A program made the position numbers and the translations under genes. The notes under the pieces were generated by a model. It searched no databases, had not been told where the DNA came from, and saw nothing but the letters and a program-made list of their open reading frames with translations. DNA of 64,000 nucleotides from Natrinema caseinilyticum (GTDB lineage Archaea > Halobacteriota > Halobacteria > Halobacteriales > Natrialbaceae): positions 3,159,369 through 3,223,368 of the forward strand of contig NZ_CP100445.1 in the NCBI RefSeq assembly GCF_024227435.1. Direction: 5' to 3'. How positions within the stretch are numbered: position 1 is the first letter of the stretch; the number at the start of each line of letters is the position of its first letter. This document shows, piece by piece, positions 1 to 64,000 of the stretch.

Positions 1-133
1 CTCTCGCGGCCGCGCTGTGCCGTGCGTCGGGGCTGGCCCGGCACCGACTCCGATACCGCCGTGTCCCCGCGCAGTACCACCACGAGGTTGCCGTGGTCGG
101 TACGGTTTTGCCGATCGCAACGGCGATGACGAT

Positions 134-613
134 ATGGACACCCACACCGACGAAGAGGCGGACTCGGCCGGGCGCTCCGACTGTCGGTCCGTCTTCGAGA
201 ACCGCGTCCGGTTCGCCGAGACCGATCTGCAGGGCGTCGTCTTCTACGGCGAGTACTTCACCTTTCAGGACGAATCCGTCGCGGCGTTCCTGCGGGAAAT
301 CGACTACGGATACGACCGCATGCACGAGGACGGCTGGGACATCCACGTCGTCAACAGCGAACTGAACTACCGCGAGGGCGCCGAACTCGGCGACGTCATC
401 GACAACGAACTGTGTGCGCCCGAGATCGGAACCTCGAGTCTCATGTTCACGTACCGCGCCCGCCGGCGGGCCGACGGCGAGATTCTCGCCGACGGGACGG
501 TCACGCACGTCGCCGTCGACCGCGAGACCCGCGAGCCGACTCGGATTCCCGACGCGTTCCGGGACGCCGTCGCGACGTTCGGGGACGGGGGCGGCCTCGA
601 GTCGGAGCGGTGA
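134..613 (+). CDS. Hotdog-fold acyl-CoA thioesterase (4HBT/YbgC type)
   Basis: A 159-residue protein resembling the 4-hydroxybenzoyl-CoA thioesterase/YbgC family, which hydrolyses acyl-CoA thioesters in the cytoplasm. The diagnostic N-terminal stretch is RFAETDLQGVVFYGEYF, in which the Asp of ETDLQG aligns with the family's catalytic Asp. A typical hotdog beta-sheet follows, with the strand FTYRARR and the strand-turn DGTVTHVAVD. The frame is open further upstream to position 17, but that part is proline/arginine-rich and unlike the acidic body. The ATG at 134 leaves the normal family length. It is convergent with the amino-acid-type ABC operon that follows. The acyl substrate cannot be deduced. 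Confidence 0.8.
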   Translation: MDTHTDEEADSAGRSDCRSVFENRVRFAETDLQGVVFYGEYFTFQDESVAAFLREIDYGYDRMHEDGWDIHVVNSELNYREGAELGDVIDNELCAPEIGTSSLMFTYRARRRADGEILADGTVTHVAVDRETREPTRIPDAFRDAVATFGDGGGLESER

Positions 614-677
614 GAGCGAGGGGGACTCGAGTCGAACCGGCGTGGCGCGCCCCACCGTTCGACCGTCGGAGTCGGAC

Positions 678-1397
678 TCAGTGGACGCCGACGTACGCCT
701 CGCGGACGTACTCGTTGTCGTGAAATTCCTCGTGCGTCCCCGACAGTTCGATCTCGCCGGTTTCGATCAGCGAGAGCCGCTCGGCGTGGTTCAGCGCGAA
801 CGTCGAATTCTGCTCGGCGAGCAGGATCGTCAGCCCCGACTCCCGTTGCAGCGTTTCGAGTGCGTTCCCGATGTCCTCGATGATGACCGGGGCGAGACCG
901 AGCGTCGGTTCGTCGAGCATCAACACGTCGGGATCGCTCATCAGCGCCCGACCGACGGCGAGCATCTGCTGTTCGCCGCCGCTCATGGTCTCGGCGTCCT
1001 GATCGCGGCGTTCGTCCAGCCGCGGGAACAGGTCGTAGACCATCTCGAGGTCGTCCTGGACCGCATCGGCGTCCGAACGGAACTGCCCGCCCATCAGGAG
1101 GTTCTCGTGTACCGAAAAGTACGGGAACAGGTCCCGGTCTTCGGTACAGTAGATCAGGCCGTCCCTGACGATCTGCTGCGGTCTCACCGTCGCGAGGGCC
1201 GTGTCGCCGTACCGGATGGTCCCCTCGTACTCGACGAAGCCGGCGATGGCGTTGAGCATCGTCGTCTTTCCGGCCCCGTTCGGGCCGATCACCCCGTAGA
1301 TTTCGCCGTCGTCGATCGACAGCGAGACGCCTTTCAGCGCGTGTGACTTCCCGTAGTAGACGTCGAGGTCGTCGACCTCGAGTATCGGATCCGTCAT
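678..1397 (-). CDS. livF: Branched-chain amino-acid-type ABC transporter ATPase LivF
   Basis: This 239-residue ATPase would power import together with the neighbouring LivG, LivM, LivH and binding protein. It carries a Walker A motif GPNGAGKTT near residue 37, the signature MSGGEQQML, and a Walker B stretch VLMLDEPTLGLAP. The LivF-like end of the operon and the length of about 235-240 residues separate it from LivG. Its ATG overlaps the livG stop codon by 4 bases, so translation is probably coupled. It is the last gene of a five-gene minus-strand operon. The substrate could be branched-chain amino acids, or other amides or carboxylates handled by this transporter family. Confidence 0.9.
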   Translation of the reverse strand: MTDPILEVDDLDVYYGKSHALKGVSLSIDDGEIYGVIGPNGAGKTTMLNAIAGFVEYEGTIRYGDTALATVRPQQIVRDGLIYCTEDRDLFPYFSVHENLLMGGQFRSDADAVQDDLEMVYDLFPRLDERRDQDAETMSGGEQQMLAVGRALMSDPDVLMLDEPTLGLAPVIIEDIGNALETLQRESGLTILLAEQNSTFALNHAERLSLIETGEIELSGTHEEFHDNEYVREAYVGVH

Positions 1398-2125
1398 TGG
1401 AGCCCCTCCCCGGCGAGGTACGCTTCCTGGACCGCTTCGTTCGCGGCGATCTGGTCGGGGGTTCCCGACGCCAGGAAGTCGCCGTTGTTGAGGACGACGA
1501 CCCGATCGACGAGTTCCATCAGGCCGCCCATGTTGTGGTCGACGACGACCATCGTCATCCCGTCCTCGCGGAAGCGTTCGATCTGCGCGGCCAGTTCGCC
1601 GATCTCCGCCTGGTTCATCCCCGCGAACGGTTCGTCGAGCAGCAGCATCTCGGGGTCGGTCGCCAGCGCCTTGGCGATCTCGAGCCGGCGGATGTCCGCG
1701 TGGGGCAGTTCGTCCGGCATCTCGTGGAGTTTGTCCTCGATGTCGATGCGTGCGGCGTACTCGTAAATCTCCGCCTCGCTGGCACCGCCGCGCAGTGACA
1801 CGATGCTGTTCGGCAGCGTGAACAGCTCGATGTTACCCGCGACGGACATCGAATCGATCGGATTCGACTCCTGGGAGACCCGCGAGAGTCCCTCGTTGAC
1901 GACCTGGTGGGTCGAATCGTCGGTGATGTCCCCGCCGTCGAATCGGATCGATCCCTCGGTAACGTCGTAGAGACCCATGATGCAGTTGAACACCGTCGAC
2001 TTGCCCGATCCGTTCGGACCGATCAACCCGACGATCTCGCCGCGATCGACCTCGAACGAGAAGTCGTCGACGGCGACGAGTCCCCCGAACGTCTTCGTGA
2101 GCGAATCGACCTCGAGCAGGCTCAT
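1394..2125 (-). CDS. livG: Branched-chain amino-acid-type ABC transporter ATPase LivG
   Basis: A 243-residue ATPase partner of LivF. Walker A is GPNGSGKST, Walker B is MLLLDEPFAGMN and the H-loop His is in VVVDHNM. The ABC signature region reads ELPHADIRRLEIAKAL, where LivG proteins usually have a glycine and a glutamine (LSYGQQRR or LPYGDQRR types), so its C-loop is degenerate while the rest is intact. Such asymmetry is known in heterodimeric ABC ATPases. It overlaps both livM upstream and livF downstream by 4 bases, indicating one translationally coupled transcript. Confidence 0.9.
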   Translation of the reverse strand: MSLLEVDSLTKTFGGLVAVDDFSFEVDRGEIVGLIGPNGSGKSTVFNCIMGLYDVTEGSIRFDGGDITDDSTHQVVNEGLSRVSQESNPIDSMSVAGNIELFTLPNSIVSLRGGASEAEIYEYAARIDIEDKLHEMPDELPHADIRRLEIAKALATDPEMLLLDEPFAGMNQAEIGELAAQIERFREDGMTMVVVDHNMGGLMELVDRVVVLNNGDFLASGTPDQIAANEAVQEAYLAGEGLQ

Positions 2126-3225
2126 CGGCGGTCACCTCCGAGTCGCTCGAGTCCGTGCCAGAGTTTGCGGAACAGTCCGTCGCGGACGAACACGAGCGCG
2201 AGTAACACGAGTCCCCAGAAGACCGTCCAGCGAATCGGCGTGGCGAGATCGGCGAGGTCGGTGAGGACGTAATCTCTGAGCACGATGAGGAAGAACGCTC
2301 CCCCGAGCGGACCGAGGATCGAACTCATTCCACCGAGGACGGCGATCGCGATCATTTCGATACTTCGATCGACCACGACGAACGTGGACGGATCGACCCC
2401 GCCGCTGAAGTGGACCAGCAACACGCCACCGATGCCCATCGGGACGGAACTCAGCGCGAACGAGAAGATCTTGAACTTCGTCGCATCGATGCCGGCCGCG
2501 TTGACTGCGGCTTCGTTTTCGCGGATCGACACGAGAACCACGCCGATGTTCGAGCGAGCGATGAACGTGAGCACGACTGCGATCACGACCATCGGGACGA
2601 CCATGTAGTAGAACCGCAAGACCGGGTCGTACGTGAAGACCTCCACCGACTGAATTCCCGTTTGGCCGCCGGTGTATTCGCTGAACGAGGGGATCATTCT
2701 GTAGAAGATCAACACGGCAACGAACGTGATCAACGAGAAGTACGGTCCGGTGAGTCGGAGCGACGGCAGGGCGATGAGCAGTCCGACCACGAGAGCGGCC
2801 AGGATCGAGACGGGGATGGTGACCGTCATCGACAGTTCCGGATCGACGTTGTGGACGAGCATCGCCGTCGTATACCCGGCGGCCCCCGAGAGAACGGAAT
2901 GGCCGAAGCTGATGTAGCCGGTGTAGCCGCTCTGTATGTCCCAACTCATCGCGAAGATCGCCCAGACCGACGCGACGGACATCGCTCTGACGAGACCGAA
3001 GTTGCCCCAGAACGGCGCCGACAGCAGCGCGACGAGTGATCCGCTGATCAACACGAACTGCAGTCCGTTCATTTCACCGAAGTAGTCACCGAGGAATCGG
3101 TTGTACACGTTCGCCAGTGGCCGGAGCAACCGATCGATACGGGCCGTGACGCTGGTCAGCAGCATCACGAACCGACCGACGACACTGTTCATCGTGGTCA
3201 CGAACTGGTCTGGTGCGTTACTCAT
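2122..3225 (-). CDS. livM: Branched-chain amino-acid-type ABC transporter permease LivM
   Basis: A 367-residue inner permease subunit with about nine hydrophobic segments. The core ISFGHSVLSGAAGYTTAML matches the LivM region that begins with an ISxGH-like motif. A long N-terminal extension of about 60 residues precedes the first membrane segment. The EAA-like cytoplasmic loop that contacts the ATPases is visible around ENEAAVNAAGIDATKFKIF. The start at 3225 overlaps the end of livH by 8 bases. Together with LivH it should form the translocation pore energised by LivF and LivG. Confidence 0.9.
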   Translation of the reverse strand: MSNAPDQFVTTMNSVVGRFVMLLTSVTARIDRLLRPLANVYNRFLGDYFGEMNGLQFVLISGSLVALLSAPFWGNFGLVRAMSVASVWAIFAMSWDIQSGYTGYISFGHSVLSGAAGYTTAMLVHNVDPELSMTVTIPVSILAALVVGLLIALPSLRLTGPYFSLITFVAVLIFYRMIPSFSEYTGGQTGIQSVEVFTYDPVLRFYYMVVPMVVIAVVLTFIARSNIGVVLVSIRENEAAVNAAGIDATKFKIFSFALSSVPMGIGGVLLVHFSGGVDPSTFVVVDRSIEMIAIAVLGGMSSILGPLGGAFFLIVLRDYVLTDLADLATPIRWTVFWGLVLLALVFVRDGLFRKLWHGLERLGGDRR

Positions 3226-4102
3226 GGACGAGCTCCCTCCCGTAGAGGCCGTTCGGTAACACGAGTAAGATCGCGACGAGGACGATCAACGACAGGACCC
3301 CCTGAAAGCTCGGCCCGAGGAATTCGACCGAGGCCGTCTCGAGGTAGCCGATGAGGTACGCGGCGATGACCGAGCCCTTGATACTCCCGATGCCGCCGAC
3401 CACGACGATGATGAACGCGAGTGCCAGCGGGCTGAGCCACATCTGGGGCGACGTCGACTGCAGAGTGCCGATGAAGACGCCGGCGATTCCGGCGAACGCG
3501 CCGGCGATCAGCCAGGTGCGGGACTTGACCTTCCGGAGATTGACACCGGTGAGTTCCGCACCGCGGGTACTCATCGACGCCGCGAGAATCGATCGACCCT
3601 CGTCGGTTTTCGACACGTAGTACCACAGCGCTCCGATCGCGATCCACGAAACGACGAACGCGATCAGTTGAACGTACCGGAGCCTGGTTCCGACCGACTC
3701 GAGATAGATCGATCCGGACACGATCGGAACGAGCTGCGACGGCGCGCTGCCGAACTGGATGATGACCAGTTCGGTCACCAGGAGCGCGACGACGACCGTC
3801 GCGAGGAACGTGATCACGATATCGTCTTCGATGAACGTGACGAGTCCCGCGTACAGGACGTACGACGCACCGGCTGTAACGGCGACCGCGACGACGAATC
3901 CGACGACGGGCGGGAGCGACAGGGCACCGGACGTCGACGTGAACGCGAGGTAGGCGAACGCGCCGATCATGATCAGCGCGCCGTGTGCGAGATTCAACAC
4001 ACCGCCGACGCCGAAGATCATCGTGAATCCGATCGCGACCAGTGCGTAGACTGCACTTATCATCGCTCCCACCACCAGTATCGAGAGTAGTTGCTCTATC
4101 AT
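3218..4102 (-). CDS. livH: Branched-chain amino-acid-type ABC transporter permease LivH
   Basis: A 294-residue permease of the LivH type with eight or so hydrophobic segments. The N-terminal stretch ALVAIGFTMIFGVGGVLNLA followed by HGALIM is characteristic of LivH. A second conserved part, AGIAGVFIGTLQ then GGIGSIKGSVIAAYLIGYLE, fits the C-terminal half of the family. It lies 15 bases after the binding-protein gene and overlaps livM, so it is the second gene of the operon. LivH pairs with LivM as the membrane channel. Confidence 0.9.
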   Translation of the reverse strand: MIEQLLSILVVGAMISAVYALVAIGFTMIFGVGGVLNLAHGALIMIGAFAYLAFTSTSGALSLPPVVGFVVAVAVTAGASYVLYAGLVTFIEDDIVITFLATVVVALLVTELVIIQFGSAPSQLVPIVSGSIYLESVGTRLRYVQLIAFVVSWIAIGALWYYVSKTDEGRSILAASMSTRGAELTGVNLRKVKSRTWLIAGAFAGIAGVFIGTLQSTSPQMWLSPLALAFIIVVVGGIGSIKGSVIAAYLIGYLETASVEFLGPSFQGVLSLIVLVAILLVLPNGLYGRELVHE

Positions 4103-4117
4103 TCCTTCGTGTCCTGC

Positions 4118-5470
4118 TTAGAGCCAGTCGGGGGCCATGTGGTCCGCAGTCGCGTCTTTTTCGGGGTACACGCACTCGACGGCGCCGCTATCCCCGTCCG
4201 GTTGCCACTGCGTTATCGGGAAATTCGAAATGATGTCGTTGTCGTTTCTGGTTTCTTTCACGTCGTTCGGGTACTCCGAATCCTTCCCGGAGAGCGAGAT
4301 CGTCCCCGCGGTGCCGGTGAACTCGAGGTCGAGCATCGCGTCGACGATGGTGTCGAGATCGTTTTCGTAGTCGACGGTATCGGCGGTCGCGGCCGCCTCG
4401 GCGTAGAAGTGGATCCCGTCGTAGGAGTTAAAGCCCATGTACATCGGCTTGCTCGGCGGTTCTTCGCCGCCGTACTCCGATTCGTAGCTCTCGACGAAGT
4501 CCATCGTCTCCCCGGTCAGTTCCGTGACGCCGCCGGCACCGGACTGGGACGTCGTTTCGTAGAGACAGGCGCCCTCAGTTTGGCCCCAGAACTCGGGAGA
4601 CATTCCTGGGACGCTGATCCCTTCGAGGGCGAACGGATACTCGTTGCTGGCCCAGGTACTGGTAAAGGCGGCCGCGCCGCCGTGTGCGATGAATCGGAAG
4701 ACGACGTCTGCACCGGCCGCCGACGCCTCGTCGAGGAACGGATTGAAATTGTCCGTCTCGACCGACATTCGATCCTGATGGACGACCGAGAGATCGCCGG
4801 CCGCTTCGATCTGGTCGGGAAGGATGTCTCGGAACGACCCCGTCCAGGCGGCATCGTCGGCGAGAATCGAGACGTTCTCCCAGCCGTGTTTTTCGTTGAG
4901 GTACTTCGCGTAGCCGGCCATTCCTTCGGCCTGAAGGTCGGAATTGATCGGTCCCGTTCGGACGACGTTCTTGTACGTTTCGTAGTCCGATCCGTGATAC
5001 TCCGTGACCGTGGCGGGATCGGCGGAGCCGGTGATGACGAACGGGACGTTCATTTCCGCGACGAAATCGATGATCCCCTGGGTCACCTCGCTGACGAACG
5101 TACCGACGAGCAGATCGACCTGATCCGACTGCACTAAATTCTCGGTCACCCGCTCGGCCTCTGCCGGTTTGCCGCCGGTGTTTTTCGAGAGGAGTTCGAC
5201 TTCCTGATCGAGTATCCCATCGTTCTCGTTCAGTTCGTCGACCGCGAGCTGTGCGCTTCGCTCCGCACCGCGACCCATCTGGAGTTCCGTCGGTGCGAGG
5301 TGACCGATTTTGAACACGCCGTCGTCGCCGCCGCTGTCGACCCCACCGAGACAGCCGGCGAGCGTCGTCGTCACCGCGCCGGCACCCGCGGCACCCAGGA
5401 ACGTTCGGCGTCCGACGGCCCCCTTTCCAATCCTGTTCTCTTCGGCAAAATCATTATCTTCGTAAGACAT
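4118..5470 (-). CDS. livK: Branched-chain amino-acid-type ABC transporter substrate-binding lipoprotein
   Basis: A 450-residue type I periplasmic-binding-protein-like receptor, exported and lipid-anchored. A twin-arginine motif GRRTFLGAAGAG (Arg21-Arg22) precedes a lipobox LAGC with Cys40, typical of haloarchaeal Tat lipoproteins. The mature part begins with FKIGHLAPTELQMGRGAE, the first strand and ligand loop of the Leu/Ile/Val-binding fold, and continues through the hinge regions to a basic Trp-rich end. It is the first gene of the liv operon, and a good TATA box lies about 50 bases upstream. Ligand specificity is unknown; the domain also serves amide and aromatic-acid transporters. Confidence 0.9.
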   Translation of the reverse strand: MSYEDNDFAEENRIGKGAVGRRTFLGAAGAGAVTTTLAGCLGGVDSGGDDGVFKIGHLAPTELQMGRGAERSAQLAVDELNENDGILDQEVELLSKNTGGKPAEAERVTENLVQSDQVDLLVGTFVSEVTQGIIDFVAEMNVPFVITGSADPATVTEYHGSDYETYKNVVRTGPINSDLQAEGMAGYAKYLNEKHGWENVSILADDAAWTGSFRDILPDQIEAAGDLSVVHQDRMSVETDNFNPFLDEASAAGADVVFRFIAHGGAAAFTSTWASNEYPFALEGISVPGMSPEFWGQTEGACLYETTSQSGAGGVTELTGETMDFVESYESEYGGEEPPSKPMYMGFNSYDGIHFYAEAAATADTVDYENDLDTIVDAMLDLEFTGTAGTISLSGKDSEYPNDVKETRNDNDIISNFPITQWQPDGDSGAVECVYPEKDATADHMAPDWL

Positions 5471-5517
5471 TGTATATCACTGAGTTACCGATTCTCACGT
5501 ACCACATTCAATTCACC

Positions 5518-5530
5518 CTTAATAAATATG
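5518..5530 (-). promoter_or_regulatory. TATA box of the liv operon
   Basis: On the minus strand this reads ATATTTATTAAGGG-like, an AT-rich box in otherwise GC-rich DNA. It lies about 48 bases before the binding-protein ATG, so transcription would start near 5495 and leave a short leader of about 25 bases. No other equally good box is seen before the operon. Confidence 0.55.
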
Positions 5531-5609
5531 CGTGAAGTTAGCAAGTATGTTGTGAACGGGAAACGGACTAAACGTTAGAACTCTCGGTTGATTTATCCCG
5601 GTCCGGTTT

Positions 5610-5681
5610 CACGCGGCAGACGGCGGCCGATCACGGTTCACGCGACAAACCGACGGACACGCGGCAGACGACGGCCGATCA
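5610..5681. repeat. Pair of 24-bp direct repeats between livK and the MBL hydrolase
   Basis: CACGCGGCAGACGGCGGCCG followed by ATCA occurs at 5610-5633 and again, with one change, at 5658-5681; the copies start 48 bases apart. The second copy includes the stop codon of the downstream minus-strand hydrolase. The rest of the 5471-5678 interval contains only the liv promoter. Confidence 0.6.
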
Positions 5682-6638
5682 GAGGTGGCCCTCGATTTCG
5701 GCCGCCTCGTCCAGCACCCGATATTCGCCGCTCTCGAGCGAGACGATCCCCTCGTGTCGAAGGTGATTCAGGTGTGCGTACGCCTCCCCGGGTCCGTGGA
5801 CGATGTGGATCCCCTCGAGATCGCCGAACAGTCGCGCGCTCACGGTCCAGGCGTCGGCCGGCCCGTGGTCGCGGAGGATCTCGAGAATCTCCGCGGTCCG
5901 CTCGCGGTGGTGTTCGAGTATCGTCTCGGCGCGCTCTGTCGGGTTCTCGATCGGATCGCGGTGGCCGGGCCAGACCCGGTCGTAGTCGCGGTCGACGATT
6001 CGTTCCAGCGTGGTGACGTACTTCTCGAGCGGGCGATCCACCCTGACGTCGGCGCCGCCGACGTTCGGCGTGTACACCGGCAGGATGGCGTCACCGACGA
6101 ACGCTTCGGCGCCGCGTTCGGTCTCGAACCAGCAGAGCCCCGCCGCGTGACCGGGGGCGTGGACGGCTTCGAGCGTTCGCCCGCCGACCTCGAGGACCTC
6201 ACCGTCTTCGATCGGCGTCGGTTCGGCTGGCTGCCCCTGAATGTCGTGCGACTCGAAGAAGTGAAGCAGTTCGGCTCGTGCGTCGTCCGGAACGCCCCAC
6301 TGCACCAGGAGTTCGCGGCGACGGTCCCGAACGGCGGCGACGGCGTCAGAGTCCTGGGCGACCAGCGGCGCGTCGGCCTCGTGGACGTAGACCGTCGCGT
6401 CGCTTTCGGCCTGGATTTCGCCGGCCAGTCCGGCGTGGTCGACGTGGAAATGCGTGAGCACGACGTCGTCGACGTCGGCGAACTCGTAGCCGCGCTCGGC
6501 GAGTCCGGCGCGGAGATCCTCGCGGATGGACTCGGTGGCGACGCCAGTGTCGACGAGCGCGAGCGTGTCGTCGTCCGCGAGTACGTACGCGTTGTTTCGG
6601 CCCTCGAACGCCTCGTTCCCCAGTAGAATGCGGTCCAT
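5679..6638 (-). CDS. Metallo-beta-lactamase-fold hydrolase with C-terminal winged helix
   Basis: A 319-residue zinc hydrolase of the MBL fold. The metal motif THFHVDHAG (HxHxDH) is near residue 76, followed by the downstream His in HAPGHAAGL, the Asp in FVGDAIL and the His in VWPGHRDP. The last 80 residues look like a winged-helix module, an arrangement seen in LACTB2-like proteins, which may act on RNA or thioesters. The open frame extends to 6908, but the first 90 codons are Ser/Arg/Thr-rich and lie over the 3' end of gatB, so MDRILLGNEAF at 6638 is the start. The substrate is not known. Confidence 0.85.
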   Translation of the reverse strand: MDRILLGNEAFEGRNNAYVLADDDTLALVDTGVATESIREDLRAGLAERGYEFADVDDVVLTHFHVDHAGLAGEIQAESDATVYVHEADAPLVAQDSDAVAAVRDRRRELLVQWGVPDDARAELLHFFESHDIQGQPAEPTPIEDGEVLEVGGRTLEAVHAPGHAAGLCWFETERGAEAFVGDAILPVYTPNVGGADVRVDRPLEKYVTTLERIVDRDYDRVWPGHRDPIENPTERAETILEHHRERTAEILEILRDHGPADAWTVSARLFGDLEGIHIVHGPGEAYAHLNHLRHEGIVSLESGEYRVLDEAAEIEGHL

Positions 6639-6765
6639 GACGGCTACCCACACGCTACCCGATAATAATTCGCATGATAGCGGACCGGGACTGCGATCGT
6701 CGTTTCTCGTGCCGTCGTGCGTTCGGACCGGGACGGACCCCCGATAAGTCCTCGAGTGTGACTCG

Positions 6766-8271
6766 CTACAGTGCCTCCCCTTCGAGTTCGCCCCGCAGCA
6801 GCTGGTTGACGTCGCCCGGGTCCGCGCTGCCGCCGGTCTTTTGCATGACCTGCCCCACGAGGAAGTTGATCGCGCCGTCGTCGCCCGACTCGTAGTCGTC
6901 GACGGCACCCGGGTTCTCGTCGATCGCCTCGACGACGGCCCGTTTCACTTCGTCCGCGCCGGTTTTGCCCAGTCCCTCCTCGGCGACGACCTCGTCCGGC
7001 GTCCGGCCGTCGTCGAGCATCGAGCGCAAGACCGTCTCGCGGGCGTTTTTCGCCGTGATCTCGTCCTCGGCGACGAGTTCGACGAGGCGGGTCACTTCGT
7101 CGAGTCGCGCTTCGATCTCGGCGATCTCGATGTCGCGGTAGTTGAGTTCCCCGAGTAGATTATCCGCGACCCAGGTCGCCGCGAGGTCGGGGTCGAACTC
7201 GCCCGCGACGTCCTCGTAGAAGTCCGCGACCTGTTTCGTCGAGGTGAGCTTCGAGGCGGCCTCCTCGCTCAGGCCGTATTCCGCCTGAAACCGCTCGCGG
7301 CGGGCCGTAGGCAGTTCCGGAATCGAAATCTCGTCTTTCCAGTTCGAGACGCGCAGCGGCGGGAGGTCGGCCTCTTCGAAATATCGGTAGTCCTTTTCTT
7401 CTTCCTTGGATCGCATCGAGACCGTGATCCCACGGGACTCGTCCCAGTGACGGGTCTCCTGTTCGACCGCGCGCCCGCGCTGAATCGCGTTCTTCTGGCG
7501 CGTTTCCTCGTAGGCCAGCGCCTTCTCCGCGCCCTTGTGACTCGAGATGTTCTTGACCTCGGTCCTGTTCGCCGATGCGAGCGCGTCCTCGCCGATGTCG
7601 GTGACGTCGTCGCTTTCGATCTCCTCGTTGGGGATGATCGAGAGGTTCGCGTCGATCCGCAGGCTGCCGTCGCGCTCGGCGTCGAAGACGCCCAGATACT
7701 CGAGGACCTCCTCGAGTTCGGCCAGAAAGGCCCGTACTTCGCTCGGACTGCGGAAGTCGGGGGCCGTGACGATTTCCATCAGCGGCGTCCCCGCCCGGTT
7801 GTAGTCGACGAGGGTGTACTCCGCCGAATCGATCCCGCCACCGCCGCCGACGTGCTGGAGGCTGCCCGGATCCTCCTCCAGGTGCGCCCGTTCGATCGCG
7901 ACGGTTCGACGCGTCCCTTCGACGGCGATCTCGAGTTCGCCGTCCTGGCAGATCGGTTCGTCGTACTGGGTGATCTGGAAGTTCTTGGGCAGGTCGGGAT
8001 AGTAGTAGTTCTTCCGGTGGAACCGCGTCTCTTCGGGAATGTCGGCGTCGATCGCCTTCCCGATCTTGACGGCGGCCTCGACGGCGGCTTCGTTGAGAAC
8101 CGGCAGCGAGCCCGGCAGGCCGAGACAGACCGGACAGACGTTGTCGTTGGGCTCGTCGGTCGGCTCGGTCGAACAGCCACAGAAGATTTTCGTGTCGGTC
8201 TCCAGCTGGACGTGGACCTCGAGGCCGATGACGGTCACGAGGTCGCCCTGCTGGACGGTCTGGGCAGTCAT
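6766..8271 (-). CDS. gatB: Aspartyl/glutamyl-tRNA amidotransferase subunit B
   Basis: The 501-residue GatB subunit carries the kinase-like and tRNA-binding functions of the amidotransferase that converts Glu-tRNA(Gln) or Asp-tRNA(Asn) to the amidated form. The start VIGLEVHVQLETDTKIFC is the family signature. The zinc Cys pairs are CGC then CPVC in the first 50 residues, and HRKNYYYPDLPKNFQITQYD is the conserved core. The helical GatB/YqeY-like tail covers the last 150 residues. GatA and GatC are not adjacent; scattered gat genes are normal in haloarchaea. Length agrees with the family. Confidence 0.96.
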   Translation of the reverse strand: MTAQTVQQGDLVTVIGLEVHVQLETDTKIFCGCSTEPTDEPNDNVCPVCLGLPGSLPVLNEAAVEAAVKIGKAIDADIPEETRFHRKNYYYPDLPKNFQITQYDEPICQDGELEIAVEGTRRTVAIERAHLEEDPGSLQHVGGGGGIDSAEYTLVDYNRAGTPLMEIVTAPDFRSPSEVRAFLAELEEVLEYLGVFDAERDGSLRIDANLSIIPNEEIESDDVTDIGEDALASANRTEVKNISSHKGAEKALAYEETRQKNAIQRGRAVEQETRHWDESRGITVSMRSKEEEKDYRYFEEADLPPLRVSNWKDEISIPELPTARRERFQAEYGLSEEAASKLTSTKQVADFYEDVAGEFDPDLAATWVADNLLGELNYRDIEIAEIEARLDEVTRLVELVAEDEITAKNARETVLRSMLDDGRTPDEVVAEEGLGKTGADEVKRAVVEAIDENPGAVDDYESGDDGAINFLVGQVMQKTGGSADPGDVNQLLRGELEGEAL

Positions 8272-8390
8272 TGAACGCCGATTCGAGCCGGTCGGGGTAA
8301 AACGTAACGGGACGGAGCCGAGGGGCGCTCGATCGACTCCCGATACCCACGGCCTATCGGGGTGCAGTCGTCACGATTTCGTTTCCGGTA

Positions 8391-8411
8391 GTGTGCGACC
8401 ACACTATATTT
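8391..8411 (+). promoter_or_regulatory. Palindrome and TATA box before the toxin-antitoxin pair
   Basis: A perfect inverted repeat GTGTG-CGAC-CACAC at 8391-8404 runs into the TATA element ACTATATTT (8403-8411), about 30 bases before the antitoxin ATG at 8437. A palindrome touching the TATA box is a good position for autorepression by the AbrB-type antitoxin. Confidence 0.5.
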
Positions 8412-8436
8412 GTACTTTCGGTGACGTACTACGGGT

Positions 8437-8682
8437 ATGAGCACTGACGGTGTCGACGCCGAAAGCAAGGTGTCCGGAAACCAGGCGAATATTCCCGCGC
8501 GAATCCGTCGCCGACTCGAAATCGACGACGGCGATCGGCTTCGATGGAGCGTCGAAGACGACGGCACGATGCGGGTCGAAGTCGTCCACCGCCGCGGCGG
8601 GTCATTCACTGATTTCACGGGATACGACGGTGACGAAGAAACTGACGCGACGACGGATCACGACGCGTGGGGAGTCGAGTAA
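8437..8682 (+). CDS. AbrB/SpoVT-type antitoxin (VapB-like)
   Basis: An 81-residue protein with a swapped-hairpin AbrB-like DNA-binding domain. The first half, with NIPARIRRRLEIDDGDRLRW followed by an acidic turn, matches the 'P-x-x-I-R-x-x-L-x-I-x-x-G-D' pattern of SpoVT/AbrB antitoxins. The tail is very acidic and would be the part that covers the toxin. The PIN-domain gene begins on the base after its stop codon, so the two form a type II toxin-antitoxin operon in which this protein should bind both toxin and promoter. Confidence 0.85.
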   Translation: MSTDGVDAESKVSGNQANIPARIRRRLEIDDGDRLRWSVEDDGTMRVEVVHRRGGSFTDFTGYDGDEETDATTDHDAWGVE

Positions 8683-9117
8683 ATGCCGCGTGCAGTCGTC
8701 GATACGTCCGTATTATTTGCAGCAATCTACCGCCGAGATGCGGCACACAGTGATGGACTTCCTGTTCTTCACGGTATCGACGACGGATCTCTCCCGGAAG
8801 CCGTCGTGATCGATTTCGTACTCGGAGAGACGCTCAACGGTCTCACGACGCATGCAGGTCACGGTGCTGCCGTCGACTTTCTCGATCGTGTGGAAGAAAA
8901 CGCACGATTTCACATCGCCACGCTCCAATCGGACGAACTGGCCACAGCAAAGTCGCTGTTTCGGTGGCACGAGGGGTTTTCGTTCGTTGATGCGTGTATC
9001 GTCGCGTATATGCAGTCGAACGGGCTCGAATATATCTACGCGTTCGACGACGACTTTGATCGGATAGACGAACTGTTTCGACTGGAGACGGCGACGAACC
9101 CGTTCGATCCGCGCTGA
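8683..9117 (+). CDS. PIN-domain ribonuclease toxin (VapC-like)
   Basis: A 144-residue PIN-domain protein, expected to be a Mg-dependent RNase whose activity is blocked by the preceding antitoxin. The four acidic positions of the active site are visible: Asp7 in VVDTSVLF, Glu49 in FVLGETLNG, Asp103 in FSFVDACI and an Asp cluster at 122-124 in AFDDDFDRI. It starts immediately after the antitoxin stop codon. The intact active site suggests a functional toxin. RNA target specificity cannot be read from the sequence. Confidence 0.88.
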   Translation: MPRAVVDTSVLFAAIYRRDAAHSDGLPVLHGIDDGSLPEAVVIDFVLGETLNGLTTHAGHGAAVDFLDRVEENARFHIATLQSDELATAKSLFRWHEGFSFVDACIVAYMQSNGLEYIYAFDDDFDRIDELFRLETATNPFDPR

Positions 9118-9148
9118 CCGCCTTCCTCGGGTCCGGACCCAGGACGAA

Positions 9149-10123
9149 TCAGTACCGCCGTTCGTACACCGTCCCCGACTCGCCGACGACGAGCCGTGGC
9201 GACCGGGCCGTCCCGAGCGCGACCGCGTGGAGTTCGTTGTCGGGCCGAAGGCGAACGAGCGGTTCCCAGCCGTCGAAGCTCCGTTCGTAGATCGCACCCG
9301 CCGACGAGACCGCAAGTGCCGTGTCGCGGTTCCGTGCGAGCGCCGCGATCGGTTGCTCGCCGAGTGTCGCACGCGACCAGTTGACGCCGTTGTAGCCGTA
9401 GACGGCCCCGTTACCGCCCGCGACCGTGACGTGCCCGGTGTCGATCGCCGCGACCGCCGCGAAGTCGACGCCCGCGCCATCGATCCCGATTCGGGTCCAG
9501 GTGACTCCGCCGTCGCGGGACTCGAACACCCCGCCGTCCGTGTCGACGACGTAGGCGTACGCGAGCGACGTGAGGTCGACGTCGGTCACGCTCGAGCCGC
9601 TGCCGGGTTTGCCGACGTCGCCCCACTCGACGGTCGCGCCGTGGCGGCGCCCCCGGAGGAGTTCGCCGGAGCTATTGATGGCCGTAACCCGTTCGTCGCC
9701 GGCCAGGCCGGCGGCCGCGATCGCCGTCCAGGAGGTCGTCTTCGCCAGCGGCGCCGAGAAGTCCGCGACGTGGTCGGCGACGACGTCGTACAAGCCGAGC
9801 GCGCCGCTGTCGCCGGCCATCCAGAGCGCCTGCCCGTTGCTCGTGACCGCCGCGGTTCGAAGGCCGTCGCTCGTGTCCGAAAGACCGTTCTCGAGGGCGA
9901 CGGTCCAGTCGCCGCCGTCGCGGGCGAGGACGACACCGTCCTCGCCGACGGCGAAGGCGCCCTCCGCCGTCGAAACGACGTCGTACAGCGTTGCGTCGGT
10001 GGGGACGTCGACCGCGATCCACTCGCTATCGGCCCCGCCGCAACCGGCGAGCGTGACCGTGGCGACCGTAGCGCCGACCGATGCGAGGAGGCGGCGGCGG
10101 CTCGGAACGCGATCGGTCGTCAT
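9149..10123 (-). CDS. Tat-exported lipoprotein with beta-propeller (BNR/YCF48-like) repeats
   Basis: A 324-residue surface lipoprotein. Arg9-Arg11 in VPSRRRLLASVG and the lipobox LAGC (Cys28) give a twin-arginine lipoprotein signal. The rest consists of repeated blades with motifs such as WMAGDSGALGLYDV, GGVFESRDGGVTW and GESGTVYERRY, as in BNR/photosystem-assembly-type propellers. Its ATG overlaps the stop codon of the membrane-protein gene upstream by 4 bases, so the two are probably made together. A clear relative without the signal lies at 21396-22703. Frame upstream of 10123 is shadow of the neighbour. Function unknown. Confidence 0.8.
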   Translation of the reverse strand: MTTDRVPSRRRLLASVGATVATVTLAGCGGADSEWIAVDVPTDATLYDVVSTAEGAFAVGEDGVVLARDGGDWTVALENGLSDTSDGLRTAAVTSNGQALWMAGDSGALGLYDVVADHVADFSAPLAKTTSWTAIAAAGLAGDERVTAINSSGELLRGRRHGATVEWGDVGKPGSGSSVTDVDLTSLAYAYVVDTDGGVFESRDGGVTWTRIGIDGAGVDFAAVAAIDTGHVTVAGGNGAVYGYNGVNWSRATLGEQPIAALARNRDTALAVSSAGAIYERSFDGWEPLVRLRPDNELHAVALGTARSPRLVVGESGTVYERRY

Positions 10124-11658
10124 CGGCCCTCGTTCGTCCGGTCGACGGCCTCTGTCGCTCGAGACGATTCTTCGTTCGGCCGGGCGTCCGGCTCGGTCGA
10201 CCGTGCGTCGGGATCGGCGGACCGTGGGTCGGGAGCCGACCCTCGAGAGGGAGTTTCGACGGTCGCCGGTCCGATCTCGGTGGCCGTCTCGTGTGACTCG
10301 TGGAACTCGCCCGGCGGGGTGAACGCGCCCGGTGCGGATGTCCGCATGAGGATCGCGGAGATGCGAACGACGTAAGCGAACAGCACCGCGAGCGGGCTGA
10401 ACGCCACCGCGAGCGCGACACTCACGAGAACGAGCAACCACCCCTCGAAGGCGACGGGCGGGTAGCCGCTCGCGTAGATCATGATGACGAGCGACGAGAG
10501 CAAGATCGCGGCGGTGCCGCTGTAGGTGATGAGACGCGAGAGTCGCGCGAGTTCCCGCTGGAGGTAGATCGTCGTGAAGTACTGCCGAGTCGCGTCCGCG
10601 GTGACGAACAGTTCCCGAAGCTCCGAGAGCAGGTCCCTGACGCGGTCCGACAGATCTTCGTCGAAGCGTCGGCGGAGCCGTCGTGCCTCGTTCGCGGCAC
10701 CGGCGTAGTCGTGGTCGATCGTCGGCAGAACGACGGCGAACACCGAGTCCGTCTCGCCGGTGAGTTGCGAGGAGAGCCCGCTGGTGTGCTCTCGCGTCCG
10801 CGCTGCGAACCGACAGATCGATTCGAGGGCGGAGATCGGCGTGTCGACGGCCCGCCCGTCACCGACACGGCTGCGCTCGCTGCCGTTCGCGGCGCGATCC
10901 GCCTCTCCGCATTCGGTCGCGAGTTCGTCCGCTCGGCTGCCGAGCGTGCCAGCCAACCGGGCGAGGAAGGGCGCGGGATCGGTCGGGCTGACGCCGTCGC
11001 CCTCGGTCTGGGCCTCGACGCGACTCCGGAACTCCTGGACGCCGTCGATGCGGTCGGTGAGCCGATCGGGTGTGCCGAACAGCCGCGAGATGATCAACTG
11101 GTTGACCGCGACGACGATCGGGATGAACGAGAACAATCCCGCGATCATCGTACTGAACATCGTCGTGACGAACCGGCTCTCCCGGACGCCGATGACGTCG
11201 CTGACGCCGAGGACGAGCGCGAGGACGAAGATGCCGGCGACGAACCCGCCGACGATCGCCCGCCGGTCGCCCTCGAGCAGGAGCCACCGCCGCCCGCGGC
11301 GACGGGACGGCGTATCGGTGAGATACCGCGCCGCGATCCGGCCGCCGGTCCAGAGGATGCGGACGACCGCCGAGAGCGCGGCGACGGTCAGGCGGAGCAC
11401 GTAGTGAACGAGCGAGATGGCGATCGGCGTCTCGTCCCCGGGAGCAGATCCGGCGTCGTCCCGTCGTTCGTCGGCGGTTTCGGTTCCGTCGTCGACGCCG
11501 TGGCTCGAGGGACTCGCGTCGTGATTCGTTTCAGAACTCGATTCGTCCGATCGGGTCGCAGTTCCCTCGCGCGTGGAACCCGAGTCCGGTGGCTCGTTGG
11601 ACGGCGGCGACGAGTCGGAGGTCCGTTCGGCAGCGGAGGGCGATGAATCGTCAGTCAT
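10120..11658 (-). CDS. Uncharacterised four-helix membrane protein with acidic N-terminus
   Basis: A 512-residue protein that I cannot assign to a named family. The first 80 residues are a Ser/Thr/Asp/Glu-rich disordered tail. Then come hydrophobic stretches near residues 85-110, 140-160 (IVGGFVAGIFVLALVLGVSD), 170-195, and a pair near 375-445. Between the second and third pairs lies a hydrophilic region of about 180 residues. A second disordered Asp/Arg/Glu tail ends the protein. The 4-base overlap with the propeller lipoprotein suggests a membrane/exterior complex made from one message. Confidence 0.75.
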   Translation of the reverse strand: MTDDSSPSAAERTSDSSPPSNEPPDSGSTREGTATRSDESSSETNHDASPSSHGVDDGTETADERRDDAGSAPGDETPIAISLVHYVLRLTVAALSAVVRILWTGGRIAARYLTDTPSRRRGRRWLLLEGDRRAIVGGFVAGIFVLALVLGVSDVIGVRESRFVTTMFSTMIAGLFSFIPIVVAVNQLIISRLFGTPDRLTDRIDGVQEFRSRVEAQTEGDGVSPTDPAPFLARLAGTLGSRADELATECGEADRAANGSERSRVGDGRAVDTPISALESICRFAARTREHTSGLSSQLTGETDSVFAVVLPTIDHDYAGAANEARRLRRRFDEDLSDRVRDLLSELRELFVTADATRQYFTTIYLQRELARLSRLITYSGTAAILLSSLVIMIYASGYPPVAFEGWLLVLVSVALAVAFSPLAVLFAYVVRISAILMRTSAPGAFTPPGEFHESHETATEIGPATVETPSRGSAPDPRSADPDARSTEPDARPNEESSRATEAVDRTNEGR

Positions 11659-11685
11659 TGGTGTGAATTGTGGCGGGATATCGGT

Positions 11686-12699
11686 TCAGAGGCCATTGGA
11701 GACGGCCTCGAGGAGACGGATCGAGAGCAACAGGAGCGCGGTCAGGACGACGACCCGCCGGATGATGGCGCCCCGCGTGGTCCTGATCCGCGAGCGATCC
11801 GACGGATGAAACCCGACGGTCCAGAGCGTGGCGATCGCCCCGACGTTGATCGCGATGACGTTGACCGCGACGACGACGAGCGAACCGAGGACCGCCGCGG
11901 GTTCGCCCCAGGCGACGCCGACGCCGACGACGCCGATCGGCGGCATGATCGCCGCCGCGATCATCACGCCGATGAGGTCCGTGATGCCCGTCGTCGCCAT
12001 TCCCAGTCCGCCGGCGATGCCCGAACAGACCGCGACGGTGACGAGCAACGACGGCGGCAAGCCGTGGCTGCCGAGTCCGAGACTCGCCTCGAGATCGACC
12101 GCGCCCGTGATGACCGTCGACGTTCGTGCGAACACCGCGAACGCGAGGGCGCTCGTCGTGGCGACGCCGATTCCGAGGACCTGGTGTTTGACGCCGCGGA
12201 CGAACAGTCGTCGCTCGTCGAGGACGGTCGCGGCACTCGAGGCCATCGCCGGCCCGAGCAACGGCGCGATTACCATCGCACCGACCAGGACCGCAAGCGA
12301 GTTCAGGAGGACGCCGGTCGTGGCGACGACGCCGCTGATCGCCGTCATCGCTGCGAAGATGACGAGCGAGGGCAACTGTGACTGGGCTTTCGACCGCAAT
12401 TCGCTTCGAGAGATCCGCTCGAACGAGAGCCACTCGCGACGGCCGTCGGGCACCGAACTGTCCCACCCCGTCCCAACGATCGCCATCGGTTCCTCGACGA
12501 CGATCGCCACGTCGCCCTCGACCGACTCCAGATCGTCCTCGAGCGGTTCCACTGCGTGTGCGGGCGTGGGTACCGTGATCGTTCGGCTCTCGCCGGTGGT
12601 GTGGTCGGTGAGGCTGTACTCGAGATCGTGGCGGTCGATGATCGCCGTGATCTCGTCCGTACTCGACTGCGATGAAGTGATCACCGTCAGCAGACGCAT
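11686..12699 (-). CDS. DUF389/TIGR00341-family membrane protein
   Basis: A 337-residue protein with an N-terminal soluble ferredoxin-like domain of about 110 residues (MRLLTVITSSQSSTDEI) followed by about six membrane segments. The segments contain GVLLNSLAVLVGAMVIAPLL and MATTGITDLIGVMIAAAIMP, which are hallmarks of the DUF389 family. No biochemical role is established for that family. The frame is open to a GTG at 12753 that overlaps the stop of the zinc-ribbon gene upstream, but relatives begin with MRL-like residues, so the ATG at 12699 is preferred. It probably shares a transcript with its upstream neighbour. Confidence 0.85.
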   Translation of the reverse strand: MRLLTVITSSQSSTDEITAIIDRHDLEYSLTDHTTGESRTITVPTPAHAVEPLEDDLESVEGDVAIVVEEPMAIVGTGWDSSVPDGRREWLSFERISRSELRSKAQSQLPSLVIFAAMTAISGVVATTGVLLNSLAVLVGAMVIAPLLGPAMASSAATVLDERRLFVRGVKHQVLGIGVATTSALAFAVFARTSTVITGAVDLEASLGLGSHGLPPSLLVTVAVCSGIAGGLGMATTGITDLIGVMIAAAIMPPIGVVGVGVAWGEPAAVLGSLVVVAVNVIAINVGAIATLWTVGFHPSDRSRIRTTRGAIIRRVVVLTALLLLSIRLLEAVSNGL

Positions 12700-12749
12700 A
12701 TTCGACGTTTCCGTGAGACGTCCGGACCGGCGGGACCTGTCGCGATCGA

Positions 12750-13316
12750 TCACAGTAGTTCGAGCGCATCGGTGTCTGGGGTTGGATCGTCGGGGAAGGT
12801 TTGGGCGAACAGCGAGCGGACGGTTTCGCGGATCGTCTCGAGACGGTCGTCTCCGGTATCGTCACACGATCCACCGCAGCGGCCGACCGGTCCGTCGGGT
12901 CCTACGGCGTAGGTCAACCGACCGCTACAGCCCGGACACCGCGGTTCGGCGTGGGACGTCATCCAGTCCACGTCGAACCCGTCCCGAGCCAACCGTTCGC
13001 CGAGCGCGAACCAGACGATGAGGTCGCGTTCCTGGCGCCCGCTCGCCCGCCGCTTGAGCCGGCCGATTGCGAGCGCAGCGCGACGGGAGAGTTCGTCGTT
13101 CGGATCGGTGTGTCGACGGTGACACCGCCGAAAGTAGGTCGTCAGGGCGCGCCTCGAGGACCGTCGCTTTCCCATGGTAAGCGGTGCATCGAGGCTCGCG
13201 TTCGGCGAGAGGTCGTCGGACTGTGGAACGCGCTCCGGACGACCCTGTTCGTCGTAGTGAGCCTCTCGTGAAAGAGAGGCTCCGCTGGTCGGACAGAATG
13301 CGTATTCACCAATCAT
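12750..13316 (-). CDS. Uncharacterised haloarchaeal zinc-ribbon protein
   Basis: A 188-residue protein (141 if translation begins at MGKRRSSRR, position 13175). I do not recognise the family. The middle is an Arg-rich helical segment (RRALTTYFRRCHRRHTD and SRRAALAIGRLKRRASGRQE) and the C-terminal third has a probable zinc ribbon with CPGC and, 18 residues later, CGGSC. A TATA-like TTTATAC at 13379-13385 on this strand lies about 65 bases before the upstream ATG, which supports the longer start. The stop codon overlaps a possible GTG start of the DUF389 gene, consistent with an operon. Confidence 0.6.
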   Translation of the reverse strand: MIGEYAFCPTSGASLSREAHYDEQGRPERVPQSDDLSPNASLDAPLTMGKRRSSRRALTTYFRRCHRRHTDPNDELSRRAALAIGRLKRRASGRQERDLIVWFALGERLARDGFDVDWMTSHAEPRCPGCSGRLTYAVGPDGPVGRCGGSCDDTGDDRLETIRETVRSLFAQTFPDDPTPDTDALELL

Positions 13317-13523
13317 TGTTGGAGGTCGATCGAACCGTCAGTGCGGTCCGACCGGGCACCTCGGCTAGCAGTGCCAGTGGTATAAACTGACACAATACTG
13401 AGAGTGTCTACAATAAAGATACGGACCCGTAAGGCGCTCTAGACGTGCGTTTCAGATATTTAGTGCGACAATGTTATGAATATAGACACCTTATGAGTGG
13501 GGAGTACCAACGGCGGATGCGTC

Positions 13524-13967
13524 ATGTCACGTACTGATCTCGCAGCCATCGATCCGACCGATCGCGCGCCGTGGCACTGGTACGTCCTCATCGGCTATCC
13601 CGTCTTGAGCCTGCTCGGAATCGTTTCGCTCGCTCGACTCACCGGCGGCGGTTCGGTTCTGGCGACTGGCTTCGGCAGCATCGCCCTCCTGATCGTCGTC
13701 ACTGCAGTGGGCGCCGTCACGTTGCCCGCGATCTGGCGCGACGTGGACGTCGTCGCAGACGAAATCGACTCGTGGAATCCCGATCGGGAGATATACGTCG
13801 GCGCGGCAGTCGCTGCTCCGTTGATTCTCGGCGTCCTCTCCGGGCTGGCCGCCGGATTCGGCATCGCGATCGCGCTGACGGTCGTCGCGTTCCTGCTCTC
13901 GTCACTGACGGTCTGTCTCGCTTACCTCTACAATCGACACCGCGAGATAGGTCTCCTGACCCGCTGA
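13524..13967 (+). CDS. Small four-segment membrane protein
   Basis: A 147-residue protein with hydrophobic stretches at roughly residues 20-40, 46-68, 90-112 and 113-135, a Trp-rich N-terminus (RAPWHWYVLIGYPVL) and a short basic tail. No conserved motif is recognised. An in-frame ATG at 13497 would add nine residues. It stands alone, divergent from the zinc-ribbon gene, with AT-rich DNA before it (13380-13500) that also holds a small inverted repeat GACAC/GTGTC at 13389-13408. Confidence 0.65.
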   Translation: MSRTDLAAIDPTDRAPWHWYVLIGYPVLSLLGIVSLARLTGGGSVLATGFGSIALLIVVTAVGAVTLPAIWRDVDVVADEIDSWNPDREIYVGAAVAAPLILGVLSGLAAGFGIAIALTVVAFLLSSLTVCLAYLYNRHREIGLLTR

Positions 13968-14294
13968 GAGTTTTCGTCGCGGCCGCAACGACCGTTCGCC
14001 CGCTCCCGTCGACTGCGCATCAGAGACGATCGGCCGAAACTCGGAACCGATCGGACCGTCCGCCGTTTCGGTACGAATCCTCTAGGTTACGTCCCATTTT
14101 ATAGGCCGCAATCTATTGGTTATTGGTGTTGGTAGGCCCGGACGACGCGCACCCGGCGCGGATGACCTCCTGGCCCGACAGCGCAGCCGCCACTCTCTCC
14201 AGCACCCTGCTCGTGACGTTCGACGCGGGTCCGGCGAACTCGCGACGTGCGATGCAGGTCCGAAGACGCCGTCGACTGTCACTTCGATCACGCC
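13968..14294. other. Intergenic region before the ArsP-like permease
   Basis: No gene is supported here. A TATA-like CCATTTTATAGG at about 14093-14104 could drive the permease gene, leaving a leader of roughly 125-170 bases. Short frames crossing the region have no codon bias or start context to recommend them. Confidence 0.4.
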
Positions 14295-15797
14295 ATGCTC
14301 TCAGCGATACACCTCATCACCGACACGTCAGGCCCCGTGCTGGCAGCGGGGGGACCGCTTTCCACCCTGCTCCCGCAGGCGATCGATCACGGGCCCGTCC
14401 TTCCGGCACAACTCTCGACCGTTCGGCCGACCGGTTCGGGAATCGCCCCCAACGGCGGCGGGTTCGGGTACGCGGCCCGGCTCGTCGGCGTGCTCGGTGC
14501 GCTCTTGCTGGGAGTCCTCTCCGGAGCGATCATCGCGTTTCGGATGGCCTGGGACACCTGGTGGGCGCTCGTCCTCGGCTTTACCATAACCGGGGCCGTC
14601 CAGGAGTTCGTCTCCGAAGACCGCCTCAGCGACTACATCGGCGACGACGGCTGGCGAGAGATCGGCTACGGGACCCTCTTCGGCGCCTCGTCGTCGAGTT
14701 GTTCGTTCTCGGCGGTCGCGACGACACGGACGCTGTTCACCAAAGGTGCCTCGGCCGCGGCCAGCCTGGGCGCGTTCCAGTTCGCGAGCACGGATCTCGT
14801 CCTCGAGCTCGCCCTCGTCGTCACGGTCCTGCTCGGCTGGCAGTTCGCCGCCGCCGAAATCGTCGGCGGGCTGGTCGCCGTCGCCGTGATCGCGGTCGTC
14901 TATCGACGGTTCGTCCCCAACTCCTGGGTCGAACGCGCGCGTGAACACGCGAAGGCGCTCGAGGAGACCGAGTGTGCGACCTGTGGAGTGGCCGCCGACC
15001 CGACCGCCGACGAGACGGTGTCGAAGGTGGTCGACGGCGAGCGGCGGTACTTCTGCTGTGGCGGCTGTCGCGGTGCCTACGATCCCAACGACCGGGACGC
15101 GGTCACCGCCGGCCCGGAGCTTCTGTCGGGCGATCGGTGGCGATCGGCGACCGCCAACGCGATCCGCGAGTGGGACATGCTGTGGCGGGATATCGCCCTC
15201 GGCTTCGTCATCGCCGGACTGCTGGCCGCGCTCGTTCCCACCGCGTGGTGGACGGCTCTCTTCGGGGTCGGCGCAGACGGGAGTCTGACCCGAACCGTCT
15301 CGAACGTCGTCATCGGGGCCGTCGTCGGGGTGGTGACCTTCCTCTGTTCGGTCGGCAACGTCCCCTTCGCGGTCGTCCTCTGGCAGAACGGCGTCTCCTT
15401 CGGCGGCGTCCTCGCGTTCATCTTCGCGGACCTGCTGATCCTACCGCTGGTCCGGACCTATCGGCGCTACTACGGTACCCGCATGGCCGCCGTGATCTTC
15501 GTCGCGTTCTTCCTCGCGGCCGTCGTAGCGGGCCTCGTCGTGGAACTGCTCTTCGGCGGCCTCGGCCTCGTCCCGCCCCACACCACGGGTGGTGGCTCGG
15601 TCTCCGGAGCCTACACGGCCCTCCTCAACGTCGTCGCCGCCCCGATCCTCGCGATCCAGATCTACGTCGCCCTCGAACCGGAACAGCGCGTCCGAATCGG
15701 TACCCGACTCGCGCCCCACGTCGCCGGCGTGATCTACCACGCCCACTCGCTCGTCGAGCGGATCGCATACGCGCTCGAGGATCGCGGGCTCGAGTGA
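14295..15797 (+). CDS. ArsP/UPF0718-type permease with internal TRASH/YHS-like metal domain
   Basis: A 500-residue membrane protein made of two homologous permease halves joined by a soluble insert. Both halves carry the family's small-residue motif: SSSCSFSAVATTRTLFTKGA in the first and FLCSVGNVPFAVVLWQNGVS in the second. The permease family (COG0701) includes ArsP, an organoarsenical exporter. The insert near residues 230-260 has CATCG and, about 22 residues on, FCCGGCRGAY, a Cys pattern like TRASH or YHS domains that bind heavy metals. An upstream ATG at 14247 is possible, but MLSAIHLITD gives a more natural membrane start. Its role may be metal(loid) or copper handling for the oxidase downstream. 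Confidence 0.8.
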   Translation: MLSAIHLITDTSGPVLAAGGPLSTLLPQAIDHGPVLPAQLSTVRPTGSGIAPNGGGFGYAARLVGVLGALLLGVLSGAIIAFRMAWDTWWALVLGFTITGAVQEFVSEDRLSDYIGDDGWREIGYGTLFGASSSSCSFSAVATTRTLFTKGASAAASLGAFQFASTDLVLELALVVTVLLGWQFAAAEIVGGLVAVAVIAVVYRRFVPNSWVERAREHAKALEETECATCGVAADPTADETVSKVVDGERRYFCCGGCRGAYDPNDRDAVTAGPELLSGDRWRSATANAIREWDMLWRDIALGFVIAGLLAALVPTAWWTALFGVGADGSLTRTVSNVVIGAVVGVVTFLCSVGNVPFAVVLWQNGVSFGGVLAFIFADLLILPLVRTYRRYYGTRMAAVIFVAFFLAAVVAGLVVELLFGGLGLVPPHTTGGGSVSGAYTALLNVVAAPILAIQIYVALEPEQRVRIGTRLAPHVAGVIYHAHSLVERIAYALEDRGLE

Positions 15798-15972
15798 GAT
15801 CGCGGACCGAACCCGGCGATCGTCGGGTGATCCCGACCGGGCGTTCGAACCGGACAGCCACCGCGTCGCCGAGACGCACAGGGTCCACCCGCTCGAGGTA
15901 ACCGTCCACACCCACCCACCGCTCGAGGCCGCCCTCGACACCCAGCCGCTCGAATCCCTCGTCTCAGTATCC

Positions 15973-17403
15973 ATGACACAACCACCGACCGACAGCACCG
16001 AACGGAGCGATCCAGTCCGGCTCGTGTGCCTCGTCGCCCTCGTGGCGAGCCACGGCCTGCTTCGGCTCGCAGAACGCTATCTCCCCGAGTTCCTGTCCGC
16101 GCTCGGATACGGATCGATCGTCGTCGGATCGCTGGTGACGCTCGGCTTCGGCGTCGCCGTCGCCGCGTCCGAACGCTCGAGGAACGTGATCGACCGCACC
16201 TCGCCGACCGACCTCGAGACGGCGGCGACCGCCGTGCTGTCGACGGCCCTCGCCGCGATCGGCCTGTTCGCCTGGGCGGGGTCGCCCACGCTCGATACGC
16301 TGCTTGGAACCCCGCTGTCGGCGCTCGGGTGGCTCGCAACGGGCGTCGTCCTCCTCCAGGCCTGGCACGTCGCCGGCCCCGCACGCGGCCTGTGGCCGAT
16401 CGATACGCGCGCACCAGCGCTTCCCTCGAGGCACTCGAACGCGCCGGGAGCCGAGGGCGCCGACGACCGCGCTGTCCGACGGGCGATCACCGCGGACAGC
16501 CGGACGCGAACCGTCGTCGGTGCGTTCGGAGTGGCCGCCGCAGCGGTGTTCGCGACGGCCGCCGTCGCGAGCGCCGACGCCGTCGGTGCCGGATTCGCGC
16601 TGGTCGCCGCTGCCGGCGCCGCCACCGCGCTCGTCGGTGCGGTCGCGGTGGGAACCGCCCGCGATCGGGCGCCACCGATCGGCGATCGTCTCCAACGCGA
16701 CGGGCGAACGAACGACGGACGATCGACGGACGGGCGAACGGAAACCGGGCAAACGAACGCTGCGCAATTCGACGGAGAGTCGAGGCTCACGGACTTCAGG
16801 AACGCCGTCTCGAGGGTGCCGGATCGCCGGCGCTTTGCCGTCATCGGCGACGCGCTCGTCAGAGTAGCGATCGCGGGGATCGTGCCGTATCTGATCCTCC
16901 TGACCGTCGAGTATCGGTCGATCGGGCTCTCGGTCGGCGCCATTACGCTCGCACCGGCGGCCGTCTTCGGCCTGTTCGTCCTCGCGGAAGCCGGCGCCGC
17001 GGTACTCGGTTCGATGGCGACCCCCGCGCTCGTCGACCGGGTGGATCGCAGAGCGCTCCTGGCGGTCGGGTTGACGGCGCTCTCCTTGCTCCCGATGGCG
17101 CTCGTCGCCGCACCGGCCAGGGTCGGCGTCGTCGCGGCCCTGTTCGGTTTGCTCGGCTGTCGCACCGCGATCGAGCCCCTCCGTCCGACGATCGGATCGA
17201 ACACGCAGGCGAGTCCGGTTCCCGGTCCGCGACTCCCCCAGGAGATTCGAACCGCCGTCCGAATCGCCATCGTTCCCGCGCCGCTGATCGGCGGGATCCT
17301 GTACGCGATCGATCCGCTGGTCGCGTTCACCGGCGCGACGACGGTCGGGCTGCTCGGCGTGCGCGAACTGGGACGGGCGTTCGCCTTCGGACGGCACCGA
17401 TGA
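15973..17403 (+). CDS. MFS-like multispanning transporter
   Basis: A 476-residue protein with about twelve hydrophobic stretches in two groups of six. They are separated by a hydrophilic linker (residues about 235-275) rich in Asn, Asp, Thr and Arg. The pattern fits a Major Facilitator carrier, though signature motifs are weak. The stop codon overlaps the start of the oxidase gene by 4 bases (ATGA), a strong sign of coupled production. In bacteria the MFS protein CcoA supplies copper to haem-copper oxidases; a similar role here is only inferred from position. Confidence 0.7.
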   Translation: MTQPPTDSTERSDPVRLVCLVALVASHGLLRLAERYLPEFLSALGYGSIVVGSLVTLGFGVAVAASERSRNVIDRTSPTDLETAATAVLSTALAAIGLFAWAGSPTLDTLLGTPLSALGWLATGVVLLQAWHVAGPARGLWPIDTRAPALPSRHSNAPGAEGADDRAVRRAITADSRTRTVVGAFGVAAAAVFATAAVASADAVGAGFALVAAAGAATALVGAVAVGTARDRAPPIGDRLQRDGRTNDGRSTDGRTETGQTNAAQFDGESRLTDFRNAVSRVPDRRRFAVIGDALVRVAIAGIVPYLILLTVEYRSIGLSVGAITLAPAAVFGLFVLAEAGAAVLGSMATPALVDRVDRRALLAVGLTALSLLPMALVAAPARVGVVAALFGLLGCRTAIEPLRPTIGSNTQASPVPGPRLPQEIRTAVRIAIVPAPLIGGILYAIDPLVAFTGATTVGLLGVRELGRAFAFGRHR

Positions 17404-18941
17404 CGCGGTCATCGACGCCGGGACGCGCACTCGAGAGCGCCCGAGGCTCGCTCGAGGGCCTCTCGCGCGTCGATCATCGACGGCTCGCCCGCTGGCACCT
17501 CGGCTTCGCGCTGGCGATGGGACTGTGGGGCGGTCTCGATGCGCTGTCGCTCCGAACGGCGCTTCTCACGCCGGCGCTAAACCGCTGGTCGGCGGAGACC
17601 TACAACGCCTTCTTCACGACCCACGGACTGACGATGCTGTTCCTGTTCGTCCTGCCGGCGATCTGGGGGTTCGGGTACGCCGCCGTCCCCCCGCTGATCG
17701 GCGCCGAGCGGACGGCGTTTCCGCGCCTCGGCGTCTGGGCGTTCTGGCTCCAGGTACCGGCGGCGCTCTCGATTCGGGCGGGCACGATCGGCGGCATCCT
17801 CGGGCTGGCCGGACTCGAGCCGGTCGCGAGCGGGTGGACGCTGTATCCGCCGCTGAGCGTACTGTCGCCGAATCCGGCCGTGGACGCCGTCCTCGTCGGG
17901 CTCGTCCTCGTCGCCGTCGGGACGACGGTGACGGCCGGAAATCTCGTCGTCACGATCCTGCGGCGGCGCCGGGTTCGGTGGCTCGACGTGGACACGTTCA
18001 CCTGGACCGTGCTGACGGCCGGCGCGATGACGGTCGTCGCGTTTCCGGTCCTGGCCGTCACCGTCGCGCTGTTGGTCGTCGATCGGTCGGCCGGCACCGC
18101 GTTCGTCGTCGGCGGCGGCGGACCGCTGGTCTGGCAGCACCTGTTCTGGTTCTTCGCCCACCCGCTGGTGTACATCCTCGTGTTGCCGCCGATGGGGATC
18201 GTCAGCCACGTCGTCCCGCGCTTCGCCGGACGGCGGCTGGTCGGCCATCGGACGTCGGTCTATTCGACCCTCGCGATCGGCGTCGTCTCCTTTACCGTCT
18301 GGGCCCACCACATGTTCGTGACGGGCATGAGTCCGGCCGTTCGGACGGTCTTCATGTTCACCACGCTGGCGGTCGCGATCCCGAGTTCGGCCAAGCTCTG
18401 TACCTGGCTCCTGACGCTGTGGGGCGGCGCGATCCGGTACACCGCACCGATGGTCGCAGCCGTCGCCGCCGTCGGCTTCTTCGTCGTCGGCGGCGTCACC
18501 GGCGTCTTCCTCGCCGTCGTCCCGATCAACGCCCGCTACACCGGGACCTACTACGTCGTCGCTCACTTCCACCTGCTGCTCGCCGGATTCGTCGGGCTCG
18601 CCCTCGTCGCCGGTTCCTACTACTGGTTCCCCGTGCTCACCGGCCGGCGACTCGAGTCGGGGCTCGCCCGACTGCACGGGTGGCTGACGATCGTCGGCGT
18701 CGCGGTGACCTTCGGCGCGCTGCTGATCGTCGGCCTCGCCGTCCTTCCGCGACGTGTCGCGACCTATCCGGCGGCGTACGCGCCGCTACACCAGCTCGCA
18801 ACCGTCGGTGCATACGTTATCGCGGCCGGCCAGGTGGTCTTTCTCGCGAACATCTGCCGCTCGATCTGGCTCGGTGACCCCGTCCCTGCAGATCCCTGGC
18901 GCCTCGAGAACGGTCCGTCTCACACACGCGAATGGCGGTAG
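17400..18941 (+). CDS. Haem-copper oxidase subunit I, divergent
   Basis: A 513-residue catalytic subunit of a terminal oxidase. All metal ligands are present: His75 and His391 for the low-spin haem, His254, His303 and His304 for CuB, and His389 for the high-spin haem. Tyr258, the cross-linked Tyr, is present in AHPLVYILVLPPMG. The Glu normally following HP in A1-type enzymes is Leu256, and the A2 Tyr-Ser pair is Phe-Ala, so the usual D-channel end is missing. HHMF and VAHFH motifs show it is an oxidase, not an NO reductase. No CuA-bearing subunit II lies beside it. The ATG overlaps the upstream gene's stop. Confidence 0.88.
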   Translation: MTRSSTPGRALESARGSLEGLSRVDHRRLARWHLGFALAMGLWGGLDALSLRTALLTPALNRWSAETYNAFFTTHGLTMLFLFVLPAIWGFGYAAVPPLIGAERTAFPRLGVWAFWLQVPAALSIRAGTIGGILGLAGLEPVASGWTLYPPLSVLSPNPAVDAVLVGLVLVAVGTTVTAGNLVVTILRRRRVRWLDVDTFTWTVLTAGAMTVVAFPVLAVTVALLVVDRSAGTAFVVGGGGPLVWQHLFWFFAHPLVYILVLPPMGIVSHVVPRFAGRRLVGHRTSVYSTLAIGVVSFTVWAHHMFVTGMSPAVRTVFMFTTLAVAIPSSAKLCTWLLTLWGGAIRYTAPMVAAVAAVGFFVVGGVTGVFLAVVPINARYTGTYYVVAHFHLLLAGFVGLALVAGSYYWFPVLTGRRLESGLARLHGWLTIVGVAVTFGALLIVGLAVLPRRVATYPAAYAPLHQLATVGAYVIAAGQVVFLANICRSIWLGDPVPADPWRLENGPSHTREWR

Positions 18942-19148
18942 AGTTCGGCTCGCAGTCCCGGCCGGGCTCGCCGCCCGCGTCGCTGGCGAACCGAAATCCG
19001 ACGGGCGATCGGTCGCCCGGGGCTGGCATCTCCAGTCACCGGAGAGCCGCGTCCAGTCGTCTCGACGCCGATTGGCAGTTCGAATCGACACCCGACCATC
19101 GCAGTTGCGTGCAGTCCGACCACCTTCGTAACACTCTCGATTACCACT

Positions 19149-19475
19149 ATGTCGACTACGACAAGTACCGACGTCGCGCTGATGCTCGTTCAACTGATCG
19201 CGATCACGATCCCCTCAACCGTCGTCCTGATCAAACAGTTACGGCGATCGGATAACCTCCAGTGGCAGTACCGGAAGCTGAGCTTCGGGCTCGTCGCGTC
19301 GTGTATCACGCTGTTGATCACGGCCGCGATCGTCGTCCTCTCGTACTTCATCGCGGGATTGCGACTACCCAACACGCTCAACGCCGGACTGTTACTCGTG
19401 ATCGTCGGTCTGGTGCCCCTGGGGGCGTTCATCGCCGTCCTCTACCGCGAACATCGGAAGGAATACGGCCCCTGA
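19149..19475 (+). CDS. Small three-helix membrane protein
   Basis: A 108-residue hydrophobic protein with segments near residues 8-30, 42-66 and 76-98, linked by a basic loop (KQLRRSDNLQWQYRK) and ending in YREHRKEYGP. No family is recognised. It follows the oxidase gene after 207 bases in the same direction, so it could be an accessory subunit, but nothing in the sequence proves this. Confidence 0.6.
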   Translation: MSTTTSTDVALMLVQLIAITIPSTVVLIKQLRRSDNLQWQYRKLSFGLVASCITLLITAAIVVLSYFIAGLRLPNTLNAGLLLVIVGLVPLGAFIAVLYREHRKEYGP

Positions 19476-19484
19476 CGCCGCTCG

Positions 19485-19529
19485 CTACGCCCGGAACCGG
19501 CCGGTCGCGGGTTCGATCCCCGCGCGTAG
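19485..19529 (+). other. tRNA T-arm-like minihelix (possible tRNA or att relic)
   Basis: GCGGG-TTCGATC-CCCGC (19507-19523) has the exact 5-bp stem and 7-base loop of a tRNA T-arm. It is enclosed by CTACGC (19485-19490) and GCGTAG (19524-19529), which can pair like an acceptor stem. The D- and anticodon arms are missing, so this is not a working tRNA. It may be a remnant left by integration or tRNA decay, or chance. Confidence 0.35.
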
Positions 19530-19531
19530 TT

Positions 19532-19550
19532 TCGGCGGCACAGCCGCCGA
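19532..19550 (+). promoter_or_regulatory. Perfect 8-bp hairpin before the PadR-like gene
   Basis: TCGGCGGC-ACA-GCCGCCGA forms a strong stem with a 3-base loop, ending 10 bases before the ATG at 19561. It could end the upstream transcript or shield the regulator's start. There is no T-run after it. Confidence 0.4.
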
Positions 19551-19560
19551 TGACGACCCG

Positions 19561-19974
19561 ATGTCAAATCACACCCCCACGAATTCCGACTGTAGTGACG
19601 AACCGGTCACCGACGACGGTGAGATACTGGGCGCTGACGACAGCGACAAATCGAAACCGGCCGACGTCTCGGACCCCCGTCCCCTGACGAATCTGACCGG
19701 TTTCAAGCGCGATCAACTGTTCGTCATCCGAATGCTCGCGGACCGCAACCCACACGGCCTCGTTATCAAAGACAAACTCGATTGCTACTACGACGAGGAG
19801 ATCAACCAGGGGCGACTCTACCAGAACCTGGGCGAACTCGTCGACGAAGGATACGTCGAGAAGCATCCCCTCGACGGCCGGACCAACGCATACCGACCGA
19901 GCACGCGCGCGAACAGACGCCTTGAGGAACACTACGAGTGGGAGCGGCGCTGTCTCTTTTGCGAGGTCCCGTAA
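19561..19974 (+). CDS. PadR-type winged-helix transcriptional regulator
   Basis: A 137-residue protein whose C-terminal 95 residues form a PadR-like winged helix: LTGFKRDQLFVIRMLADRNP, HGLVIKDKLDCYYDEEIN, then GRLYQNLGELVDEGYVEKHP and DGRTNAYRPS. This set is typical of the haloarchaeal PadR/phiH-repressor-like group. The first 40 residues are acidic and disordered, and the C-terminus ends in CLFCEVP, with two cysteines that might sense redox or metal. It precedes the GDH-like gene by 141 bases in the same direction and may control that operon. Confidence 0.82.
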   Translation: MSNHTPTNSDCSDEPVTDDGEILGADDSDKSKPADVSDPRPLTNLTGFKRDQLFVIRMLADRNPHGLVIKDKLDCYYDEEINQGRLYQNLGELVDEGYVEKHPLDGRTNAYRPSTRANRRLEEHYEWERRCLFCEVP

Positions 19975-20115
19975 GTGCGAATCGTCCCCGGTCGCGTTTG
20001 TGAACGATCACGGACAGCCGCGGGTCGTGGCGGTCTCACCCGGCTGTCTGGATCGAGACGACCGCGTCAGCGACCGACGCAGACGAACCGGTCCGACGAA
20101 CACGAATCCACCAGA

Positions 20116-21399
20116 ATGCCTCCATCCAACGACTCGACGGTCGACGAAGCCAGTCGAACAGATCCGGATCTCGACGCCCCGTGGACGTACGCGACGGCCG
20201 CTGCGCGGCGTCTCGGGGTTCCCGACGATATCGAACAGCGACTCCTGTACCCCACGCACCGCCAGCGAATTACGGTGCCGTTCGAGCGCGACGACGGCTC
20301 CCGCGGCGTCTGCGAAGGCTACCGCGTCCGCCACGACGGTGTTCGCGGCCCCTACGTGGGACCGCACCGATACGACCTCGCGTTGACCGGCAACGACTGT
20401 TCCGGGCTCGCGGCCGCGACGACCGTCAGCGCCGCGATCGCCGACGTCCCGTTCGGCGGTGCAGCGGGCGGAATCGCCGTCGATCCGACGACGCTCTCGC
20501 GGGCCGAGCGGGTCGGTCTCACCCGGTCCTACGCGGCTCGCATCACCGGCCTCGGTGCCGACGAGGACGTCCTCGTCCCCGACGTCGGAACCGACGAACG
20601 CACGATGGCTCGAGTTGCCGATGCCCTCTCCGATCGCGGCGACGGCCCCCGGAACGCGGCCGTCGCGGGGAAACCGCCCGCGCTCGGCGGCCATCGGGAG
20701 ATCACGCGATCGGCCGGCTACAGCGTCGCCCACGTCACGCAAGACGTCCTCGAGACGGATCACGACCGGCCGTTGACCGACGCGACGGTCGCCGTCTACG
20801 GCACGGGACACATCGGCGCGACGGCCGCACGGCTGCTCGAGTTCCGGGGCGCCACCGTGATCGCGATGTGCAACGACGAGGCGGGCCTCACCGCGCCCGA
20901 GAGCGAGAACGGCCTCGACACCGACCTGGTCCCGAGCTACCTCGAGCGGCCGGGCGCGCTCTCGTCGTACGACGAGGGGACGCCGACCGGAACGCAGAAC
21001 GTCCTCGAACGAGACGTCGACGTGTTAGTTCTCGCGGACCCGGTGACTGCAGTAACCGCCGAGAACGCCGACGCGGTTCGGGCCGAACTCGTCGTCGAAG
21101 GTGCCACCGGGAGCGTGACCCCCGGCGGTCAGAGCGTTCTCGAGGACCGGGGCGTCACGGTCGTTCCCGACGTGCTGGCGACGGTCGGCAGGCCCATCGC
21201 GGCCCATCTCGAGTGGATCGGGAGCCTCGGGCGCGACCGGATGAGCGACGCGCGCGTGACGAACGAATTCGGCTACGCGCTCACCGACGCGGTCGAGGAC
21301 GTTCGTGACCGCCGCGAGAGCTGTTCGTTGAGTTGGCGGGAAGCGGCATACAGCGTCGGGCTCTCGCGCGTCGCAGCGGCCCACGAGGTGGTGCAATGA
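20116..21399 (+). CDS. Glu/Leu/Phe/Val dehydrogenase-family protein lacking catalytic lysines
   Basis: A 427-residue protein with the full glutamate-dehydrogenase layout: substrate domain, then a Rossmann domain with GTGHIG near residue 230. The family's three lysines are replaced. RGPYKGG is RGPYVGP (Val81), the TWKCA Lys is Ser105, and GGAKGG is GGAAGG (Ala117). Later motifs also differ: EGANG is EGATG and the ANAGGV loop is ATVGRPI. Active glutamate oxidation is therefore unlikely, and the protein may be a regulatory relative or bind another ligand. The ATG at 20116 is chosen because the upstream frame is Arg-rich. The next gene starts inside its stop codon. Confidence 0.85.
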   Translation: MPPSNDSTVDEASRTDPDLDAPWTYATAAARRLGVPDDIEQRLLYPTHRQRITVPFERDDGSRGVCEGYRVRHDGVRGPYVGPHRYDLALTGNDCSGLAAATTVSAAIADVPFGGAAGGIAVDPTTLSRAERVGLTRSYAARITGLGADEDVLVPDVGTDERTMARVADALSDRGDGPRNAAVAGKPPALGGHREITRSAGYSVAHVTQDVLETDHDRPLTDATVAVYGTGHIGATAARLLEFRGATVIAMCNDEAGLTAPESENGLDTDLVPSYLERPGALSSYDEGTPTGTQNVLERDVDVLVLADPVTAVTAENADAVRAELVVEGATGSVTPGGQSVLEDRGVTVVPDVLATVGRPIAAHLEWIGSLGRDRMSDARVTNEFGYALTDAVEDVRDRRESCSLSWREAAYSVGLSRVAAAHEVVQ

Positions 21400-22703
21400 T
21401 CGACCGCATCGGCGAATCGCTCCGCACCGCCGTCGGCTGGCTCCAGCGCGTCGCCCCGATTCGAGCGGGTCCGGGCGGTGACGAACGAGACCCGGAGGAC
21501 GACGACCGGCCGGACGCGCCGGACGACGAGCAGGAAGCTTCGGACGGCGACGGAGACGACGAAGACGGGCACGACAATGACGACGAAGACGAGCCCGACG
21601 GAGAGGACGCAATACGATCGGACGGCGGCAACCCCGACGCCGACGTGCTCGCCAGTGGGGCGGTCTCGGGCGATGCCAGCTCCTGGCAGCCGGCCGAGTC
21701 GCCGACGTCGCGGACCATCCACGGCGTCGTCCACGGACAGGACGGCCCCTACGCGTGCGGCGAAGGTGGGCTCTTGCTCCATCGCGGGCCCGACGGCTGG
21801 CGCGTCCTTTTGGAGCGGGGACCGGGCGTCGCGGAGAACACGCTTCGATCCATCGCCGCGACCGACGACGGCTGTCGCATCTGGTTCGCCGGCGACAGCG
21901 GCGCGCTCGCCTTTTACGACGTTGCCGACGGCAACCTCAGCGATTACTCCGCGCCGATGGAAAAGACGAGTACCTGGGAATCGATCGCCGTCACCGGTCG
22001 AACCGGCGAGGAACGCGTTCGCATCGCGAACGGCTCCGGCGAGGTCTTCGACTGTCTCGTCGAAGACAGCTGTCCGACGTGGGGCGAGGTCGTCGAACCC
22101 GGTGGCGGCTCGACGATCCCCGGCCTGACGGCCGGTCCGGACGGGTTCTACGCCGTCGACACGAGCGGCGGAGCGTACGTCGAGCCCCGACCCGAGGATC
22201 CACCCGAAAGCGGATCGACGGACCCCGACCTCCGGGACGGCGAACCGGCGGATACGGAGCCCACGGACACCGATCCCTCGGAGGAGTGGAAACGGATCGG
22301 CGTCAGGAACGCGCAGGTCAACTTCCAGGACCTCTGGGCCGGCGACCGATCGGTGTTCATCGCGGGCGCCGACGGGATCGCGTACCGCTACGACCCCCAC
22401 TGTGAGAACTGGACGCCGCTCGCGGTCGGCGAGGGGGCCCTGCAATCGATCCGGTCGACCAGATCGGGCACGATCGCGGTCGCGAACGGCGGTCGGATCT
22501 ACGAACGCGACGAGAGCGTTCGCTGGAACGAACTCGAGACCCCGACGGAACAGTCGCTGCTCGGACTCGCGCTCGCCCGCTCGAGCGCCGACGTCGACGA
22601 AGGGCTGGCGACCACACCGGTCGACGTCGCCGTCGGATCGGGCGGCGTCATCCTAGAGCGTGATCGGACGGACGGCTCGAGTCCGGATAGCGGTCGAACG
22701 TAA
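21396..22703 (+). CDS. Cytoplasmic beta-propeller protein, paralogue of the 9.1-kb lipoprotein
   Basis: A 435-residue protein with no signal peptide. Residues 25-75 are an Asp/Glu-rich disordered tract, followed by propeller blades. WFAGDSGALAFYDV followed by NLSDYSAPMEKTSTWESIAV aligns closely with WMAGDSGALGLYDV...ADFSAPLAKTTSWTAIAA in the lipoprotein at 9149-10123. A second acidic insert (Pro/Asp/Thr-rich) interrupts the middle. The start codon overlaps the GDH-like stop (ATGA), so the two proteins are probably made together and may bind. Function unknown. Confidence 0.8.
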   Translation: MIDRIGESLRTAVGWLQRVAPIRAGPGGDERDPEDDDRPDAPDDEQEASDGDGDDEDGHDNDDEDEPDGEDAIRSDGGNPDADVLASGAVSGDASSWQPAESPTSRTIHGVVHGQDGPYACGEGGLLLHRGPDGWRVLLERGPGVAENTLRSIAATDDGCRIWFAGDSGALAFYDVADGNLSDYSAPMEKTSTWESIAVTGRTGEERVRIANGSGEVFDCLVEDSCPTWGEVVEPGGGSTIPGLTAGPDGFYAVDTSGGAYVEPRPEDPPESGSTDPDLRDGEPADTEPTDTDPSEEWKRIGVRNAQVNFQDLWAGDRSVFIAGADGIAYRYDPHCENWTPLAVGEGALQSIRSTRSGTIAVANGGRIYERDESVRWNELETPTEQSLLGLALARSSADVDEGLATTPVDVAVGSGGVILERDRTDGSSPDSGRT

Positions 22704-22814
22704 TCGCCACGTCAGAACCCGACTCTCGGAGCACTGTGCCGGAAGGTCGTACTCGAATCGGACACGGGCCCGTGGCCCTCGGGGCGCGAGTCCGCGGCCG
22801 AAACCGAGCGGAAA

Positions 22815-23303
22815 CTACTCGTCTCGGTCCGAATCGGGACCGGCGTCGCGGTCGATCCGGACGACGTTCGTTCCGAACGGCTGGAGCGTCTCCTCGAACG
22901 TCGCGGTCAGTTCGGTGTTCGGGAACACGCCGAGGACGCGAGCGGTTTCGTCGCCGCCGTTGGCCACGCCGTGGGGCTCCATTTCGGGAACGACCGCGCA
23001 CTGGCCGGTCTCGAGTGTGATCGTCTCGTCGCCGACGGTCGCGTCGACTCGTCCCGCCGTGACGACCAGGAGTTCCTCGTTGCTGTCCCGGTGAGACGGA
23101 AGGTAGTGGTCCGGCTCGATTTCCATACTGACGACCATCAGCTCCGCGGGGCTGACGTCGCTCGCGTTCGGCGTTCCGGGCGAGAGCGGGAAGTACCCGC
23201 GAATCCGCGCGCGCTCGTCGCTCTCCAGGTATACGTCGACGCCCTCGAAGCGGTCGAGGTCGACGGCTCGCGCCGGTCCGGCGTCTTTCGATGTCGTTGC
23301 CAT
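22815..23303 (-). CDS. Cupin-domain protein
   Basis: A 162-residue single-cupin protein. The barrel motifs are HYLPSHRDSNEELLVVTAG (G(X)5HXH-like first motif with the Glu ligand) and VVPEMEPHGVANGG with a His in the second motif, a set that can hold a metal ion. The N-terminal 30 residues contain FEGVDVYLESDER. It is a single gene on the minus strand, convergent with the propeller gene. Cupins of this size may be isomerases, dioxygenases or ligand sensors; no specific activity is evident. Confidence 0.82.
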   Translation of the reverse strand: MATTSKDAGPARAVDLDRFEGVDVYLESDERARIRGYFPLSPGTPNASDVSPAELMVVSMEIEPDHYLPSHRDSNEELLVVTAGRVDATVGDETITLETGQCAVVPEMEPHGVANGGDETARVLGVFPNTELTATFEETLQPFGTNVVRIDRDAGPDSDRDE

Positions 23304-23518
23304 GGTGGGTTCACCTCGGTGATTGCGGGCCGTCGCGCGGGCGTGAAAAATGCCGGACTGATGCGTGGCGACCTGAATCGTATTCTAAAACGCGCGGTCA
23401 CAGCATAACGATTTTTCACACCGTCGAGAGTCACCGGTCCGACGACAGGAAACCGGACCGCCGATTGGCCGGACCCCCTTCGTACCGCGTCGATCGCGGT
23501 ATCGACGGTCGATCGCTA

Positions 23519-26500
23519 CTATCGCGTGTCGGCGATCGCCTCGGCGACGACCTCGATCGGCGTCGGTGGCTCCTCGCTCGCGCCGGGTCGATCGCCGAGT
23601 TGGGTCCGACAGGAGGCGCCGGGAGCGACGACGCGGTCGCCCTCGCTGTCGCCGATCTGCTCGTACAGGACCGCCCCGATCGCTTTGCTCATCGAGTAGT
23701 GCTCGGCTTCGTACCCGAAACTGCCGGCCATGCCGCAACAGGTCGAGTCGAGCGGATCGACCGTGTAGCCGGCCCGCCGGAGGACGCCGACGGCGTGGTG
23801 GTCCTTCGCGTGGGCCTTCTGGTGGCAGTGACCGTGGTAAACGAGGTGGTCGTCCGCACCGGCGAAGTCGATTTCGGCGTCGAGGTCGAACCGATCGACG
23901 TACTCACAGATTCCGTGCGTACTCTCGGCGACGCGATCGACGTCGCTCCCCGAGAGCAGGTCGCGGTAGTCCGACTGGAGCATCACCGCGTCCGACGGTT
24001 CGATCAGGATCACGTCCCAGCCGTCCTCGACGAGCGGCGCGAGTCCGTCGACGGTCCCGCGCGCTTTTTCCGCCGCGAGATCGAGCAGCCCCTTCGAAAA
24101 CGCCGGGCGACCGACGTCCCGCGGCGTGGCGACCTCGACGTGAACGCCGGCGGCCTCGAGCACGGCCAGTGCCGCCTCGCCGGCCTGGGGATACTCGTGG
24201 TTGGTGTAGACGTCCGGGACGAGTACCGCGCGGCGGGTCGCCTCGGACTCCGAGACGGCAGGATCGCGATCGGCGACCCGCTTCGCGAAGGTCTGCCGTT
24301 CGAACGTCGGGAGGTCGCGCTCGCTCGAGATTCCCAGAACCGTCTCCGCGAGGAGGCTCGTCCCGGGGAGGTTCGCGGCCCAGTTGGAGACGGGCGCAGT
24401 CGCGCTGGCGATCATCGCGATCGTTTCGAAGTTCGCGAACAGTCGGTCGCGAATCGAGATGCCGTGTCGCTGGTGGTGTTCGTGGACGACTTCGGCTTTC
24501 AATTTCGCCATGTCGACGCCGCTCGGACAGTCGTGTTTGCACCCCTTGCAGCCGATACAGAGGTCGAGAACCTCCTCGACGAACTCGTCGTCGAACGGCG
24601 CATCGGGATCGAGATCCCCGCCCATCGCCCGGCGGAGCGCGTTCGCCCGACCGCGCGTCGAGAGGATCTCCTCGTGGCTCGCCCGGAACGTCGGACACAT
24701 CACGCCGCCGGTCGTCGACTGCTCGCCGCGACAACCGCCACACCCGTGACAGAGCTCCGCCATCCCCTGGAACCCGTTTTCCTCGTCCCACTCGAGGGCC
24801 GGGTCGAGGCCGGCCTCGAACGCGTACTCGGGACCGAACCGGTGGCGGTCTTTCATATCGGTCGGGTCGTCGTCGCTGAAGACGACCTGTCCCGGATTCA
24901 GGAGCCAATCCGGATCGAACGCCGTTTTCAGCTCCTGGAAGGTCTCCCACAGTTCCTGTCGGTATAGCTTTCGGTTCCACTGTGTCCGGGCACGGCCGTC
25001 GCCGTGCTCGCCCGAGACGGAGCCGTCGTACGCCACCACGAGATCGGTCACGGCGTCGGCGATCGAGGCCATATCCTCCAGCCCCGCCTCGGTCTTCGTG
25101 TTCACCAGCGGACGGATGTGGAGGACGCCGGGGCCGGCGTGGGCGTAGAAACTCGCGGAGGTGCCGTGGTCGTCGAGGATCGTCTGGAAATCGGCGACGA
25201 ACGCCCGGAGGTTCTCGGGCGGGATGCCGGTGTCCTCGATGAAGGCGACGTGTTTCTCGTCCGTCGTTCGCGAGAGCAGGATCGGTAACCCGGACTTGCG
25301 CAGCTTCCAGATCTTGCCCCGGCTGTCGTCGTCGTACGCCTCGACCGCGTCGAACGCGAGGGCATCCGCGTCGGTGATCGTCCGATCGGCCGGCTCGTCG
25401 GGTTCGCCGGCCGGTTCGACCGTCGGGCAGCGATCGGCGAGCAGGTTCGCCACCGTCCGTTCGCCGTCGGCGACGTCGTCGGCGTAGAACTCGACGATCA
25501 GGACGGCCGCCGTCCCCTCCGGGAGCATCTCGGTGACTGGGGCGAACTCGGGCGTGTCGCGGGCGAGATCGATCATCACGTCGTCGATCACCTCGACGGC
25601 GGCCGGATCGTGGTCGACGATCGACTCCACGTCGTCCATCGCGTCCAGCACCGTCTCGTACGCGAGTAGCGCCATGCTCTTTTCCGCGGGGATTGGTTCC
25701 AGGGAGACCGTCGCCTCGGTGACGACCGCCAGCGTTCCCTCGCTGCCACAGAGCAGCTTCGCCAGGTTGATCGATCCGCCCGCGGCGTCGGGTTCGCCGA
25801 TCCCGCGCTCGGCGCCCCGAGCATCTTCGACGAGCCAATCGAGGTTGTACCCGGAGACGTTGCGCTTGAGGTCGGGGTAGGTCTCCTCGATGAGGTCGCC
25901 TCGGTCCTCGAGGATGCGGGCCACTTCCGCGTAGATCGCCGACTCGAGGTCGTCGCCCGCGGCGAGTTCCGGGAGCGCCTCGAGGTCGACCTCGCCGAAG
26001 GTCGTGACGGTGCCGTCGGCGAGGACGACGTCGCACTCCTCGACGTAGGCGTCGGTCTTGCCGTACTGCAGCGAGTGGGCGCCCGTCGAGTTGTTACCGA
26101 TCGCGCCGCCGAGTGCGCTCTTGTCGCCCCAGGCGGGGTCCGGAGCGAACTTCAGGCCGTGTGGGGCCAGCGCCTCGTTGAGTGAACCGAGGTAGATGCC
26201 CGCCTGAGCGGTCGCCCGTCGCTCGTTGGCGTCGATTTCGACGACGCCGTCCATGTGTTTCGTAAAGTCGAGCACGACGGCCTCGTTGACGGTCTGGCCG
26301 GCCAGGCTCGTGCCGCCGCCGCGTGGCAGGACCGGAATCTCGCGATCTGCGCAGTATTCGACGACCGCGGCGACGTCGGCGGTCGATCGCGGGAAGACGA
26401 CCCCGATCGGCGTCACCTCGTAGATGCTGGCGTCGGTCGCGTACAACTGTCTCGAATACGAGTCCGCGCGAACCGCTCCGGCGATGCGCCGGTCGAGGTC

Positions 26501-26629
26501 GGCGACGAGCGTCGGTCGGTCGACCTCGTCGCTTCGGTAGTCGTAGTTCGCCTGCGGGTCGAGTGCAGGGTCCGGGACGGACGTCGGTCGGTCGTGCGTG
26601 TCGATCGAATCGGTTGGATCAGTTGCCAT
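23519..26629 (-). CDS. FAD-linked D-lactate dehydrogenase fused to Fe-S/CCG domains
   Basis: A 1036-residue fusion. Residues about 60-230 are a FAD-binding type 4 domain (PRGGGTSLAGQTVN), followed by a FAD-oxidase C-terminal domain to about 560. Next come two iron-sulphur motifs, CHGCGGCRGEQ and CIGCKGCKHDCPSG, and two Cys-rich CCG domains ending in CCGMAGSFGYEAEHYSMSK. This GlcD plus GlpC arrangement occurs in respiratory D-lactate and 2-hydroxyacid dehydrogenases that pass electrons to quinone. It lies 57 bases after lldP1 on the same strand, so uptake and oxidation are likely co-expressed. D-lactate is favoured over glycolate only by this context. Confidence 0.88.
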   Translation of the reverse strand: MATDPTDSIDTHDRPTSVPDPALDPQANYDYRSDEVDRPTLVADLDRRIAGAVRADSYSRQLYATDASIYEVTPIGVVFPRSTADVAAVVEYCADREIPVLPRGGGTSLAGQTVNEAVVLDFTKHMDGVVEIDANERRATAQAGIYLGSLNEALAPHGLKFAPDPAWGDKSALGGAIGNNSTGAHSLQYGKTDAYVEECDVVLADGTVTTFGEVDLEALPELAAGDDLESAIYAEVARILEDRGDLIEETYPDLKRNVSGYNLDWLVEDARGAERGIGEPDAAGGSINLAKLLCGSEGTLAVVTEATVSLEPIPAEKSMALLAYETVLDAMDDVESIVDHDPAAVEVIDDVMIDLARDTPEFAPVTEMLPEGTAAVLIVEFYADDVADGERTVANLLADRCPTVEPAGEPDEPADRTITDADALAFDAVEAYDDDSRGKIWKLRKSGLPILLSRTTDEKHVAFIEDTGIPPENLRAFVADFQTILDDHGTSASFYAHAGPGVLHIRPLVNTKTEAGLEDMASIADAVTDLVVAYDGSVSGEHGDGRARTQWNRKLYRQELWETFQELKTAFDPDWLLNPGQVVFSDDDPTDMKDRHRFGPEYAFEAGLDPALEWDEENGFQGMAELCHGCGGCRGEQSTTGGVMCPTFRASHEEILSTRGRANALRRAMGGDLDPDAPFDDEFVEEVLDLCIGCKGCKHDCPSGVDMAKLKAEVVHEHHQRHGISIRDRLFANFETIAMIASATAPVSNWAANLPGTSLLAETVLGISSERDLPTFERQTFAKRVADRDPAVSESEATRRAVLVPDVYTNHEYPQAGEAALAVLEAAGVHVEVATPRDVGRPAFSKGLLDLAAEKARGTVDGLAPLVEDGWDVILIEPSDAVMLQSDYRDLLSGSDVDRVAESTHGICEYVDRFDLDAEIDFAGADDHLVYHGHCHQKAHAKDHHAVGVLRRAGYTVDPLDSTCCGMAGSFGYEAEHYSMSKAIGAVLYEQIGDSEGDRVVAPGASCRTQLGDRPGASEEPPTPIEVVAEAIADTR

Positions 26630-26686
26630 TGGTTGAGTCGGTGGTGCGAGTTCGTTCGTCGAGCTATTCGGCCGCGTTTTCGACCA

Positions 26687-28468
26687 TCAGAACACCTCTG
26701 GAAAGAGTACGTACGTGAACAGGAGGACCCAGATGCCGACGAAGACCGTGTAGTACAGCAGCGGAATGAGGTTGAGACGGATGACGCGTCCCTCCTCGCC
26801 GATGAGGTCCACGGTGGCGAGCGCGGCGACGACGTTGTGGATCGCCACGAGGTTGCCGATCGCGCCACCGACGGCCTGAGCGCCGACGACGAGTTCGCGC
26901 GAGAAACCGAGTCGCTCCGCGGCGACGAACTGGAACGGGCCGAAGGTGATGTTCGAGACGGTGTTCGAGCCGACCAGCGCGGCACCGAGCGCGCCGATGA
27001 GCGCGGCCACCATCGGGTACGCGGGGCCCATCACGTTCGCCGTCGCCGTTCCCAGGACGACGATCATGCTGTCGACCCCGTCGGCGTGCGAACCCGACTG
27101 GAGCATCACCTGGGCCATCGCGAGCACGAACACGAGCGCGATCAGCGGCGAGACCAGCTTCTTCGTCGCGCTCCCCCACGCCTCGGCCACTTCCCGGCGG
27201 TTCATATCGAAGAGACCGACCGCCGCGATCGCACTGACCAACAGCCAGGTGCCGGGAACGTAGGTGAAGTTGATGCCGGTGCCGAGGTCGGTGCCGAGGA
27301 CGTTCGACCACTCGAAGAGGAACAGGCCGACGGTGAACTCCCCGCCTCTCGTCGCGATCGTTCCAAGCACCGGCGAGACCTGCCTCCCGAACAGCGCCAC
27401 TTGCTCACCCTGGAGCAACGCGGGAAACGGATCGAAGACGCGAGTGATCATCAGGAGTGCCACGAGCAGCGTGTACGGAAACCACGCGCGTACGAGCGAG
27501 ATGTCGTGCGTTCTCGCCAGCACCCGCTTGGCGTCGGTCGGCTGGATCGACCCCGTCCAGTGGTCGGGCCACTCCTCCTGATCGGGAAACGTCCACTCCC
27601 CGTCGGGCTGGAAATAGCCCGCACGGAGCGCGCCGATCACGATCGCCGCGCCGACCATCGACCCCACCAGCGACGGTAACTCGGCGCTGATGAACCACGC
27701 CGACAGCCAGTAGGGGATCCCGAACGCCAGACCGGCGAACAGGCAGAGCGGCCACACCTCGAGTGCGGGTCCGATCGATCGATCGTCGGGGTCGCCGAAG
27801 AAGTACACGACCATGCCGACGACGAACAGTGGCATCACGAAGCCGACGAGCAGGTGGTACGTCGCGGCCCACGCGGCGACGTTGACGGCGAACTGGGCCG
27901 CGGTCAGGCCCTCCGCCTCGATCGCCGTCCGGATGCCGGAGACGCCCGACATCGGCTCCCTGATCCCGACGATGATCGGCGTCCCGACCGCCCCGTAGGT
28001 GACCGCGATGATGTGTCCGATCAGCGCGGCGACGACCGCGGCGAGCGCGGGAAATCCGAGGCCGAGCAGCAGGGGTGCGACGACCGCGGCGGGCGCCCCG
28101 AAACCGGCCGCCCCCTCGATGAACGTCGAGAGAAAGAACGCGATCAACACGACCTGAACGCGTCGGTCCTCGCTGATCATCGCGAACCCGCCGTTGATGA
28201 CGTCGAACGCCCCCGCCCGGAGCATGGTGTAGAGCAACACGAGCGCGCCGAAGACGATCCAGAGGATCTGAACCGCGATGAGCACCCCCTCGATCGTCGC
28301 GGCGGCCAACCACTGTACCGGCATTCCCCAGACGAGGAAGCCGACGACGAGCGCCGAGAGCCACGCGATCGGCATCGCTCTCGTCGCGGGCCAGAGCAAA
28401 CCGACGAGCAGGACGCCGACGACGATCAGCGGCACGGCTGCCAGGGCGACGGCGATCGGCTCACCCAT
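26687..28468 (-). CDS. lldP: L-lactate permease family transporter, copy 1
   Basis: A 593-residue LctP/LldP-type symporter with about 14 membrane segments. Typical stretches are [17 protein letters not shown] at the N-terminus, [19 protein letters not shown], and [14 protein letters not shown] near the C-terminal half. It would import lactate (possibly glycolate) with protons or sodium. Start at MGEPIAV is preferred over a GTG six codons upstream. It is the first gene of a two-gene operon with the dehydrogenase fusion, and a TATA-like element GATATAAC lies near 28552-28559. It is a close paralogue of the gene at 30818-32602. Confidence 0.92.
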   Translation of the reverse strand: MGEPIAVALAAVPLIVVGVLLVGLLWPATRAMPIAWLSALVVGFLVWGMPVQWLAAATIEGVLIAVQILWIVFGALVLLYTMLRAGAFDVINGGFAMISEDRRVQVVLIAFFLSTFIEGAAGFGAPAAVVAPLLLGLGFPALAAVVAALIGHIIAVTYGAVGTPIIVGIREPMSGVSGIRTAIEAEGLTAAQFAVNVAAWAATYHLLVGFVMPLFVVGMVVYFFGDPDDRSIGPALEVWPLCLFAGLAFGIPYWLSAWFISAELPSLVGSMVGAAIVIGALRAGYFQPDGEWTFPDQEEWPDHWTGSIQPTDAKRVLARTHDISLVRAWFPYTLLVALLMITRVFDPFPALLQGEQVALFGRQVSPVLGTIATRGGEFTVGLFLFEWSNVLGTDLGTGINFTYVPGTWLLVSAIAAVGLFDMNRREVAEAWGSATKKLVSPLIALVFVLAMAQVMLQSGSHADGVDSMIVVLGTATANVMGPAYPMVAALIGALGAALVGSNTVSNITFGPFQFVAAERLGFSRELVVGAQAVGGAIGNLVAIHNVVAALATVDLIGEEGRVIRLNLIPLLYYTVFVGIWVLLFTYVLFPEVF

Positions 28469-28486
28469 TGTCCACCCCTCCCCCAC

Positions 28487-28821
28487 CTACCCGGGTCCAG
28501 CGGGATCGCCACGGAACCGTCATGTCATGACTCACCATGGGAAGATGGCCGAGTTATATCTGGCGGACCGTTCACAGCCATCGCACGCCGGTTCGACCCA
28601 CCGCCGACGTACGCCGAAGCGAGACCGCCTTCGACCACGGAATCTCGCAATTCACGGCCGATGGAACCCCGAAACGCCCGTCCGTCGTCGGCCCGCAGCT
28701 TTCCGGTAACCGACGCCGGAACAGGCCCCCGAAAGCGCCCTCCTGTCCAGTCTCTATCCTCCTGTCGCCGATATTCACTCGAATGTAAAGGCATATACAG
28801 TCGTGTGTACTGGCACGAACC
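28487..28821. promoter_or_regulatory. Divergent control region of lldP1 and the winged-helix regulator
   Basis: This 335-base region has no gene. Near the left end is a minus-strand TATA box for lldP1 (28552-28559). At the right end lies GCATATAC (28791-28798), a TATA for the regulator at a leaderless distance from its ATG. Two copies of an operator-like sequence bracket the latter: CACTCGAATGTAAAGG (28776-28791) and CAGTCGTGTGTACTGG (28798-28813), starting 22 bases apart. The second ends 8 bases before the ATG, a position suited to autorepression. Confidence 0.6.
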
Positions 28822-29424
28822 ATGGCGACTGAGCGTGATCGTAACAATCACGGCCAATACTCCGATCGGATTCCCCCGGAAGCCGCACTCGAAGCCTTCG
28901 ACGAACGGGAGGACCGCGGCCGTCCGCTGACCGCGTCCGACGTCATGGAGCACCTCGATTGCTCGCGACGGACGGCGCACAACAAGCTCAACGAACTCGT
29001 CGAGGACGGTGCCCTCCAGACGCGCAAGGTCGGCGCTCGCGGCCGCGTCTGGTGGGTGCCGATCGAGGCGAAAGCGGAATCGCGGCCGACGACGGGCCGA
29101 GCGGACGAAGGGGAAACGCCGCCGACCGCCGTTCAGGAGGCGATGAGGACGGTCGATCTCCCCGGTTCGGGACCGGCGCTCGAAGCGCGACGGGAGGCGC
29201 TGCTCGCGTCGTACCAGTATCTCATCGACCACCCCACCGCGAGGAAGTCGGACTTCCTCGAGAACGTCTACCCGGACCATCCCGCTGCGTTCGAGACCGA
29301 CGAGGGCTGGTGGAACGCGATCCAACCCGCCCTGAAGGAGTTGCCGGGCGTCGATCCCCCGGAGGAACGCGGCCACATCTGGAACTTCCTCGGGAGCGAT
29401 CGGTTCACGCCGACGCTCGGGTGA
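28822..29424 (+). CDS. Winged-helix regulator of the lactate island (predicted)
   Basis: A 200-residue DNA-binding protein. Residues about 15-82 form a winged helix (LTASDVMEHLDCSRRTAHNK, then LNELVEDGALQTRKVG and RGRVWWVPIE). The C-terminal 80 residues, with EARREALLASYQYLIDHPTA and a Trp-rich end, look like an effector or dimer domain of a haloarchaeal family. Its position between two lactate-permease operons and the shared operator copies in its own promoter and near lutC point to control of lactate genes. Effector and sign of control are not known. Confidence 0.8.
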   Translation: MATERDRNNHGQYSDRIPPEAALEAFDEREDRGRPLTASDVMEHLDCSRRTAHNKLNELVEDGALQTRKVGARGRVWWVPIEAKAESRPTTGRADEGETPPTAVQEAMRTVDLPGSGPALEARREALLASYQYLIDHPTARKSDFLENVYPDHPAAFETDEGWWNAIQPALKELPGVDPPEERGHIWNFLGSDRFTPTLG

Positions 29425-29488
29425 TCGACCGCTCGGATCGAGTGGGACCGACCGCCCTCCCGGTACAGCCGTCCCGCGTCGGGACGAC

Positions 29489-30799
29489 TCAGACGGTGAA
29501 GACGTCCCCATCTTCGGAGCGGTAGCCTGGGTCATCGATTTCGAACCATCGGTCGCCGTCCAGTTCGACGACCCTGCTCCCCGTGGCGGTCGACGACCCG
29601 CTGGGGCCCGTCGAGAGCGTCGGCCCGGTCACGAGTACCCGTCCGACGGCGTCGTCCGGCGGGTCGCGGATCGCCCATCGCGGCACTGCCGGAACCGGAG
29701 CGAGCGTCTCGTCGACGACTCGAACGCGCATCGGTTCGATCGGCGTTCCGAGACTCCCCGCTATCAGTGCGTCGGACGATCTCGTTCCGAACGCGACCGG
29801 CCCCGTCTCCGCGTATCCCGCGACCTGGATGGCGTCGACGCCGGACCACGCACGAAGCCGGTCGCAGCGGCCCTCGTCAGGCGTCGGCCCGACGACCGCG
29901 ATCGTCCGAAGCGACCGGGGCGACGAAGTGGTCCTCGAGCCGACGGCGTCGAGCAGATCGGCGAGTTGGTCGGGCTCGAGTGCGGTGATCGTGAGTCCGC
30001 GACTCGCTCCTATTTCCTGGATTCGATCCGGATCCCACCGCGGGAGCGGCGCGTAGGTGCCCCCGGTATAGAGCGTCGCGGAGGTCGTCAGGATCACGCC
30101 GGACACCGTCGTGAGCGGGAGAGCCCCGAGGTGGACGTCCGTCGCGGCGAGCCCGCGGGGAACGAGCGCATCGAACGCTTCGACCGATGCGCGGATCGCC
30201 CCGTGCGATACCGGCGTCGCGACCAGTTCGCCCGCTCGGCTGACGCACGCGATCAGGGCCGTATCGTCGTCCCTGCGGGCGACGACGGTCGGTGAGCTGT
30301 CGTGCCGGCTCGCACCGAAGCTCATGATTCCGCTTCCGGTATCGCGACCGATCGCCGACGAGAGATCGTCCCCGTCCAACGCGTCGGCCATCGAAATCGA
30401 AAGCGGCGGGTTGCCGCCGATGGCGATCCTGACCGCGATCGACTGCTGGAACCTGGCCGTCACGAACGCCGAGAGTCGGTCGGCGACGCTGACGACGGCG
30501 CTGACGTCGCAGTCCCGGCAGATCGAGACCGCGTCGGGCAGCAGGTCGTCCGGCACGGGCACGACGACGCTGCCGTTTCGCAACGCGCCGTAGCAGGCGA
30601 TCAAACCGTCGACGCCGGGCGGCGCGTGGACGGCCACGGCGTCGCCATCGGCGATCCCCCGCCGCCGGAGGCCGCCCGCAAACCGATCGGTCAACGTCCA
30701 CAGCTCCTGGTAGGTCACCGTCCGTTCGCCGTCGTCGACGGCGACGGCGTCCGGCTGGGTCGAAGCACGCTCCTCGAGCGTATTGAGTACGTTCGTCAT
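29489..30799 (-). CDS. Degenerate adenylate-forming (AMP-binding) protein
   Basis: A 436-residue relative of acyl-CoA synthetases covering only the large N-terminal domain. The start (DAVAVDDGERTVTYQELWTL) and an A5-like GYAETGPVAF are recognisable. The phosphate-binding loop, normally SSGTTGxPK, is CVSRAGELVATPVSH, and the protein ends at the A8 region without the C-terminal domain and its catalytic lysine. Adenylation is therefore doubtful. It starts 18 bases after lldP2 on the same strand and must be co-transcribed. It may be a ligand-binding or partner protein, or a decaying gene; no frameshift is seen. Confidence 0.75.
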   Translation of the reverse strand: MTNVLNTLEERASTQPDAVAVDDGERTVTYQELWTLTDRFAGGLRRRGIADGDAVAVHAPPGVDGLIACYGALRNGSVVVPVPDDLLPDAVSICRDCDVSAVVSVADRLSAFVTARFQQSIAVRIAIGGNPPLSISMADALDGDDLSSAIGRDTGSGIMSFGASRHDSSPTVVARRDDDTALIACVSRAGELVATPVSHGAIRASVEAFDALVPRGLAATDVHLGALPLTTVSGVILTTSATLYTGGTYAPLPRWDPDRIQEIGASRGLTITALEPDQLADLLDAVGSRTTSSPRSLRTIAVVGPTPDEGRCDRLRAWSGVDAIQVAGYAETGPVAFGTRSSDALIAGSLGTPIEPMRVRVVDETLAPVPAVPRWAIRDPPDDAVGRVLVTGPTLSTGPSGSSTATGSRVVELDGDRWFEIDDPGYRSEDGDVFTV

Positions 30800-30817
30800 A
30801 AATATGCAGTCGGGAAC

Positions 30818-32602
30818 TCAGAAGAGTCCCGGGAAGAGGACGTAACTGAACACGGACGCGAAGATCCCGACCCCGATCGCGTAGTACAGCAGCGGGATCA
30901 GGTTCAGTCGCATCACGCGCCCCTCTTGACCCACGAGACCGACGGTCGCGACCGCGGCGACGACGTTGTGGATCGCCACGAGGTTGCCGATCGCGCCGCC
31001 AACGGCCTGCGCCCCGACGATGAGCTGGGTGGGAAGGCCGAGCTGGCTCGCGGCCTCGAACTGGAACCCGCCGAACGTGATGTTCGAGACGGTGTTCGAA
31101 CCGGCCATGGCCGCACCGAGTGCGCCGATGAGGGCGGCGATGAACGGGTACGCCGGTCCGACGACGTCGGCGGTCGCCTGTGCGAGGACGAAGATCATGC
31201 TCTCGGCCCCCTCGGCGTGGGCGCCGGATTGGAGCATCACCTGTACCATCGCGATGACGAACACGAGCGCGATCAGCGGCGAGACCAGCTTCTGAAGCGC
31301 CTCACCCCAGGCGGCTTTCACCCGTTCGCCGTCCATTCCGTAGAGCGGAATCGCGAACAGCGCACAGACGAAGAGCCAGAAACCCGGTACGTAGACCCAA
31401 CTGATGCCGCCACCGAGCCCGGTTCCGAGGATATCCGGCCACGACGTGGTAAACAGGAACGAGAACTTGCCCACTCCGACGAATTGCTCCTGTAACAGCG
31501 CCGGGAGCGGATCAACGATGCGCGTGACTACCAACAGCGTGACCAGCAAGATGTACGGCGACCAGGCGCGCAGCAGGGACATTTGCTGGGTGGACCGTCG
31601 CTGGACGGCGCCCCCATCGGCGACCGCCGTGCCGTCGCCCGTTCCGCCGGCGGCACCGCCGCCGCTCGACCGTCCAGGTTCGATCGTCCCGACCCAGTGG
31701 GCCGGCCACTCCTCGCGGTCCGGGAAGTCCCACTCCTCGTCCGGCACGAAGTAGCCGGCCTTCAGCGCCCCGACGACGATCGCGCCGCCGATCATCGCGC
31801 CCATCAGCGAGGGGAATTCCGCGCTGACCTGCGCCGCCAGCCAGTACGGAACGACGAACGAGAGGCCGGAGAACAGGCACAGCGGCGCGACCTCCCACGC
31901 CGGCTCGAGGCTCCGTTCTTCGGTGTCGCCGAAGAAGTAGACGACCATGCCGACGGCGAACAGAGGCATGACGAACCCGACCAGCGCGTGGTACGTCGCG
32001 GCCCAGACGGCCACCTCCACGGAGTACGCTTGCACCGTGAAACCGGCGTCGGTAATCGCCGTCTCCGTCGCCGCCGTCGACCCGAGCGGGTTCTCGATGC
32101 CGACGATGATCGGCGTCCCGACCGCCCCGTAGGTGACCGCGAGGACGTGGCCGATCAGACCGGCGATCACCGCCGCGAGCGCGGGGAACCCGAGCGCGAG
32201 CAGGAGCGGCGCAACGACGGCCGCGGGCGTCCCGAAGCCGGCCGCCCCCTCGATGAACGCCGCCAGGAAGAAGCCGATCAGCACGACCTGGACACGACGG
32301 TCGTCGCTGATCTGTGCGAATCCCTCGTTGATCCTATCGAAGGCCCCCGCCTGCATCAGCGTGTACAGCAACAGCAGCGCGCCGAAGACGATCCAGAGGA
32401 TCTGAATCGCCGTCATCGCCCCGACGATCGACGCGGCGACGATGTAGTCACCCGGCATGCCCCAGACGCCGAACCCGATCACCACCGCCGTGAGGTAAGC
32501 GAACGGCATCGCCCGCGTCGCGGGCCACAGGAGCCCGACGAGCAACACGCCGGCGAGCACCAACGGCGTCGCGGCGATCAGTACTTCGGCCGGGCTAGCC
32601 AC
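30818..32602 (-). CDS. lldP: L-lactate permease family transporter, copy 2
   Basis: A 594-residue LldP paralogue. It aligns end to end with copy 1: [20 protein letters not shown] at the start, [39 protein letters not shown], and a similar YVLFPGLF end. A loop near residues 310-340 is Gly/Ala-rich ([19 protein letters not shown]), absent from copy 1. No ATG is available; three GTG codons lie at 32611, 32608 and 32602, and alignment with copy 1 favours 32602. It leads an operon with the degenerate adenylate-forming protein. Two different copies may handle different lactate isomers or conditions. Confidence 0.9.
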
Positions 32603-32611
32603 GGACACCAC

Positions 32612-33318
32612 CCCAGCGTTTCGACCCCGGAGCTACCGAGGGACGGTCGTTACCGATGCCATGTGGAACTGAATCTGGCATGGGGGAGGCACTGTGGAAG
32701 GTCGATATATAATCTTCGATCGTTCGAGTCGTGTGATCCACAGAACTGTCCGTCTGGCTCCCTAACGATCGATTTTTCCTCACGGTCCGACGGAGTTCAT
32801 ACCGACCGCAAACGGCATCGAATGCGTCATTATACCGTGGTTCGTGTTCACGAAGGTACGGCAGTCGAACGATCTACTGCAAATGACGAAGGTCGGCGAA
32901 AACGACGCACAAGGGACCCAATTAGTCGAATTAGTGGTCGTCCTGGTCGGTCCTATCGTATTCGACGGAGTGAAGACTCCCAGTACACACGTGTGAACTG
33001 GAATTGCAGTCGTGTGAAGAGGGCTTTCAGTCGTGTGAAGAGGGAATACACTCGTGTGTAGTGGCTACTATACACGAGTGCGAAGGGGACGTCGACTCGA
33101 GCGCGCGCCTCAATTGCGCGTTTCAGTCCCGTTACGCCCGGTTTAGAGCGGCAGCTCGCGCTTCGCGAACGATGGAACCGATACCGAACGCCGACCCGTC
33201 GAGGCCCCGGATTCGTCCGACGTCGGTAGCCGACCTGCCGTCGTCTGATCCCCCGATGGCGACTTATTCCGCGTGAACGAACAGAACAGTAAAATAGGCA
33301 CGGTCGTAGCATCGTGCC
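32612..33318. promoter_or_regulatory. Long control region between lldP2 and lutC
   Basis: This 700-base region holds no convincing gene. A minus-strand TATA (ATTATATAT, 32705-32713) lies about 95 bases before the lldP2 start, and a partial operator copy GAGTCGTGTGATCCAC occurs at 32726-32741. The main feature is the repeat array at 32980-33080. At the right end, AAAATAGG (33291-33298) is a TATA about 25 bases before the lutC ATG, so that message would be leaderless. Confidence 0.6.
32980..33080 (+). repeat. Operator-like array of four 21-bp-spaced repeats plus an inverted copy
   Basis: Copies begin at 32986 (CACACGTGTGAACTGG), 33007 and 33028 (both CAGTCGTGTGAAGAGG) and 33049 (CACTCGTGTGTAGTGG), exactly 21 bases apart. 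An inverted copy (33065-33080) abuts the last, making a palindrome. The first copy extends to a near-perfect 22-bp palindrome CCAGTACACACGTGTGAACT plus GG (32980-33001). Right arms CGTGTG(A/T)A..GG are best conserved. The same sequence occurs over the regulator promoter at 28798-28813. Two-turn spacing puts all sites on one helix face. Confidence 0.75.
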
Positions 33319-33834
33319 ATGGGTGTCCACGCAGAGCGATTCGACGCTACACTCGCCGACCTCGACGTCCCGGTCACGCACACGGATCCGACGGGGTTCA
33401 ATCGCACGCTAGAGACGATCGCCCGCGACCCCGCGATCGGAACGGCGCTCCCGTTCGAATCGGTCTCGCTCCCGGACTGGGTGGACGACGAGGCGACGCC
33501 CGCGACTCTGCAGTCGGCGTCGACGGGGATCACGGCAGCTTCGATCGGTATCGCCGACTACGGGAGCGTGGTCCTTCCCGCGACGCCGTCCGGCGCGGAG
33601 CAAGTGAGTCTCTTTTCCGACTTACACGTCGCCGTCGTTCGCGCGGACGATATCGTCCCGGACATGCGGACGGCGATCGATCGGCTGGGGCCCCGACTCC
33701 GTGACGGCGGCAGCGTCATCGTCGCCACGGGACCGAGCGCGACTGCGGACATGGGCGCGCTCGTTCGCGGCGCTCACGGCCCTCGAGACGTCCACGTGGT
33801 CGTCGTCGAAACGGGGGACGAAGCGGATGAGTAG
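33319..33834 (+). CDS. lutC: LUD-domain lactate utilisation protein LutC-like
   Basis: A 171-residue LUD-domain protein corresponding to LutC of the LutABC L-lactate oxidation complex, though shorter than the bacterial form of about 240 residues. Key stretches are GITAASIGIADYGSVVL, the HVAVVRADDIVPDM strand-helix and IVATGPSATADMGALVRGAH followed by GPRDVHVVVVE. The usual GPSRT or GPSKT basic residue is Ala. Its last 8 bases overlap the start of the LutB-LutA fusion, so the two are translated together. A TATA box lies about 25 bases upstream of the ATG. Confidence 0.88.
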   Translation: MGVHAERFDATLADLDVPVTHTDPTGFNRTLETIARDPAIGTALPFESVSLPDWVDDEATPATLQSASTGITAASIGIADYGSVVLPATPSGAEQVSLFSDLHVAVVRADDIVPDMRTAIDRLGPRLRDGGSVIVATGPSATADMGALVRGAHGPRDVHVVVVETGDEADE

Positions 33835-36058
33835 CGTCGATCGCGCGGCGAAAGCCGATCGGATCCGCCACCTCCTCGAGACCGAGGGGGACGCCGTCGA
33901 GGCCAACACGCTCGGTTTCAATCGGGGCCGATACGAGTCGGTCGCGGACCTGGAGGACTACGAAACGCTGAAAGAGGAGGCCCGAACGATCAAAGAAAAC
34001 GCGATCGAACGGCTCCCGGAACTCGTCGACGAACTCACCGCGACCGTCGAGGAAAACGGCGGCAGCGTGTACCTCGCCGACGATGCGGCGGATGCGAACC
34101 GCTACATCCGCGACGTCGCGAACGAGGCGGAAGCCGATCGGGTCGTCAAGTCGAAGTCGATGACCAGCGAGGAACTGGAAGTCAACGACGCACTCGAACG
34201 CGAGGGCGTCGACGTCGTCGAGACCGACCTGGGCGAGTGGGTCCTGCAGGTCGCCGACGACGCGCCCTCGCATATCGTTGCGCCGGCGATCCACAAGTCG
34301 CGCGAGGAGATCGCCCGGCTCTTCACGGATCAATTCGAGCCCGATGTGCCGCTCGAAACCGCCGAGGAGCTGACGATGTTCGCCCGCGAGCGCCTCGGCG
34401 ACCTGATCGAGGGGGCTGACATCGGTATGACCGGCGCGAACTTCATCACCGCGGATTCGGGGTCGATCGTGCTGGTGACGAGCGAGGGCAACGCCCGGAA
34501 GACGGCCGTCGTTCCGGACACCCACGTCGCCGTCGCCGGCATCGAAAAGATCGTTCCGTCGGTCGAGGACCTCGCCCCCTTCGTCGAACTGATCGGCCGA
34601 TCGGGGACCGGACAGGACATCACGTCGTACGTCTCCTTGCTGACGCCGCCGGTCGAATCCCCCGTCGTCGACGTCGAAGAACCCGACGTCGCGTTCGCGG
34701 ACCGCGACGACCGTCGAGACTTCCACCTCGTGTTGATCGACAACGGCCGCACGGCGATGCGCGAGGACGACCAGCTTCGCGAGACGCTGTACTGCATCCG
34801 GTGTTCGGCCTGTGCGAACTCGTGTGCGAACTTCCAGTCGGTCGGCGGCCACGCCTTCGGCGGGGAGACGTACACTGGCGGGATCGCGACCGGGTGGGAA
34901 GCGGGCGTCCACGGCACCGACAGCGCGGCCGATTTCAACGACCTCTGTACCGGCTGTACGCGCTGCGTGAACGCCTGTCCGGTCGGAATCGACATCCCGT
35001 GGATCAACACCGTCGTCAGGGATCGGCTCAACCGCGAGGGCGACGACGGCCGGTTCGAGTTCGTCTACGACGAACTGGTCCCCGACGAGGAACCCGGAGG
35101 CCTCGACCTCCAGAAGCGACTGTTCGGAAACTACGGGACGCTCGCGAGGGTCGGGAGCGCGACCGCCCCGGTCTCGAACTGGCTCGCCGGTCTCGCCCCG
35201 GTCAGGGCGCTCATGGAGCGCGTCGTCGGTATCGACGAGCGCCGGGAGCTCCCGACCTTCCAGCGCGAGACGCTTCGCGAGTGGTACGACGCGCGCGGAC
35301 CGCGGATCGACACCGCCGACGCGGACCGCGAGGTCGTCCTCTACCCCGACACATACACGAACTACGTCGACACCGATCGGGGCAAGGCCGCCGTCCGCGT
35401 CCTGGAGACGCTCGGCGTTCGCGTTCGCGTTCCCGCGGTCGGCGAAAGCGGTCGCGCGCCGTTCTCACAGGGGATGGTCGCGACCGCCAACCGGCAGGCG
35501 AGCCGCGTTTACGCGGCCCTCGCCGAGGACGTCGACGCCGGCCGGGACGTCGTCGTGATCGAACCCAGCGACCTCGCGATGTTCCGCCGCGAGTACGAGA
35601 AACTCCTGCCCGAGCGATCGTTCGAACGCCTCCGCGACAACAGCTACGATATCTGCGAGTACGTCTACGGCGTCCTCGAGAACGGCGGCGATCCCGGGGG
35701 ACTCCGAACCGCTGGCGACGGCCCGGGGATCGCCTACCACGCACACTGCCAGCAACGAACGCTGGGACTCGATCGCTACACGACCGCCGTCTTGGATTAC
35801 CTCGGATACGACGTCGTCGAGAGCGACGTCGAGTGTTGCGGGATGGCCGGCAGTTTCGGCTACAAGCGCGAGTACTACGAGTTGAGTACGGACGTCGGCG
35901 ACCGTCTCGCGGACCAGTTCGCCGAACCCGACGCGCGCGATCGACTGGTCGTCGCCAGCGGGACCTCCTGTGAGGAACAGTTGGGGGACCTGCTCGATCG
36001 CGACGCGGTCCATCCGATAGAAGTGATCGATCCGCGCTTCCGCTGGCCCGACCCCTGA
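33827..36058 (+). CDS. LutB-LutA fusion: LUD, ferredoxin and CCG domains
   Basis: A 743-residue protein joining two subunits of the lactate oxidation complex. Residues 1-300 are LutB-like LUD (GMTGANFITADSGSIVLVTS). Then come iron-sulphur clusters CIRCSACANSCAN and CTGCTRCVNACPVG near residues 325-385, and the LutA-like CCG domains to the end, with YHAHCQQRT and ECCGMAGSFGYKREYYELS. The C-terminal half resembles that of the D-lactate dehydrogenase fusion in this island, including SATAPVSNWLAGL. Together with LutC it should oxidise L-lactate to pyruvate using the quinone pool. It starts within the lutC coding end. Confidence 0.9.
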   Translation: MSSVDRAAKADRIRHLLETEGDAVEANTLGFNRGRYESVADLEDYETLKEEARTIKENAIERLPELVDELTATVEENGGSVYLADDAADANRYIRDVANEAEADRVVKSKSMTSEELEVNDALEREGVDVVETDLGEWVLQVADDAPSHIVAPAIHKSREEIARLFTDQFEPDVPLETAEELTMFARERLGDLIEGADIGMTGANFITADSGSIVLVTSEGNARKTAVVPDTHVAVAGIEKIVPSVEDLAPFVELIGRSGTGQDITSYVSLLTPPVESPVVDVEEPDVAFADRDDRRDFHLVLIDNGRTAMREDDQLRETLYCIRCSACANSCANFQSVGGHAFGGETYTGGIATGWEAGVHGTDSAADFNDLCTGCTRCVNACPVGIDIPWINTVVRDRLNREGDDGRFEFVYDELVPDEEPGGLDLQKRLFGNYGTLARVGSATAPVSNWLAGLAPVRALMERVVGIDERRELPTFQRETLREWYDARGPRIDTADADREVVLYPDTYTNYVDTDRGKAAVRVLETLGVRVRVPAVGESGRAPFSQGMVATANRQASRVYAALAEDVDAGRDVVVIEPSDLAMFRREYEKLLPERSFERLRDNSYDICEYVYGVLENGGDPGGLRTAGDGPGIAYHAHCQQRTLGLDRYTTAVLDYLGYDVVESDVECCGMAGSFGYKREYYELSTDVGDRLADQFAEPDARDRLVVASGTSCEEQLGDLLDRDAVHPIEVIDPRFRWPDP

Positions 36059-36339
36059 AACGAAGCGGTTCCCACGACGGACACGGCGACGCGGTCGCTC
36101 GCGCTCTCGGGGACGTTCGAGCGGGATACGTCTCGCCGTGAGACCGCGAGTCGCCGACGGGACGGGAAGGAACTCGGCCCGCCGCGATCGGTCCCGTTTC
36201 GGGTTCGGACAGCGCCGCCCCATCAGCTTCCAAAACGCGCATCGTGTCCGTGTTCAACGCCCGTTCGGCACCGTCACCGCACGGATAGATCGGGTTCCGT
36301 TTCGGGGATTGCGATACGGATTCGAGGGATGACCGCCCG

Positions 36340-38412
36340 TCAGCGGGCGTCCTCGAGGTTCTCGAGCGCCGCCGGGTTCTCGATGCTGCTCATGTCACCC
36401 AGGTCCTCGCCGACGTAGGTCCCCTGAATGGCCCGCCGGATGATCTTGCCCGACTGCGTTTTGGGGAATTCGTCGACGTAGAGCACCTCGCGCGGGCGGA
36501 ACGGCTTGCCGAGTTCCTCGCCCACCTGTTCGCGCAGTTCGTCCCGGAGGTCGTCCGTCTCGTCGACGCCGTCCTCGAGGACGACGTAGGCGACGACGGC
36601 GGTGCCGGTCGTGTCGTCGGGCGCGCCGATCGCCGCGGCCTGATTGACCGCGTCGTGGTCGATGAGCGCCCCTTCGACTTCGGCGGGGCCGACCTTGCGG
36701 CCCGCGACGTTGAGCGTATCGTCGGCCCGGCCGTGGAGGAACCAGAACCCGTCCGCGTCCTTCTGGGCCCAGTCGCCGTGGTTCCACATGTCCTCGAAGG
36801 TCGACCAGTACTCCTCGAGATAGCGTTCGTCGCCCGACCACAGCGATTTCGTCATCGACGGACACGAATCCCTCGCGACGAGGTACCCGCGTTCGTTCGT
36901 CTCCCTGATCGAGTTCCCCTCGGGGTCGACGATGTCGATGTCCATCCCGAGTCCCGGGCCGCCGAGCGTACAGGGTTTGAGCGGCTGGGTCGGCATCGGC
37001 ATCAGGAAGCACCCGCAGATTTCGGTCCCGCCGGAGATGTTGATGATCGGACACTCGCCGCCGCCGACGTTCTCGTAGAACCACTGCCAGGATTCGGGGT
37101 CCCACGGCTCGCCCGTCGAGCCCAGGATACGGAGGCTCGAGAGGTCGTGGCCGGAGAGCCAGTCGTCCCCGTGTTTGCGCAGCGCGCGGATCGCGGTCGG
37201 CGAGATGCCGAACTGCGTGAGTTTGTGGCGGTCGATCATCTCCCAGAAGCGATCGGGCTCGGGGTGGTCCGGTGCGCCTTCGTACATGAAGGCGGTGCCG
37301 CCGAACGTGTGGGTCCCGATCAGCGTCCACGGCCCCATCATCCAGCCGATATCGGACACCCAGAAGAAGCGGTCGGCGGGTTCGAGGTCCATCCCGAAGT
37401 ACACTTCCTTCGCACACTGGACTTGCGCGCCCGCGTGGGTGTGAACGATTCCCTTCGGCTGGCCGGTCGTCCCCGACGAGTAGAGGAGCATCGACTCCTG
37501 GCTCGAGTCGAGCGACTTCGTCTCGTACTCGTCGTCCTGAGATTCGACGGCGTCGGTCCACCACTCGTCGCGACCGTCGTTCCACGGGATCTCGCCCTCG
37601 CCGCGTCCCGAGTTGGTACCGAACCGATCGAACACGATCGTGTGTTCGACGTGTCCCGCCTCCGCGATCGCCTCGTCGGCCGCGGACTTGAGGAAGACGG
37701 GGTCGCCGCGGCGGTAGAACCCGTCGCCGGTGAACAGCACCGAGGGTTCGGAGTCGGCGATCCGGGTCGCCGCCGCGTCCACGCCGAAACCGGAGAAGAT
37801 CGGGACCGCGATGGCGCCGACCTTGAAACAGCCATAGAGGATCGAGACGACCTCGGGGACCATCGGCATGTAGAGTGCGACCGTATCGCCCGTCTCGATG
37901 CCGCGCTCGGAGAGCGCGTTGGCGACCTGGTTCGACTGCCGGTGAAGTTCGTGATACGTCACCTCCCGGACGTCGCCGTCCTCGCCCTCCCAGATGGTCG
38001 CGACTTTGTTCCGGCGCTCCTCGTCGAGGGCGGCGTGGCGATCGACGACGTTGTGGGCGACGTTGAGTTCGCCGCCGGGATACCACTCCGTGAACTGCGG
38101 ACCGTCGCGACGCGCGGTTTCACCGCTCGTGTCTTCCGAGGCGCTTCGCGACTCGCCGTCGTCTCGCACCTCGTCGTACGGTTCGTAGAAGTCGATTCCG
38201 AGGTAGTCGACCAGTTCGTCCCAGAACCAGTCGACGCCGCTTTCGGGTTCGCCCTCGACGGCCGTCGTCGTCCGCTCGATCAGATCGTCGTAGTCGTCGA
38301 TGTCGTACGCCTGCATGAAGTCGTAGACGTTCGTCGACTCGACGAACTCCTGATCGGGTTCGTGGACGATCTCGTCGATGTCCTCGAGGCTCGGACTCGT
38401 GTTCCCAGACAT
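36340..38412 (-). CDS. AMP-forming acyl-CoA synthetase (acetyl/acetoacetyl-CoA synthetase-like)
   Basis: A 690-residue ligase of the ACS subfamily. It has the P-loop LYSSGTTGQPKGIVHTHAG, NISGGTEICGCF at the A5 position, and the catalytic lysine in KTQSGKIIRRAIQ. The typical acetate-pocket motif WWQTETG is not present, so a substrate larger than acetate is likely. Its partner, 3-hydroxybutyrate-dehydrogenase-like SDR, makes acetoacetate, and the gene starts 2 bases after that stop codon. An overlapping GTG at 38418 could be used instead of the ATG. Acetoacetate or a short fatty acid is inferred as substrate. Confidence 0.85.
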   Translation of the reverse strand: MSGNTSPSLEDIDEIVHEPDQEFVESTNVYDFMQAYDIDDYDDLIERTTTAVEGEPESGVDWFWDELVDYLGIDFYEPYDEVRDDGESRSASEDTSGETARRDGPQFTEWYPGGELNVAHNVVDRHAALDEERRNKVATIWEGEDGDVREVTYHELHRQSNQVANALSERGIETGDTVALYMPMVPEVVSILYGCFKVGAIAVPIFSGFGVDAAATRIADSEPSVLFTGDGFYRRGDPVFLKSAADEAIAEAGHVEHTIVFDRFGTNSGRGEGEIPWNDGRDEWWTDAVESQDDEYETKSLDSSQESMLLYSSGTTGQPKGIVHTHAGAQVQCAKEVYFGMDLEPADRFFWVSDIGWMMGPWTLIGTHTFGGTAFMYEGAPDHPEPDRFWEMIDRHKLTQFGISPTAIRALRKHGDDWLSGHDLSSLRILGSTGEPWDPESWQWFYENVGGGECPIINISGGTEICGCFLMPMPTQPLKPCTLGGPGLGMDIDIVDPEGNSIRETNERGYLVARDSCPSMTKSLWSGDERYLEEYWSTFEDMWNHGDWAQKDADGFWFLHGRADDTLNVAGRKVGPAEVEGALIDHDAVNQAAAIGAPDDTTGTAVVAYVVLEDGVDETDDLRDELREQVGEELGKPFRPREVLYVDEFPKTQSGKIIRRAIQGTYVGEDLGDMSSIENPAALENLEDAR

Positions 38413-38414
38413 TG

Positions 38415-39272
38415 TCACTCGTAGGTTAGCGTCATCCCACCATCAAACAACAGGTCGCCGCCGTCTAAGTGCCGGCCGAGATCGGAGAAGCCGAGCAGGA
38501 AGAGGTTCGCGACGTCGATCGGTTCCATCATCTCCTTGACGCGGGACTGTCCGAGCATGACGTCTTCGACGACCTCGTCGACGCTGATCCCGCGCTGTTC
38601 GGCCGTGTCCTCGAGTTGGGCCGTCACCAGCGGCGTCTTCACGTAGGCGGTGCTGATCGAGAACGCCCGAACCAGCCCGTCGCCTTCGGCCGCGATCGAC
38701 TGCGTAAGCCCGCGTAGACCGAATTTCGAGACGTTGTACGCGACCTTATCGCTCGTGACGTAGTGGCCGTGGACCGACGCCATGTTCCCGACGCAGCCCT
38801 CGCCGTCCTCGGTCTCCTGGAAGTGGGGAATGCAGAGTTTCGAGAGGTACAGCGGCGCTCGGAGCATGATCCGATGCATGCGGTCGTAGGTCTCCATCGG
38901 GAAGGAATCGATCGAATCGATGTGTTGCATCCCCGCCACGTTCGCCAGGTACGTGAGATCGCCCAGTTCCGCGGCCTCCTCGACGATACGCTCGAGGTCG
39001 TCGTCGTCGGTCAGATCACCGGGAACCGACGCGATCGTCCCCTCGAGGTCGAGGTCCGTGCCGCGGTCGACCGTCCCCTCGAGTCCGACCTCGTCGACGT
39101 CGGTGGCGGCGACGGTCAGGCCGTTGCCGGCGGCCGCAAGCGCCGTCGCCCGGCCGATACCCGAGGCCGCTCCCGTGACGAGACAGACGTTTCGGTCGGT
39201 AAACGACTCGTCGGGGAACGTGTAAATCTCGTCGCGTGTCACCGTCGGTGGCGTGACCTGGTTCTGAGACAT
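38415..39272 (-). CDS. Short-chain dehydrogenase, 3-hydroxybutyrate dehydrogenase-like
   Basis: A 285-residue SDR. The cofactor loop is VTGAASGIGRATALAAA, with NVAGMQH later. The catalytic Ser is in MASVHGHYVTSDKVAYNVSK, where Tyr and Lys form the YxxxK motif. The SVHG and SKFGLRGLTQ stretches and STAYVKTPLVTAQLED fit D-3-hydroxybutyrate dehydrogenases. It would interconvert 3-hydroxybutyrate and acetoacetate, feeding the following CoA ligase. The stop overlaps the possible GTG start of that gene. A TATA box CTTTTATC (39306-39313) precedes it by about 35 bases. Confidence 0.85.
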   Translation of the reverse strand: MSQNQVTPPTVTRDEIYTFPDESFTDRNVCLVTGAASGIGRATALAAAGNGLTVAATDVDEVGLEGTVDRGTDLDLEGTIASVPGDLTDDDDLERIVEEAAELGDLTYLANVAGMQHIDSIDSFPMETYDRMHRIMLRAPLYLSKLCIPHFQETEDGEGCVGNMASVHGHYVTSDKVAYNVSKFGLRGLTQSIAAEGDGLVRAFSISTAYVKTPLVTAQLEDTAEQRGISVDEVVEDVMLGQSRVKEMMEPIDVANLFLLGFSDLGRHLDGGDLLFDGGMTLTYE

Positions 39273-39745
39273 GGGTAGTCACGGTACCCGTCTGCGTGGA
39301 TCACGATAAAAGTGGCCACCGACGGTTCGAAGTTCGATTCACGAGACACCATCCAGTGCCTTCACCGGGCGATACGTGTCGATATCCGAAAAGCGAACGC
39401 ATTCGCTCGCGCTCCCGGAGAGGCGCTTCCGCGACACACGAGGCGCGAGAGTCGGTCGCACGTCCCTCGAGCGGCGGCCGCCTCCGGCACAGACCGATCC
39501 CTTCGAGACAAGCGGGACGCTGACGTCGCCGCTCGCCGCCGTCCGTATCGGTCTCGAACCGATCTTCGTGTCGATCGGTTCTCGTCGACGGGACGCCGAC
39601 CCTCGAGGTCCCGTCGTGCCGGCGAGCGCAGCGACGGCCGACTTCGTCGGGTCCCTCGCGTTGACCGACTCGCTCCGGAGTACGTGGGGCGCAGGCGAGT
39701 CGCCTCCGCCGGGACGGGGGACGGGGGACGCCGATCGCCGAACGA
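39273..39745. other. Intergenic region between the SDR and the deacetylase-like gene
   Basis: About 470 bases without a supported gene. At the left end is the SDR promoter (minus-strand TATA at 39306-39313). The rest has long open frames on both strands, but these have Arg/Ser-rich translations typical of non-coding frames in GC-rich DNA. Confidence 0.5.
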
Positions 39746-40879
39746 TCACTCGCCTCCGTCCCGGCCCTCCTCGAGCGGCCAGTAGTCGCCGTGGGCCTCG
39801 ATCGCCCGATCGACCGCTCGCTTCGCGGGGGCCGGATTGCCGCCCATCCACGCGAACGGGTCGTCGATCTCGGATTCGATCCCCAGCGCACCCTCGAGGA
39901 CGCCGAGCGTCGCGTACGCGAGATGGGTCCTCTGATAGCCGCCCTCCTGGACGAGCGCGAGGGAACCGCCCGCGTGATCCGCCGCGAGCGAGCGCGCCCG
40001 GTCGCCGAGCGATTCGAAGCCGGCCTTCGTCACGGCGTTTCGGCCGAGCGGATCCATCACGCCCGGATCCTGCCCCGCACTCACGAGCAGGACGTCGGGA
40101 TCGTACGCCGCCAGCACCGGAGCAACGAGCTCGTCGATCGCGTACCGGTAGCCGTCGTCGCCGGTGCCGGCCGGAAGCGGGACGTTGACCGTGTATCCTT
40201 CGCCGTCGTCGATCCCCCGTTCGGTCAAATCACACGATTGCGGGTGCGACACCTCGTCCCACGGCCAGTGGTCGTTGTGGAGGCTGACGAGGAGGACGTC
40301 GTCGCGGTCGTAGAAAATCTCCTGCGTGCCGTTCGCGTGGTGGACGTCCCAGTCGAGGACGGCGACGCGGTCGGCCCGTCCCGTCTCGAGGAGGTGAGCC
40401 GCGGCGACGGCGACGTTGTTGAAGAAGCAGAAGCCGTCGCTCTGGGCCGTTTGCGCGTGGTGTCCGCTCGGGCGGACGAGCGCGTACGGGAGGTCCGAGG
40501 ACCCGGGGTCGACGGCGCGTTCGGCGGCACCGATCGCCCCGCCGGCGCTCGTCAGGGCAGCGCGATAGGTCTCGGCGTTGCCGCCGGTTTCCGACGTCAG
40601 GCGGCCCCCGCCGTCGGCAGCCCAGGACCTGACCTCGTCGACGTAGGCTGGCGCGTGCACGCGGGTCACTTCGGATTCGGTCGCGGGGTCGACGTCCGTC
40701 CACGTCGTCCGATCGTCGAGTTCGCTCCCGACGATCGAGCGGATGTTCTCGATGCGTTCGCGTCGGTCGGGATGGGGCTCTCTGGCCGCCAGTCGTCCCG
40801 ACCACGGCAGTTGGAACTCGCCCGACGGAGGGACGTGGGCGAGCGCCGCGTCGTCGTAGTAGACGCGCAGTTCGGTCAT
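39746..40879 (-). CDS. Histone deacetylase-family (class II-like) metal hydrolase
   Basis: A 377-residue protein of the HDAC/acetoin-utilisation/acetylpolyamine amidohydrolase superfamily. The catalytic His pair is in RPSGHHAQ, with GFCFFNNVAVAA after it. Zinc ligands are the Asp and His of DWDVHHANGTQ and the Asp of SAGQDPGVMDPLG, where many members have GFD. The fold therefore looks active. In archaea it may deacetylate proteins or polyamines. The frame is open upstream to 40978, but that stretch is not like a protein start and relatives begin near MTELRVYYDD. It is divergent from the smc cluster. Confidence 0.85.
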   Translation of the reverse strand: MTELRVYYDDAALAHVPPSGEFQLPWSGRLAAREPHPDRRERIENIRSIVGSELDDRTTWTDVDPATESEVTRVHAPAYVDEVRSWAADGGGRLTSETGGNAETYRAALTSAGGAIGAAERAVDPGSSDLPYALVRPSGHHAQTAQSDGFCFFNNVAVAAAHLLETGRADRVAVLDWDVHHANGTQEIFYDRDDVLLVSLHNDHWPWDEVSHPQSCDLTERGIDDGEGYTVNVPLPAGTGDDGYRYAIDELVAPVLAAYDPDVLLVSAGQDPGVMDPLGRNAVTKAGFESLGDRARSLAADHAGGSLALVQEGGYQRTHLAYATLGVLEGALGIESEIDDPFAWMGGNPAPAKRAVDRAIEAHGDYWPLEEGRDGGE

Positions 40880-41257
40880 CTCGTCCGAGACGGCGAACGC
40901 GGGGCGGTCGGGAGCGATGACGTCGTCGGAGCGGCCGCCGCCGGCGCACGTCGAGGAACCTCGTCTGTGGGATCGCACATATCGATCGAAGCAAGAGACC
41001 GGTCGTCAATAAAGGATGGGTGGACGAGCGACGTCGTCCGCGTCGACGGCACCGACGTCGAGGGCCGAGCACGTCCATCGCTTCGCTGGCTTCTCGATCG
41101 GTCTCCCTGTCGGCGACCGCGGTCCCGGTCCCGATCCCGGTCCCAGGCGCGCGGTCTGCGGTCTCCGTCGCCCGGGCCGTACCGACGGCGCCGAATTGTA
41201 ATATAAAATATATTCGTCTGACATACGTTTATGTAGTCGGACGGGTCCATAGCTAAT
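40880..41257. promoter_or_regulatory. Divergent control region upstream of the smc cluster
   Basis: No gene is supported here. The part 41197-41215 (GTAATATAAAATATATTCG) is unusually AT-rich, and GTTTATG (41227-41233) sits about 28 bases before the ATG at 41258, giving a leaderless message. On the other strand, CTTTATTG near 41009-41016 could serve the deacetylase-like gene. A run of CGGTCC-type hexamers (four units, one varied) lies at 41120-41143. Confidence 0.55.
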
Positions 41258-41563
41258 ATGTCGAACAACCGTGTCGAATCACTCGAATCGACGGTCGCGG
41301 AACTCGAGTCGACGGTAGAAGGGCTGACAGGCGAGCTTATCGAGGCGAAAGAGCGGATCCGCGTCCTCGAGGCCGAACTCGACACCGACACGCCGACGCG
41401 CGTCCCCGAACGGCGCAGCGATGGAGCGGAGTCCGGAACCGAGGAAACGCCGGAGACCGAACCCGACGACGTGGCCGAAGCGACGGCCGACGCCGATAGC
41501 GAGACGGGGGCTGCCGGCGACGAAGCGGAAGACTCAGGTAACGACGACATTATTGTCGCATAA
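41258..41563 (+). CDS. Small coiled-coil protein preceding smc (DUF7518-like)
   Basis: A 101-residue protein. Residues 1-42 are a leucine-zipper-like coiled coil (RVESLESTVAELESTVEGLT, then GELIEAKERIRVLEAELDTD) and the rest is an acidic disordered tail ending in NDDIIVA. A similar small gene sits immediately before smc in other haloarchaea. The distance to smc is 101 bases and the direction is the same. It may act with SMC or ScpA, but no function is established. Confidence 0.75.
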   Translation: MSNNRVESLESTVAELESTVEGLTGELIEAKERIRVLEAELDTDTPTRVPERRSDGAESGTEETPETEPDDVAEATADADSETGAAGDEAEDSGNDDIIVA

Positions 41564-41664
41564 CTGCAGTCGATACCCGAACCCGACACCGCGAACGGGA
41601 ACGGTGACGCGGTGCCCGACTCCGCGGCCGTCGATCACGGTGGAACGGAGGACTTGTAACGAGA

Positions 41665-44600
41665 ATGTATATCAAAGCGCTCGTTCTGGACAATTTCAAG
41701 AGCTTCGGCCGCAAAACCAAGATCCCGTTCTACGAGGATTTCACGGTCGTGACGGGCCCGAACGGCTCGGGCAAGTCGAACATCATCGACGCCGTTCTCT
41801 TCGCGCTCGGGTTGGCACGGACCCGCGGGATCCGAGCCGAGAAACTGACCGACCTCATCTACAACCCCGGCCACGACGACGGGACCGCCACCGGCGGGCC
41901 CCGCGAGGCCGTCGTCGAGGTCATCCTCGACAATTCCGATCACACGCTCGAGCGCTCGCAGGTCGTCAACGCGGCCGGAAGCGAAGACGTCGGCGACGTC
42001 GACGAGATACGGATCCGACGGCGCGTCAAAGAGACCGACGACAACTACTACTCCTACTACTACCTCAACAACCGCTCGGTCAATCTCTCCGACATCCAGG
42101 ATTTGCTGGCCCAGGCCGGCGTCACTCCGGAGGGCTACAACGTCGTCATGCAGGGCGACGTCACCGAGATCATCAACATGACACCCCACTCCCGCCGGGT
42201 GATCATCGACGAAATCGCGGGCGTCGCGGAGTTCGACGCCAAGAAAGAAGACGCCTTCGAGGAACTCGAGACGGTCCAGGAACGGATCGACGAAGCCGAA
42301 CTCCGGATCGAAGAGAAACGCGACCGCCTCGACCAGCTCGCCGACGAACGCCAGCAAGCCCTCCGCTACCGACGGCTCCGCCGCGAGAAAGAGGAGTACG
42401 AAGGGTACAAGAAGGCCAGCGAACTCGAGGAGAAACGCGACGAACTCGACTCGATCGAGTCGAGAGCCGACGACCTCGCGGACGAACTCCGCGAACTCCA
42501 GCGGGAACTCGACGAACGCGAGGGAAAAGTCGTCCGCCTGCAGGAAGACCTCGAGGACTTGAACGCCGAGATCGAGCGGAAGGGTGAGGACGAACAGCTC
42601 CGAATCAAAAGCGAGATCGAGGAGATCAAAGGCGACATTTCGCGCCTCGAGGACAAGATCGAGGCCAGCGAAGGGGCGATCGAGGAGGCCGAATCCGATC
42701 GCCGTGAGGCGTTCGTCCAGATCGACCGCAAGCAGGAGACGATCGAGGATCTCGAGACGGAAATGCGAGATCACAAACTCGAGAAGGCCTCGATCAAGAC
42801 CGAAATTCAGCAACGTGAGGCCGAACGGGAGGATCTCGAGGCCGAGATCGATGCCGTCGACACCGAGTTCGACGAACTCAAAGCCGAACTGAGCGATCGA
42901 AAGGACGAACTGGAAACGGAAAAGACCGCGAAGAACGACCTCCAGCGCGAACAAGACCGACTGCTGGACGAGGCCCGTCGCCGCTCGAACGCAATCAGCG
43001 AAACGGAAGACGATATCGAGGCGAAACGCGCCGAGATACCGGAGATCGAGAGTCAGCGGGGCGATCTCGAGCGAGAACTCGAGAAAGCGAAGCGAAACCG
43101 GACGAACATCACGGAGGTCGTCGACGATCTGAAAACCGAAAAGCGCCGCCTCCAGTCGGACGCCGACGACCTCGACGACGAGATTCAGGCGAAACAACAG
43201 GAGTACGCCGAACTCGAGGCCAATGCCGGCGAGAGCGGCGATTCCTCGTTCGGCCGCGCGGTCACGACGATCCTCAATTCGGGAATCGACGGCGTCCACG
43301 GCGCGGTCGCCCAACTCGGCACCGTCTCCGGCGAGTTCGCGGTCGCCTGTGAGACGGCCGCCGGTGGCCGCCTCGCGAACGTGGTCGTCGACGACGACGT
43401 CGTCGGCCAGCAGTGTATCGAACACCTCAAATCCCGAAACGCCGGTCGCGCGACCTTCCTGCCGCTTACGGATATGAGCCAACGGCGACTCCCGAACGCA
43501 CCCAGCGACCCGGGGATCGTCGACTTCGCGTACAATCTCGTCGACTTCGACGGCCAGTACGCCGGCGTCTTCTCGTACGTCCTCGGGGACACCCTGGTCG
43601 TCGAGGATCTCGAAACCGCCCGCTCGTACATGGGCGACTATCGGATGGTGACGCTGGACGGCGACCTGGTCGAGAAGAGCGGCGCGATGACCGGCGGATC
43701 GGGCAGCGGCTCGCGGTACTCCTTTACCGGCGGCGGCGAAGGCCAACTCGAGCGCGTCGCCAAACAGATCACGGAGCTACAGGACGAACGCGAGTCCCTC
43801 CGGGAGGAGCTCCGCGGCGTCGAAGAGCGCCTCGACGACGCCCGCGACCGCAAGAGCGACGCGGCCGACGAGGTGCGATCGATCGAAGCCGAACTCGAGG
43901 GATTCGACGACCGACGGGAGACGATCGAGGCGGAAATCGAGGATCTGGAGGCGGATCTCGAGGAGCTGCGCGAGGAACGCGAGTCCGTCGACGAGCGGAT
44001 GAACGAGATCGCAGACGAGATCGAAGCGAAGACGGCGACGGTCGAGGAGATCGAAGCCGACATCGACGACCTGGAGACCGAACTCGCGGACTCGAAGATC
44101 CCGGAGCTGACCGATCAGATCGAGGAGCTGGACGCCGAGATCGCGGAACGCGAGCGGCGAATTCAGGACCACGACAGCAAACTCAACGAACTGAGCCTCG
44201 AGAAGGAGTACGCCGAGGACGCCATCGAGGATCTTCACGACGACATCGAGACCGCCCAGAACCGCAAAGCCGAACACGAAGAGCGGATCGAAGACCACGG
44301 CGAGCAGATCGAGGCGAAACGCGAGACGCTCGCCGAAAAGCGCGAGGCCGTCGCGGACCTCGAAGACGAACTCGCCGAGTTGAAAGACGATCGGAACGAT
44401 CTCAAGGAGGACCTGAGCGAAGCCCGGACCGAACGCGACCAACAGCAGGATCGTGTCAACGCCGTCGAGAGTAAGCTCGAGAACGCTCGCGAGCGCGCGA
44501 GTAGCCTCGAGTGGGAGATCGAATCGCTGGAATCGGAGGTCGGCGACTACGACCCGACGGACGTCCCCGACCACGAGACCGTCCTCGAGATGATCGACCA

Positions 44601-45237
44601 TCTCGGCGCGGATATGGAGGCGATGGAGCCGGTGAATATGCTCGCGATCGACGAGTACGAGACGGTTCGAAGCGATCTCGAGGATCTCGAGGAGGGCAAG
44701 GCGACACTGGTCGAGGAAGCTGACGGGATCCGGGAGCGCATCGAGCAGTACGAAACCCAGAAAAAGCGGACGTTCATGGACGCATACGAGGCGATCGCCG
44801 CTCACTTCACCGAGATCTTCGAGAAGCTTTCGGAGGGGACCGGAACGCTGCACTTAGAGAACGAGGCCGATCCGTTCGACGGCGGGTTGACGATGAAGGC
44901 TCAGCCGGGTGACAAGCCGATCCAGCGCCTCGACGCGATGTCCGGCGGCGAAAAGTCGCTGACGGCGCTGGCGTTCATCTTCGCGATTCAGCGGCACAAT
45001 CCGGCACCGTTCTACGCGCTCGACGAGGTCGACGCCTTCCTCGATGCGGTCAACGCCGAGCGGATCGGCGAGATGGTCGACGAACTCTCCGAGAAGGCCC
45101 AGTTCGTCGTCGTCTCCCACCGCACGGCGATGCTCGACCGCTCCGAGCGGGCGATCGGCGTCACGATGCAACAGGACAACGTGAGCGCGGTGACCGGGAT
45201 CGACCTGAGTAATGGAGAGGTGCCGGCTGATGACTAG
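41665..45237 (+). CDS. smc: Chromosome segregation ATPase SMC
   Basis: A 1190-residue SMC protein, the ring-forming core of the condensin-like complex that organises the chromosome. The N-terminal head has FKSFGRKTKIPFYEDFT and Walker A GPNGSGKSN around residues 31-39. Two long acidic coiled coils flank a hinge at about 520-680, with conserved GGSGSG near its end. The C-terminal head has the signature MSGGEKSLTALAF and Walker B FYALDEVDAFLD. Length and order are normal. The stop codon overlaps the scpA start by 8 bases, so SMC and kleisin are coupled. Confidence 0.97.
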   Translation: MYIKALVLDNFKSFGRKTKIPFYEDFTVVTGPNGSGKSNIIDAVLFALGLARTRGIRAEKLTDLIYNPGHDDGTATGGPREAVVEVILDNSDHTLERSQVVNAAGSEDVGDVDEIRIRRRVKETDDNYYSYYYLNNRSVNLSDIQDLLAQAGVTPEGYNVVMQGDVTEIINMTPHSRRVIIDEIAGVAEFDAKKEDAFEELETVQERIDEAELRIEEKRDRLDQLADERQQALRYRRLRREKEEYEGYKKASELEEKRDELDSIESRADDLADELRELQRELDEREGKVVRLQEDLEDLNAEIERKGEDEQLRIKSEIEEIKGDISRLEDKIEASEGAIEEAESDRREAFVQIDRKQETIEDLETEMRDHKLEKASIKTEIQQREAEREDLEAEIDAVDTEFDELKAELSDRKDELETEKTAKNDLQREQDRLLDEARRRSNAISETEDDIEAKRAEIPEIESQRGDLERELEKAKRNRTNITEVVDDLKTEKRRLQSDADDLDDEIQAKQQEYAELEANAGESGDSSFGRAVTTILNSGIDGVHGAVAQLGTVSGEFAVACETAAGGRLANVVVDDDVVGQQCIEHLKSRNAGRATFLPLTDMSQRRLPNAPSDPGIVDFAYNLVDFDGQYAGVFSYVLGDTLVVEDLETARSYMGDYRMVTLDGDLVEKSGAMTGGSGSGSRYSFTGGGEGQLERVAKQITELQDERESLREELRGVEERLDDARDRKSDAADEVRSIEAELEGFDDRRETIEAEIEDLEADLEELREERESVDERMNEIADEIEAKTATVEEIEADIDDLETELADSKIPELTDQIEELDAEIAERERRIQDHDSKLNELSLEKEYAEDAIEDLHDDIETAQNRKAEHEERIEDHGEQIEAKRETLAEKREAVADLEDELAELKDDRNDLKEDLSEARTERDQQQDRVNAVESKLENARERASSLEWEIESLESEVGDYDPTDVPDHETVLEMIDHLGADMEAMEPVNMLAIDEYETVRSDLEDLEEGKATLVEEADGIRERIEQYETQKKRTFMDAYEAIAAHFTEIFEKLSEGTGTLHLENEADPFDGGLTMKAQPGDKPIQRLDAMSGGEKSLTALAFIFAIQRHNPAPFYALDEVDAFLDAVNAERIGEMVDELSEKAQFVVVSHRTAMLDRSERAIGVTMQQDNVSAVTGIDLSNGEVPADD

Positions 45238-46315
45238 GGAGGCCTCCGAGGAGTCGAAGACGACGACGGAGGGCTCCGAAAATGCGAGCGGCGAAGCCGC
45301 GAGCAGCGAGTCTCGAGACGACGAGATTCCGCTGAACATCGTGGGACACGAGGATCGGGAACGGCCGGGGGACTCGAGGCCCGAAGCGGCCACGGAGGCG
45401 GCCGCGAGCGCGGGCGGCGACGAGTCGGTCCTCGAGTTCACGGAGGGAGCGACGGCGGACGCCGCGGACGAGGGGGCCACGGTCGACGAGGCCGGGAACG
45501 AAGACGAAGTCGAGCCCGTCGAATTGCTCGTCAAGCTCGCGAAAGACGGCGAGATCGATCCGTGGGATATCGACATCGTGGCGGTCACCGACAAGTTCCT
45601 CGAGGCGCTCGACGACGTCGACCTGCGAACGTCGGGGCGGGCGCTGTTCTACGCGAGCGTCCTCCTGCGGATGAAAAGCGACGAACTGTTCGCCACCGAC
45701 GAACCCGAAGACGAGGACCTCCCGCCGTGGGAAGCCCCCTTCGCGGACGACGGTGCGATGGCCGCCGACGGCGACGACGGCGGCGAGTATCCGTCCGGAT
45801 TCGATCCCGTCGAGAATCTCGAGGCCGAGATGGAACGCCGCCTCGAGCGCAAACACGCGCGGGGGAAACCGGAGACGCTGGACGAACTGGTTCGCGAACT
45901 CCGAACCGCCGAACGCGACACGTGGTGGAAGGAATCGCGCAGCTACGACACGAGCGACTCGCCGTCCGGCTACGGCCGCGGCGTCCAGGAGCTGAACTAC
46001 CACTCCGGCGACGACTTTCGCGTGGACGACGAACCGACGAGCGACGACGTCACGCACACGGCCCACGAGGAGGACATCGAGGCGGTCATCGACGACGTCG
46101 AAGCGGAACTCGAGGACCACTACGGGAAGGGGCGAGACGAGGTGCTGTACGCCGAGATCGACGAGATCGGCGGGACGCGCGTGATGACCTATCTCGCGTT
46201 GCTCTTTCTGGCCCACCGCGGTCGGGTCGTACTCGAGCAGGACGAACTGTTCGGCGATCTCTGGGTCAAAGAGGCCACGGTCGAGTCGGAACCGAGCGAA
46301 GCGATCGCCGACTGA
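45230..46315 (+). CDS. scpA: Segregation and condensation protein A (kleisin)
   Basis: A 361-residue kleisin that bridges the SMC heads. An acidic disordered N-terminus of about 85 residues precedes the domain start EVEPVELLVKLAKDGEIDPW, followed by DIDIVAVTDKFLEALDDVDL and LLRMKSDELF, all typical of ScpA. A winged-helix-like C-terminal part (RVMTYLALLFLAHRGRVVLE followed by QDELFGDLWV) contacts the SMC head. The long acidic tail is unusual compared with bacterial ScpA but common for haloarchaea. No scpB lies nearby. The ATG at 45230 lies within the smc end. Confidence 0.93.
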   Translation: MTREASEESKTTTEGSENASGEAASSESRDDEIPLNIVGHEDRERPGDSRPEAATEAAASAGGDESVLEFTEGATADAADEGATVDEAGNEDEVEPVELLVKLAKDGEIDPWDIDIVAVTDKFLEALDDVDLRTSGRALFYASVLLRMKSDELFATDEPEDEDLPPWEAPFADDGAMAADGDDGGEYPSGFDPVENLEAEMERRLERKHARGKPETLDELVRELRTAERDTWWKESRSYDTSDSPSGYGRGVQELNYHSGDDFRVDDEPTSDDVTHTAHEEDIEAVIDDVEAELEDHYGKGRDEVLYAEIDEIGGTRVMTYLALLFLAHRGRVVLEQDELFGDLWVKEATVESEPSEAIAD

Positions 46316-46354
46316 GCCGTTTCGGTCGGTCCCCGCGACTCGAGTGCCCACAAG

Positions 46355-46386
46355 CGTTTAGCACACACCGGCGAAACGTCGGTGTG
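46355..46386 (+). promoter_or_regulatory. TATA box and inverted repeat abutting a start codon
   Basis: CGTTTAGC (46355-46362) is a TATA about 27 bases before the ATG at 46387. CACACCG (46364-46370) and CGGTGTG (46380-46386) form a perfect 7-bp inverted repeat with a 9-base loop, ending exactly at the start codon. This could be an operator over the transcription start. Confidence 0.45.
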
Positions 46387-47025
46387 ATGTCCGGACCGGA
46401 CGACGCCCTCTTTCGATTCCGGGTCGAGACGTTCGCAGTGATCCGGAAACTGCTGCCGATCGCGCTTCTCGCGGGAGCCCTGGGAGGGCCAGTAGTCGCG
46501 ACCGATCCGACCCGGGGGATGTGGATCGCCGCCGGATTCTTTTTGCTCGTTCTGGTGGACGTCCTCGTCGTCAATCGGCTCCCGCTGTATCCGGCCCACG
46601 CGTTCGGGATCGAATACCGGTTCGAGGACGATCCGTTCGAGACCGACCGACGTCACTGCGTTCGGTGCGGAATGCTCGTGGACGCGGGAATCCATCGCCG
46701 CTACGCCAGACAGTTCGTTCTCCTCGGAATCCCGCTACATACCCTCGCGTGGGGGAGTAACGACTTCTGTCGCGATTGCGTCGCGCTCGAGGAGCGTGCG
46801 GACTCGGCCACCGTTCCGCCGTCGGGGCAGCCGGCGCCGCCAACAGACGGTTCCGACTCGGAGACGCCGGTATCGTCCGCGGAGTCGCACGTATCGGCAG
46901 CTGGATCGTCGATATCGGCCAGTACGACACCTCCTGGACGTGAAGCCGAGGACGCCAACCGAGCCCGTCGGGTCGATCGGAACGACGAGACCACGGCGCT
47001 CGAACTCGAGTGCGCGTTCGAGTGA
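46387..47025 (+). CDS. Membrane protein with a zinc-binding Cys motif
   Basis: A 212-residue protein of unknown function following scpA. Two membrane segments (residues about 20-40 and 45-64) are followed by a domain with HCVRCGMLVDAG and, about 30 residues on, NDFCRDCVAL, giving a probable four-cysteine zinc site. The C-terminal 70 residues are Ser/Thr/Pro-rich and disordered. The ATG at 46387 fits a leaderless message from the TATA at 46355. Its own promoter means it is not necessarily part of the smc operon. Confidence 0.7.
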   Translation: MSGPDDALFRFRVETFAVIRKLLPIALLAGALGGPVVATDPTRGMWIAAGFFLLVLVDVLVVNRLPLYPAHAFGIEYRFEDDPFETDRRHCVRCGMLVDAGIHRRYARQFVLLGIPLHTLAWGSNDFCRDCVALEERADSATVPPSGQPAPPTDGSDSETPVSSAESHVSAAGSSISASTTPPGREAEDANRARRVDRNDETTALELECAFE

Positions 47026-47080
47026 CGAACTCCTCGGTACAACCGTCGGTAGTCCCGCCGCGAAACAGAGAACGAGATTC

Positions 47081-47145
47081 CGAACCGTGGTCGCGCTCGG
47101 TTTGGACACCGAACCGTGGTCGCGCTCGGTTTGGATACCGAACCG
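47081..47145. repeat. 29-bp tandem repeat, 2.2 copies
   Basis: CGAACCGTGGTCGCGCTCGG plus TTTGGACAC (47081-47109) is repeated with one change at 47110-47138, then a third partial copy CGAACCG follows. The array sits between the convergent membrane-protein and MTA-phosphorylase genes and ends just outside the latter's stop codon. Confidence 0.8.
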
Positions 47146-47147
47146 GG

Positions 47148-48014
47148 TCACTCCCGGTCCAGATACTCGCCGGCTAACAAATCGACGCGCTCGAGCGTCT
47201 CTTCCGGGATCGCTTCGACGGGAGTGTTGATCGTTCCCTCGAGTGCGCTCCAGGCCTCGCTGTGGAAGTCGTCGGGCATGGTCCGGATGGCGCGTTCGAC
47301 GACGGCGTTGATCGCGTCCTGGTTGACCGCGGCGTTCTCGAGGACTTCCTCGAGAGTCACCTCGCCGTCGTCCTTCCAGACGTCGTAGTCGGTGACGCCG
47401 GCGATCGTGGCGTAGCTCAGTTCGGCTTCGCGGGCGAGTTTGGCCTCCGGAATGGCGGTCATTCCGATGACGTCCCATCCCTGCGATCGGTAGAACTCGC
47501 TTTCGGCCTTCGTCGAAAACTGCGGGCCTTCGATACAGACGTAGGTCCCGCCTCGTTCGGTCTTGGTCTCACCGTCGGTCACGTCCTCGGCCGCGTTCGC
47601 GAGATGGGTGGCCAATTCCGGGCAGTACGGGTGGGCGAACCCCATGTGGACGACCATCCCGTCACCGAAAAATGAGGGCGACCGATGCTTGGTTCGGTCG
47701 AAGATCTGGTCCGGGACGACCAGCGTTCTGGGTGGCAGATCCTCGCGGAGGCTCCCGACCGCGTTCGTCGAGATCACCCGATCGACGCCGACCGCCTTGA
47801 GCGCGTAAATATTCGCCCGGTAGGACGCGTCTGTCGGCAGGTACTGATGGTTCTCCCCGTGCCGTGGGAGAAACGCCACCTCGCGTCCGGCGAGGTCGCC
47901 GAGCGTCACCGCCCCGCTCGGTTCGCCGTAGGGCGTCGAAACCGCCTCCGTGCGAGTGTTCTCGAGTGGTAGTGCGTCGTAGATGCCGCTCCCGCCGATT
48001 ACGCCGATCGTCAT
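47148..48014 (-). CDS. mtnP: S-methyl-5'-thioadenosine phosphorylase
   Basis: A 288-residue nucleoside phosphorylase of the MTAP group, which splits methylthioadenosine into adenine and methylthioribose-1-phosphate in methionine salvage. Motifs include TIGVIGGSGIYD with the phosphate loop, LPRHGENHQYLPTDASYRA, and CIEGPQFSTKAESEFYR with IGMTAIPEAKLAREAELSYA near the substrate site. The frame runs to 48152, but the added residues are Arg/Pro-rich; the ATG at 48014 begins the family core. Related archaeal enzymes also accept inosine or guanosine. Confidence 0.92.
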   Translation of the reverse strand: MTIGVIGGSGIYDALPLENTRTEAVSTPYGEPSGAVTLGDLAGREVAFLPRHGENHQYLPTDASYRANIYALKAVGVDRVISTNAVGSLREDLPPRTLVVPDQIFDRTKHRSPSFFGDGMVVHMGFAHPYCPELATHLANAAEDVTDGETKTERGGTYVCIEGPQFSTKAESEFYRSQGWDVIGMTAIPEAKLAREAELSYATIAGVTDYDVWKDDGEVTLEEVLENAAVNQDAINAVVERAIRTMPDDFHSEAWSALEGTINTPVEAIPEETLERVDLLAGEYLDRE

Positions 48015-48210
48015 GCCAGAACCTGGGGGGACCAGGCCCCTAAATGTCCGGTTGGGGCTCCGATCCCGGGCACACACCGGCAGTCCGTCGGCGGCGACCG
48101 TAACGGGTGGCCCGTCGACGGCCTCCGTTCGTCGGAACTGCGCTCGAGGCAATGGTTGTCGGTATCACAGTTCACAAATACCCAAGTAGGGGCCCCGCCA
48201 CTTCGCGGAT

Positions 48211-49677
48211 ATGGATGTCGGCGAGGCCTCGGACGATAGTGCCCTCACCGAGGGCCCGCTCGTCCGACCGATGGTCAGGTTGGCGTGGCCGCTGGTGGTA
48301 ATCCAGCTCTTGCAAGTCGCTTACAACGTCGGGGACACCTTCTGGCTCGGCGCGCTCTCGCCCGACGCGGTCGGGGCGGTGAGCCTCGCCTTTCCGCTTC
48401 TCTTCTTGCTGATTGCGATCGGGAGCGGCTTCACGACGGCCGGCGCGATACTGATCGCCCAGCACACGGGGGCAAAGAGCGGCGAAGCGGGATTGATCGC
48501 CGGACAGACCCTCGCGTTCGTCTCGCTGGTCGCCGCCGGTCTGGGTGCGGTCGGCGTCGTCGCGACGGACCCGATGCTGTCGGCGTTGCCCGCCGACGCC
48601 GAGACGCAGGCCACGATCCTCCCGCTCGCCGCCGGCTATCTCCGGATCTTCTTCCTCGGGCTGCCGTTCCTGTTCGGCTTCTTCGTCTTCGTCGCGCTCA
48701 TGCGCGGGTACGGCAGCACTCGAGCGCCGATGCGAGTGATGTTCGTCAGCGTCGTCATCAATCTCGTCCTCGATCCACTGTTCATCTTCGGCGTCGGTCC
48801 CCTCCCCCGACTCGAGGTTGAGGGGGCCGCCGTCGCGACGCTCATATCGCGGGGGATCGCGACGGCGATCGGGTTCTACCTGCTGTATTACACCGACGTC
48901 GGGCCGGACATTCGGGCGGCCCACCTCCGACCGCGTCGAGAGTACGTCGAAGAGATCACGCGACTCGGGATCCCGACGGCGCTCGAGCAGTCGATGACGG
49001 CGCTCGCGCTGGTCGCGATGACCGCGATGGTCGTCACCTTCCCGCCGGCGGTGGTCGCGGCCTACGGGCTCGGCAACCGGCTGATCTCGCTGGCCTTCCT
49101 GCCGGCGATGGGAACGGGACAGGCGACGGACACGATCGTCGGCCAGAATCTGGGGGCGGGCAAGCCCGACAGGGCGGCGCGGGCGGTCCGGCTCGCGGCG
49201 GGCGCGATCGCGGCGATCATGCTCGCCGCGGGGACGCTCGCGTTCCTGTTTCCGGAACCGTTCGTCTCGGTGTTCGTGACGGCCGACGTGGCGGGCAAAG
49301 CGACGACTATCGACTACGGGTCGACCTACCTCCAGTTCGCCGCTGTCGCCTTCGTCTTCATGGGCGTGCTACAGGTGGTCCAGGGCGCGTTCCGTGGTGC
49401 GGGCAATACGAAGACCGCGCTCGTCTTCGCCGTCCTGGGACTGTGGGTCGTCCGCGTCCCCGTCACCTATTATCTGCTCTTCGTCGCAGACTGGGGGCCG
49501 ACGGGCATCTGGACGGGCGTGGTCGTCGGCGATATCGTCGGCGCGCTCGCGGCCGCCGCGTGGTTCACCCGGGGAACGTGGAAAGAGACCATCGTGGACG
49601 GGGGCGATCGACAGGCCGATCCGACGAACGAACAGGGACCGCCCGGAACCGCGGATACCGAGTCGACCACGGACTAA
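48211..49677 (+). CDS. MATE-family multidrug or metabolite exporter
   Basis: A 488-residue membrane protein with twelve predicted helices in two bundles. LAWPLVVIQLLQVAYNVGDT followed by FWLGAL is the typical first-helix MATE motif, and QSMTALALVAMTAMV begins the second bundle. The first 18 residues and last 35 are acidic and disordered. It would expel cationic compounds in exchange for sodium or protons; the substrate is unknown. Its upstream region shares a short spacer with the MTA phosphorylase gene, which runs the other way. Confidence 0.9.
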   Translation: MDVGEASDDSALTEGPLVRPMVRLAWPLVVIQLLQVAYNVGDTFWLGALSPDAVGAVSLAFPLLFLLIAIGSGFTTAGAILIAQHTGAKSGEAGLIAGQTLAFVSLVAAGLGAVGVVATDPMLSALPADAETQATILPLAAGYLRIFFLGLPFLFGFFVFVALMRGYGSTRAPMRVMFVSVVINLVLDPLFIFGVGPLPRLEVEGAAVATLISRGIATAIGFYLLYYTDVGPDIRAAHLRPRREYVEEITRLGIPTALEQSMTALALVAMTAMVVTFPPAVVAAYGLGNRLISLAFLPAMGTGQATDTIVGQNLGAGKPDRAARAVRLAAGAIAAIMLAAGTLAFLFPEPFVSVFVTADVAGKATTIDYGSTYLQFAAVAFVFMGVLQVVQGAFRGAGNTKTALVFAVLGLWVVRVPVTYYLLFVADWGPTGIWTGVVVGDIVGALAAAAWFTRGTWKETIVDGGDRQADPTNEQGPPGTADTESTTD

Positions 49678-49764
49678 CGCGCCGAACGGCGGATTCGAGA
49701 TCGGTCGCGAACTAACGCGCCGCCGTCTCGAGCGGATTCGAACGTCCGACTCGAGGCGCTCGAC

Positions 49765-50493
49765 TCAGCAGTTCCGTTCGATCGCAGTTCGCAGTCGCCG
49801 CTCGAGGTCGTCGCTGTCGGTCGGACCGAGCGAGAGGCGGTCGTGTCGTTCGTCGGCGTCGAAGTGTTCCGAGAGCAACCCGCCGCGGCGGTCGACCTCG
49901 AGCAGCAGGTCGAACCCGCCGTCGTCCGGAATCGGCACGACTTCCAGTTCGTCCAGTTCACCGGCGAAGGGACCGGATCGGGGGACGAACTCGAGTTCCT
50001 GAACGAACCGGCGGTTCGCGAAGAGCGATTCGGTCGCCTCGCATTTCGCCGTGCGGAGCGTAAAGCCGAGCGACTCGAGGGCGTCGAACAGATCCCGCCG
50101 AAGCGGGTCGGGTTCGATCTGGAGGTCGTCGCGGTCGTCCGGATCGACCGCCCAGTCGATGTCGAGGCCGGTGTCGAGCCAGACGCTCGTTCGCCCCAGC
50201 GTGACGGGGGTGTGGTATGGAACGTCGATCGTGACGGTAAACGACCGTTCCTCGTCCGGTTGGATCGTGAACGAGTCGCCCGCGCGGAACGTATCGACCT
50301 TCGCCGATCGAGTGCTCTCGTCCGTCTCGTAGCGCGTCGCGAGCGCGAAGTAAACGTCGTCGACTTCCTGTGCGTCGTTGCCGCCCGTGACGTCGACGCG
50401 CGCTTCGACGGATTCGCCCGCCGTCAGCGTCGTCGGGAGGACCGTATCGACCGTCGCCGAACCGATACCGAGGCTGGAGAGGATTCGTTTCAC
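49765..50493 (-). CDS. Spo0M-family protein
   Basis: A 242-residue arrestin-like protein of the Spo0M (SpoOM) group. It begins MKRILSSLGIGSATVDTVLP, followed by TAGESVEARVDVTGG, a Spo0M opening, and continues with PYHTPVTLGRTSVWLDTGLD and IDWAVDPDDRDDLQIEP. In bacilli Spo0M influences sporulation; in non-sporulating archaea its role is unknown. It is a single gene, convergent with the MATE gene. Confidence 0.88.
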   Translation of the reverse strand: MKRILSSLGIGSATVDTVLPTTLTAGESVEARVDVTGGNDAQEVDDVYFALATRYETDESTRSAKVDTFRAGDSFTIQPDEERSFTVTIDVPYHTPVTLGRTSVWLDTGLDIDWAVDPDDRDDLQIEPDPLRRDLFDALESLGFTLRTAKCEATESLFANRRFVQELEFVPRSGPFAGELDELEVVPIPDDGGFDLLLEVDRRGGLLSEHFDADERHDRLSLGPTDSDDLERRLRTAIERNC

Positions 50494-50663
50494 AGGACGG
50501 GGCTCGACCGACGCGGGTAAAAACTTTCTGTTCCGTTGACAGCAACGCGGGGGTGCGGTGACGGAAGGGGGTCCACAGCCCGACCGAGATAGATGCGACC
50601 GTCGCCTGGTGGGTGTGACCCGTCAGAGAACGGCCACTCCAATCCGTCGCGCGGCGCCCGCCG

Positions 50664-51362
50664 CTATTCGTCGACGAGCGTCCACTCGTCGGCCCCGACC
50701 GACTCGAGTATTGCGCGCCGGTTCATCTCCGCGAGTACTTCGGGCAGTCGGTCCGGTTGGGCGATTTCCATCTCGATACGCTCGATGCCGTGGGATTCGG
50801 TGAGGAAGTGACGGATCTCCTCGCTCGTGAACGATTCCTGGTCGGCTTTCGCCATCGCGCTCGAGATCAGGTCGATCATGTCCTCGATGAAGTTCCACGG
50901 ATAGACGACCCAGGTCCAGTCCTCGAGGCGTTCGCCGACGTAATCCGGCTGGAACTCGCTCGTTCCCAACAGTTGCAGCGTCGCGGTGCGAACGGCGCCG
51001 GCGTTGCGGTCGTCGACGTACTCGTAGGCCCGCTGTATCGAGCCGCCGGTGTCGGCGATGTCGTCGATGACGAGGACGTCCTTGTCCTCGACGCTGCCTT
51101 CGGGCATCGGATAGCGGACGGTCGGCTCGCCGGACTTCTCGGCGGTACCGACGTAATGTTCCATCTTCAGGCTCGTCAGATCGTCCAGGCCGAGGAAGTC
51201 ACAGAGACAGCGACCCGCGAACCAACCGCCGCGTGCCAGCGCGACGACGACGTCCGGTTCGAACTCGTCGTCGCGGACGTCGTCGGCCACGTCCCGACAC
51301 AGGCCGTAGATGTAGTCCCAGTTGGTTACCGTACAGTCGAAATCGTCCGGAAGATCGGACAT
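50664..51362 (-). CDS. Phosphoribosyltransferase-family protein
   Basis: A 232-residue type I phosphoribosyltransferase. The PRPP loop is KDVLVIDDIADTGGS and the early strand DVVVALARGGWFAGRCLCDF is typical of Gpt/Hpt-like enzymes. A C-terminal extension of about 80 residues after the fold (TSEEIRHFLTESHGI) is unlike the short bacterial enzymes. It may salvage a purine base or act in regulation. MSDLPDDFDC at 51362 is the chosen start because the next ATG adds 11 basic residues not seen in the family. Confidence 0.85.
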   Translation of the reverse strand: MSDLPDDFDCTVTNWDYIYGLCRDVADDVRDDEFEPDVVVALARGGWFAGRCLCDFLGLDDLTSLKMEHYVGTAEKSGEPTVRYPMPEGSVEDKDVLVIDDIADTGGSIQRAYEYVDDRNAGAVRTATLQLLGTSEFQPDYVGERLEDWTWVVYPWNFIEDMIDLISSAMAKADQESFTSEEIRHFLTESHGIERIEMEIAQPDRLPEVLAEMNRRAILESVGADEWTLVDE

Positions 51363-51490
51363 TGAGTAGCCACCTACCCGGTATCTCGAGCGCACCCCCC
51401 TTAAATTGGCTGAAACCGGCCGTTCACCGCGGGCGGGACGACAACGGACCGTCGGGTCGGCGGATGCCGCCTCTCTCGTCCCCCCAGCAA

Positions 51491-51521
51491 TTTATTACCT
51501 GGTGGTATAATCTAGTTATCG
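51491..51521 (+). promoter_or_regulatory. thiC promoter with TATA box
   Basis: TTTATTACC (51491-51499) lies 25-30 bases before the thiC ATG, consistent with a leaderless transcript. It is followed by TGGTGGTATAAT, so ACC...GGT arms are repeated across the start region, a possible repressor site. The region lacks the conserved cores of a TPP riboswitch. Confidence 0.5.
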
Positions 51522-52961
51522 ATGGCGCGAACACAGATTCAGGCCGCCCGCGACGGGACGGTTACGCCCGAGATGGAACGCATCGCCGAACGAGAGAACC
51601 GCGACCCGGAGTTCGTCCGCGAACAGGTCGCCGAAGGGCAGGCGGTGATCCCAGCGAATCGCCACCACGGCGCGCTCGATCCGATGATCATCGGCCGGGA
51701 GTTCGCGACCAAGGTCAACGCCAACATCGGCAACAGCGAGACGACGAGCGACCTCGAGACGGAACTCGAGAAGCTCCACACCGCGGTTCACTACGGCGCT
51801 GACACGGTGATGGACCTCGGCACCGGAAGCGATCTGGACGCGATTCGGGAGACGCACGTCGAACACTCCCCGGTCCCGCTCGGAACGGTTCCGGTATACG
51901 AGGCGGTCAAGCGAGCCGGCAGTCCCGAAGCCATCACGAAAGCCCTCTTGCTCGAGATCATCGAAAAGCAGGCCCAGCAGGGCGTCGACTACATGACGAT
52001 TCACGCGGGGATTCTCGCCGAACACCTGCCGTTGACCGACGGGCGAAAAACGGGGATCGTCTCCCGTGGCGGGTCGATCATGGCCAAGTGGATCGAAGAG
52101 AACGGGGAGCAGAATCCGCTCTACCAGGTGTTTCCGGAACTTTGTGAGATCTTCGCCGACCACGACGTCACCGTCAGCCTCGGCGACAGTCTGCGACCGG
52201 GTTGTCTGGCCGACGCCTGCGACGAGGCCCAGTACGCCGAACTCGACACGCTGGGTGAACTCACGCGACTCGGCTGGGACCGCGGCGTACAGGTGATGGT
52301 CGAAGGGCCCGGCCACGTACCGATGCACAGGGTGGCCGAGAACGTCGAGCGCCAACAGGAGGTCTGCGACGGCGCACCCTTCTACGTCCTCGGCCCGCTC
52401 GTGACGGACATCGCGCCGGGGTACGATCACATCACGAGCGCTATCGGTGCCGCCATCGCCGCGCAGGCGGGTGCGGCGATGCTCTGTTACGTCACCCCCA
52501 AGGAACACCTCGGCCTGCCCGAGGAAGAAGACGTGCGCGAGGGCCTCGCGGCCTACCGGATCGCCGCACACGCCGGCGACGTGGCCGCCGAACGACCCGG
52601 CGCTCGAGACTGGGACGACGCCCTCTCGGAGGCACGCTACGAATTCGACTGGCGCGAACAGTTCCGCCTCGCGCTCGATCCGGAGCGCGCCCGATCGTTC
52701 CACGATCAGACGCTCCCGGGCGACAACTACAAGGAAGCGCGCTTCTGCTCGATGTGCGGCGCTGAGTTCTGTTCGATGCGGATCGATCAGGATGCGAGGG
52801 CCGACGGCGAAATGAAGTCGCTCGAGACCGACGCCGGAACCGACCTCGAGTCCTCGCCCGCGGCGTCGGTCAACGTGCCACCGGTCGGCACCCACGAGTC
52901 GAGCGACCTCCCGCCGGTCGCGGACCACGTCGACCCGGTCTATGAATCGGGCGACGACTGA
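51522..52961 (+). CDS. thiC: Phosphomethylpyrimidine synthase ThiC
   Basis: A 479-residue radical-SAM enzyme that turns aminoimidazole ribotide into the thiamine pyrimidine HMP-P. Typical stretches are [55 protein letters not shown] and the 4Fe-4S motif CSMCGAEFC near the C-terminus. The acidic tail of about 50 residues after the cluster is a halophilic addition. It is a single-gene transcript with its own TATA box. Confidence 0.96.
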
Positions 52962-53125
52962 GCGGGCACGACCGAACGAACGAGTCCACTCGATCGGACC
53001 GCATTCGAACGGCCGTGACGGGAGTCGGCGGGCGGACACCGCGACGGACCAACTATAACTCCCGAATACAGTCACAGAGAAACGACCTCGTCTTTATCCG
53101 ACACACTGTGGACGGTCCGGTACCG

Positions 53126-54475
53126 ATGGCACCCCGACGGCGGACCGTACTCGCAGCAGTATCGACGGCGACAGCGTCGGCAGCGGCCGGCTGTTTCGAA
53201 CTGCTCGCTAACGATTCGAACGACGAGAGCGACGCGAAAACCGCCACGGACGTCGCGAACGCGTTCGTCGACGACCTCGCGAAGCAGCGCTTCGAGCGAG
53301 CGAGCGAGCGATTCGTCGAACGCGAGCGCGGCAAATACGGCGCGCCAGCCCGTCTCGAGCGGCTCTGGATGGGATTCACCGCCGTCGCCGGTGCGTTCGA
53401 CGGGATCGAGGGAACGAGCAAAACGACGCGAAACGGCGTCGTCGTGATCGACGCGACGCTGACGTTCGAGAACGGCGCGCACACGTGTCGCATCGTCGTG
53501 GACGACTCACAACGGCTGCTCAACTGCGGGATCGCGGACCAGTACGATCGGCCGTCGTACGTCGATCCGAGCGGGTTCACGGAACGGGACCTCCGCCTCG
53601 AGGTCGACGGCTGCTCGCTCGAGGGAACCGTCACGACGCCGGCGAACGGCACCGGTAGCGGGGGCGGTGCGCCCGGCGTCGTCCTCGTTCACGACTCCGG
53701 GCCGTCGACCCGTGACACCGCACAGGGCGGAACGAAACTGTTCGTCGATCTGGCAGAGGGACTCGCGACGCGGGGCGTCGCGACCCTTCGGTACGACAAG
53801 CGCGTCCCCGCCTGCGAGGTCGAAGCCGGTTCCTACACCCTCGATCGCGTGACCGTCGACGACGCGCTCGTGGCGGTCGAGAAACTCCGGGGGATCGAGG
53901 GCGTCGACGCCGACGGAATCGTCGTCGCGGGTCACGGACTCGGCGGAACGGCGGCGCCGAGAATCGCCACCCGAGACGGGAATCTCGCCGGTATCGCCGG
54001 GCTGGCTGCGCCGGCCCGACCGTACCACGAACTGACGCTCGAGCAACTCGAACACAAGGTTTCCGTCGGCTCGCACGAGTGGGGCGATCTGGCGAACGTC
54101 TACGAGCAGTGGACGGCGGAAATCGATCGAATACGGGACGACGAGTACGAATCGAGCGACGTCCTGCTCGGGAAACCGGGCGCGTTCTGGGAGAGCCTCG
54201 CGGCGTACGATCACCTGCAAACTGCACGGGACGTCGACGTGCCGCTGCGCCTGGTACAGGGAAAGCGCGATTTTCAGGTCACCGTGGCCGACGACTTACA
54301 GCGGTGGCGGACCGAACTCGAGGGTCGATCGAAGACGACCGTCGAAACGTACGACGGACTCAACCACCTGTTCATGCCGGTCGAGGGCCCGTCGGTCGAG
54401 TTCGCGTACGCCGTCCGAAACAACGTCGCCGAACGGGTCGTGGACGATCTCGCGGGCTGGATCGGCGAGTTGTAG
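53126..54475 (+). CDS. Tat lipoprotein: DUF3887-like plus alpha/beta hydrolase lacking the nucleophile
   Basis: A 449-residue exported protein. Arg4-Arg6 in MAPRRRTVLAAVSTAT and the lipobox AAGC (Cys23) make a twin-arginine lipoprotein signal. Residues about 40-140 resemble the DUF3887 domain (ANAFVDDLAKQRFERASERF), then an alpha/beta hydrolase begins near 170 with VVLVHDSGPSTRDT. The nucleophile elbow, normally GHSxGG, is GHGLGG with Gly271 instead of Ser. The acid VQGKRDFQV and His in DGLNHLFMP are kept. Hydrolysis is thus unlikely by the usual route. Confidence 0.85.
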   Translation: MAPRRRTVLAAVSTATASAAAGCFELLANDSNDESDAKTATDVANAFVDDLAKQRFERASERFVERERGKYGAPARLERLWMGFTAVAGAFDGIEGTSKTTRNGVVVIDATLTFENGAHTCRIVVDDSQRLLNCGIADQYDRPSYVDPSGFTERDLRLEVDGCSLEGTVTTPANGTGSGGGAPGVVLVHDSGPSTRDTAQGGTKLFVDLAEGLATRGVATLRYDKRVPACEVEAGSYTLDRVTVDDALVAVEKLRGIEGVDADGIVVAGHGLGGTAAPRIATRDGNLAGIAGLAAPARPYHELTLEQLEHKVSVGSHEWGDLANVYEQWTAEIDRIRDDEYESSDVLLGKPGAFWESLAAYDHLQTARDVDVPLRLVQGKRDFQVTVADDLQRWRTELEGRSKTTVETYDGLNHLFMPVEGPSVEFAYAVRNNVAERVVDDLAGWIGEL

Positions 54476-54579
54476 CTGGCACCGCACGCGGGCTGGTACC
54501 GCCCGTCGGCCGACGTGTCCCGCGAGCGGTCTCGCCCATCGTCCAAGGATTGATACCCCGGTCGTCCGACCCACGTCGT

Positions 54580-55479
54580 ATGGAGACGATTCGGATCTTG
54601 CAGGTCGACGCCTTCACGAACGAGCCGCTGACCGGGAATCAGGCGGGAGTCGTCCCCGACGGGAACGGCCTCTCGAGCGACCAGATGCAGGCAATCGCCG
54701 CCGAAATGGCAGTCAGCGAAACGGCGTTCGTCCGATCGAGCGACGTCGCGGATCGTCGGATTCGGTACTTCACGCCCACTCAGGAGGTCGACCTCTGTGG
54801 TCACGCGACGATCGGGACCTTCGCTCACCTTCACGACGAGGGACTGGAGCCCGGGATAACGACCCTCGAAACCAACGTCGGCGTCCTCGAGATCGACGTC
54901 GCGTCCGACGGAGCGGTCTGGATGACCCAGGACGAGCCGACGTTCGACGAGGTCGACGTCGGCTACGAGCGGGTCGCCGACGCGCTCGGGGTCGAACGCG
55001 CCGCACTCGAGGGCGCGCGTGCGGACCTCCCGCTGGCGGTCGTCTCGACCGGCCTTCCGTTCCTGATCGTTCCGATCACCTACCTCTCGGACCTGGGCGA
55101 TGCCGAGCCCGACATGGTCGCGATCGAACGGCTCACCGACGCGGTCGACGCCGCGGGCGTCTACCTCTTCACGTTCGACGCGCTCGAGGCCGCGTCGACT
55201 GCACACGGGCGCATGTTCGCGCCGGGGGCCGGCGTTCCCGAAGACCCCGTCACCGGGACTGCGAGCGGGGCCGTCGGCGCGTACCTCGATCACTTCGGGG
55301 CGTTCGACGACGATCTGCCCGAGGAACTCCGCCTCGAGCAGGGTCACTACGTCGATCGACCCGGGCGGGTTCGCGTCCGCCTCGACGGCGCAGTGCAGGT
55401 CGGCGGCCGCGGCGTGACCGTGCTCGACGGCTCGATCGTCGTCCCCCCGGCCGACGACGACGAGATACTCGAGGCCTGA
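54580..55479 (+). CDS. PhzF-family isomerase/epimerase
   Basis: A 299-residue PhzF-family protein. The opening is QVDAFTNEPLTGNQAGVV, and the catalytic Glu is in EMAVSETAFV. Further motifs are RYFTPTQEVDLCGHATIGT in the N-terminal half and EDPVTGTASGAVGAYL in the other. Two halves of the diaminopimelate-epimerase fold are visible. The phenazine pathway is not present; most members act on unknown small acids. The start METIRILQ at 54580 follows the lipoprotein gene by about 100 bases. Confidence 0.92.
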   Translation: METIRILQVDAFTNEPLTGNQAGVVPDGNGLSSDQMQAIAAEMAVSETAFVRSSDVADRRIRYFTPTQEVDLCGHATIGTFAHLHDEGLEPGITTLETNVGVLEIDVASDGAVWMTQDEPTFDEVDVGYERVADALGVERAALEGARADLPLAVVSTGLPFLIVPITYLSDLGDAEPDMVAIERLTDAVDAAGVYLFTFDALEAASTAHGRMFAPGAGVPEDPVTGTASGAVGAYLDHFGAFDDDLPEELRLEQGHYVDRPGRVRVRLDGAVQVGGRGVTVLDGSIVVPPADDDEILEA

Positions 55480-55494
55480 TACGGCCGAACCGGT

Positions 55495-56103
55495 TCAGGC
55501 GAGTGGATCGCCGGCATCGTCCCCAGTGCCGCGGTCGCCGACTGCGTCGCCCCGGGTCTCGCCGTCGCCTCCCTCGTTTCCGTCCCACCCGCGGCGTGAG
55601 CTCGAGGGAGGGGCCGGTGACGACCCGGACGACCTCGATTTCCACGTCGCCGACTCGTCGTCGCCGACGGACGCCGGTTCGTCGCCGGTCACCCGCCGAT
55701 TGCCGGCTTCGAGGGCTTCGATTGCTCGGCGAGTTTCTTCGAGTTCAGCCTCCATCCGGGCGAGTCGGTCGTCGAGTCCGTCGCGGACCTCGCTCGCGAC
55801 GCGGTCCGAATCGGAGTGGCCGGTGGCGGCCTGACCTGCCGCACGGGGCAGCGTCATGAACAGCGCGTACGTCTTCCCCACCTGCCAGACGACGATACCG
55901 AAGACCGCAAGCAGCAGGGTGATCATCGGATTCGCCTGTTCGAGGGCAAGATCCGGATTCAGCGGATCTGTAACCAGCGTCGTCGCCGCACCACCAAAGC
56001 CCGCGAATAGTCCGGCGGCAACCAGGGCCAATCCGAGTACTAACGATCCGACAGCGATCGTTCGATAGACGAGCGTCCATCCGAACGGGGTTCGAACAGG
56101 CAT
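55495..56103 (-). CDS. Two-helix membrane protein with coiled coil and disordered tail
   Basis: A 202-residue protein of unknown function. Two membrane segments (about 15-40 and 60-82) are followed by a coiled coil (SEVRDGLDDRLARMEAELEE, then TRRAIEALEAGN) and an acidic, Ser/Pro-rich tail. It ends convergently with the PhzF gene. The ATG at 56103 is preferred to the longer open frame to 56229. Confidence 0.68.
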   Translation of the reverse strand: MPVRTPFGWTLVYRTIAVGSLVLGLALVAAGLFAGFGGAATTLVTDPLNPDLALEQANPMITLLLAVFGIVVWQVGKTYALFMTLPRAAGQAATGHSDSDRVASEVRDGLDDRLARMEAELEETRRAIEALEAGNRRVTGDEPASVGDDESATWKSRSSGSSPAPPSSSRRGWDGNEGGDGETRGDAVGDRGTGDDAGDPLA

Positions 56104-56337
56104 GGTTACGTAATTGTCTGGAGTTGTATAATTTCTGTGGGGTGTCGAATGTATTATCACCCGTACGAGAAACGATCGCGGAAGCGGCCGGCGCGTGATC
56201 GCCACGAAAGTTCCACTCGGTCCGTTCACGAGGACGGGTCGCCGTCGGTCGGTGCCGACCGCGGGCGATCGTCGACATCTGTCGTAGAAACTAATTCACC
56301 TGCGAGTGAGTACTGAGGGCCGCCGTTCGCAACCTTC

Positions 56338-56344
56338 TTTATTC
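56338..56344 (+). promoter_or_regulatory. TATA box of ppsA
   Basis: CTTTATT lies 25-31 bases before the ATG at 56369, so transcription should begin at or next to the start codon. The preceding 250 bases contain no gene. Confidence 0.6.
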
Positions 56345-56368
56345 GGACGAGTGTCCACGATAATAGAG

Positions 56369-58702
56369 ATGGCTGTACTCTGGCTGGACGAGATCAGTGC
56401 CGGCGACCTCGAGCGGGTCGGCGGCAAAGGCGCCTCCCTGGGCGAGTTGACGGGTGCGGGGCTCCCCGTCCCGCCGGGATTCGTCGTAACCGCGGGGACC
56501 TACCGATCGTTCATCGAAGAAGCCGAAATCGACGACGAACTGTTCGCTGCCGTCGACGTCGACGTCGACGACTCGGCCGCGCTGGCCGACGCCGCGGATC
56601 GTGCACAGGAACTCATCCTCGAAACGCCGTTCCCCGAGGACCTTCGAGCGGAAATCGTAGAGAGCTACGGCGAGATCGGCACCGGTGACGCGTTCGTCGC
56701 CGTCCGTTCGTCGGCGACGGCCGAGGACCTGCCCGACGCCTCCTTCGCCGGCCAGCAGGAGACGTTCCTCAACGTCACCGAGGAAGCCCTCCTCGACCGC
56801 GTCCGTGAGTGTTGGGCCTCGCTGTTTACCCAGCGAGCGATCTACTACCGTCAGGAACAGGGCTTCGACCACTCCGCCGTGAACATCGCGGTCGTCGTCC
56901 AGCAGATGGTCGACGCCGAGAAATCCGGCGTGATGTTCACGAGTCACCCCTCGACGGGCGATCCGACGATGATCATCGAGGCCGCCTGGGGACTCGGCGA
57001 AGCCGTCGTCTCCGGTGCCGTCTCGCCGGACAACTACGTCATCGACCGCGACGACCGATCGGTCGACGTCACCGTCGCCGAGAAGAAGGTCATGCACGAG
57101 AAAGACGACGCGACCGGACAGACCGTCGAGCGCGAGGTACCGGAAGACAAGCGACGGGCACGAGTCATCGACGACGAGGAGATCGACGCCCTCATGGACC
57201 TCGGCGAGCGCGTCGAAGACCACTACGGCGAACCCCAGGACGTCGAGTGGGCGATCGTCGACGGAGAAGTCTTCATGCTCCAGTCCCGACCGATCACCAC
57301 CATCGACGAGAACGGATCCGGCGGCGCGGAGACGACCGGCACCGTCGATGCGGCGAAGGGACTCACCGACGGCAGCGGAAGCGTTCAAGCGGCCGAAGGC
57401 GGCGAGACCACGGGTTCGAGTTCGTCGGGAGAGGTCCTCGTCGACGGTCTCGGCTCGAGTCCGGGGACGGTCAGCGGCCCCGCACGAATCGTGCAGAAAC
57501 TCGACGACCTCGACAAAGTGGGCGACGGCGACGTCATCGTCACCGAGATGACGATGCCCGACATGGTGCCCGCGATGAAGCGTGCCTCGGGCATCATCAC
57601 CGACGAGGGCGGCATGACCAGCCACGCCGCCATCGTCTCTCGAGAGCTGGGCGTCCCCGCCATCGTCGGAACGACCAACGCGACGACCGTGCTCGACGAC
57701 GGGCAGGTCGTCACGCTCGACGGCGACAAGGGGTCCGTCCTCGAGGGGGCCGAAGTCGAACCCGAAGACGAGACCGAACCCGTCGAGGAGGTCCGCCCGC
57801 AAGCGCCGGTCAAACCCATGACCGCGACGGAGGTGAAGGTCAACGTCTCGATCCCCGAAGCGGCCGAGCGCGCGGCGGCGACGGGCGCCGACGGCGTCGG
57901 TCTGTTGCGGACCGAACACATGATCCTCTCGTTGAATCAGACGCCGGCGAAATTCATCGCGGAAAACGGGGAGGACGCCTACGTCACGGAACTCGTCGAC
58001 GGGATCCGAGGCGTGGCCGACGAATTCTACCCGCGGCCCGTCCGCGTCCGTACGCTCGATGCTCCGACCGACGAGTTCCGCCAGCTCGAGGGCGGCGAGG
58101 ACGAGCCGGCAGAACACAATCCGATGCTCGGCTACCGCGGCATCCGGCGGTCGCTCGATCGCCCGGACGTCTTCGCACACGAACTCGAGGCGTTCCGTCG
58201 GCTCTACGAGATGGGATACGACAACGTCGAGATCATGTTCCCGCTGGTCAACGACGCCGAGGACGTCCTTCGAGCGAAAGAACAGATGATAGAGGCGGGA
58301 ATCGACCCGGACAAACGCCGCTGGGGCGCGATGATCGAGACGCCGGCATCCGCGCTCTCGGTCGAGAGCATGGCCGAAGCGGGAATCGACTTCGCGTCGT
58401 TCGGAACCAACGACCTCACCCAGTACACGCTCGCGGTCGACCGGAACAACGAGAACGTCGCCGACCGCTTCGACGAACTTCACCCCGCCGTGTTACGGCT
58501 CATCGGTGACGTCATCGAGACGTGTCGCGAACACGACGTCGATACGAGCATCTGCGGGCAAGCCGGCTCCAAACCCAAGATGGCCCGGTTCCTCGTCAAC
58601 GAGGGTATCAGCTCGATCTCGGCCAACATCGACGCCGTTCGCGACGTCCAACACGAGGTCAAGCGAGTCGAGCAGAAGTTGCTGCTCGACTCGATCCGGT
58701 AA
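56369..58702 (+). CDS. ppsA: Phosphoenolpyruvate synthase
   Basis: A 777-residue enzyme that converts pyruvate, ATP and water to phosphoenolpyruvate, AMP and phosphate, the first committed step from pyruvate to gluconeogenesis. The N-terminal ATP-grasp domain covers residues 1-340 (VRSSATAEDLPDASFAGQQE). The phospho-His loop GGMTSHAAIVSRELG is near residue 420, and the C-terminal PEP barrel ends with the catalytic Cys in TSICGQAGSKPKMARFLV. MAVLWLDEIS at 56369 is the start, being leaderless from the TATA above. The lactate operons upstream would supply the pyruvate. Confidence 0.95.
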   Translation: MAVLWLDEISAGDLERVGGKGASLGELTGAGLPVPPGFVVTAGTYRSFIEEAEIDDELFAAVDVDVDDSAALADAADRAQELILETPFPEDLRAEIVESYGEIGTGDAFVAVRSSATAEDLPDASFAGQQETFLNVTEEALLDRVRECWASLFTQRAIYYRQEQGFDHSAVNIAVVVQQMVDAEKSGVMFTSHPSTGDPTMIIEAAWGLGEAVVSGAVSPDNYVIDRDDRSVDVTVAEKKVMHEKDDATGQTVEREVPEDKRRARVIDDEEIDALMDLGERVEDHYGEPQDVEWAIVDGEVFMLQSRPITTIDENGSGGAETTGTVDAAKGLTDGSGSVQAAEGGETTGSSSSGEVLVDGLGSSPGTVSGPARIVQKLDDLDKVGDGDVIVTEMTMPDMVPAMKRASGIITDEGGMTSHAAIVSRELGVPAIVGTTNATTVLDDGQVVTLDGDKGSVLEGAEVEPEDETEPVEEVRPQAPVKPMTATEVKVNVSIPEAAERAAATGADGVGLLRTEHMILSLNQTPAKFIAENGEDAYVTELVDGIRGVADEFYPRPVRVRTLDAPTDEFRQLEGGEDEPAEHNPMLGYRGIRRSLDRPDVFAHELEAFRRLYEMGYDNVEIMFPLVNDAEDVLRAKEQMIEAGIDPDKRRWGAMIETPASALSVESMAEAGIDFASFGTNDLTQYTLAVDRNNENVADRFDELHPAVLRLIGDVIETCREHDVDTSICGQAGSKPKMARFLVNEGISSISANIDAVRDVQHEVKRVEQKLLLDSIR

Positions 58703-58802
58703 CGGCCGTCGACGGCGACGGTCACGGGGTCGCTCACCGGGAGAATCCGAGCGCACGGCAGTCGCCCGATTTCTCGAGTCGTCCGTCGAATCGACCGACC
58801 AG

Positions 58803-59018
58803 CTACGGGAGCACCGCCGACGAGGAGACGACGCCGACCACGAGGAGGCCGAGGCCGGTGAGGACGAGTATGGCCGCGATCAGAACCGTCAACAGCTGCA
58901 GCGACCGGCGAACGTCGGGTGATACCTCGAGCCGAGCGTAGACCCGACGGGAGACGATCAGGAATCCGAGACCGAGCGTCAGGGCGGCGAGTCCGAACGC
59001 GAACAGTTCGGCGTCCAT
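58803..59018 (-). CDS. Small two-helix membrane protein
   Basis: A 71-residue hydrophobic protein with membrane segments at about 6-24 and 40-66, separated by RRVYARLEVSPDVRRSLQ. No homology is recognised. It is a short single-gene frame, convergent with ppsA; its membrane pattern supports a real gene. Confidence 0.6.
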   Translation of the reverse strand: MDAELFAFGLAALTLGLGFLIVSRRVYARLEVSPDVRRSLQLLTVLIAAILVLTGLGLLVVGVVSSSAVLP

Positions 59019-59054
59019 GACGGGGGACTACCAGCATGACGGTGAAAAAACGGC

Positions 59055-59121
59055 GTTCTCGACGGGTGACATTGACGGTCTCGACGGGTGACATTGACGT
59101 TCTCGGCGGGTGATATTAACG
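59055..59121. repeat. Three copies of a 22-23-bp tandem repeat
   Basis: GTTCTCGACGGGTGACATTG plus ACG (59055-59077) is followed by a copy one base shorter at 59078-59099 and a third with three changes ending in GATATTAACG (59099-59121). The array lies between two small membrane-protein genes. Confidence 0.7.
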
Positions 59122-59183
59122 GTCTCTGTGAAGTCGGTAACAGTCGTCGAAACCGACAGACGCGAGCGATCGGCTGCGATCTT

Positions 59184-59393
59184 TCAGCCAGGGTATGCGT
59201 TCACGGCGGCGACGAGAAACGCCGCACCGATCGCCGCGCCACAGACCGCGATCACTGTTCCGATGAGCCCCAGGAGATCGGTCATCAGTTCCGGATATTC
59301 GGGCTGGGGATCGAGGTTCGCCACGAGCAGGTAGACGAAGGCGCCAGTTCCGGCCGCAAAGACCCCGAACGCGGCCGTTGCGACCCAGGTCAT
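59184..59393 (-). CDS. Small two-helix membrane protein
   Basis: A 69-residue protein with membrane segments at about 4-24 and 40-66 and a polar loop NLDPQPEYPEL between them. A minus-strand TATA-like CCTATAGG near 59429-59436 lies about 38 bases before the start. No family is recognised. Confidence 0.6.
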   Translation of the reverse strand: MTWVATAAFGVFAAGTGAFVYLLVANLDPQPEYPELMTDLLGLIGTVIAVCGAAIGAAFLVAAVNAYPG

Positions 59394-59480
59394 AGTACCG
59401 ATGCGACAGCCACAACCCTATAGGCTTGGGCCGTCGCTGGCGGGGAAAGGTCCATGATGGAGGCGGTCCACCGGTCGACT

Positions 59481-60101
59481 ATGGGAGACCGCTCGGACGA
59501 GGTGACCGAGAGCCGGGACCGGGACGCCCCCGCTACCGACGACCTCATAGAGGAGACGGACCGGCTGCTCTCCGAGATCGAGTCGGGTCCGGGGGACGCG
59601 TCGGCCGGTCGATCGGGGCGGTCGGAGACGTCCGACGGCGGGACGCGCGGTTCCGGCGGATTCGGTCCGTTGGGGGGCACCGAACGCGGATCCGAAGCCG
59701 CCGCCGAGAGCGACTCGTCGCGGTTGTGGCTGTCCCGGATCACGTCGCGGCTCTCACCGACACGGTACTTCTCGCCGCGGATGTTTCTCGCGCTCGTTCT
59801 CGCTATCGGCATCGGCATGCTCGCTGGCGCAACCGTCCTCCCGTTCGCCGGACGCACGATCGGAATGTTCGGCGGCGCGTTCGTCGCCGGTCTGGTCGGG
59901 TCGAACCGCCGGTACCTCGAGACGAGCGCCGCCGGGGTTTCGGTGGGCGGAGTGGCCGCGGTGCTCAACCACGCCGTCGTCGCGATCGCCGGCTCGGGGC
60001 AGGCCGTCGTCGCGGTCGGGGCGACCGTCGGGTTGGTCGCCTCGGTCGCGGGCTACTACTTCGGTCGCGACCTGCGTGCCGGGCTCCGAGGCGATAGTTA
60101 G
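59481..60101 (+). CDS. Uncharacterised haloarchaeal membrane protein with acidic N-terminus
   Basis: A 206-residue protein. Residues 1-90 are acidic and disordered (Asp/Glu/Gly/Ser-rich); then three to four membrane segments follow (RMFLALVLAIGIGMLAGATV, GMFGGAFVAGLVG, GVAAVLNHAVVAIAGSGQAV, GATVGLVASVAGYYFGRDL). MGDRSDEVTE is chosen as start; the upstream ATGs add nine residues. The stop overlaps the convergent regulator gene by 4 bases. Confidence 0.72.
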   Translation: MGDRSDEVTESRDRDAPATDDLIEETDRLLSEIESGPGDASAGRSGRSETSDGGTRGSGGFGPLGGTERGSEAAAESDSSRLWLSRITSRLSPTRYFSPRMFLALVLAIGIGMLAGATVLPFAGRTIGMFGGAFVAGLVGSNRRYLETSAAGVSVGGVAAVLNHAVVAIAGSGQAVVAVGATVGLVASVAGYYFGRDLRAGLRGDS

Positions 60102-60754
60102 CCGGTCGTCAGTTCCCAGCCGCGCTCGGTCCGACGGACGACCCCGTTGTCGGCCATCACCTCGAGCAATTCGGCGACGACCTCGCGCGGCGCGTCGATG
60201 TCGTCGCTGAGTTCGCCGACCGATTTCGGCTCCGAGCGGACGCTCGCGAGGAGGTCCGCGTAGATTCGGCTCTCCGGGCCAGCGCCGACGCTCTCGGATA
60301 TCTGGTCGAGGACGTCACAGAGCCGGCCCTGAACCCATCGCTGGGCCAGCGAGAGTTCGTTTTCGAGCTGCTCTAAGTTGTCCAGGGTGGCGAGTAGCTC
60401 GTCGAGTTCGTCAGAATCGTCCCAGGACACGTCGAGCGAGAGGTGGCGACAGGTCGTGATGTCGAAACTGTTGTTCGACGGATACGCGCTCTTGCTCGCG
60501 AATCCGTACGGAGAAACGTTCACCTCGAGTCGGACGTTTCGCGCGATGTGGAAGTACTTGCGTCGCTGGTCGTCGACGCGGCTCTCGATCAATCCGGCCT
60601 CCTCGAGTTTGCGCAAGTGTTCGATAACCGCCTTGGGACTCACGCCGAGGTAGTCAGAGATTTCGGTGACGTAACAGGGCTTGCGAGCGAGCAATCGAAG
60701 AATTCGCCGCCTGTTTTCGTTCCCGAGCAAGTCCAACAACGCGGCGGAGTCCAT
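60098..60754 (-). CDS. ArsR-type winged-helix transcriptional regulator with C-terminal HTH
   Basis: A 218-residue DNA-binding protein. The N-terminal ArsR-like domain has LLGNENRRRILRLLARKPCY followed by VTEISDYLGVSPKAVIEHLR and LEEAGLIESR. The middle has a Cys/His-containing stretch (NNSFDITTCRHLSLDV) that could bind a ligand, and the end (SVGELSDDIDAPREVVAELL) looks like a second helix-turn-helix. Such two-domain regulators are common in haloarchaea. No target can be named. Confidence 0.85.
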   Translation of the reverse strand: MDSAALLDLLGNENRRRILRLLARKPCYVTEISDYLGVSPKAVIEHLRKLEEAGLIESRVDDQRRKYFHIARNVRLEVNVSPYGFASKSAYPSNNSFDITTCRHLSLDVSWDDSDELDELLATLDNLEQLENELSLAQRWVQGRLCDVLDQISESVGAGPESRIYADLLASVRSEPKSVGELSDDIDAPREVVAELLEVMADNGVVRRTERGWELTTG

Positions 60755-60891
60755 CGAGTGAGGGTTAGTGATCGGCGCTGAAAAGCGTGTCTGCTCGGCG
60801 GCCGTGAAGTGGCATCTCGTCGGGTCGGCTGTTCGACCGCCTACGGAGCAACACCGGTACCGCCTTCCGTTCCCGATCCGCTGTCGGTCCC

Positions 60892-61632
60892 CTATCCGCT
60901 TTCCGTTCCCGTTCCATCGCCGGGGTTGTCGTTCGATTTATCGAGTGGCGATCCGGGATCAGTCGGTGACTGCTTCGCCGGATCGTTTCCCGTCTCACCG
61001 TCGTCCTGGGCTCCCCCGGTACCGTCGGACTGGCCGCGTTCGTCCGGTGGCTCGGGTGTGAATCCTGGCAGCCCCCCGTTGCCGGACAATCCTCGAGCGA
61101 GCGCCGCGATACCGGGGCCGGCTTGCTCCGAGGCGGCTTGTCGAATGGACGTCGCGTTCTCTCGAAGGGTCTCGAGCGCGTCCTCGGAGACGCCGACGTC
61201 GGCAGCGCGGCGCTCGGTGCGGTCGATCGATCGCTCGAGGCTCGCGATCTCGACCGCCAGTTTCGCCATTCGAGCCTTGTACGCGCCCTGAGAGAGGTTT
61301 TCCCGTTGGTTCTCAAGCTGGGCACGTTCGGCCTCGAGTTCGGTTATCTGTGACTCGAGTTCGGCCGTTCGATGGCGGACGACCGCAGGCCGATTTTCGT
61401 TGGCGGCGCGATCGTACGCGGCTTCGAACATGCCCGAATCGATCGTGCTCTCGGCGTCGGCTGCGCTCGCCTGCATGAGCGTCCCGACGGATGCGTTCGG
61501 TGTCGCCGTCTCGGAGTCGCCTGCCTCGGCCTGGAGGAACGGATTCGCGACCGCACCGCTCGCGAGCGGCGCGACCGTGAGGCCGACGACGGCGAATACT
61601 GCGAGAAGGGCGATGGGCCGGGTTGGGGTCAT
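60892..61632 (-). CDS. Secreted coiled-coil protein with low-complexity tail
   Basis: A 246-residue protein with a Sec-type signal at the N-terminus (IALLAVFAVVGLTVAPLASG, then AVANP). Residues about 75-150 are a Glu/Arg-rich coiled coil (AELESQITELEAERAQLENQ and SLERSIDRTERRAADV). The tail is rich in Gly, Asp, Pro and Ser. No cysteine or lipobox is seen. A TATA-like ACTAAAAAGA (61656-61665, minus strand CTTTTTAG) sits about 25 bases before the start. Function unknown; it may be a surface or cell-wall protein. Confidence 0.72.
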   Translation of the reverse strand: MTPTRPIALLAVFAVVGLTVAPLASGAVANPFLQAEAGDSETATPNASVGTLMQASAADAESTIDSGMFEAAYDRAANENRPAVVRHRTAELESQITELEAERAQLENQRENLSQGAYKARMAKLAVEIASLERSIDRTERRAADVGVSEDALETLRENATSIRQAASEQAGPGIAALARGLSGNGGLPGFTPEPPDERGQSDGTGGAQDDGETGNDPAKQSPTDPGSPLDKSNDNPGDGTGTESG

Positions 61633-62000
61633 CGACTACGTGTTGTTCCAAACGTACTAAAAAGACTGACTTTCGTTCGAATCGTTTACTCTGTTCGACT
61701 AGCCGGTGAGGTTCGTTTTGAGCGTTCAAGACGGCCACAGTGTCCGTCATCAAATCCCGGAGAGACGTCGAGAACCGCTATCGGCCCGCCGTCACTGTTC
61801 GAACCGTTTCGTTCGTCGAAGACCGATCAATCACTGACTACGTTACGTCTCGCAGACGACGGACGACTTCAAACGAAGCTTGCATCTCAGCCAACCGTTC
61901 GATCGGTCGACGACGGGCGGCCTGAGTTCGGACTGATAGCGCGCCGATTTAAACGTATCTGCAAACAGTTATGTTCGACCGTACCGTGGTACTATCTAGC
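61633..62000. other. Divergent intergenic region
   Basis: No gene is supported. Both ends carry promoters: the minus-strand TATA near 61656-61665 for the secreted protein and TTTAAACG (61948-61955) for the DUF5802-like gene. Short frames in the middle lack start context or plausible composition. Confidence 0.5.
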
Positions 62001-62393
62001 ATGTTCGAGGTCTTTTCGAGAGGCTACTATCTCGGACGTCTCTACGTGACACCGACCGATGGGGACCACGCACTCATGCACAGCCGACAACACGAGCACA
62101 TCAACGAGGAAGTGTACGCGACCGGCGACGGCCTCGAGCGCCTCGACACGCCGCTGGTGATGAAACTCGAGTCGCATCACTTTCCGGTGCACGGAGCGGC
62201 GGACGTTCCGACGAACACGCTCGCACTACCGGAATCGATGCTCGAGGGGACCGAAATCAGGAATCCGCCCTCGCTTCGCGAAGTGTTCCTCGCCCGACGA
62301 GAGCGCGCCCGACAGCTCCTCGAGTTTTCGGGGGGGTGGCAGGCCGACCGCGTCGGATCGCCGGACGACGACCCGCCGGGCGCCGGAACCTAA
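62001..62393 (+). CDS. DUF5802-like haloarchaeal protein
   Basis: A 130-residue protein beginning MFEVFSRGYYLGRLYVTPTD, the opening of a haloarchaeal family known as DUF5802. It contains ALMHSRQHEHINEEVYATGD and a His-rich stretch ESHHFPVHGAADVP, followed by a Pro/Asp tail. The function is unknown. An upstream ATG at 61971 is possible, but the family core begins at 62001. The next gene starts 30 bases after its stop. Confidence 0.75.
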   Translation: MFEVFSRGYYLGRLYVTPTDGDHALMHSRQHEHINEEVYATGDGLERLDTPLVMKLESHHFPVHGAADVPTNTLALPESMLEGTEIRNPPSLREVFLARRERARQLLEFSGGWQADRVGSPDDDPPGAGT

Positions 62394-62422
62394 AAGTACG
62401 TCCGCTTCCCGTGTTCGGCCGG

Positions 62423-63355
62423 ATGCTCGACGAGTTACTCGGCCGTGCATCGCTCAAAGAGCGAATCGACGACCTCGAGGACGAAAACGAACGGTTGCGA
62501 AAGCGCTACGAGGCCGAATCCGACCGCCGGGCCGAGGCCACTACCGCCAGGCAGGATGCCGAAGAGCGACTCAACCGGCTCCAGGATAGAATCGCCCAAC
62601 TCGAGGGCGAACTCGACCGAGTGAACGAGCGTGACGCCGGGCTCGACGTTCACCGCCGCACTCAACTGCGCGGAGACCGCCTCGAAGAGGTCCTCGACCG
62701 GCTCGCATCGTTCCGAACGGGCCCAGAAGGTGCGTTGACCGTCGGCGTCCGCGACGACGGGCTCTCAGAACCCGTCCGGACGCAGTTGGCCGACGTCCTC
62801 GGCGAGCGGGTCGCGCTCGTCGACGACGCGGCGCCGTGTCTGTGTTGTATCGACGACGCCGGACTGATCGCCCTGACCGTGGAGCCACCGGTCGATACCG
62901 AACTGGCGGCGACCTGGGACGACCGATTCGCCCTCGAGCGCGAGTGGTTCCTCCCGACCGGACGACACGCCCTGGCGTTGGTGCGAACCGATCTATTCGC
63001 CCTCGGCGTCTTCGAGGACGACGAACGCGTCGACTACCAGGGATTCGAAAGCGATGTCAAGGGAAATCACTCGAAAGGTGGGTTCTCGCAGGCCAGATTC
63101 GAACGGATCCGCGACGAACAGGTCGACGATCACCTCGAGCGCTGTCGGGCCGCCCTCGCCGCGTACGAACGCGGCGGTGAACGGACTGGGGTTCCACTGT
63201 ACCTCGTCGGTCAACGCGGCGTCGTCGAGGCGCTCGTCGCGGAATCGCGACTCGAACCGGCCGCGACGGCCGCCGTCGACGCGACCGGGGCGCCGAAGCG
63301 GGCGCTCGAGGACGCCGTTCGCTCTTTCTGGACGACCGAAGTCCGGATGCTGTAG
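62423..63355 (+). CDS. Vms1/Ankzf1 (VLRF1)-type peptidyl-tRNA hydrolase
   Basis: A 310-residue protein with a coiled-coil N-terminus (LKERIDDLEDENERLRKRYE, residues about 10-75) and a VLRF1 release-factor-like domain. The core motif is KGGFSQARFERIR, whose glycines and Gln fit the catalytic loop of Vms1-type hydrolases that release nascent chains from stalled ribosomes. The C-terminal part (EALVAESRLEPAATAAVDAT) matches the aRF1-like fold. It follows the DUF5802-like gene closely. In archaea this would be a ribosome-rescue factor. Confidence 0.82.
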   Translation: MLDELLGRASLKERIDDLEDENERLRKRYEAESDRRAEATTARQDAEERLNRLQDRIAQLEGELDRVNERDAGLDVHRRTQLRGDRLEEVLDRLASFRTGPEGALTVGVRDDGLSEPVRTQLADVLGERVALVDDAAPCLCCIDDAGLIALTVEPPVDTELAATWDDRFALEREWFLPTGRHALALVRTDLFALGVFEDDERVDYQGFESDVKGNHSKGGFSQARFERIRDEQVDDHLERCRAALAAYERGGERTGVPLYLVGQRGVVEALVAESRLEPAATAAVDATGAPKRALEDAVRSFWTTEVRML

Positions 63356-63373
63356 CTCGAACCCGGCCGACGG

Positions 63374-63568
63374 TCAGTAACCGTCGCCGTCGGAAAAACA
63401 GCGGCCGCAACGATTCGCGTCGGTGTCGGTAACCGCTCGCTCGATGGGGATCAGCCGAAGGTGTTCGTGGGCGACGTGGGACGTCGCACCACAGACCGTC
63501 TGAAAGTCGGACCGACCGGCCTCGTACTTGTGGATCTTGTTTGTCGTCTCGTTCAGGACACCGTCCAT
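63374..63568 (-). CDS. Zinc-finger microprotein
   Basis: A 64-residue protein with cysteines at TVCGATSH and NRCGRCF, and histidines in SHVAHEHLRL, together a probable zinc site. It starts at MDGVLNETTN: a minus-strand TATA-like CAATTATGTAC (63592-63602) lies about 27 bases upstream, which fits a leaderless message. Convergent with the Vms1-type gene. Function unknown. Confidence 0.65.
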   Translation of the reverse strand: MDGVLNETTNKIHKYEAGRSDFQTVCGATSHVAHEHLRLIPIERAVTDTDANRCGRCFSDGDGY

Positions 63569-63604
63569 GCCACTTGTTGACACACTCACTGTACATAATT
63601 GCAT

Positions 63605-64000
63605 CGTCCGTTCATCGGCGAGCGGTGGGGCGGGTCAGATCCGTTCTACCGATGGTACTGAACGAACAGTTTCGGCCGACAAACGGGGAACGTTACACGT
63701 ATCGAAACAGAGGGGTACGGTCGTCGAAACGGTCAGTAGACGGCACCGATTCGGTCGGAACCGAATCGGCGCGCTTAACTCACGCCGGTTTTGGGCGTAA
63801 AATAATCGGATTTATGCGCGTACCGGATACGAGACACCATCGAACGACGACCGCTTCTTGCTGCAAGTAGCATCCCGTTTCTGTCAGCGACTCTAGCCGG
63901 CCACTTTCGGAACGTCAACGGCGGCCATCGTGGAACCACGTACGGCGGAAGCAGCAGGTCCGCGGTCCGATCACCGGCCTTTCGGTCCGTTCGGGCACGG
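63605..64000. other. Window end without a supported gene
   Basis: Only the zinc-microprotein promoter at the left edge and an AT-rich stretch AAAATAATCGGATTTATGCG (63798-63817) are seen. The latter could be a promoter reading into sequence beyond the window. Two overlapping short frames here are basic and unlike haloarchaeal proteins. Confidence 0.45.

Follow-up and report, generated by a model that had tools for sequence, protein, structure and literature searches.

To our knowledge, the route by which copper reaches the CuB site of haem-copper oxidases in archaea is an open question. CalT proteins are defined by an MxxxM and an HxxxM motif in the accessible parts of two papers (PMC10588857, PMC8406296), and PpoB2 is reported, in the portion of the source available, to hand copper to tyrosinase (PMC2855505). 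For the oxidases themselves, the excerpts of PMC8361435 give the motifs xGHPEVY for subfamily A1 and YSHPxVY for subfamily A2, and those of PMC3084760 provide both the list of D-channel residues that we have used and the motifs by which the NO reductases (NOR) are classified, H-x-(Arom)-x-E and HHx(Arom)(Arom)-x17-E. Orphan CcoN subunits are described, in the available part of PMC10790758, as taking the place of their counterparts in Cco1 and Cco2.

In the window, by which we mean the whole 64,000-nucleotide stretch of Natrinema caseinilyticum DNA that was analysed, the initial annotation had recognized, one after another within 14295-18941, an ArsP-like permease bearing a CxxC/FCCxxC insert, an MFS-like protein and an oxidase subunit I, with four bases shared by the second and third open reading frames. 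Both statements are borne out. The permease gene (14295..15797, + strand; 500 aa from the ATG at 14295) matches Pfam ArsP_1 above its gathering score (PF03773; 222.8 bits, cut-off 32.3) and encloses a TRASH-like, putatively metal-binding insert, C227xxC230...F253-C254-C255-xx-C258 (14973..15068, +). Next comes the gene of an MFS-fold transporter-like protein, not a CalT by motif (15973..17403, +), followed by that of a haem-copper oxidase (HCO) subunit I of the A lineage with no linked subunit II (17400..18941, +; COX1 PF00115, 409.9 bits). The stop of the former and the start of the latter meet in the sequence ATGA (17400..17403, +).

This arrangement is conserved. In 37 of the 391 genomes of the class that were sampled, distributed over seven haloarchaeal families, the permease, MFS and HCO genes follow one another directly, always in this order. 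A lack of such conservation, which the initial annotation had named as refuting its proposal, was thus not seen. The block is carried by 39 genomes, 18 of which form the window's own clade (T1) and 21 a second group (T2). The conserved trio spans identities to the window's proteins down to ~49% for the HCO and ~21% for the MFS protein and, given this recurrence among divergent genomes, its order and adjacency are more than chance. The MFS/oxidase overlap of -4 was called in 13/18 T1 and 7/19 T2 triad loci. Such neighbours are lacking at all seven further oxidase loci of the genome. The gene calls come from our own codon-score caller, whose starts are approximate and which left a 2.5 kb gap in locus L136; in genomes G156, G159 and G234, the middle gene owes its MFS assignment to its position and to an alignment (21 to 26% identity) rather than to the homology search.

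Around the trio lies a larger block that includes DUF389, c3, YCF48-like propellers, a 108-aa membrane protein and PadR. On the - strand are a YCF48-like propeller (9149..10123; PF14870, 39.5 bits; family in 39/39 loci) whose N terminus, read by eye, is twin-arginine/lipobox-like; c3, an unnamed membrane protein family (10120..11658); a DUF389/TIGR00341 membrane protein (11686..12753; PF04087, 94.1 bits; TIGR00341 above cut-off; 37/39 loci); and c7, a 188-aa protein with CxxC pairs (12750..13316), whose family was found in 33/39 loci by our gene caller, which missed the copy in the window. The + strand carries, just upstream of the permease, the small membrane protein c9 (13497..13967; 18/18 T1 and 3/21 T2 loci), which has no Pfam match above cut-off. 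Downstream of the oxidase, on the same strand, follow the 108-aa small membrane protein c2 (19149..19475; family in 18/18 T1 and 18/21 T2 loci), a PadR-family regulator (19561..19974; PF03551, 33.5 bits, above cut-off; 18/18 T1, 17/21 T2), a glutamate-dehydrogenase-like gene of uncertain start (19975..21399; PF00208/PF02812; 18/18 T1, 2/21 T2) and a second, YCF48/HVO_0234-like copy of the beta-propeller (21396..22703; PF23366, 30.7 bits, above cut-off).

The block's strict partner is c3, the full form of which (E<=1.2e-122) occurs in 39/39 cluster genomes versus 0/352 others; its AlphaFold2 model (pLDDT 73.2) had no Foldseek match in the PDB at E<=0.001. Co-inheritance of the block is also seen in the pairwise distances of HCO, MFS, ArsP, c3 and DUF389, which are correlated at r 0.83 to 0.96 (10 pairs), values that plain vertical descent could also give; for each of the 10 pairs, 0/500 shuffles were as high. 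The distribution of the block is patchy and plasmid copies are present. Relatives of the window's permease clade are also found standing alone (loci L158-L160); hence the permease is not oxidase-specific. None of the titles and abstracts listed in our literature searches describes this gene block.

The best NCBIfam model for the oxidase is TIGR02891 (CtaD), at 500 bits, below its cut-off of 670.75. RefSeq calls this oxidase, in relatives, a "cbb3-type cytochrome c oxidase subunit I", and one record gives the unrelated c3 the same name; as a consequence of such mislabelling the module is easily overlooked. The C-family (cbb3) assignment was ruled out, ccoN scoring 39.4 bits (cut-off 583.15) versus the score of CtaD. 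We also rejected a bo3-type quinol oxidase. The bo3 quinol site is presumably formed by R71, D75, H98 and Q101 (CyoB numbering), and the equivalents of R71, H98 and Q101 are missing in 39/39 cluster oxidases; the Asp is present in all 39, but also in 10/11 ordinary oxidases.

The residue counts cover all 39 cluster oxidases. Every one of them possesses the His ligands of haem a, haem a3 and CuB together with the cross-link Tyr280, and Lys354 of the K-channel and Arg473/474 are equally invariant (39/39). At the other K-channel positions, Thr351 is Ser in all 39, and Ser291 is found in 35/39, the remaining four, all T1, having Gly. The D-channel of T1, the window included, has lost its characteristic residues: E278, N131 and N113 are each present in 0/18 and D124 in 5/18, with E278 replaced by L or Q, N131 by G or A and N113 by Y. 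In T2, E278 is retained in 21/21. The active-site motif is accordingly FAHPLVY in 17/18 T1 and FAHPQVY in the other (1/18), versus GHPEVY in 21/21 T2; the window's HPLVY (18159..18173, +) has Leu for E278 and keeps the CuB His and the cross-link Tyr. Because these D-channel residues are lost in the window's clade, the T1 oxidase fits neither A1 nor A2. In a quick LG+G4 tree, T1 forms one branch with support 100, and T2 is not separated from the ordinary oxidases; long branches meet in this tree and we claim no order of events from it.

The MFS protein matches Pfam MFS_1 below cut-off (E=0.0076). Its AlphaFold2 model (pLDDT 83.1, pTM 0.84) has 12 long helices, and a Foldseek comparison with the PDB gave a best E of 8.9e-07, the 50 matches listed being MFS or MFS-like carriers with VIA Z values of 26.5 to 30.2 over at least 340 residues. 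On the basis of this model, we are confident in predicting a 12-helix MFS fold for the product of 15973..17403. Many MFS families have nearly equal Foldseek and VIA scores, so its substrate cannot be read from them. The analogy to CcoA drawn by the initial annotation fails at this point: the protein has an MFS fold but lacks the Met and His motifs of the CalT definition (HxxxM in 0/33, MxxxM in 2/33), and on this ground we rejected a CcoA/CalT identity. In the 33 aligned proteins no Met, His or Cys column is conserved in half of the rows, the start Met excepted. This alignment (A1) holds 33/38 loci, L105, L110, L113, L117 and L129 being left out; the other alignments used 25/39 (A2), 25/38 (A3), 21/36 (A4) and 30/38 (A6) rows. 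The call for the MFS gene of L110 is a short one, and a frameshift in this gene is possible.

The suggestion of a copper-supply plus oxidase module thus loses its CcoA part, but its copper context stands. Cysteines 227, 230, 254 and 258 of the insert are invariant in 25/25 aligned permease orthologues, as are the CS motifs at C136 and C351. Matches of the insert to PF24273, PF24461 and PF12156 are weak and all below cut-off (TRASH, 20.2 bits vs 27), and the closest NCBIfam models of the permease, SO_0444 Cu/Zn efflux (67 bits, cut-off 300) and SaoE (53, cut-off 325), are likewise below theirs. A copper-chaperone gene of the PpoB2 family (PF09948) is found in 25/39 loci and an HMA gene with MxCxxC in 11/39. 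HMA occurs in 0/18 T1 loci and PpoB2 is missing from 5/18; the window locus has neither, and the two PF09948 genes of this genome lie outside it. The gene context supports a probable link of the block to copper handling, and we infer that the trio may supply copper to the adjacent oxidase.

We give an even chance to the view that this co-inherited haloarchaeal module both makes and serves a stand-alone haem-copper oxidase subunit I of the A lineage. Cytosolic Cu(I) would be collected, in relatives, by the HMA chaperone; the ArsP-type permease would take it up with its TRASH cysteines and export it. The PpoB2-type membrane chaperone (again in relatives) and the extracytoplasmic YCF48-like propeller would then help to load the CuB site, and the MFS protein, made together with the oxidase by virtue of the overlapping genes, would have a role in assembly or in transport other than CalT copper import. 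The oxidase would reduce O2 at haem a3-CuB with protons arriving through the K-channel and, since the D-channel is gone in the window's clade, that enzyme should pump little or nothing. A bolder proposal, possible but on the whole doubtful, is that the window's clade represents a new kind of haem-copper enzyme, with an A-lineage subunit I and neither CuA subunit nor D-channel: a non-pumping oxidase that relies on the K-channel only and has its own set of proteins for copper export and assembly (ArsP-TRASH permease, MFS, YCF48-like propeller, c2, c3).

The initial annotation had called the oxidase an orphan, which holds for the window (0/5 of the genome's COX2 matches lie inside it), and no COX2 was found within ~8 kb of the block oxidase in the 37 of 38 other cluster genomes examined (G386 was left out). 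Such an orphan subunit I could instead join a CuA subunit II encoded elsewhere in the genome, and the resulting hybrid would serve under special conditions, in the manner of CcoN4 of Pseudomonas aeruginosa; we think this unlikely, while according it serious weight. Of the ordinary haloarchaeal oxidases taken for comparison, 8/11 also have no CuA motif within ~2.5 kb, so a missing neighbour is no proof of a missing subunit. A swap is further favoured by the orphan CcoN precedent (in the excerpt of PMC10790758), by the five COX2 genes available to borrow and by His403 of the I-II interface, retained in 21/21 T2. But the same residue is Thr or Asn in 18/18 T1, each of the genome's five COX2 genes lies next to a COX1 gene other than this one, and a swap would offer no explanation for the permease, MFS and c3 partners.

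The block could also be a metal-stress module. Its permease, MFS protein and chaperones would then export or buffer a soft metal, copper or another, and the oxidase-like protein would be a metal-linked oxidase or sensor, not a terminal respiratory oxidase. The below-cut-off kinship of the permease to SO_0444 and SaoE, the HMA and PpoB2 genes nearby in relatives and the patchy, partly plasmid-borne distribution agree with this; the full haem/CuB ligand set with Tyr280 and Lys354 in 39/39, however, implies conserved redox chemistry, and we consider the idea improbable. The lack of a linked CuA subunit and the altered HPxVY motif of T1 would also suit an A-lineage descendant that has become an NO reductase. 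This is extremely improbable: Tyr280 and all three CuB His are retained in 39/39, HPLVY differs from the NOR motifs in the available text of PMC3084760, and the genome has a separate 771-aa COX1 homologue. Finally, the loss of several channel and interface residues might signify that the T1 oxidase is decaying and has lost its function, a highly improbable outcome given that stop codons are absent in 18/18, that identity to the window's protein is 68 to 84% and that all metal ligands are retained.

For copper delivery to CuB in archaea, the block narrows the search to a few candidate genes, one partner of which co-occurs strictly. It would also allow one to ask whether such an oxidase still functions when both its customary partner and one of its customary proton routes are missing. 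As to what the D-channel is needed for, the T1 oxidases serve as a natural experiment, since Glu278, Asn131 and Asn113 have all been exchanged but the K-channel and the active site persist. Because the D-channel is lost in T1 and kept in T2, within the same block, the question is directly testable. Were the K-channel-only reading true, it would mean that evolution had turned a two-channel pump back into an enzyme with a single channel.

The likeness to known systems is in each case partial. The block's subunit I matches the A-family oxidases (A1/A2, CtaD/CoxA) in its full-length COX1, haem/CuB ligands, Tyr280, Lys354 and Arg473/474, but is without a linked subunit II and, in T1, has replaced D-channel residues and the motif FAHPLVY. 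The CcoA/CalT plus CcoI/FixI route for cbb3 oxidases likewise links an MFS protein and an exporter with a metal-binding domain to an oxidase; there, however, the MFS protein has the MxxxM and HxxxM motifs that the block's protein lacks, the exporter is a P1B ATPase rather than an ArsP-type permease, and the oxidase is of the C family rather than the A lineage. SO_0444 Cu/Zn efflux, SaoE and ArsP_1 permeases share their family and two CS motifs with the block's permease, which, unlike them, carries a TRASH insert. In the PpoB1-PpoB2 operon of Marinomonas (COG5486), a PF09948 gene stands beside a copper oxidase gene, as in 25/39 block loci; the client in the block is a haem-copper oxidase, and the window's own locus does without the PF09948 gene. 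The orphan CcoN4 of Pseudomonas aeruginosa, as far as the available source describes it, is also a lone catalytic HCO subunit gene in a cluster of its own; it belongs to the C family, has no permease, MFS or c3 partners and is known to enter hybrid complexes, whereas the block's oxidase is of the A lineage and is accompanied by such partners.

In the source genome (4.77 Mb in three contigs; the window lies at G000:C1:3159369-3223368), an ArsP_1 permease with a CxxC...FCCxxC insert (14295-15797), an MFS-like protein (15973-17403) and subunit I of a haem-copper oxidase (17400-18941) follow each other on the plus strand, and the last two genes share an ATGA overlap; the initial annotation had read this arrangement correctly from the sequence. 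By profile the oxidase belongs to the A lineage (500 bits with the CtaD model vs 39 with ccoN); the nearest named relatives of the MFS-like gene are in Natrinema and Haloterrigena.

Each of the three proteins was searched against the same 391 genomes of the class. Close orthologues of the MFS protein (E<=2.9e-83), the oxidase (E<=3.3e-220, at least 68% identity) and the permease (E<=2.2e-204) occurred in one and the same set of 18 family-f1 genomes and were always adjacent; we call this clade T1. A further 21 loci (T2) were chosen because oxidase and permease matches co-locate or because the oxidase ranks next; at 19 of them the order is again permease, MFS-like gene, oxidase. In G109 the permease is displaced a few genes downstream, and in G386 it was not found within a 13.5-kb stretch. 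The joint occurrence of the three genes, which the initial annotation proposed to check, is borne out by a shared order in 37 of the 391 genomes (families f1, 19; f3, 5; f8, 5; f4, 4; f6, 2; f2, 1; f9, 1). At one locus in an incomplete assembly (L110, G363) the MFS gene is matched in two segments and its gene call is short, which may reflect a frameshift.

The conserved unit is larger than these three genes. The usual T2 order, on a single strand, is c7 (a 188-aa protein with CxxC pairs), DUF389, the membrane family c3, sometimes PpoB2, a YCF48-like gene, sometimes HMA, permease, MFS, oxidase, PadR or others, a YCF48-like gene and c2 (a 108-aa membrane protein); the first four genes are inverted in T1. 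Among the 39 loci YCF48-like genes are present at 39, c3 at 38, DUF389 at 37, c2 at 36, PadR at 35, PpoB2 at 25 and HMA at 11 (one of these on the opposite strand at the locus edge); the single locus lacking c3 is at a contig end, and c3 of that genome lies on another contig. Although the c3 profile has matches in 368 of the 391 genomes at E<=1e-20, at E<=1.2e-122 it selects exactly the 39 that carry the block; its best match outside the block (2.8e-96) is an additional copy carried by one of these 39 genomes, and the best in any genome without the block is 5.7e-82. Five block proteins were compared by their pairwise distances, which correlate for every pair of proteins (r 0.83 to 0.96); in no case did any of 500 shuffles reach as high a value. 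Two comparisons served as local controls: genes beyond the block vary between loci, and none of the oxidase's block neighbours occurs at the other seven oxidase loci of the source genome. This is a genuine block, inherited as a unit, and its plasmid location in Natrinema zhouii and Haloprofundus salinisoli fits its patchy spread.

Several other features were seen in or near the block. The window's c3 (10120-11658) has no PDB fold match; one RefSeq plasmid (NZ_CP084883.1 59020-60495) has a member of this family under the name "cbb3-type cytochrome c oxidase subunit I", a label that no COX1 profile backs. A glutamate-dehydrogenase-like gene (19975-21399 in the window, scoring far under the GdhB equivalog cut-off) is in the block at 18/18 T1 vs 2/21 T2 loci. 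The fetched stretches of six T2 loci (L118, L121, L123, L126, L131 and L134) include a sodium/proton exchanger near the block, accompanied at five of them by a TrkA_C protein.

Residues of the oxidases were positioned by motifs and numbered as in P. denitrificans. The haem and CuB histidine ligands, Tyr280, Lys354 and Arg473/474 are conserved in 39/39 block oxidases. In T1, E278 is replaced (Leu 17/18, Gln 1/18), N131 is Gly or Ala and N113 is Tyr in all 18, and D124 is lost in 13; T2 retains E278 in 21/21 and N131 in 19/21, and 11 ordinary haloarchaeal oxidases retain all four residues. Judged by these substitutions, the D-channel is lost in the T1 oxidases, which should be K-channel-only enzymes. 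Their motif FAHPLVY matches neither xGHPEVY nor YSHPxVY, as these are defined in PMC8361435. Two long oxidases of the source genome, L139 (G000:C1:2063070-2064410, 826 aa) and L140 (G000:C1:1441963-1443297, 828 aa), retain the D-channel residues and Tyr280 and carry S291F, T351F and K354M, so that they have apparently lost the K-channel, the reverse of what the window oxidase shows.

The description of the window enzyme as an orphan also held: the source genome has eight COX1 and five COX2 genes, and every COX2 adjoins a COX1 other than the window's. In 37 other block genomes COX2 is absent from the surroundings of the block oxidase out to about 8 kb, although a CuA motif is likewise missing within about 2.5 kb of 8 of 11 ordinary oxidases. 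The main rival to a stand-alone enzyme is a hybrid in which the block oxidase pairs with a COX2 from another locus. Such pairing is likelier for T2 than for T1: His403, which we take to be part of the subunit I-II interface site, is His in 21/21 T2 proteins and Thr or Asn in 18/18 T1 proteins. At D404 the T1 proteins have Gly, a substitution that 4/11 ordinary oxidases share. Eight ordinary haloarchaeal oxidases (L147-L154) adjoin a membrane protein of 136-173 aa, with no CuA motif nearby; at similar plasmid loci RefSeq names a DUF6789 family protein.

The simplest joint reading is that the block serves a stand-alone oxidase as its kit for copper export and assembly. We infer the copper step from protein families and invariant cysteines. 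The four Cys of the permease insert (whose TRASH Pfam match is under the cut-off) and the two CS motifs of the permease are invariant in 25/25 aligned proteins, and MxCxxC is present in 11/11 block HMA proteins, five of whose genes are directly upstream of the permease. The PpoB2 family of the block is PF09948 (149.9 bits), named copper chaperone in Pfam, and a set of its Met and Cys residues is conserved in 22 to 25 of 25 proteins. The window locus has neither an HMA nor a PpoB2 gene; two PF09948 genes lie elsewhere in the source genome. Near another of its oxidases (L142, G000:C1:3308000-3322000), which has its own COX2, are a 264-aa membrane protein and an 811-aa protein with, by eye, a TRASH-like CxxC...FCCxxC at its N terminus.

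Among known systems, PpoB2 is described as handing copper to tyrosinase (PMC2855505). The window MFS-like protein has a predicted MFS fold, but the suggested likeness to CcoA fails on the MxxxM and HxxxM motifs described as defining CalT (PMC10588857): HxxxM occurs in 0/33 and MxxxM in 2/33 aligned MFS proteins. Past the start codon no Met, His or Cys is conserved in these 33, the best being His132 (14/33). In E. coli, which is without a CcoA orthologue, other MFS proteins are reported to be required for an active bo3 oxidase (PMC10588857), so the block MFS protein may have an assembly-linked role.

Follow-up and report, generated by a model that had tools for sequence, protein, structure and literature searches.

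The window (the whole stretch of Natrinema caseinilyticum DNA that was analysed, 64,000 nucleotides) carries a gene for a relative of glutamate dehydrogenase (GDH) that lacks the residues needed for GDH chemistry and that we call pseudo-GDH. Judged from its sequence, pseudo-GDH is an inactive GDH, which is a known kind of protein, in an unusual context. We put the probability at about 60% that this catalytically dead GDH now serves the membrane machinery of the gene cluster in which it is found, as a scaffold or regulatory subunit with no catalytic role, and that a beta-propeller protein is its partner. The residues required for chemistry have been lost, yet the gene is under selection, sits in a conserved cluster, and has a constant link to the propeller gene, which points to a protein that is probably a structural or regulatory part.

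Active-site residues of pseudo-GDH

The Pfam domains PF02812 (E 2e-29) and PF00208 (E 3e-34) span the whole 427-aa protein with scores above the curated cut-offs, and both the N-terminal dimerisation domain and the C-terminal dehydrogenase domain of the ELFV dehydrogenase fold family are present. Residues 28 to 422 align with solved GDHs (E 5e-57). The best NCBIfam match is NF041398, the haloarchaeal GdhB, at 337 bits, which does not reach the equivalog cut-off of 620 bits. An AlphaFold2 model built from five sequences had a pLDDT of 34. In Natrinema zhouii, the annotation of the related protein goes no further than Glu/Leu/Phe/Val dehydrogenase dimerization domain-containing protein.

In the established enzymology of GDH (C. 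symbiosum numbering), Lys89, Lys113, and Ser380 bind substrate, while Lys125 and Asp165 are catalytic. We read the corresponding sites of pseudo-GDH from an alignment with 22 haloarchaeal GDHs whose sites are intact. The gene and its sites are as follows, with counts that refer to the clade described in the next section.

20116..21399, + strand: pseudo-glutamate dehydrogenase (427 aa); Pfam ELFV_dehydrog_N and ELFV_dehydrog; 24-member clade
20356..20358, + strand: Val81, at substrate-binding Lys89; V, L, M, I, or A in 24/24
20428..20430, + strand: Ser105, at substrate-binding Lys113; S, T, G, A, or R in 24/24
20464..20466, + strand: Ala117, at catalytic Lys125; Ala in 24/24 (GGAAGG)
20800..20817, + strand: GTGHIG dinucleotide motif; intact in the window copy and in 12/24 clade members
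21202..21204, + strand: Ala363, at substrate-binding Ser380; Ala in 24/24

This alignment confirmed what the preliminary description of the gene had reported, namely, that Val81, Ser105, and Ala117 stand in place of the three key lysines and that the EGANG and ANAGGV loops are changed, to EGATG and ATVGRP in the window copy. At the position of Asp165 the window copy keeps an aspartate (D156), and N253 takes the place of the NAD-ribose Asp that ends the second NAD-domain strand. The losses of Ser380 and of the NAD-ribose Asp had both been missed, as had the oxidase/permease/PadR cluster that is the main context of the gene.

Conservation and erosion across the clade

In 125 genomes of the family that were scanned for orthologues, a clade of 24 pseudo-GDHs, including the window copy, stands apart (46 to 92% identity) from ordinary GDHs (≤44%). 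The named members belong to Natrinema and Haloterrigena (Natrialbaceae), and the most divergent member is that of locus L033; a further, divergent copy at locus L089, treated below, is left out of all site counts. An order-wide HMM search of 392 genomes gave two score groups, one at ≥670 bits and one at ≤420 bits, and no member of the high-score group was found outside the family in these 392 genomes.

When the orthologues were inspected at positions 81, 105, and 117, as the preliminary description had proposed, all three proved to be non-lysine in every one of the 24. This is due neither to chance nor to sequencing error, and it agrees with the earlier reading of the protein as a pseudoenzyme. 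The position of Asp165 is D in 13 members, G in 7, E in 3, and N in 1. Of the 131 columns that are invariant in ordinary GDHs, the clade keeps 66, has a different fixed residue at 11, and varies at 54. The dimerisation-strand motif is among the features kept (D59, D60, G61, G68, R70, and H73, within ERDDG and GYRVRH). The C-terminal GLWP segment of haloarchaeal GDH is absent from all 24, so that the oligomer may differ from that of canonical GDH.

Forty-six positions are fixed only in the pseudo-GDH clade and not in GDH, and since these include P83 and H84 beside an old lysine, they lend some weight to the explanation that pseudo-GDH has become a new enzyme, with other residues of the GDH fold doing the chemistry. 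However, H84 is not strictly conserved (it is Leu in L023 and L089), D156 varies, and Ala, Leu, Val, or Gly occupies many of the positions that have become fixed. A new enzyme is also hard to reconcile with the erosion of the dinucleotide motif and with the loss of the NAD-ribose Asp in 23 of 24 members, and we consider it decidedly unlikely.

The same two features bear on cofactor binding. The dinucleotide motif had been described as kept, and NAD(P) binding had been proposed. The motif is indeed intact in the window copy and in the Natrinema members, but it is not a feature of the clade: only 12 of the 24 have an intact GxGxxG, and in the others it has degenerated to forms such as GTAACG, GTSTVG, GATVVG, GCGPAA, and GCD.. 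at this place. The NAD-ribose Asp (position 253) is kept solely in L033, whose GxGxxG is broken. NAD(P) binding may therefore persist in the Natrinema members, to judge from these motifs, but it is unlikely to be the conserved function of the clade, and as a general feature the earlier proposal does not hold.

Selection and coupling to the propeller gene

The dN/dS of pseudo-GDH is 0.08 to 0.23 (Nei-Gojobori, ten pairs), and by the same method the ratios are 0.10 to 0.25 for the cluster oxidase and 0.27 to 0.60 for the MFS-like gene. The pseudo-GDH reading frame is full-length and intact in all 24 genomes. Based on these ratios, pseudo-GDH is under purifying selection, as had been supposed at the outset. 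The fact that 65 of the 131 GDH-invariant positions are lost or variable would also be consistent with a decaying gene that is heading for loss, but the intact frames, the dN/dS values, and the conserved overlap with the next gene make this extremely improbable. Gene decay was ruled out as a candidate on the basis of dN/dS and the intact frames.

The next gene, which is conserved in all loci, encodes a beta-propeller protein.

21396..21399, + strand: ATGA overlap of the pseudo-GDH stop and the propeller start; RTGA in 24/24 loci
21396..22703, + strand: beta-propeller protein (435 aa) with an acidic N-terminal linker; PF23366, HVO_0234-like propeller, E 3e-7

The stop/start overlap is 4 nt, either ATGA or GTGA, in all 24 loci. 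This is strong evidence for coupled translation of pseudo-GDH with the propeller, and the coupling noted for the window copy thus holds for the whole clade. The fixed overlap suggests a complex of the two proteins, although an overlap of this kind is in itself a sign of coupled expression and not of binding. On the reading that we favor, pseudo-GDH would be produced together with the propeller and would probably be bound to it.

The oxidase/permease cluster

In the window and in the pseudo-GDH loci examined, the genes stand in a fixed order: ArsP_1-type permease, MFS-like protein, heme-copper oxidase subunit I, TM108, PadR, pseudo-GDH, and propeller. The features of the cluster in the window, including a divergent arm, are listed below.

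9149..10144, - strand: second propeller (YCF48/PSII_BNR-like) with a lipoprotein-type N-terminus, divergent arm; PF14870; conserved
10120..11658, - strand: TM512 membrane protein, divergent arm; conserved; no Pfam match
11686..12699, - strand: TIGR00341/DUF389-type membrane protein, divergent arm; TIGR00341 annotation in N. zhouii; conserved
12750..13316, - strand: zinc-finger-like protein, divergent arm; conserved
13497..13967, + strand: TM156 small membrane protein, first gene of the + block; conserved in syntenic loci
14247..15797, + strand: ArsP_1/DUF318-type permease with a Cys-rich metal-binding (TRASH-like) insert; start codon uncertain; PF03773 E 7e-66, weak TRASH match
15973..17403, + strand: MFS-like membrane protein; weak MFS_1 match below the family cut-off; position conserved
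17400..18941, + strand: heme-copper oxidase subunit I, glutamate of HPEVY replaced (HPLVY); PF00115 E 2e-122
19149..19475, + strand: TM108, 108-aa membrane protein, cluster marker; conserved position
19561..19974, + strand: PadR-family transcriptional regulator, directly upstream of pseudo-GDH; PF03551 E 4e-8; conserved

The 24 of 125 genomes with pseudo-GDH are exactly the 24 that have the cluster-type oxidase (at least 649 bits). The cluster is widespread among haloarchaea and usually lacks a GDH. As a scaffold or regulatory subunit, pseudo-GDH could serve in the assembly or activity of the oxidase and in metal handling. It may also signal to the PadR regulator encoded next to it, which is the weaker idea because PadR is present in most clusters without a GDH as well.

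Signalling to PadR is central to another explanation, in which pseudo-GDH is a sensor of NAD(P) or of a metabolite that acts through this regulator. There is a precedent in RocG of Bacillus subtilis, a trigger enzyme that is a GDH and acts on the transcription factor GltC (PMC6794564). Such a sensor would fit with the constant place of PadR just upstream of the gene in the pseudo-GDH loci and with the intact GxGxxG of the window copy and the Natrinema members. Nevertheless, we regard it as improbable. Of the 24 members, 12 have a broken GxGxxG and 23 have lost the NAD-ribose Asp, and the occurrence of PadR in most GDH-less clusters indicates that PadR does not need pseudo-GDH.

Several further observations concern the composition of the cluster. 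The glutamate of the oxidase HPEVY motif is replaced (HPLVY) in the window and in most pseudo-GDH clusters, is E in L081 and L089 and Q in L082, and is kept in nearly all clusters checked outside the family (V in L113); its loss roughly parallels that of the GDH lysines. No subunit II gene was seen beside the cluster oxidase. In 18 of 25 cluster loci (e.g., L035, L036, and L089) the propeller gene is followed by one for a DUF2182 membrane protein, which is absent from the window (22703 onward) and from its closest relatives. Some clusters have a CPA2-type antiporter-like gene between the oxidase and PadR (L089 and L110), and one version of the cluster (L112, in genome G286) has the permease, MFS-like protein, PadR, and TM108 with no detectable oxidase gene. 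The annotation of the N. zhouii gene at the place of TM512 (10120 to 11658 in the window) as cbb3-type cytochrome c oxidase subunit I looks doubtful, because the TM512 protein of the window has no Pfam match.

In Natrinema zhouii the whole cluster (L100) is on a 465-kb plasmid (NZ_CP084883.1, positions 34489 to 65772) with a transposase nearby. Together with the patchy spread (24 of 125 genomes), this suggests that the cluster is mobile.

Origin of pseudo-GDH

With TM108 as the marker, we traced the cluster across 392 genomes of the order and found it in 40 of them, in six families. Among 20 such loci that were retrieved from outside the family, a GDH is present in 3 (L102, L111, and L114) and absent from the other 17. 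The GDH adjoins PadR in L102 and L111 and overlaps the propeller start in L114, and all three GDHs retain the three lysines, Asp165, GxGxxG, EGANG, and Ser380. The preliminary description had counted orthologues with the lysines as evidence against its reading. None occurs in the 24-member clade, but these cluster GDHs of other haloarchaeal families are of that kind; their presence in the same cluster indicates that the loss of the lysines is a derived state, and it does not refute present inactivity.

The copy at L089 (G001, Natrialbaceae) is divergent: its three lysine positions read L, Q, and M and that of Asp165 reads Gly, but GYGAVG, NAGG, and Ser380 are still there. In the tree, the cluster-resident GDHs, dead and intact, form one branch (support 100/99) apart from the free-standing GdhB. 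A single origin of lysine loss for L089 and the 24 has a support of only 60/81 in this tree, which contains several long branches. These sequences are most simply read as the history of a canonical-type GDH that was resident in the cluster and then lost its catalytic function in Natrialbaceae. According to this scheme, a canonical-type GDH would have joined a haloarchaeal heme-copper-oxidase/permease cluster; the loss of the three lysines would have come first, followed by the erosion of Ser380, of NAGG, and, in part, of the dinucleotide motif.

A single locus offers a natural series of states (no GDH, intact GDH, lysine-less GDH with the cofactor motif, and GDH with neither), so that one can test directly how a pseudoenzyme arises and in which order its sites are lost. 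It also links the GDH fold to an uncharacterised and widespread haloarchaeal oxidase/permease cluster. More tentatively, an active GDH may have been recruited to the oxidase cluster and coupled translationally to the propeller before it lost catalysis and, in part, the ability to bind its cofactor. A heme-copper oxidase system that lost its own conserved HPEVY glutamate in the same lineage would now depend on it as a non-catalytic subunit or assembly factor.

Comparison with known systems

We found no earlier report of a GDH pseudoenzyme in haloarchaea in the literature accessible to our search, outside of which most subscription papers lie. Pseudo-GDH resembles haloarchaeal GdhB (NF041398) in having the same domains and in aligning over its full length at 40 to 44% identity. 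It differs from GdhB in having lost the three lysines, Ser380, EGANG, NAGG, and the C-terminal GLWP.

By analogy, the nearest functional precedent is GdhA of Thermus thermophilus, a catalytically inactive, regulatory GDH subunit (PMC9570180). Like pseudo-GDH, Thermus GdhA (PDB 3AOE chain E) is a GDH paralogue in which the catalytic lysine is replaced, with the same GGAAGG. In contrast to pseudo-GDH, it has kept both substrate lysines (GPAKGG and TLKAAV) and the serine equivalent to Ser380. The two proteins do not share a descent apart from active GDHs but lie on separate branches of the tree. Based on the two retained lysines and this different position, the shared GGAAGG change looks convergent.

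The Thermus precedent suggests that pseudo-GDH might be a regulatory subunit of the cell's active GDH and form mixed hexamers with GdhB, since the inactive Thermus GdhA, which also has GGAAGG, regulates GdhB (PMC9570180). Suitable partners exist: the search for a canonical GDH elsewhere in the window's own genome, another proposal of the preliminary description, yielded two GDHs with all lysines intact. On the other hand, Thermus GdhA pairs with a catalytic GdhB, whereas no gdhB linkage was seen for pseudo-GDH, which in all 24 genomes is linked to the oxidase/permease cluster and not to a GDH gene. Furthermore, pseudo-GDH occurs in 24 of 125 genomes although GDH matches occur in all 125, the leucine site of other GDHs includes C-terminal residues (PMC9570180) and GLWP is lost in 24/24, and Thermus GdhA is placed elsewhere in the tree. 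A role in mixed hexamers is therefore unlikely, and a non-catalytic part of the oxidase/permease cluster, partnered with the propeller, remains the reading that we prefer.

RocG is a more distant parallel, in that it is an active enzyme with a LysR-type partner, GltC, while an interaction of pseudo-GDH with a regulator is only hypothetical. The GDHs of L102, L111, and L114 share with pseudo-GDH both the gene cluster and the branch of the tree, and they differ from it in that their catalytic site is fully intact.

Follow-up and report, generated by a model that had tools for sequence, protein, structure and literature searches.

Between two divergently oriented lactate genes of Natrinema caseinilyticum lies a regularly repeated DNA element, and the question raised by this locus is which protein reads it and how it could act on its neighbors. 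The window, meaning the whole stretch of 64,000 nucleotides analyzed, contains seven copies of a 22-bp dyad with the consensus CCANTACASWCGWSTGTANTGG. Five of these form the main array, in tandem at 32980-33086, between lldP2 (lactate uptake) and lutC (lactate oxidation). The dyads begin at 32980, 33001, 33022, 33043, and 33065, that is, in steps of 21, 21, 21, and 22 bp. The predicted operator sites, with their scores from a position weight matrix (PWM), and the flanking genes are as follows.

30818..32611, minus strand: lldP2, L-lactate permease, divergent from the array (Pfam PF02652, 4e-100)
32980..33001, unstranded: operator site 1, CCAGTACACACGTGTGAACTGG, PWM 29.0; top profile match genome-wide, E 0.004
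33001..33022, unstranded: operator site 2, GAATTGCAGTCGTGTGAAGAGG, PWM 18.5
33022..33043, unstranded: operator site 3, the weakest of the array, GGCTTTCAGTCGTGTGAAGAGG, PWM 14.9
33043..33064, unstranded: operator site 4, GGAATACACTCGTGTGTAGTGG, PWM 23.9; profile match
33065..33086, unstranded: operator site 5, 22 bp past site 4, CTACTATACACGAGTGCGAAGG, PWM 17.5
33319..33834, plus strand: lutC-like LUD-domain protein (Pfam PF02589, 5e-17)
33827..36058, plus strand: lutB-like LUD/Fe-S protein of the LdhH/LutB type (NF045670, 5e-135, below the curated cut-off)

The original prediction described four copies of a 16-base element starting 21 bases apart, and the starts given for them (32986, 33007, 33028, and 33049) are all exact. 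Over the 16 bases, copies 2 and 3 agree fully, with three differing positions in copy 4 and four in copy 1. The extension of the first copy to a near-perfect 22-bp palindrome also holds, as CCAGTACACACGTGTGAACTGG at 32980-33001 contains one mismatched pair. The copies are real, but the true unit is the 22-bp dyad, present five times in the array. Similarly, the repeat taken for an inverted copy next to the fourth exists, but is really a fifth dyad in register, reached by a 22-bp step. Immediately past the array, at 33087-33115, a loosely conserved GRCTGGYRCGCGCTNNCAA-like stretch is seen in Natrialbaceae.

The remaining two dyads, 22 bp apart at 28770-28813, lie over the TATA box of a winged-helix gene at 28822, in the following surroundings.

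23519..26629, minus strand: dld/glcD-type FAD oxidase fused to Fe-S/CCG domains (Pfam PF02913, PF01565), likely a D-2-hydroxyacid or D-lactate dehydrogenase
26687..28486, minus strand: lldP1, second L-lactate permease, divergent from the regulator gene (Pfam PF02652, 1.5e-104)
28770..28791, unstranded: operator site upstream of the regulator gene, GATATTCACTCGAATGTAAAGG, PWM 21.1
28792..28813, unstranded: operator site over the regulator's TATA-like box, CATATACAGTCGTGTGTACTGG, PWM 25.4; conserved in locus L039
28822..29424, plus strand: regulator gene, 200 aa, with an N-terminal winged helix and a C-terminal winged-helix-like domain (Pfam, structure models, orthologues)

A recurrence of the right arm of the element over this promoter, at 28798-28813, had been predicted and is found there as CAGTCGTGTGTACTGG; rather than a single recurrence, however, two full sites are present, at 28770 and 28792. 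Gene starts and TATA boxes, here and below, were assigned from sequence. The pair brackets the TATA-like GGCATATACAG, and its second site ends 8 bp before the regulator ATG. Elsewhere, as in Haloferax and a number of other families, it is the array itself that precedes the regulator gene, with a TATA-like box enclosed by its final two sites at 22-bp spacing. In arrays covering the regulator promoter, this last junction reads AAGGCTTATGCAGT, with the TATA-like box within it. A protein bound over the TATA box would block basal factors or polymerase, so that autorepression is the natural reading, and the regulator likely represses its own gene. Between the regulator gene and lldP2, 29489-30799 encodes a 436-aa AMP-binding protein without a match to the C-terminal domain; relatives of this gene were found only in L039 (the same genome as L033) and, weakly, in L046.

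The sites exceed chance expectation and are confined to one locus. A PWM trained on related loci, with neither the window nor its two closest named relatives included, ranks exactly these seven sites first in the 64 kb, with scores from 14.9 to 29.0 and the next best at 9.6. Retraining on the regulator-upstream sites of genomes outside Natrialbaceae picks the same seven. In the 707-bp intergenic region, matched shuffles lead to an expectation of 0.0036 sites scoring at least 14.9, while five are present. A profile search of the whole 4.77-Mb genome returned 10 matches at E<=10, all in this locus; since this profile includes six window sites, the two PWM tests are the independent ones. At the level of simple patterns, the 12-mer CGTGTGWANWGG occurs eight times in the genome, six of them in this locus, and a search for the 22-bp dyad allowing three or fewer mismatches likewise gives eight matches, six in this locus, with none for the reversed control. 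The 12-mer matches at 917127 and 2597848 were discarded, as the left arm is absent in both; the former lies within a sugar-epimerase-like frame and the latter in a stretch with only short candidate frames. Random scattering of the element over the genome, which would have spoken against the original prediction, is not observed. In eight other genomes searched with the profile, every match at E<=0.5 maps to the regulator/lactate locus in seven, and the eighth has no match.

Comparison across haloarchaea was performed with one genome per species. Orthologues of the 28822 protein occur in Natrinema, Natronorubrum, Halobiforma, Natrialba, Haloferax, Halogranum, Halobellus, Haloarcula, and others, the nearest named relative of the window genome among these being Natrinema gelatinilyticum. 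Within the locus stretches examined, lldP, lutB/C, or dld genes accompany 53 of the 60 orthologues, as against 1 of the 19 relatives sharing only the HTH. Nearly all close-orthologue loci carry the sites, within the regulator/lldP or the lldP/lutC intergenic region, while 30 lutB loci from same-family genomes without a close regulator orthologue contain none scoring above 12 (maximum 8.8). The proposed check, namely whether element and 28822-type regulator co-occur across haloarchaea, therefore came out positive, and the suspected link between array and regulator is strongly supported by comparative genomics. Over about 55 loci, spacings of 21 bp (28 cases), 22 bp (43 cases), and 42-44 bp (16 cases, one site being skipped) prevail, with few others. 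The loci are related by descent and these counts are not independent; yet arrays of different families share the spacing while their flanks have diverged. The last step is 22 bp in 32 of 41 arrays. The predicted phasing by two helical turns is thus a conserved property of the locus.

Profile searches of 61 relatives are in line with this. In the genus of the window, matches occur only in genomes with the regulator. In other genera, matches were found in G031 and G055, where orthologues are present, and in G030, beside a short HTH paralogue; isolated marginal matches (E 0.14-0.29) occur in G032, G054, and G057. The G030 paralogue is a 114-aa frame (G030:C79:23904-24227); two sites matching the profile lie immediately upstream of it, 35 bp from each other, and may reflect the same recognition in another geometry. 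Four orthologue loci (L073, L076, L080, and L097) have no site above 12, which indicates that specificity differs in parts of the family.

The regulator protein itself has no name in Pfam or NCBIfam searches. Its Pfam matches are to HTH models only, the best being HTH_20 at 2e-5, just under the curated cut-off. Structure searches place the N-terminal half among generic winged helices, with Z scores of 8-10 across 60-77 residues. For the C-terminal half, whose fold resembles a winged helix, the nearest neighbor is the WHB domain of cullin (Z 8.4 across 74 residues, at rmsd 2.7 and 8% identity), a likeness that may reflect a common arrangement and nothing more. Judged by these models, neither domain indicates a specific family, and no ligand pocket is evident in the two winged-helix domains. 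In the A3 alignment of 47 members, the recognition region (R49, T51AHNKL56, T67RK69, R75V, and W78) is nearly invariant, in keeping with a conserved operator site, and the C-terminal WW (163-164) is invariant; the window protein has both traits. No Lrp/AsnC model, including the C-terminal RAM (AsnC_trans_reg) domain, appears among the Pfam matches of the 47 members at E<=0.01, and neither the GntR HTH nor the FCD effector domain matches the window protein or any member. The IclR HTH matches weakly in 34 of the 47, with the window protein below the curated cut-off, and the IclR effector domain matches none. On these domain searches, the regulator falls outside the Lrp and GntR families and is built of two winged-helix domains. 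It belongs to a haloarchaeal lactate-locus regulator family, defined here, and the window shows the corresponding 22-bp dyads at 21/22-bp spacing in the upstream regions of the regulator gene and of the lactate genes.

The position of the main array relative to the core promoters is essential for any account of its action. In Natrialbaceae, including the window, it lies between lldP2 and lutC, whose predicted promoter elements are as follows.

32705..32713, minus strand: likely lldP2 TATA box ATTATATAT, conserved in related loci
33273..33298, plus strand: lutC core promoter, GTGAACGAACAGAACA followed by TATA-like GTAAAATAGG

The latter pair is near-invariant in the lut promoters of regulator-carrying Natrialbaceae, and none of the 30 control lutB loci showed it; it may represent a second cis element or an unusual BRE/TATA. 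In the lldP2 leader (32656-32681, minus strand), an inverted repeat, ATGCCA-N14-TGGCAT, lies close to where lldP2 transcription is predicted to begin; several genera share it, and it may be an operator or a leader hairpin. Measured from the lutC start, the site centers in the window fall at distances of 243-328 bp, and about 267 bp separate the likely lldP2 TATA box from the near edge of the array. In most Natrialbaceae lut arrays, the last junction lacks a TATA-like box and makes a better operator, reading GGCCAGTACAGT in many. With the array more than 200 bp from both flanking core promoters, action at a distance is suggested, through activation, a nucleoprotein structure, or a loop. To our knowledge, such long-range action is uncommon among described archaeal regulators, which speaks against this reading.

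In the mechanism proposed here, the 28822 protein would read the 22-bp dyad, most simply as a dimer, and would fill the five tandem sites about two helical turns apart, its bound units lying on one DNA face and probably touching. Because sites at this distance put successive proteins on the same face, binding of the array would likely be cooperative, in line with the cooperatively bound oligomer that the original prediction suggested without giving a direction of control. By also occupying the pair of sites that cover its own TATA box and start, the protein would repress its own gene, while the array between the divergent lldP2 and lutCB would control both as a single-locus lactate regulon, working at long range through activation or a nucleoprotein structure. 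The comparative evidence demonstrates the site, its spacing, its restriction to the locus, and its pairing with the regulator; binding of the array by the 28822 protein is the step predicted from that pairing. As a whole, the explanation of the array as the operator of the local 28822 regulator, with autorepression and distant control of lldP2 and lutCB, is considered highly probable. Control of lut and lldP would probably occur by activation or by a nucleoprotein or looping effect. The more specific version, in which a phased nucleoprotein array of this two-winged-helix family controls divergent lactate promoters more than 200 bp away in combination with autorepression at the TATA site, is put forward tentatively.

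The same operator and regulator could instead constitute a plain lactate-relieved repressor and nothing else, the array, with a distant site where present, looping or extending so that the divergent lldP and lut genes are silenced until lactate appears. The coverage of the regulator's TATA box fits this idea. So does a separate site 119-120 bp before the array in many loci (range mostly 84-130), recurring in Haloferax, Natronorubrum, and Natrialba, since a site ahead of the array would suit looping. However, array and distant site leave the lldP and lut core promoters uncovered in the loci examined, and the window has no separate distant site. The helical phasing of that site (R 0.5-0.6 over all loci) was rejected as unconvincing, with p 0.04-0.29 when each distance is counted once. 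A purely repressive role is a possibility of the less favored kind, about one chance in three. That some other DNA-binding protein, such as a global regulator or chromatin protein, reads the array, with the 28822 gene as a bystander and target, is improbable: the regulator promoter could be merely one more target, but a global regulator would show at more than one locus, and the site clusters occur solely in genomes that have the regulator family and accompany its gene even to loci without lactate genes in the stretch examined, such as L075 and L071.

Two further explanations concern the origin and form of the repeats. Local duplication probably helped to build the array, given the near identity of copies 2 and 3, but an array that is only a by-product of tandem duplication, devoid of regulatory function, is contradicted by spacing, dyad symmetry, and position, all conserved across families with diverged flanks, and is hardly credible. 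Nor is there appreciable likelihood that the alternating core CACACGTGTG forms Z-DNA read by a Z-alpha-like domain. Although Z-alpha is among the structural neighbors of the N-terminal domain (Z 9.8, 62 residues, rmsd 2.0) and purines and pyrimidines alternate in the best sites, many ordinary winged helices reach nearly the same score, alternation through the central 14 bp is seen in only 14 of 149 sites, and CAGTCG and CACTCG half-sites are common.

Under the preferred account, control by the 28822 regulator, lactate or a product of it would be the signal. In 43 loci, an Nramp_1-type transporter gene lies directly downstream of the regulator (e.g., L061:10732-12576); almost all of these are outside Natrialbaceae, some have no lactate genes in the stretch examined, and the window genome has no Nramp_1 gene. 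Orthologues without lactate neighbors (L081 and L075, around 10001) adjoin acetamidase/formamidase or ABC-type transporter genes, which suggests that they regulate other small-molecule uptake. Because some orthologues stand beside other transporters or Nramp_1, lactate as the signal is uncertain; the candidates are lactate or a related acid, with a metal less probable.

The locus offers a testable regulator-operator pair for haloarchaeal lactate use, a process for which the open-access papers searched yielded no regulator. The original prediction knew of no description of the site, and in these papers none was found for operator or regulator. The variable site count, fixed two-turn spacing, and array-promoter separation in Natrialbaceae represent a natural evolutionary series, which makes it possible to test the distant action of phased arrays on archaeal promoters. 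With so tightly defined a site, regulons can also be predicted in unstudied haloarchaea.

Among known systems, the bacterial LldR/LutR regulators of the GntR family are local regulators encoded beside lactate permease and oxidation genes, with operators between or around their target promoters. The present regulator gene likewise adjoins lactate permease and oxidation genes, but its product has no GntR/FCD match, works with an archaeal basal promoter, and is associated with a tandem phased array instead of one or two operators. With regard to the enzymes, LudBC of Haloferax volcanii (HVO_1692/1693) is a probable lactate dehydrogenase (PMC8305020), and lutBC here is of the same enzyme type; the passages on LudBC describe no regulator or operator for it. 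Equating the cluster with H. volcanii HVO_1692-1697 was dropped, since PMC11349517 lists HVO_1695 as a putative iron-sulfur protein. Archaeal Lrp proteins have operators at two- or three-turn center-to-center spacing, and two genes activated by them are bound more than 100 bp upstream of the start; dimers of Ss-LrpB from Sulfolobus solfataricus bind several operators in their own control region cooperatively, autoregulate, and control permease and central-metabolism genes (PMC2995911). The 21/22-bp spacing found here matches this spacing trait of Lrp/AsnC proteins, so that the regulator would work alike without being a member. Multiple phased operators, including a predicted set at its own promoter, and permease and metabolic genes as predicted targets are shared with Ss-LrpB, whereas the missing Lrp/RAM match, the different 22-bp dyad, the up to five sites, and the predicted one-locus regulon set it apart. 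Since archaeal Lrp proteins already combine two- or three-turn sites with autoregulation, the principle of phased multi-operator control is known; what is new here, on present sequence comparisons, is an undescribed regulator family that uses it.
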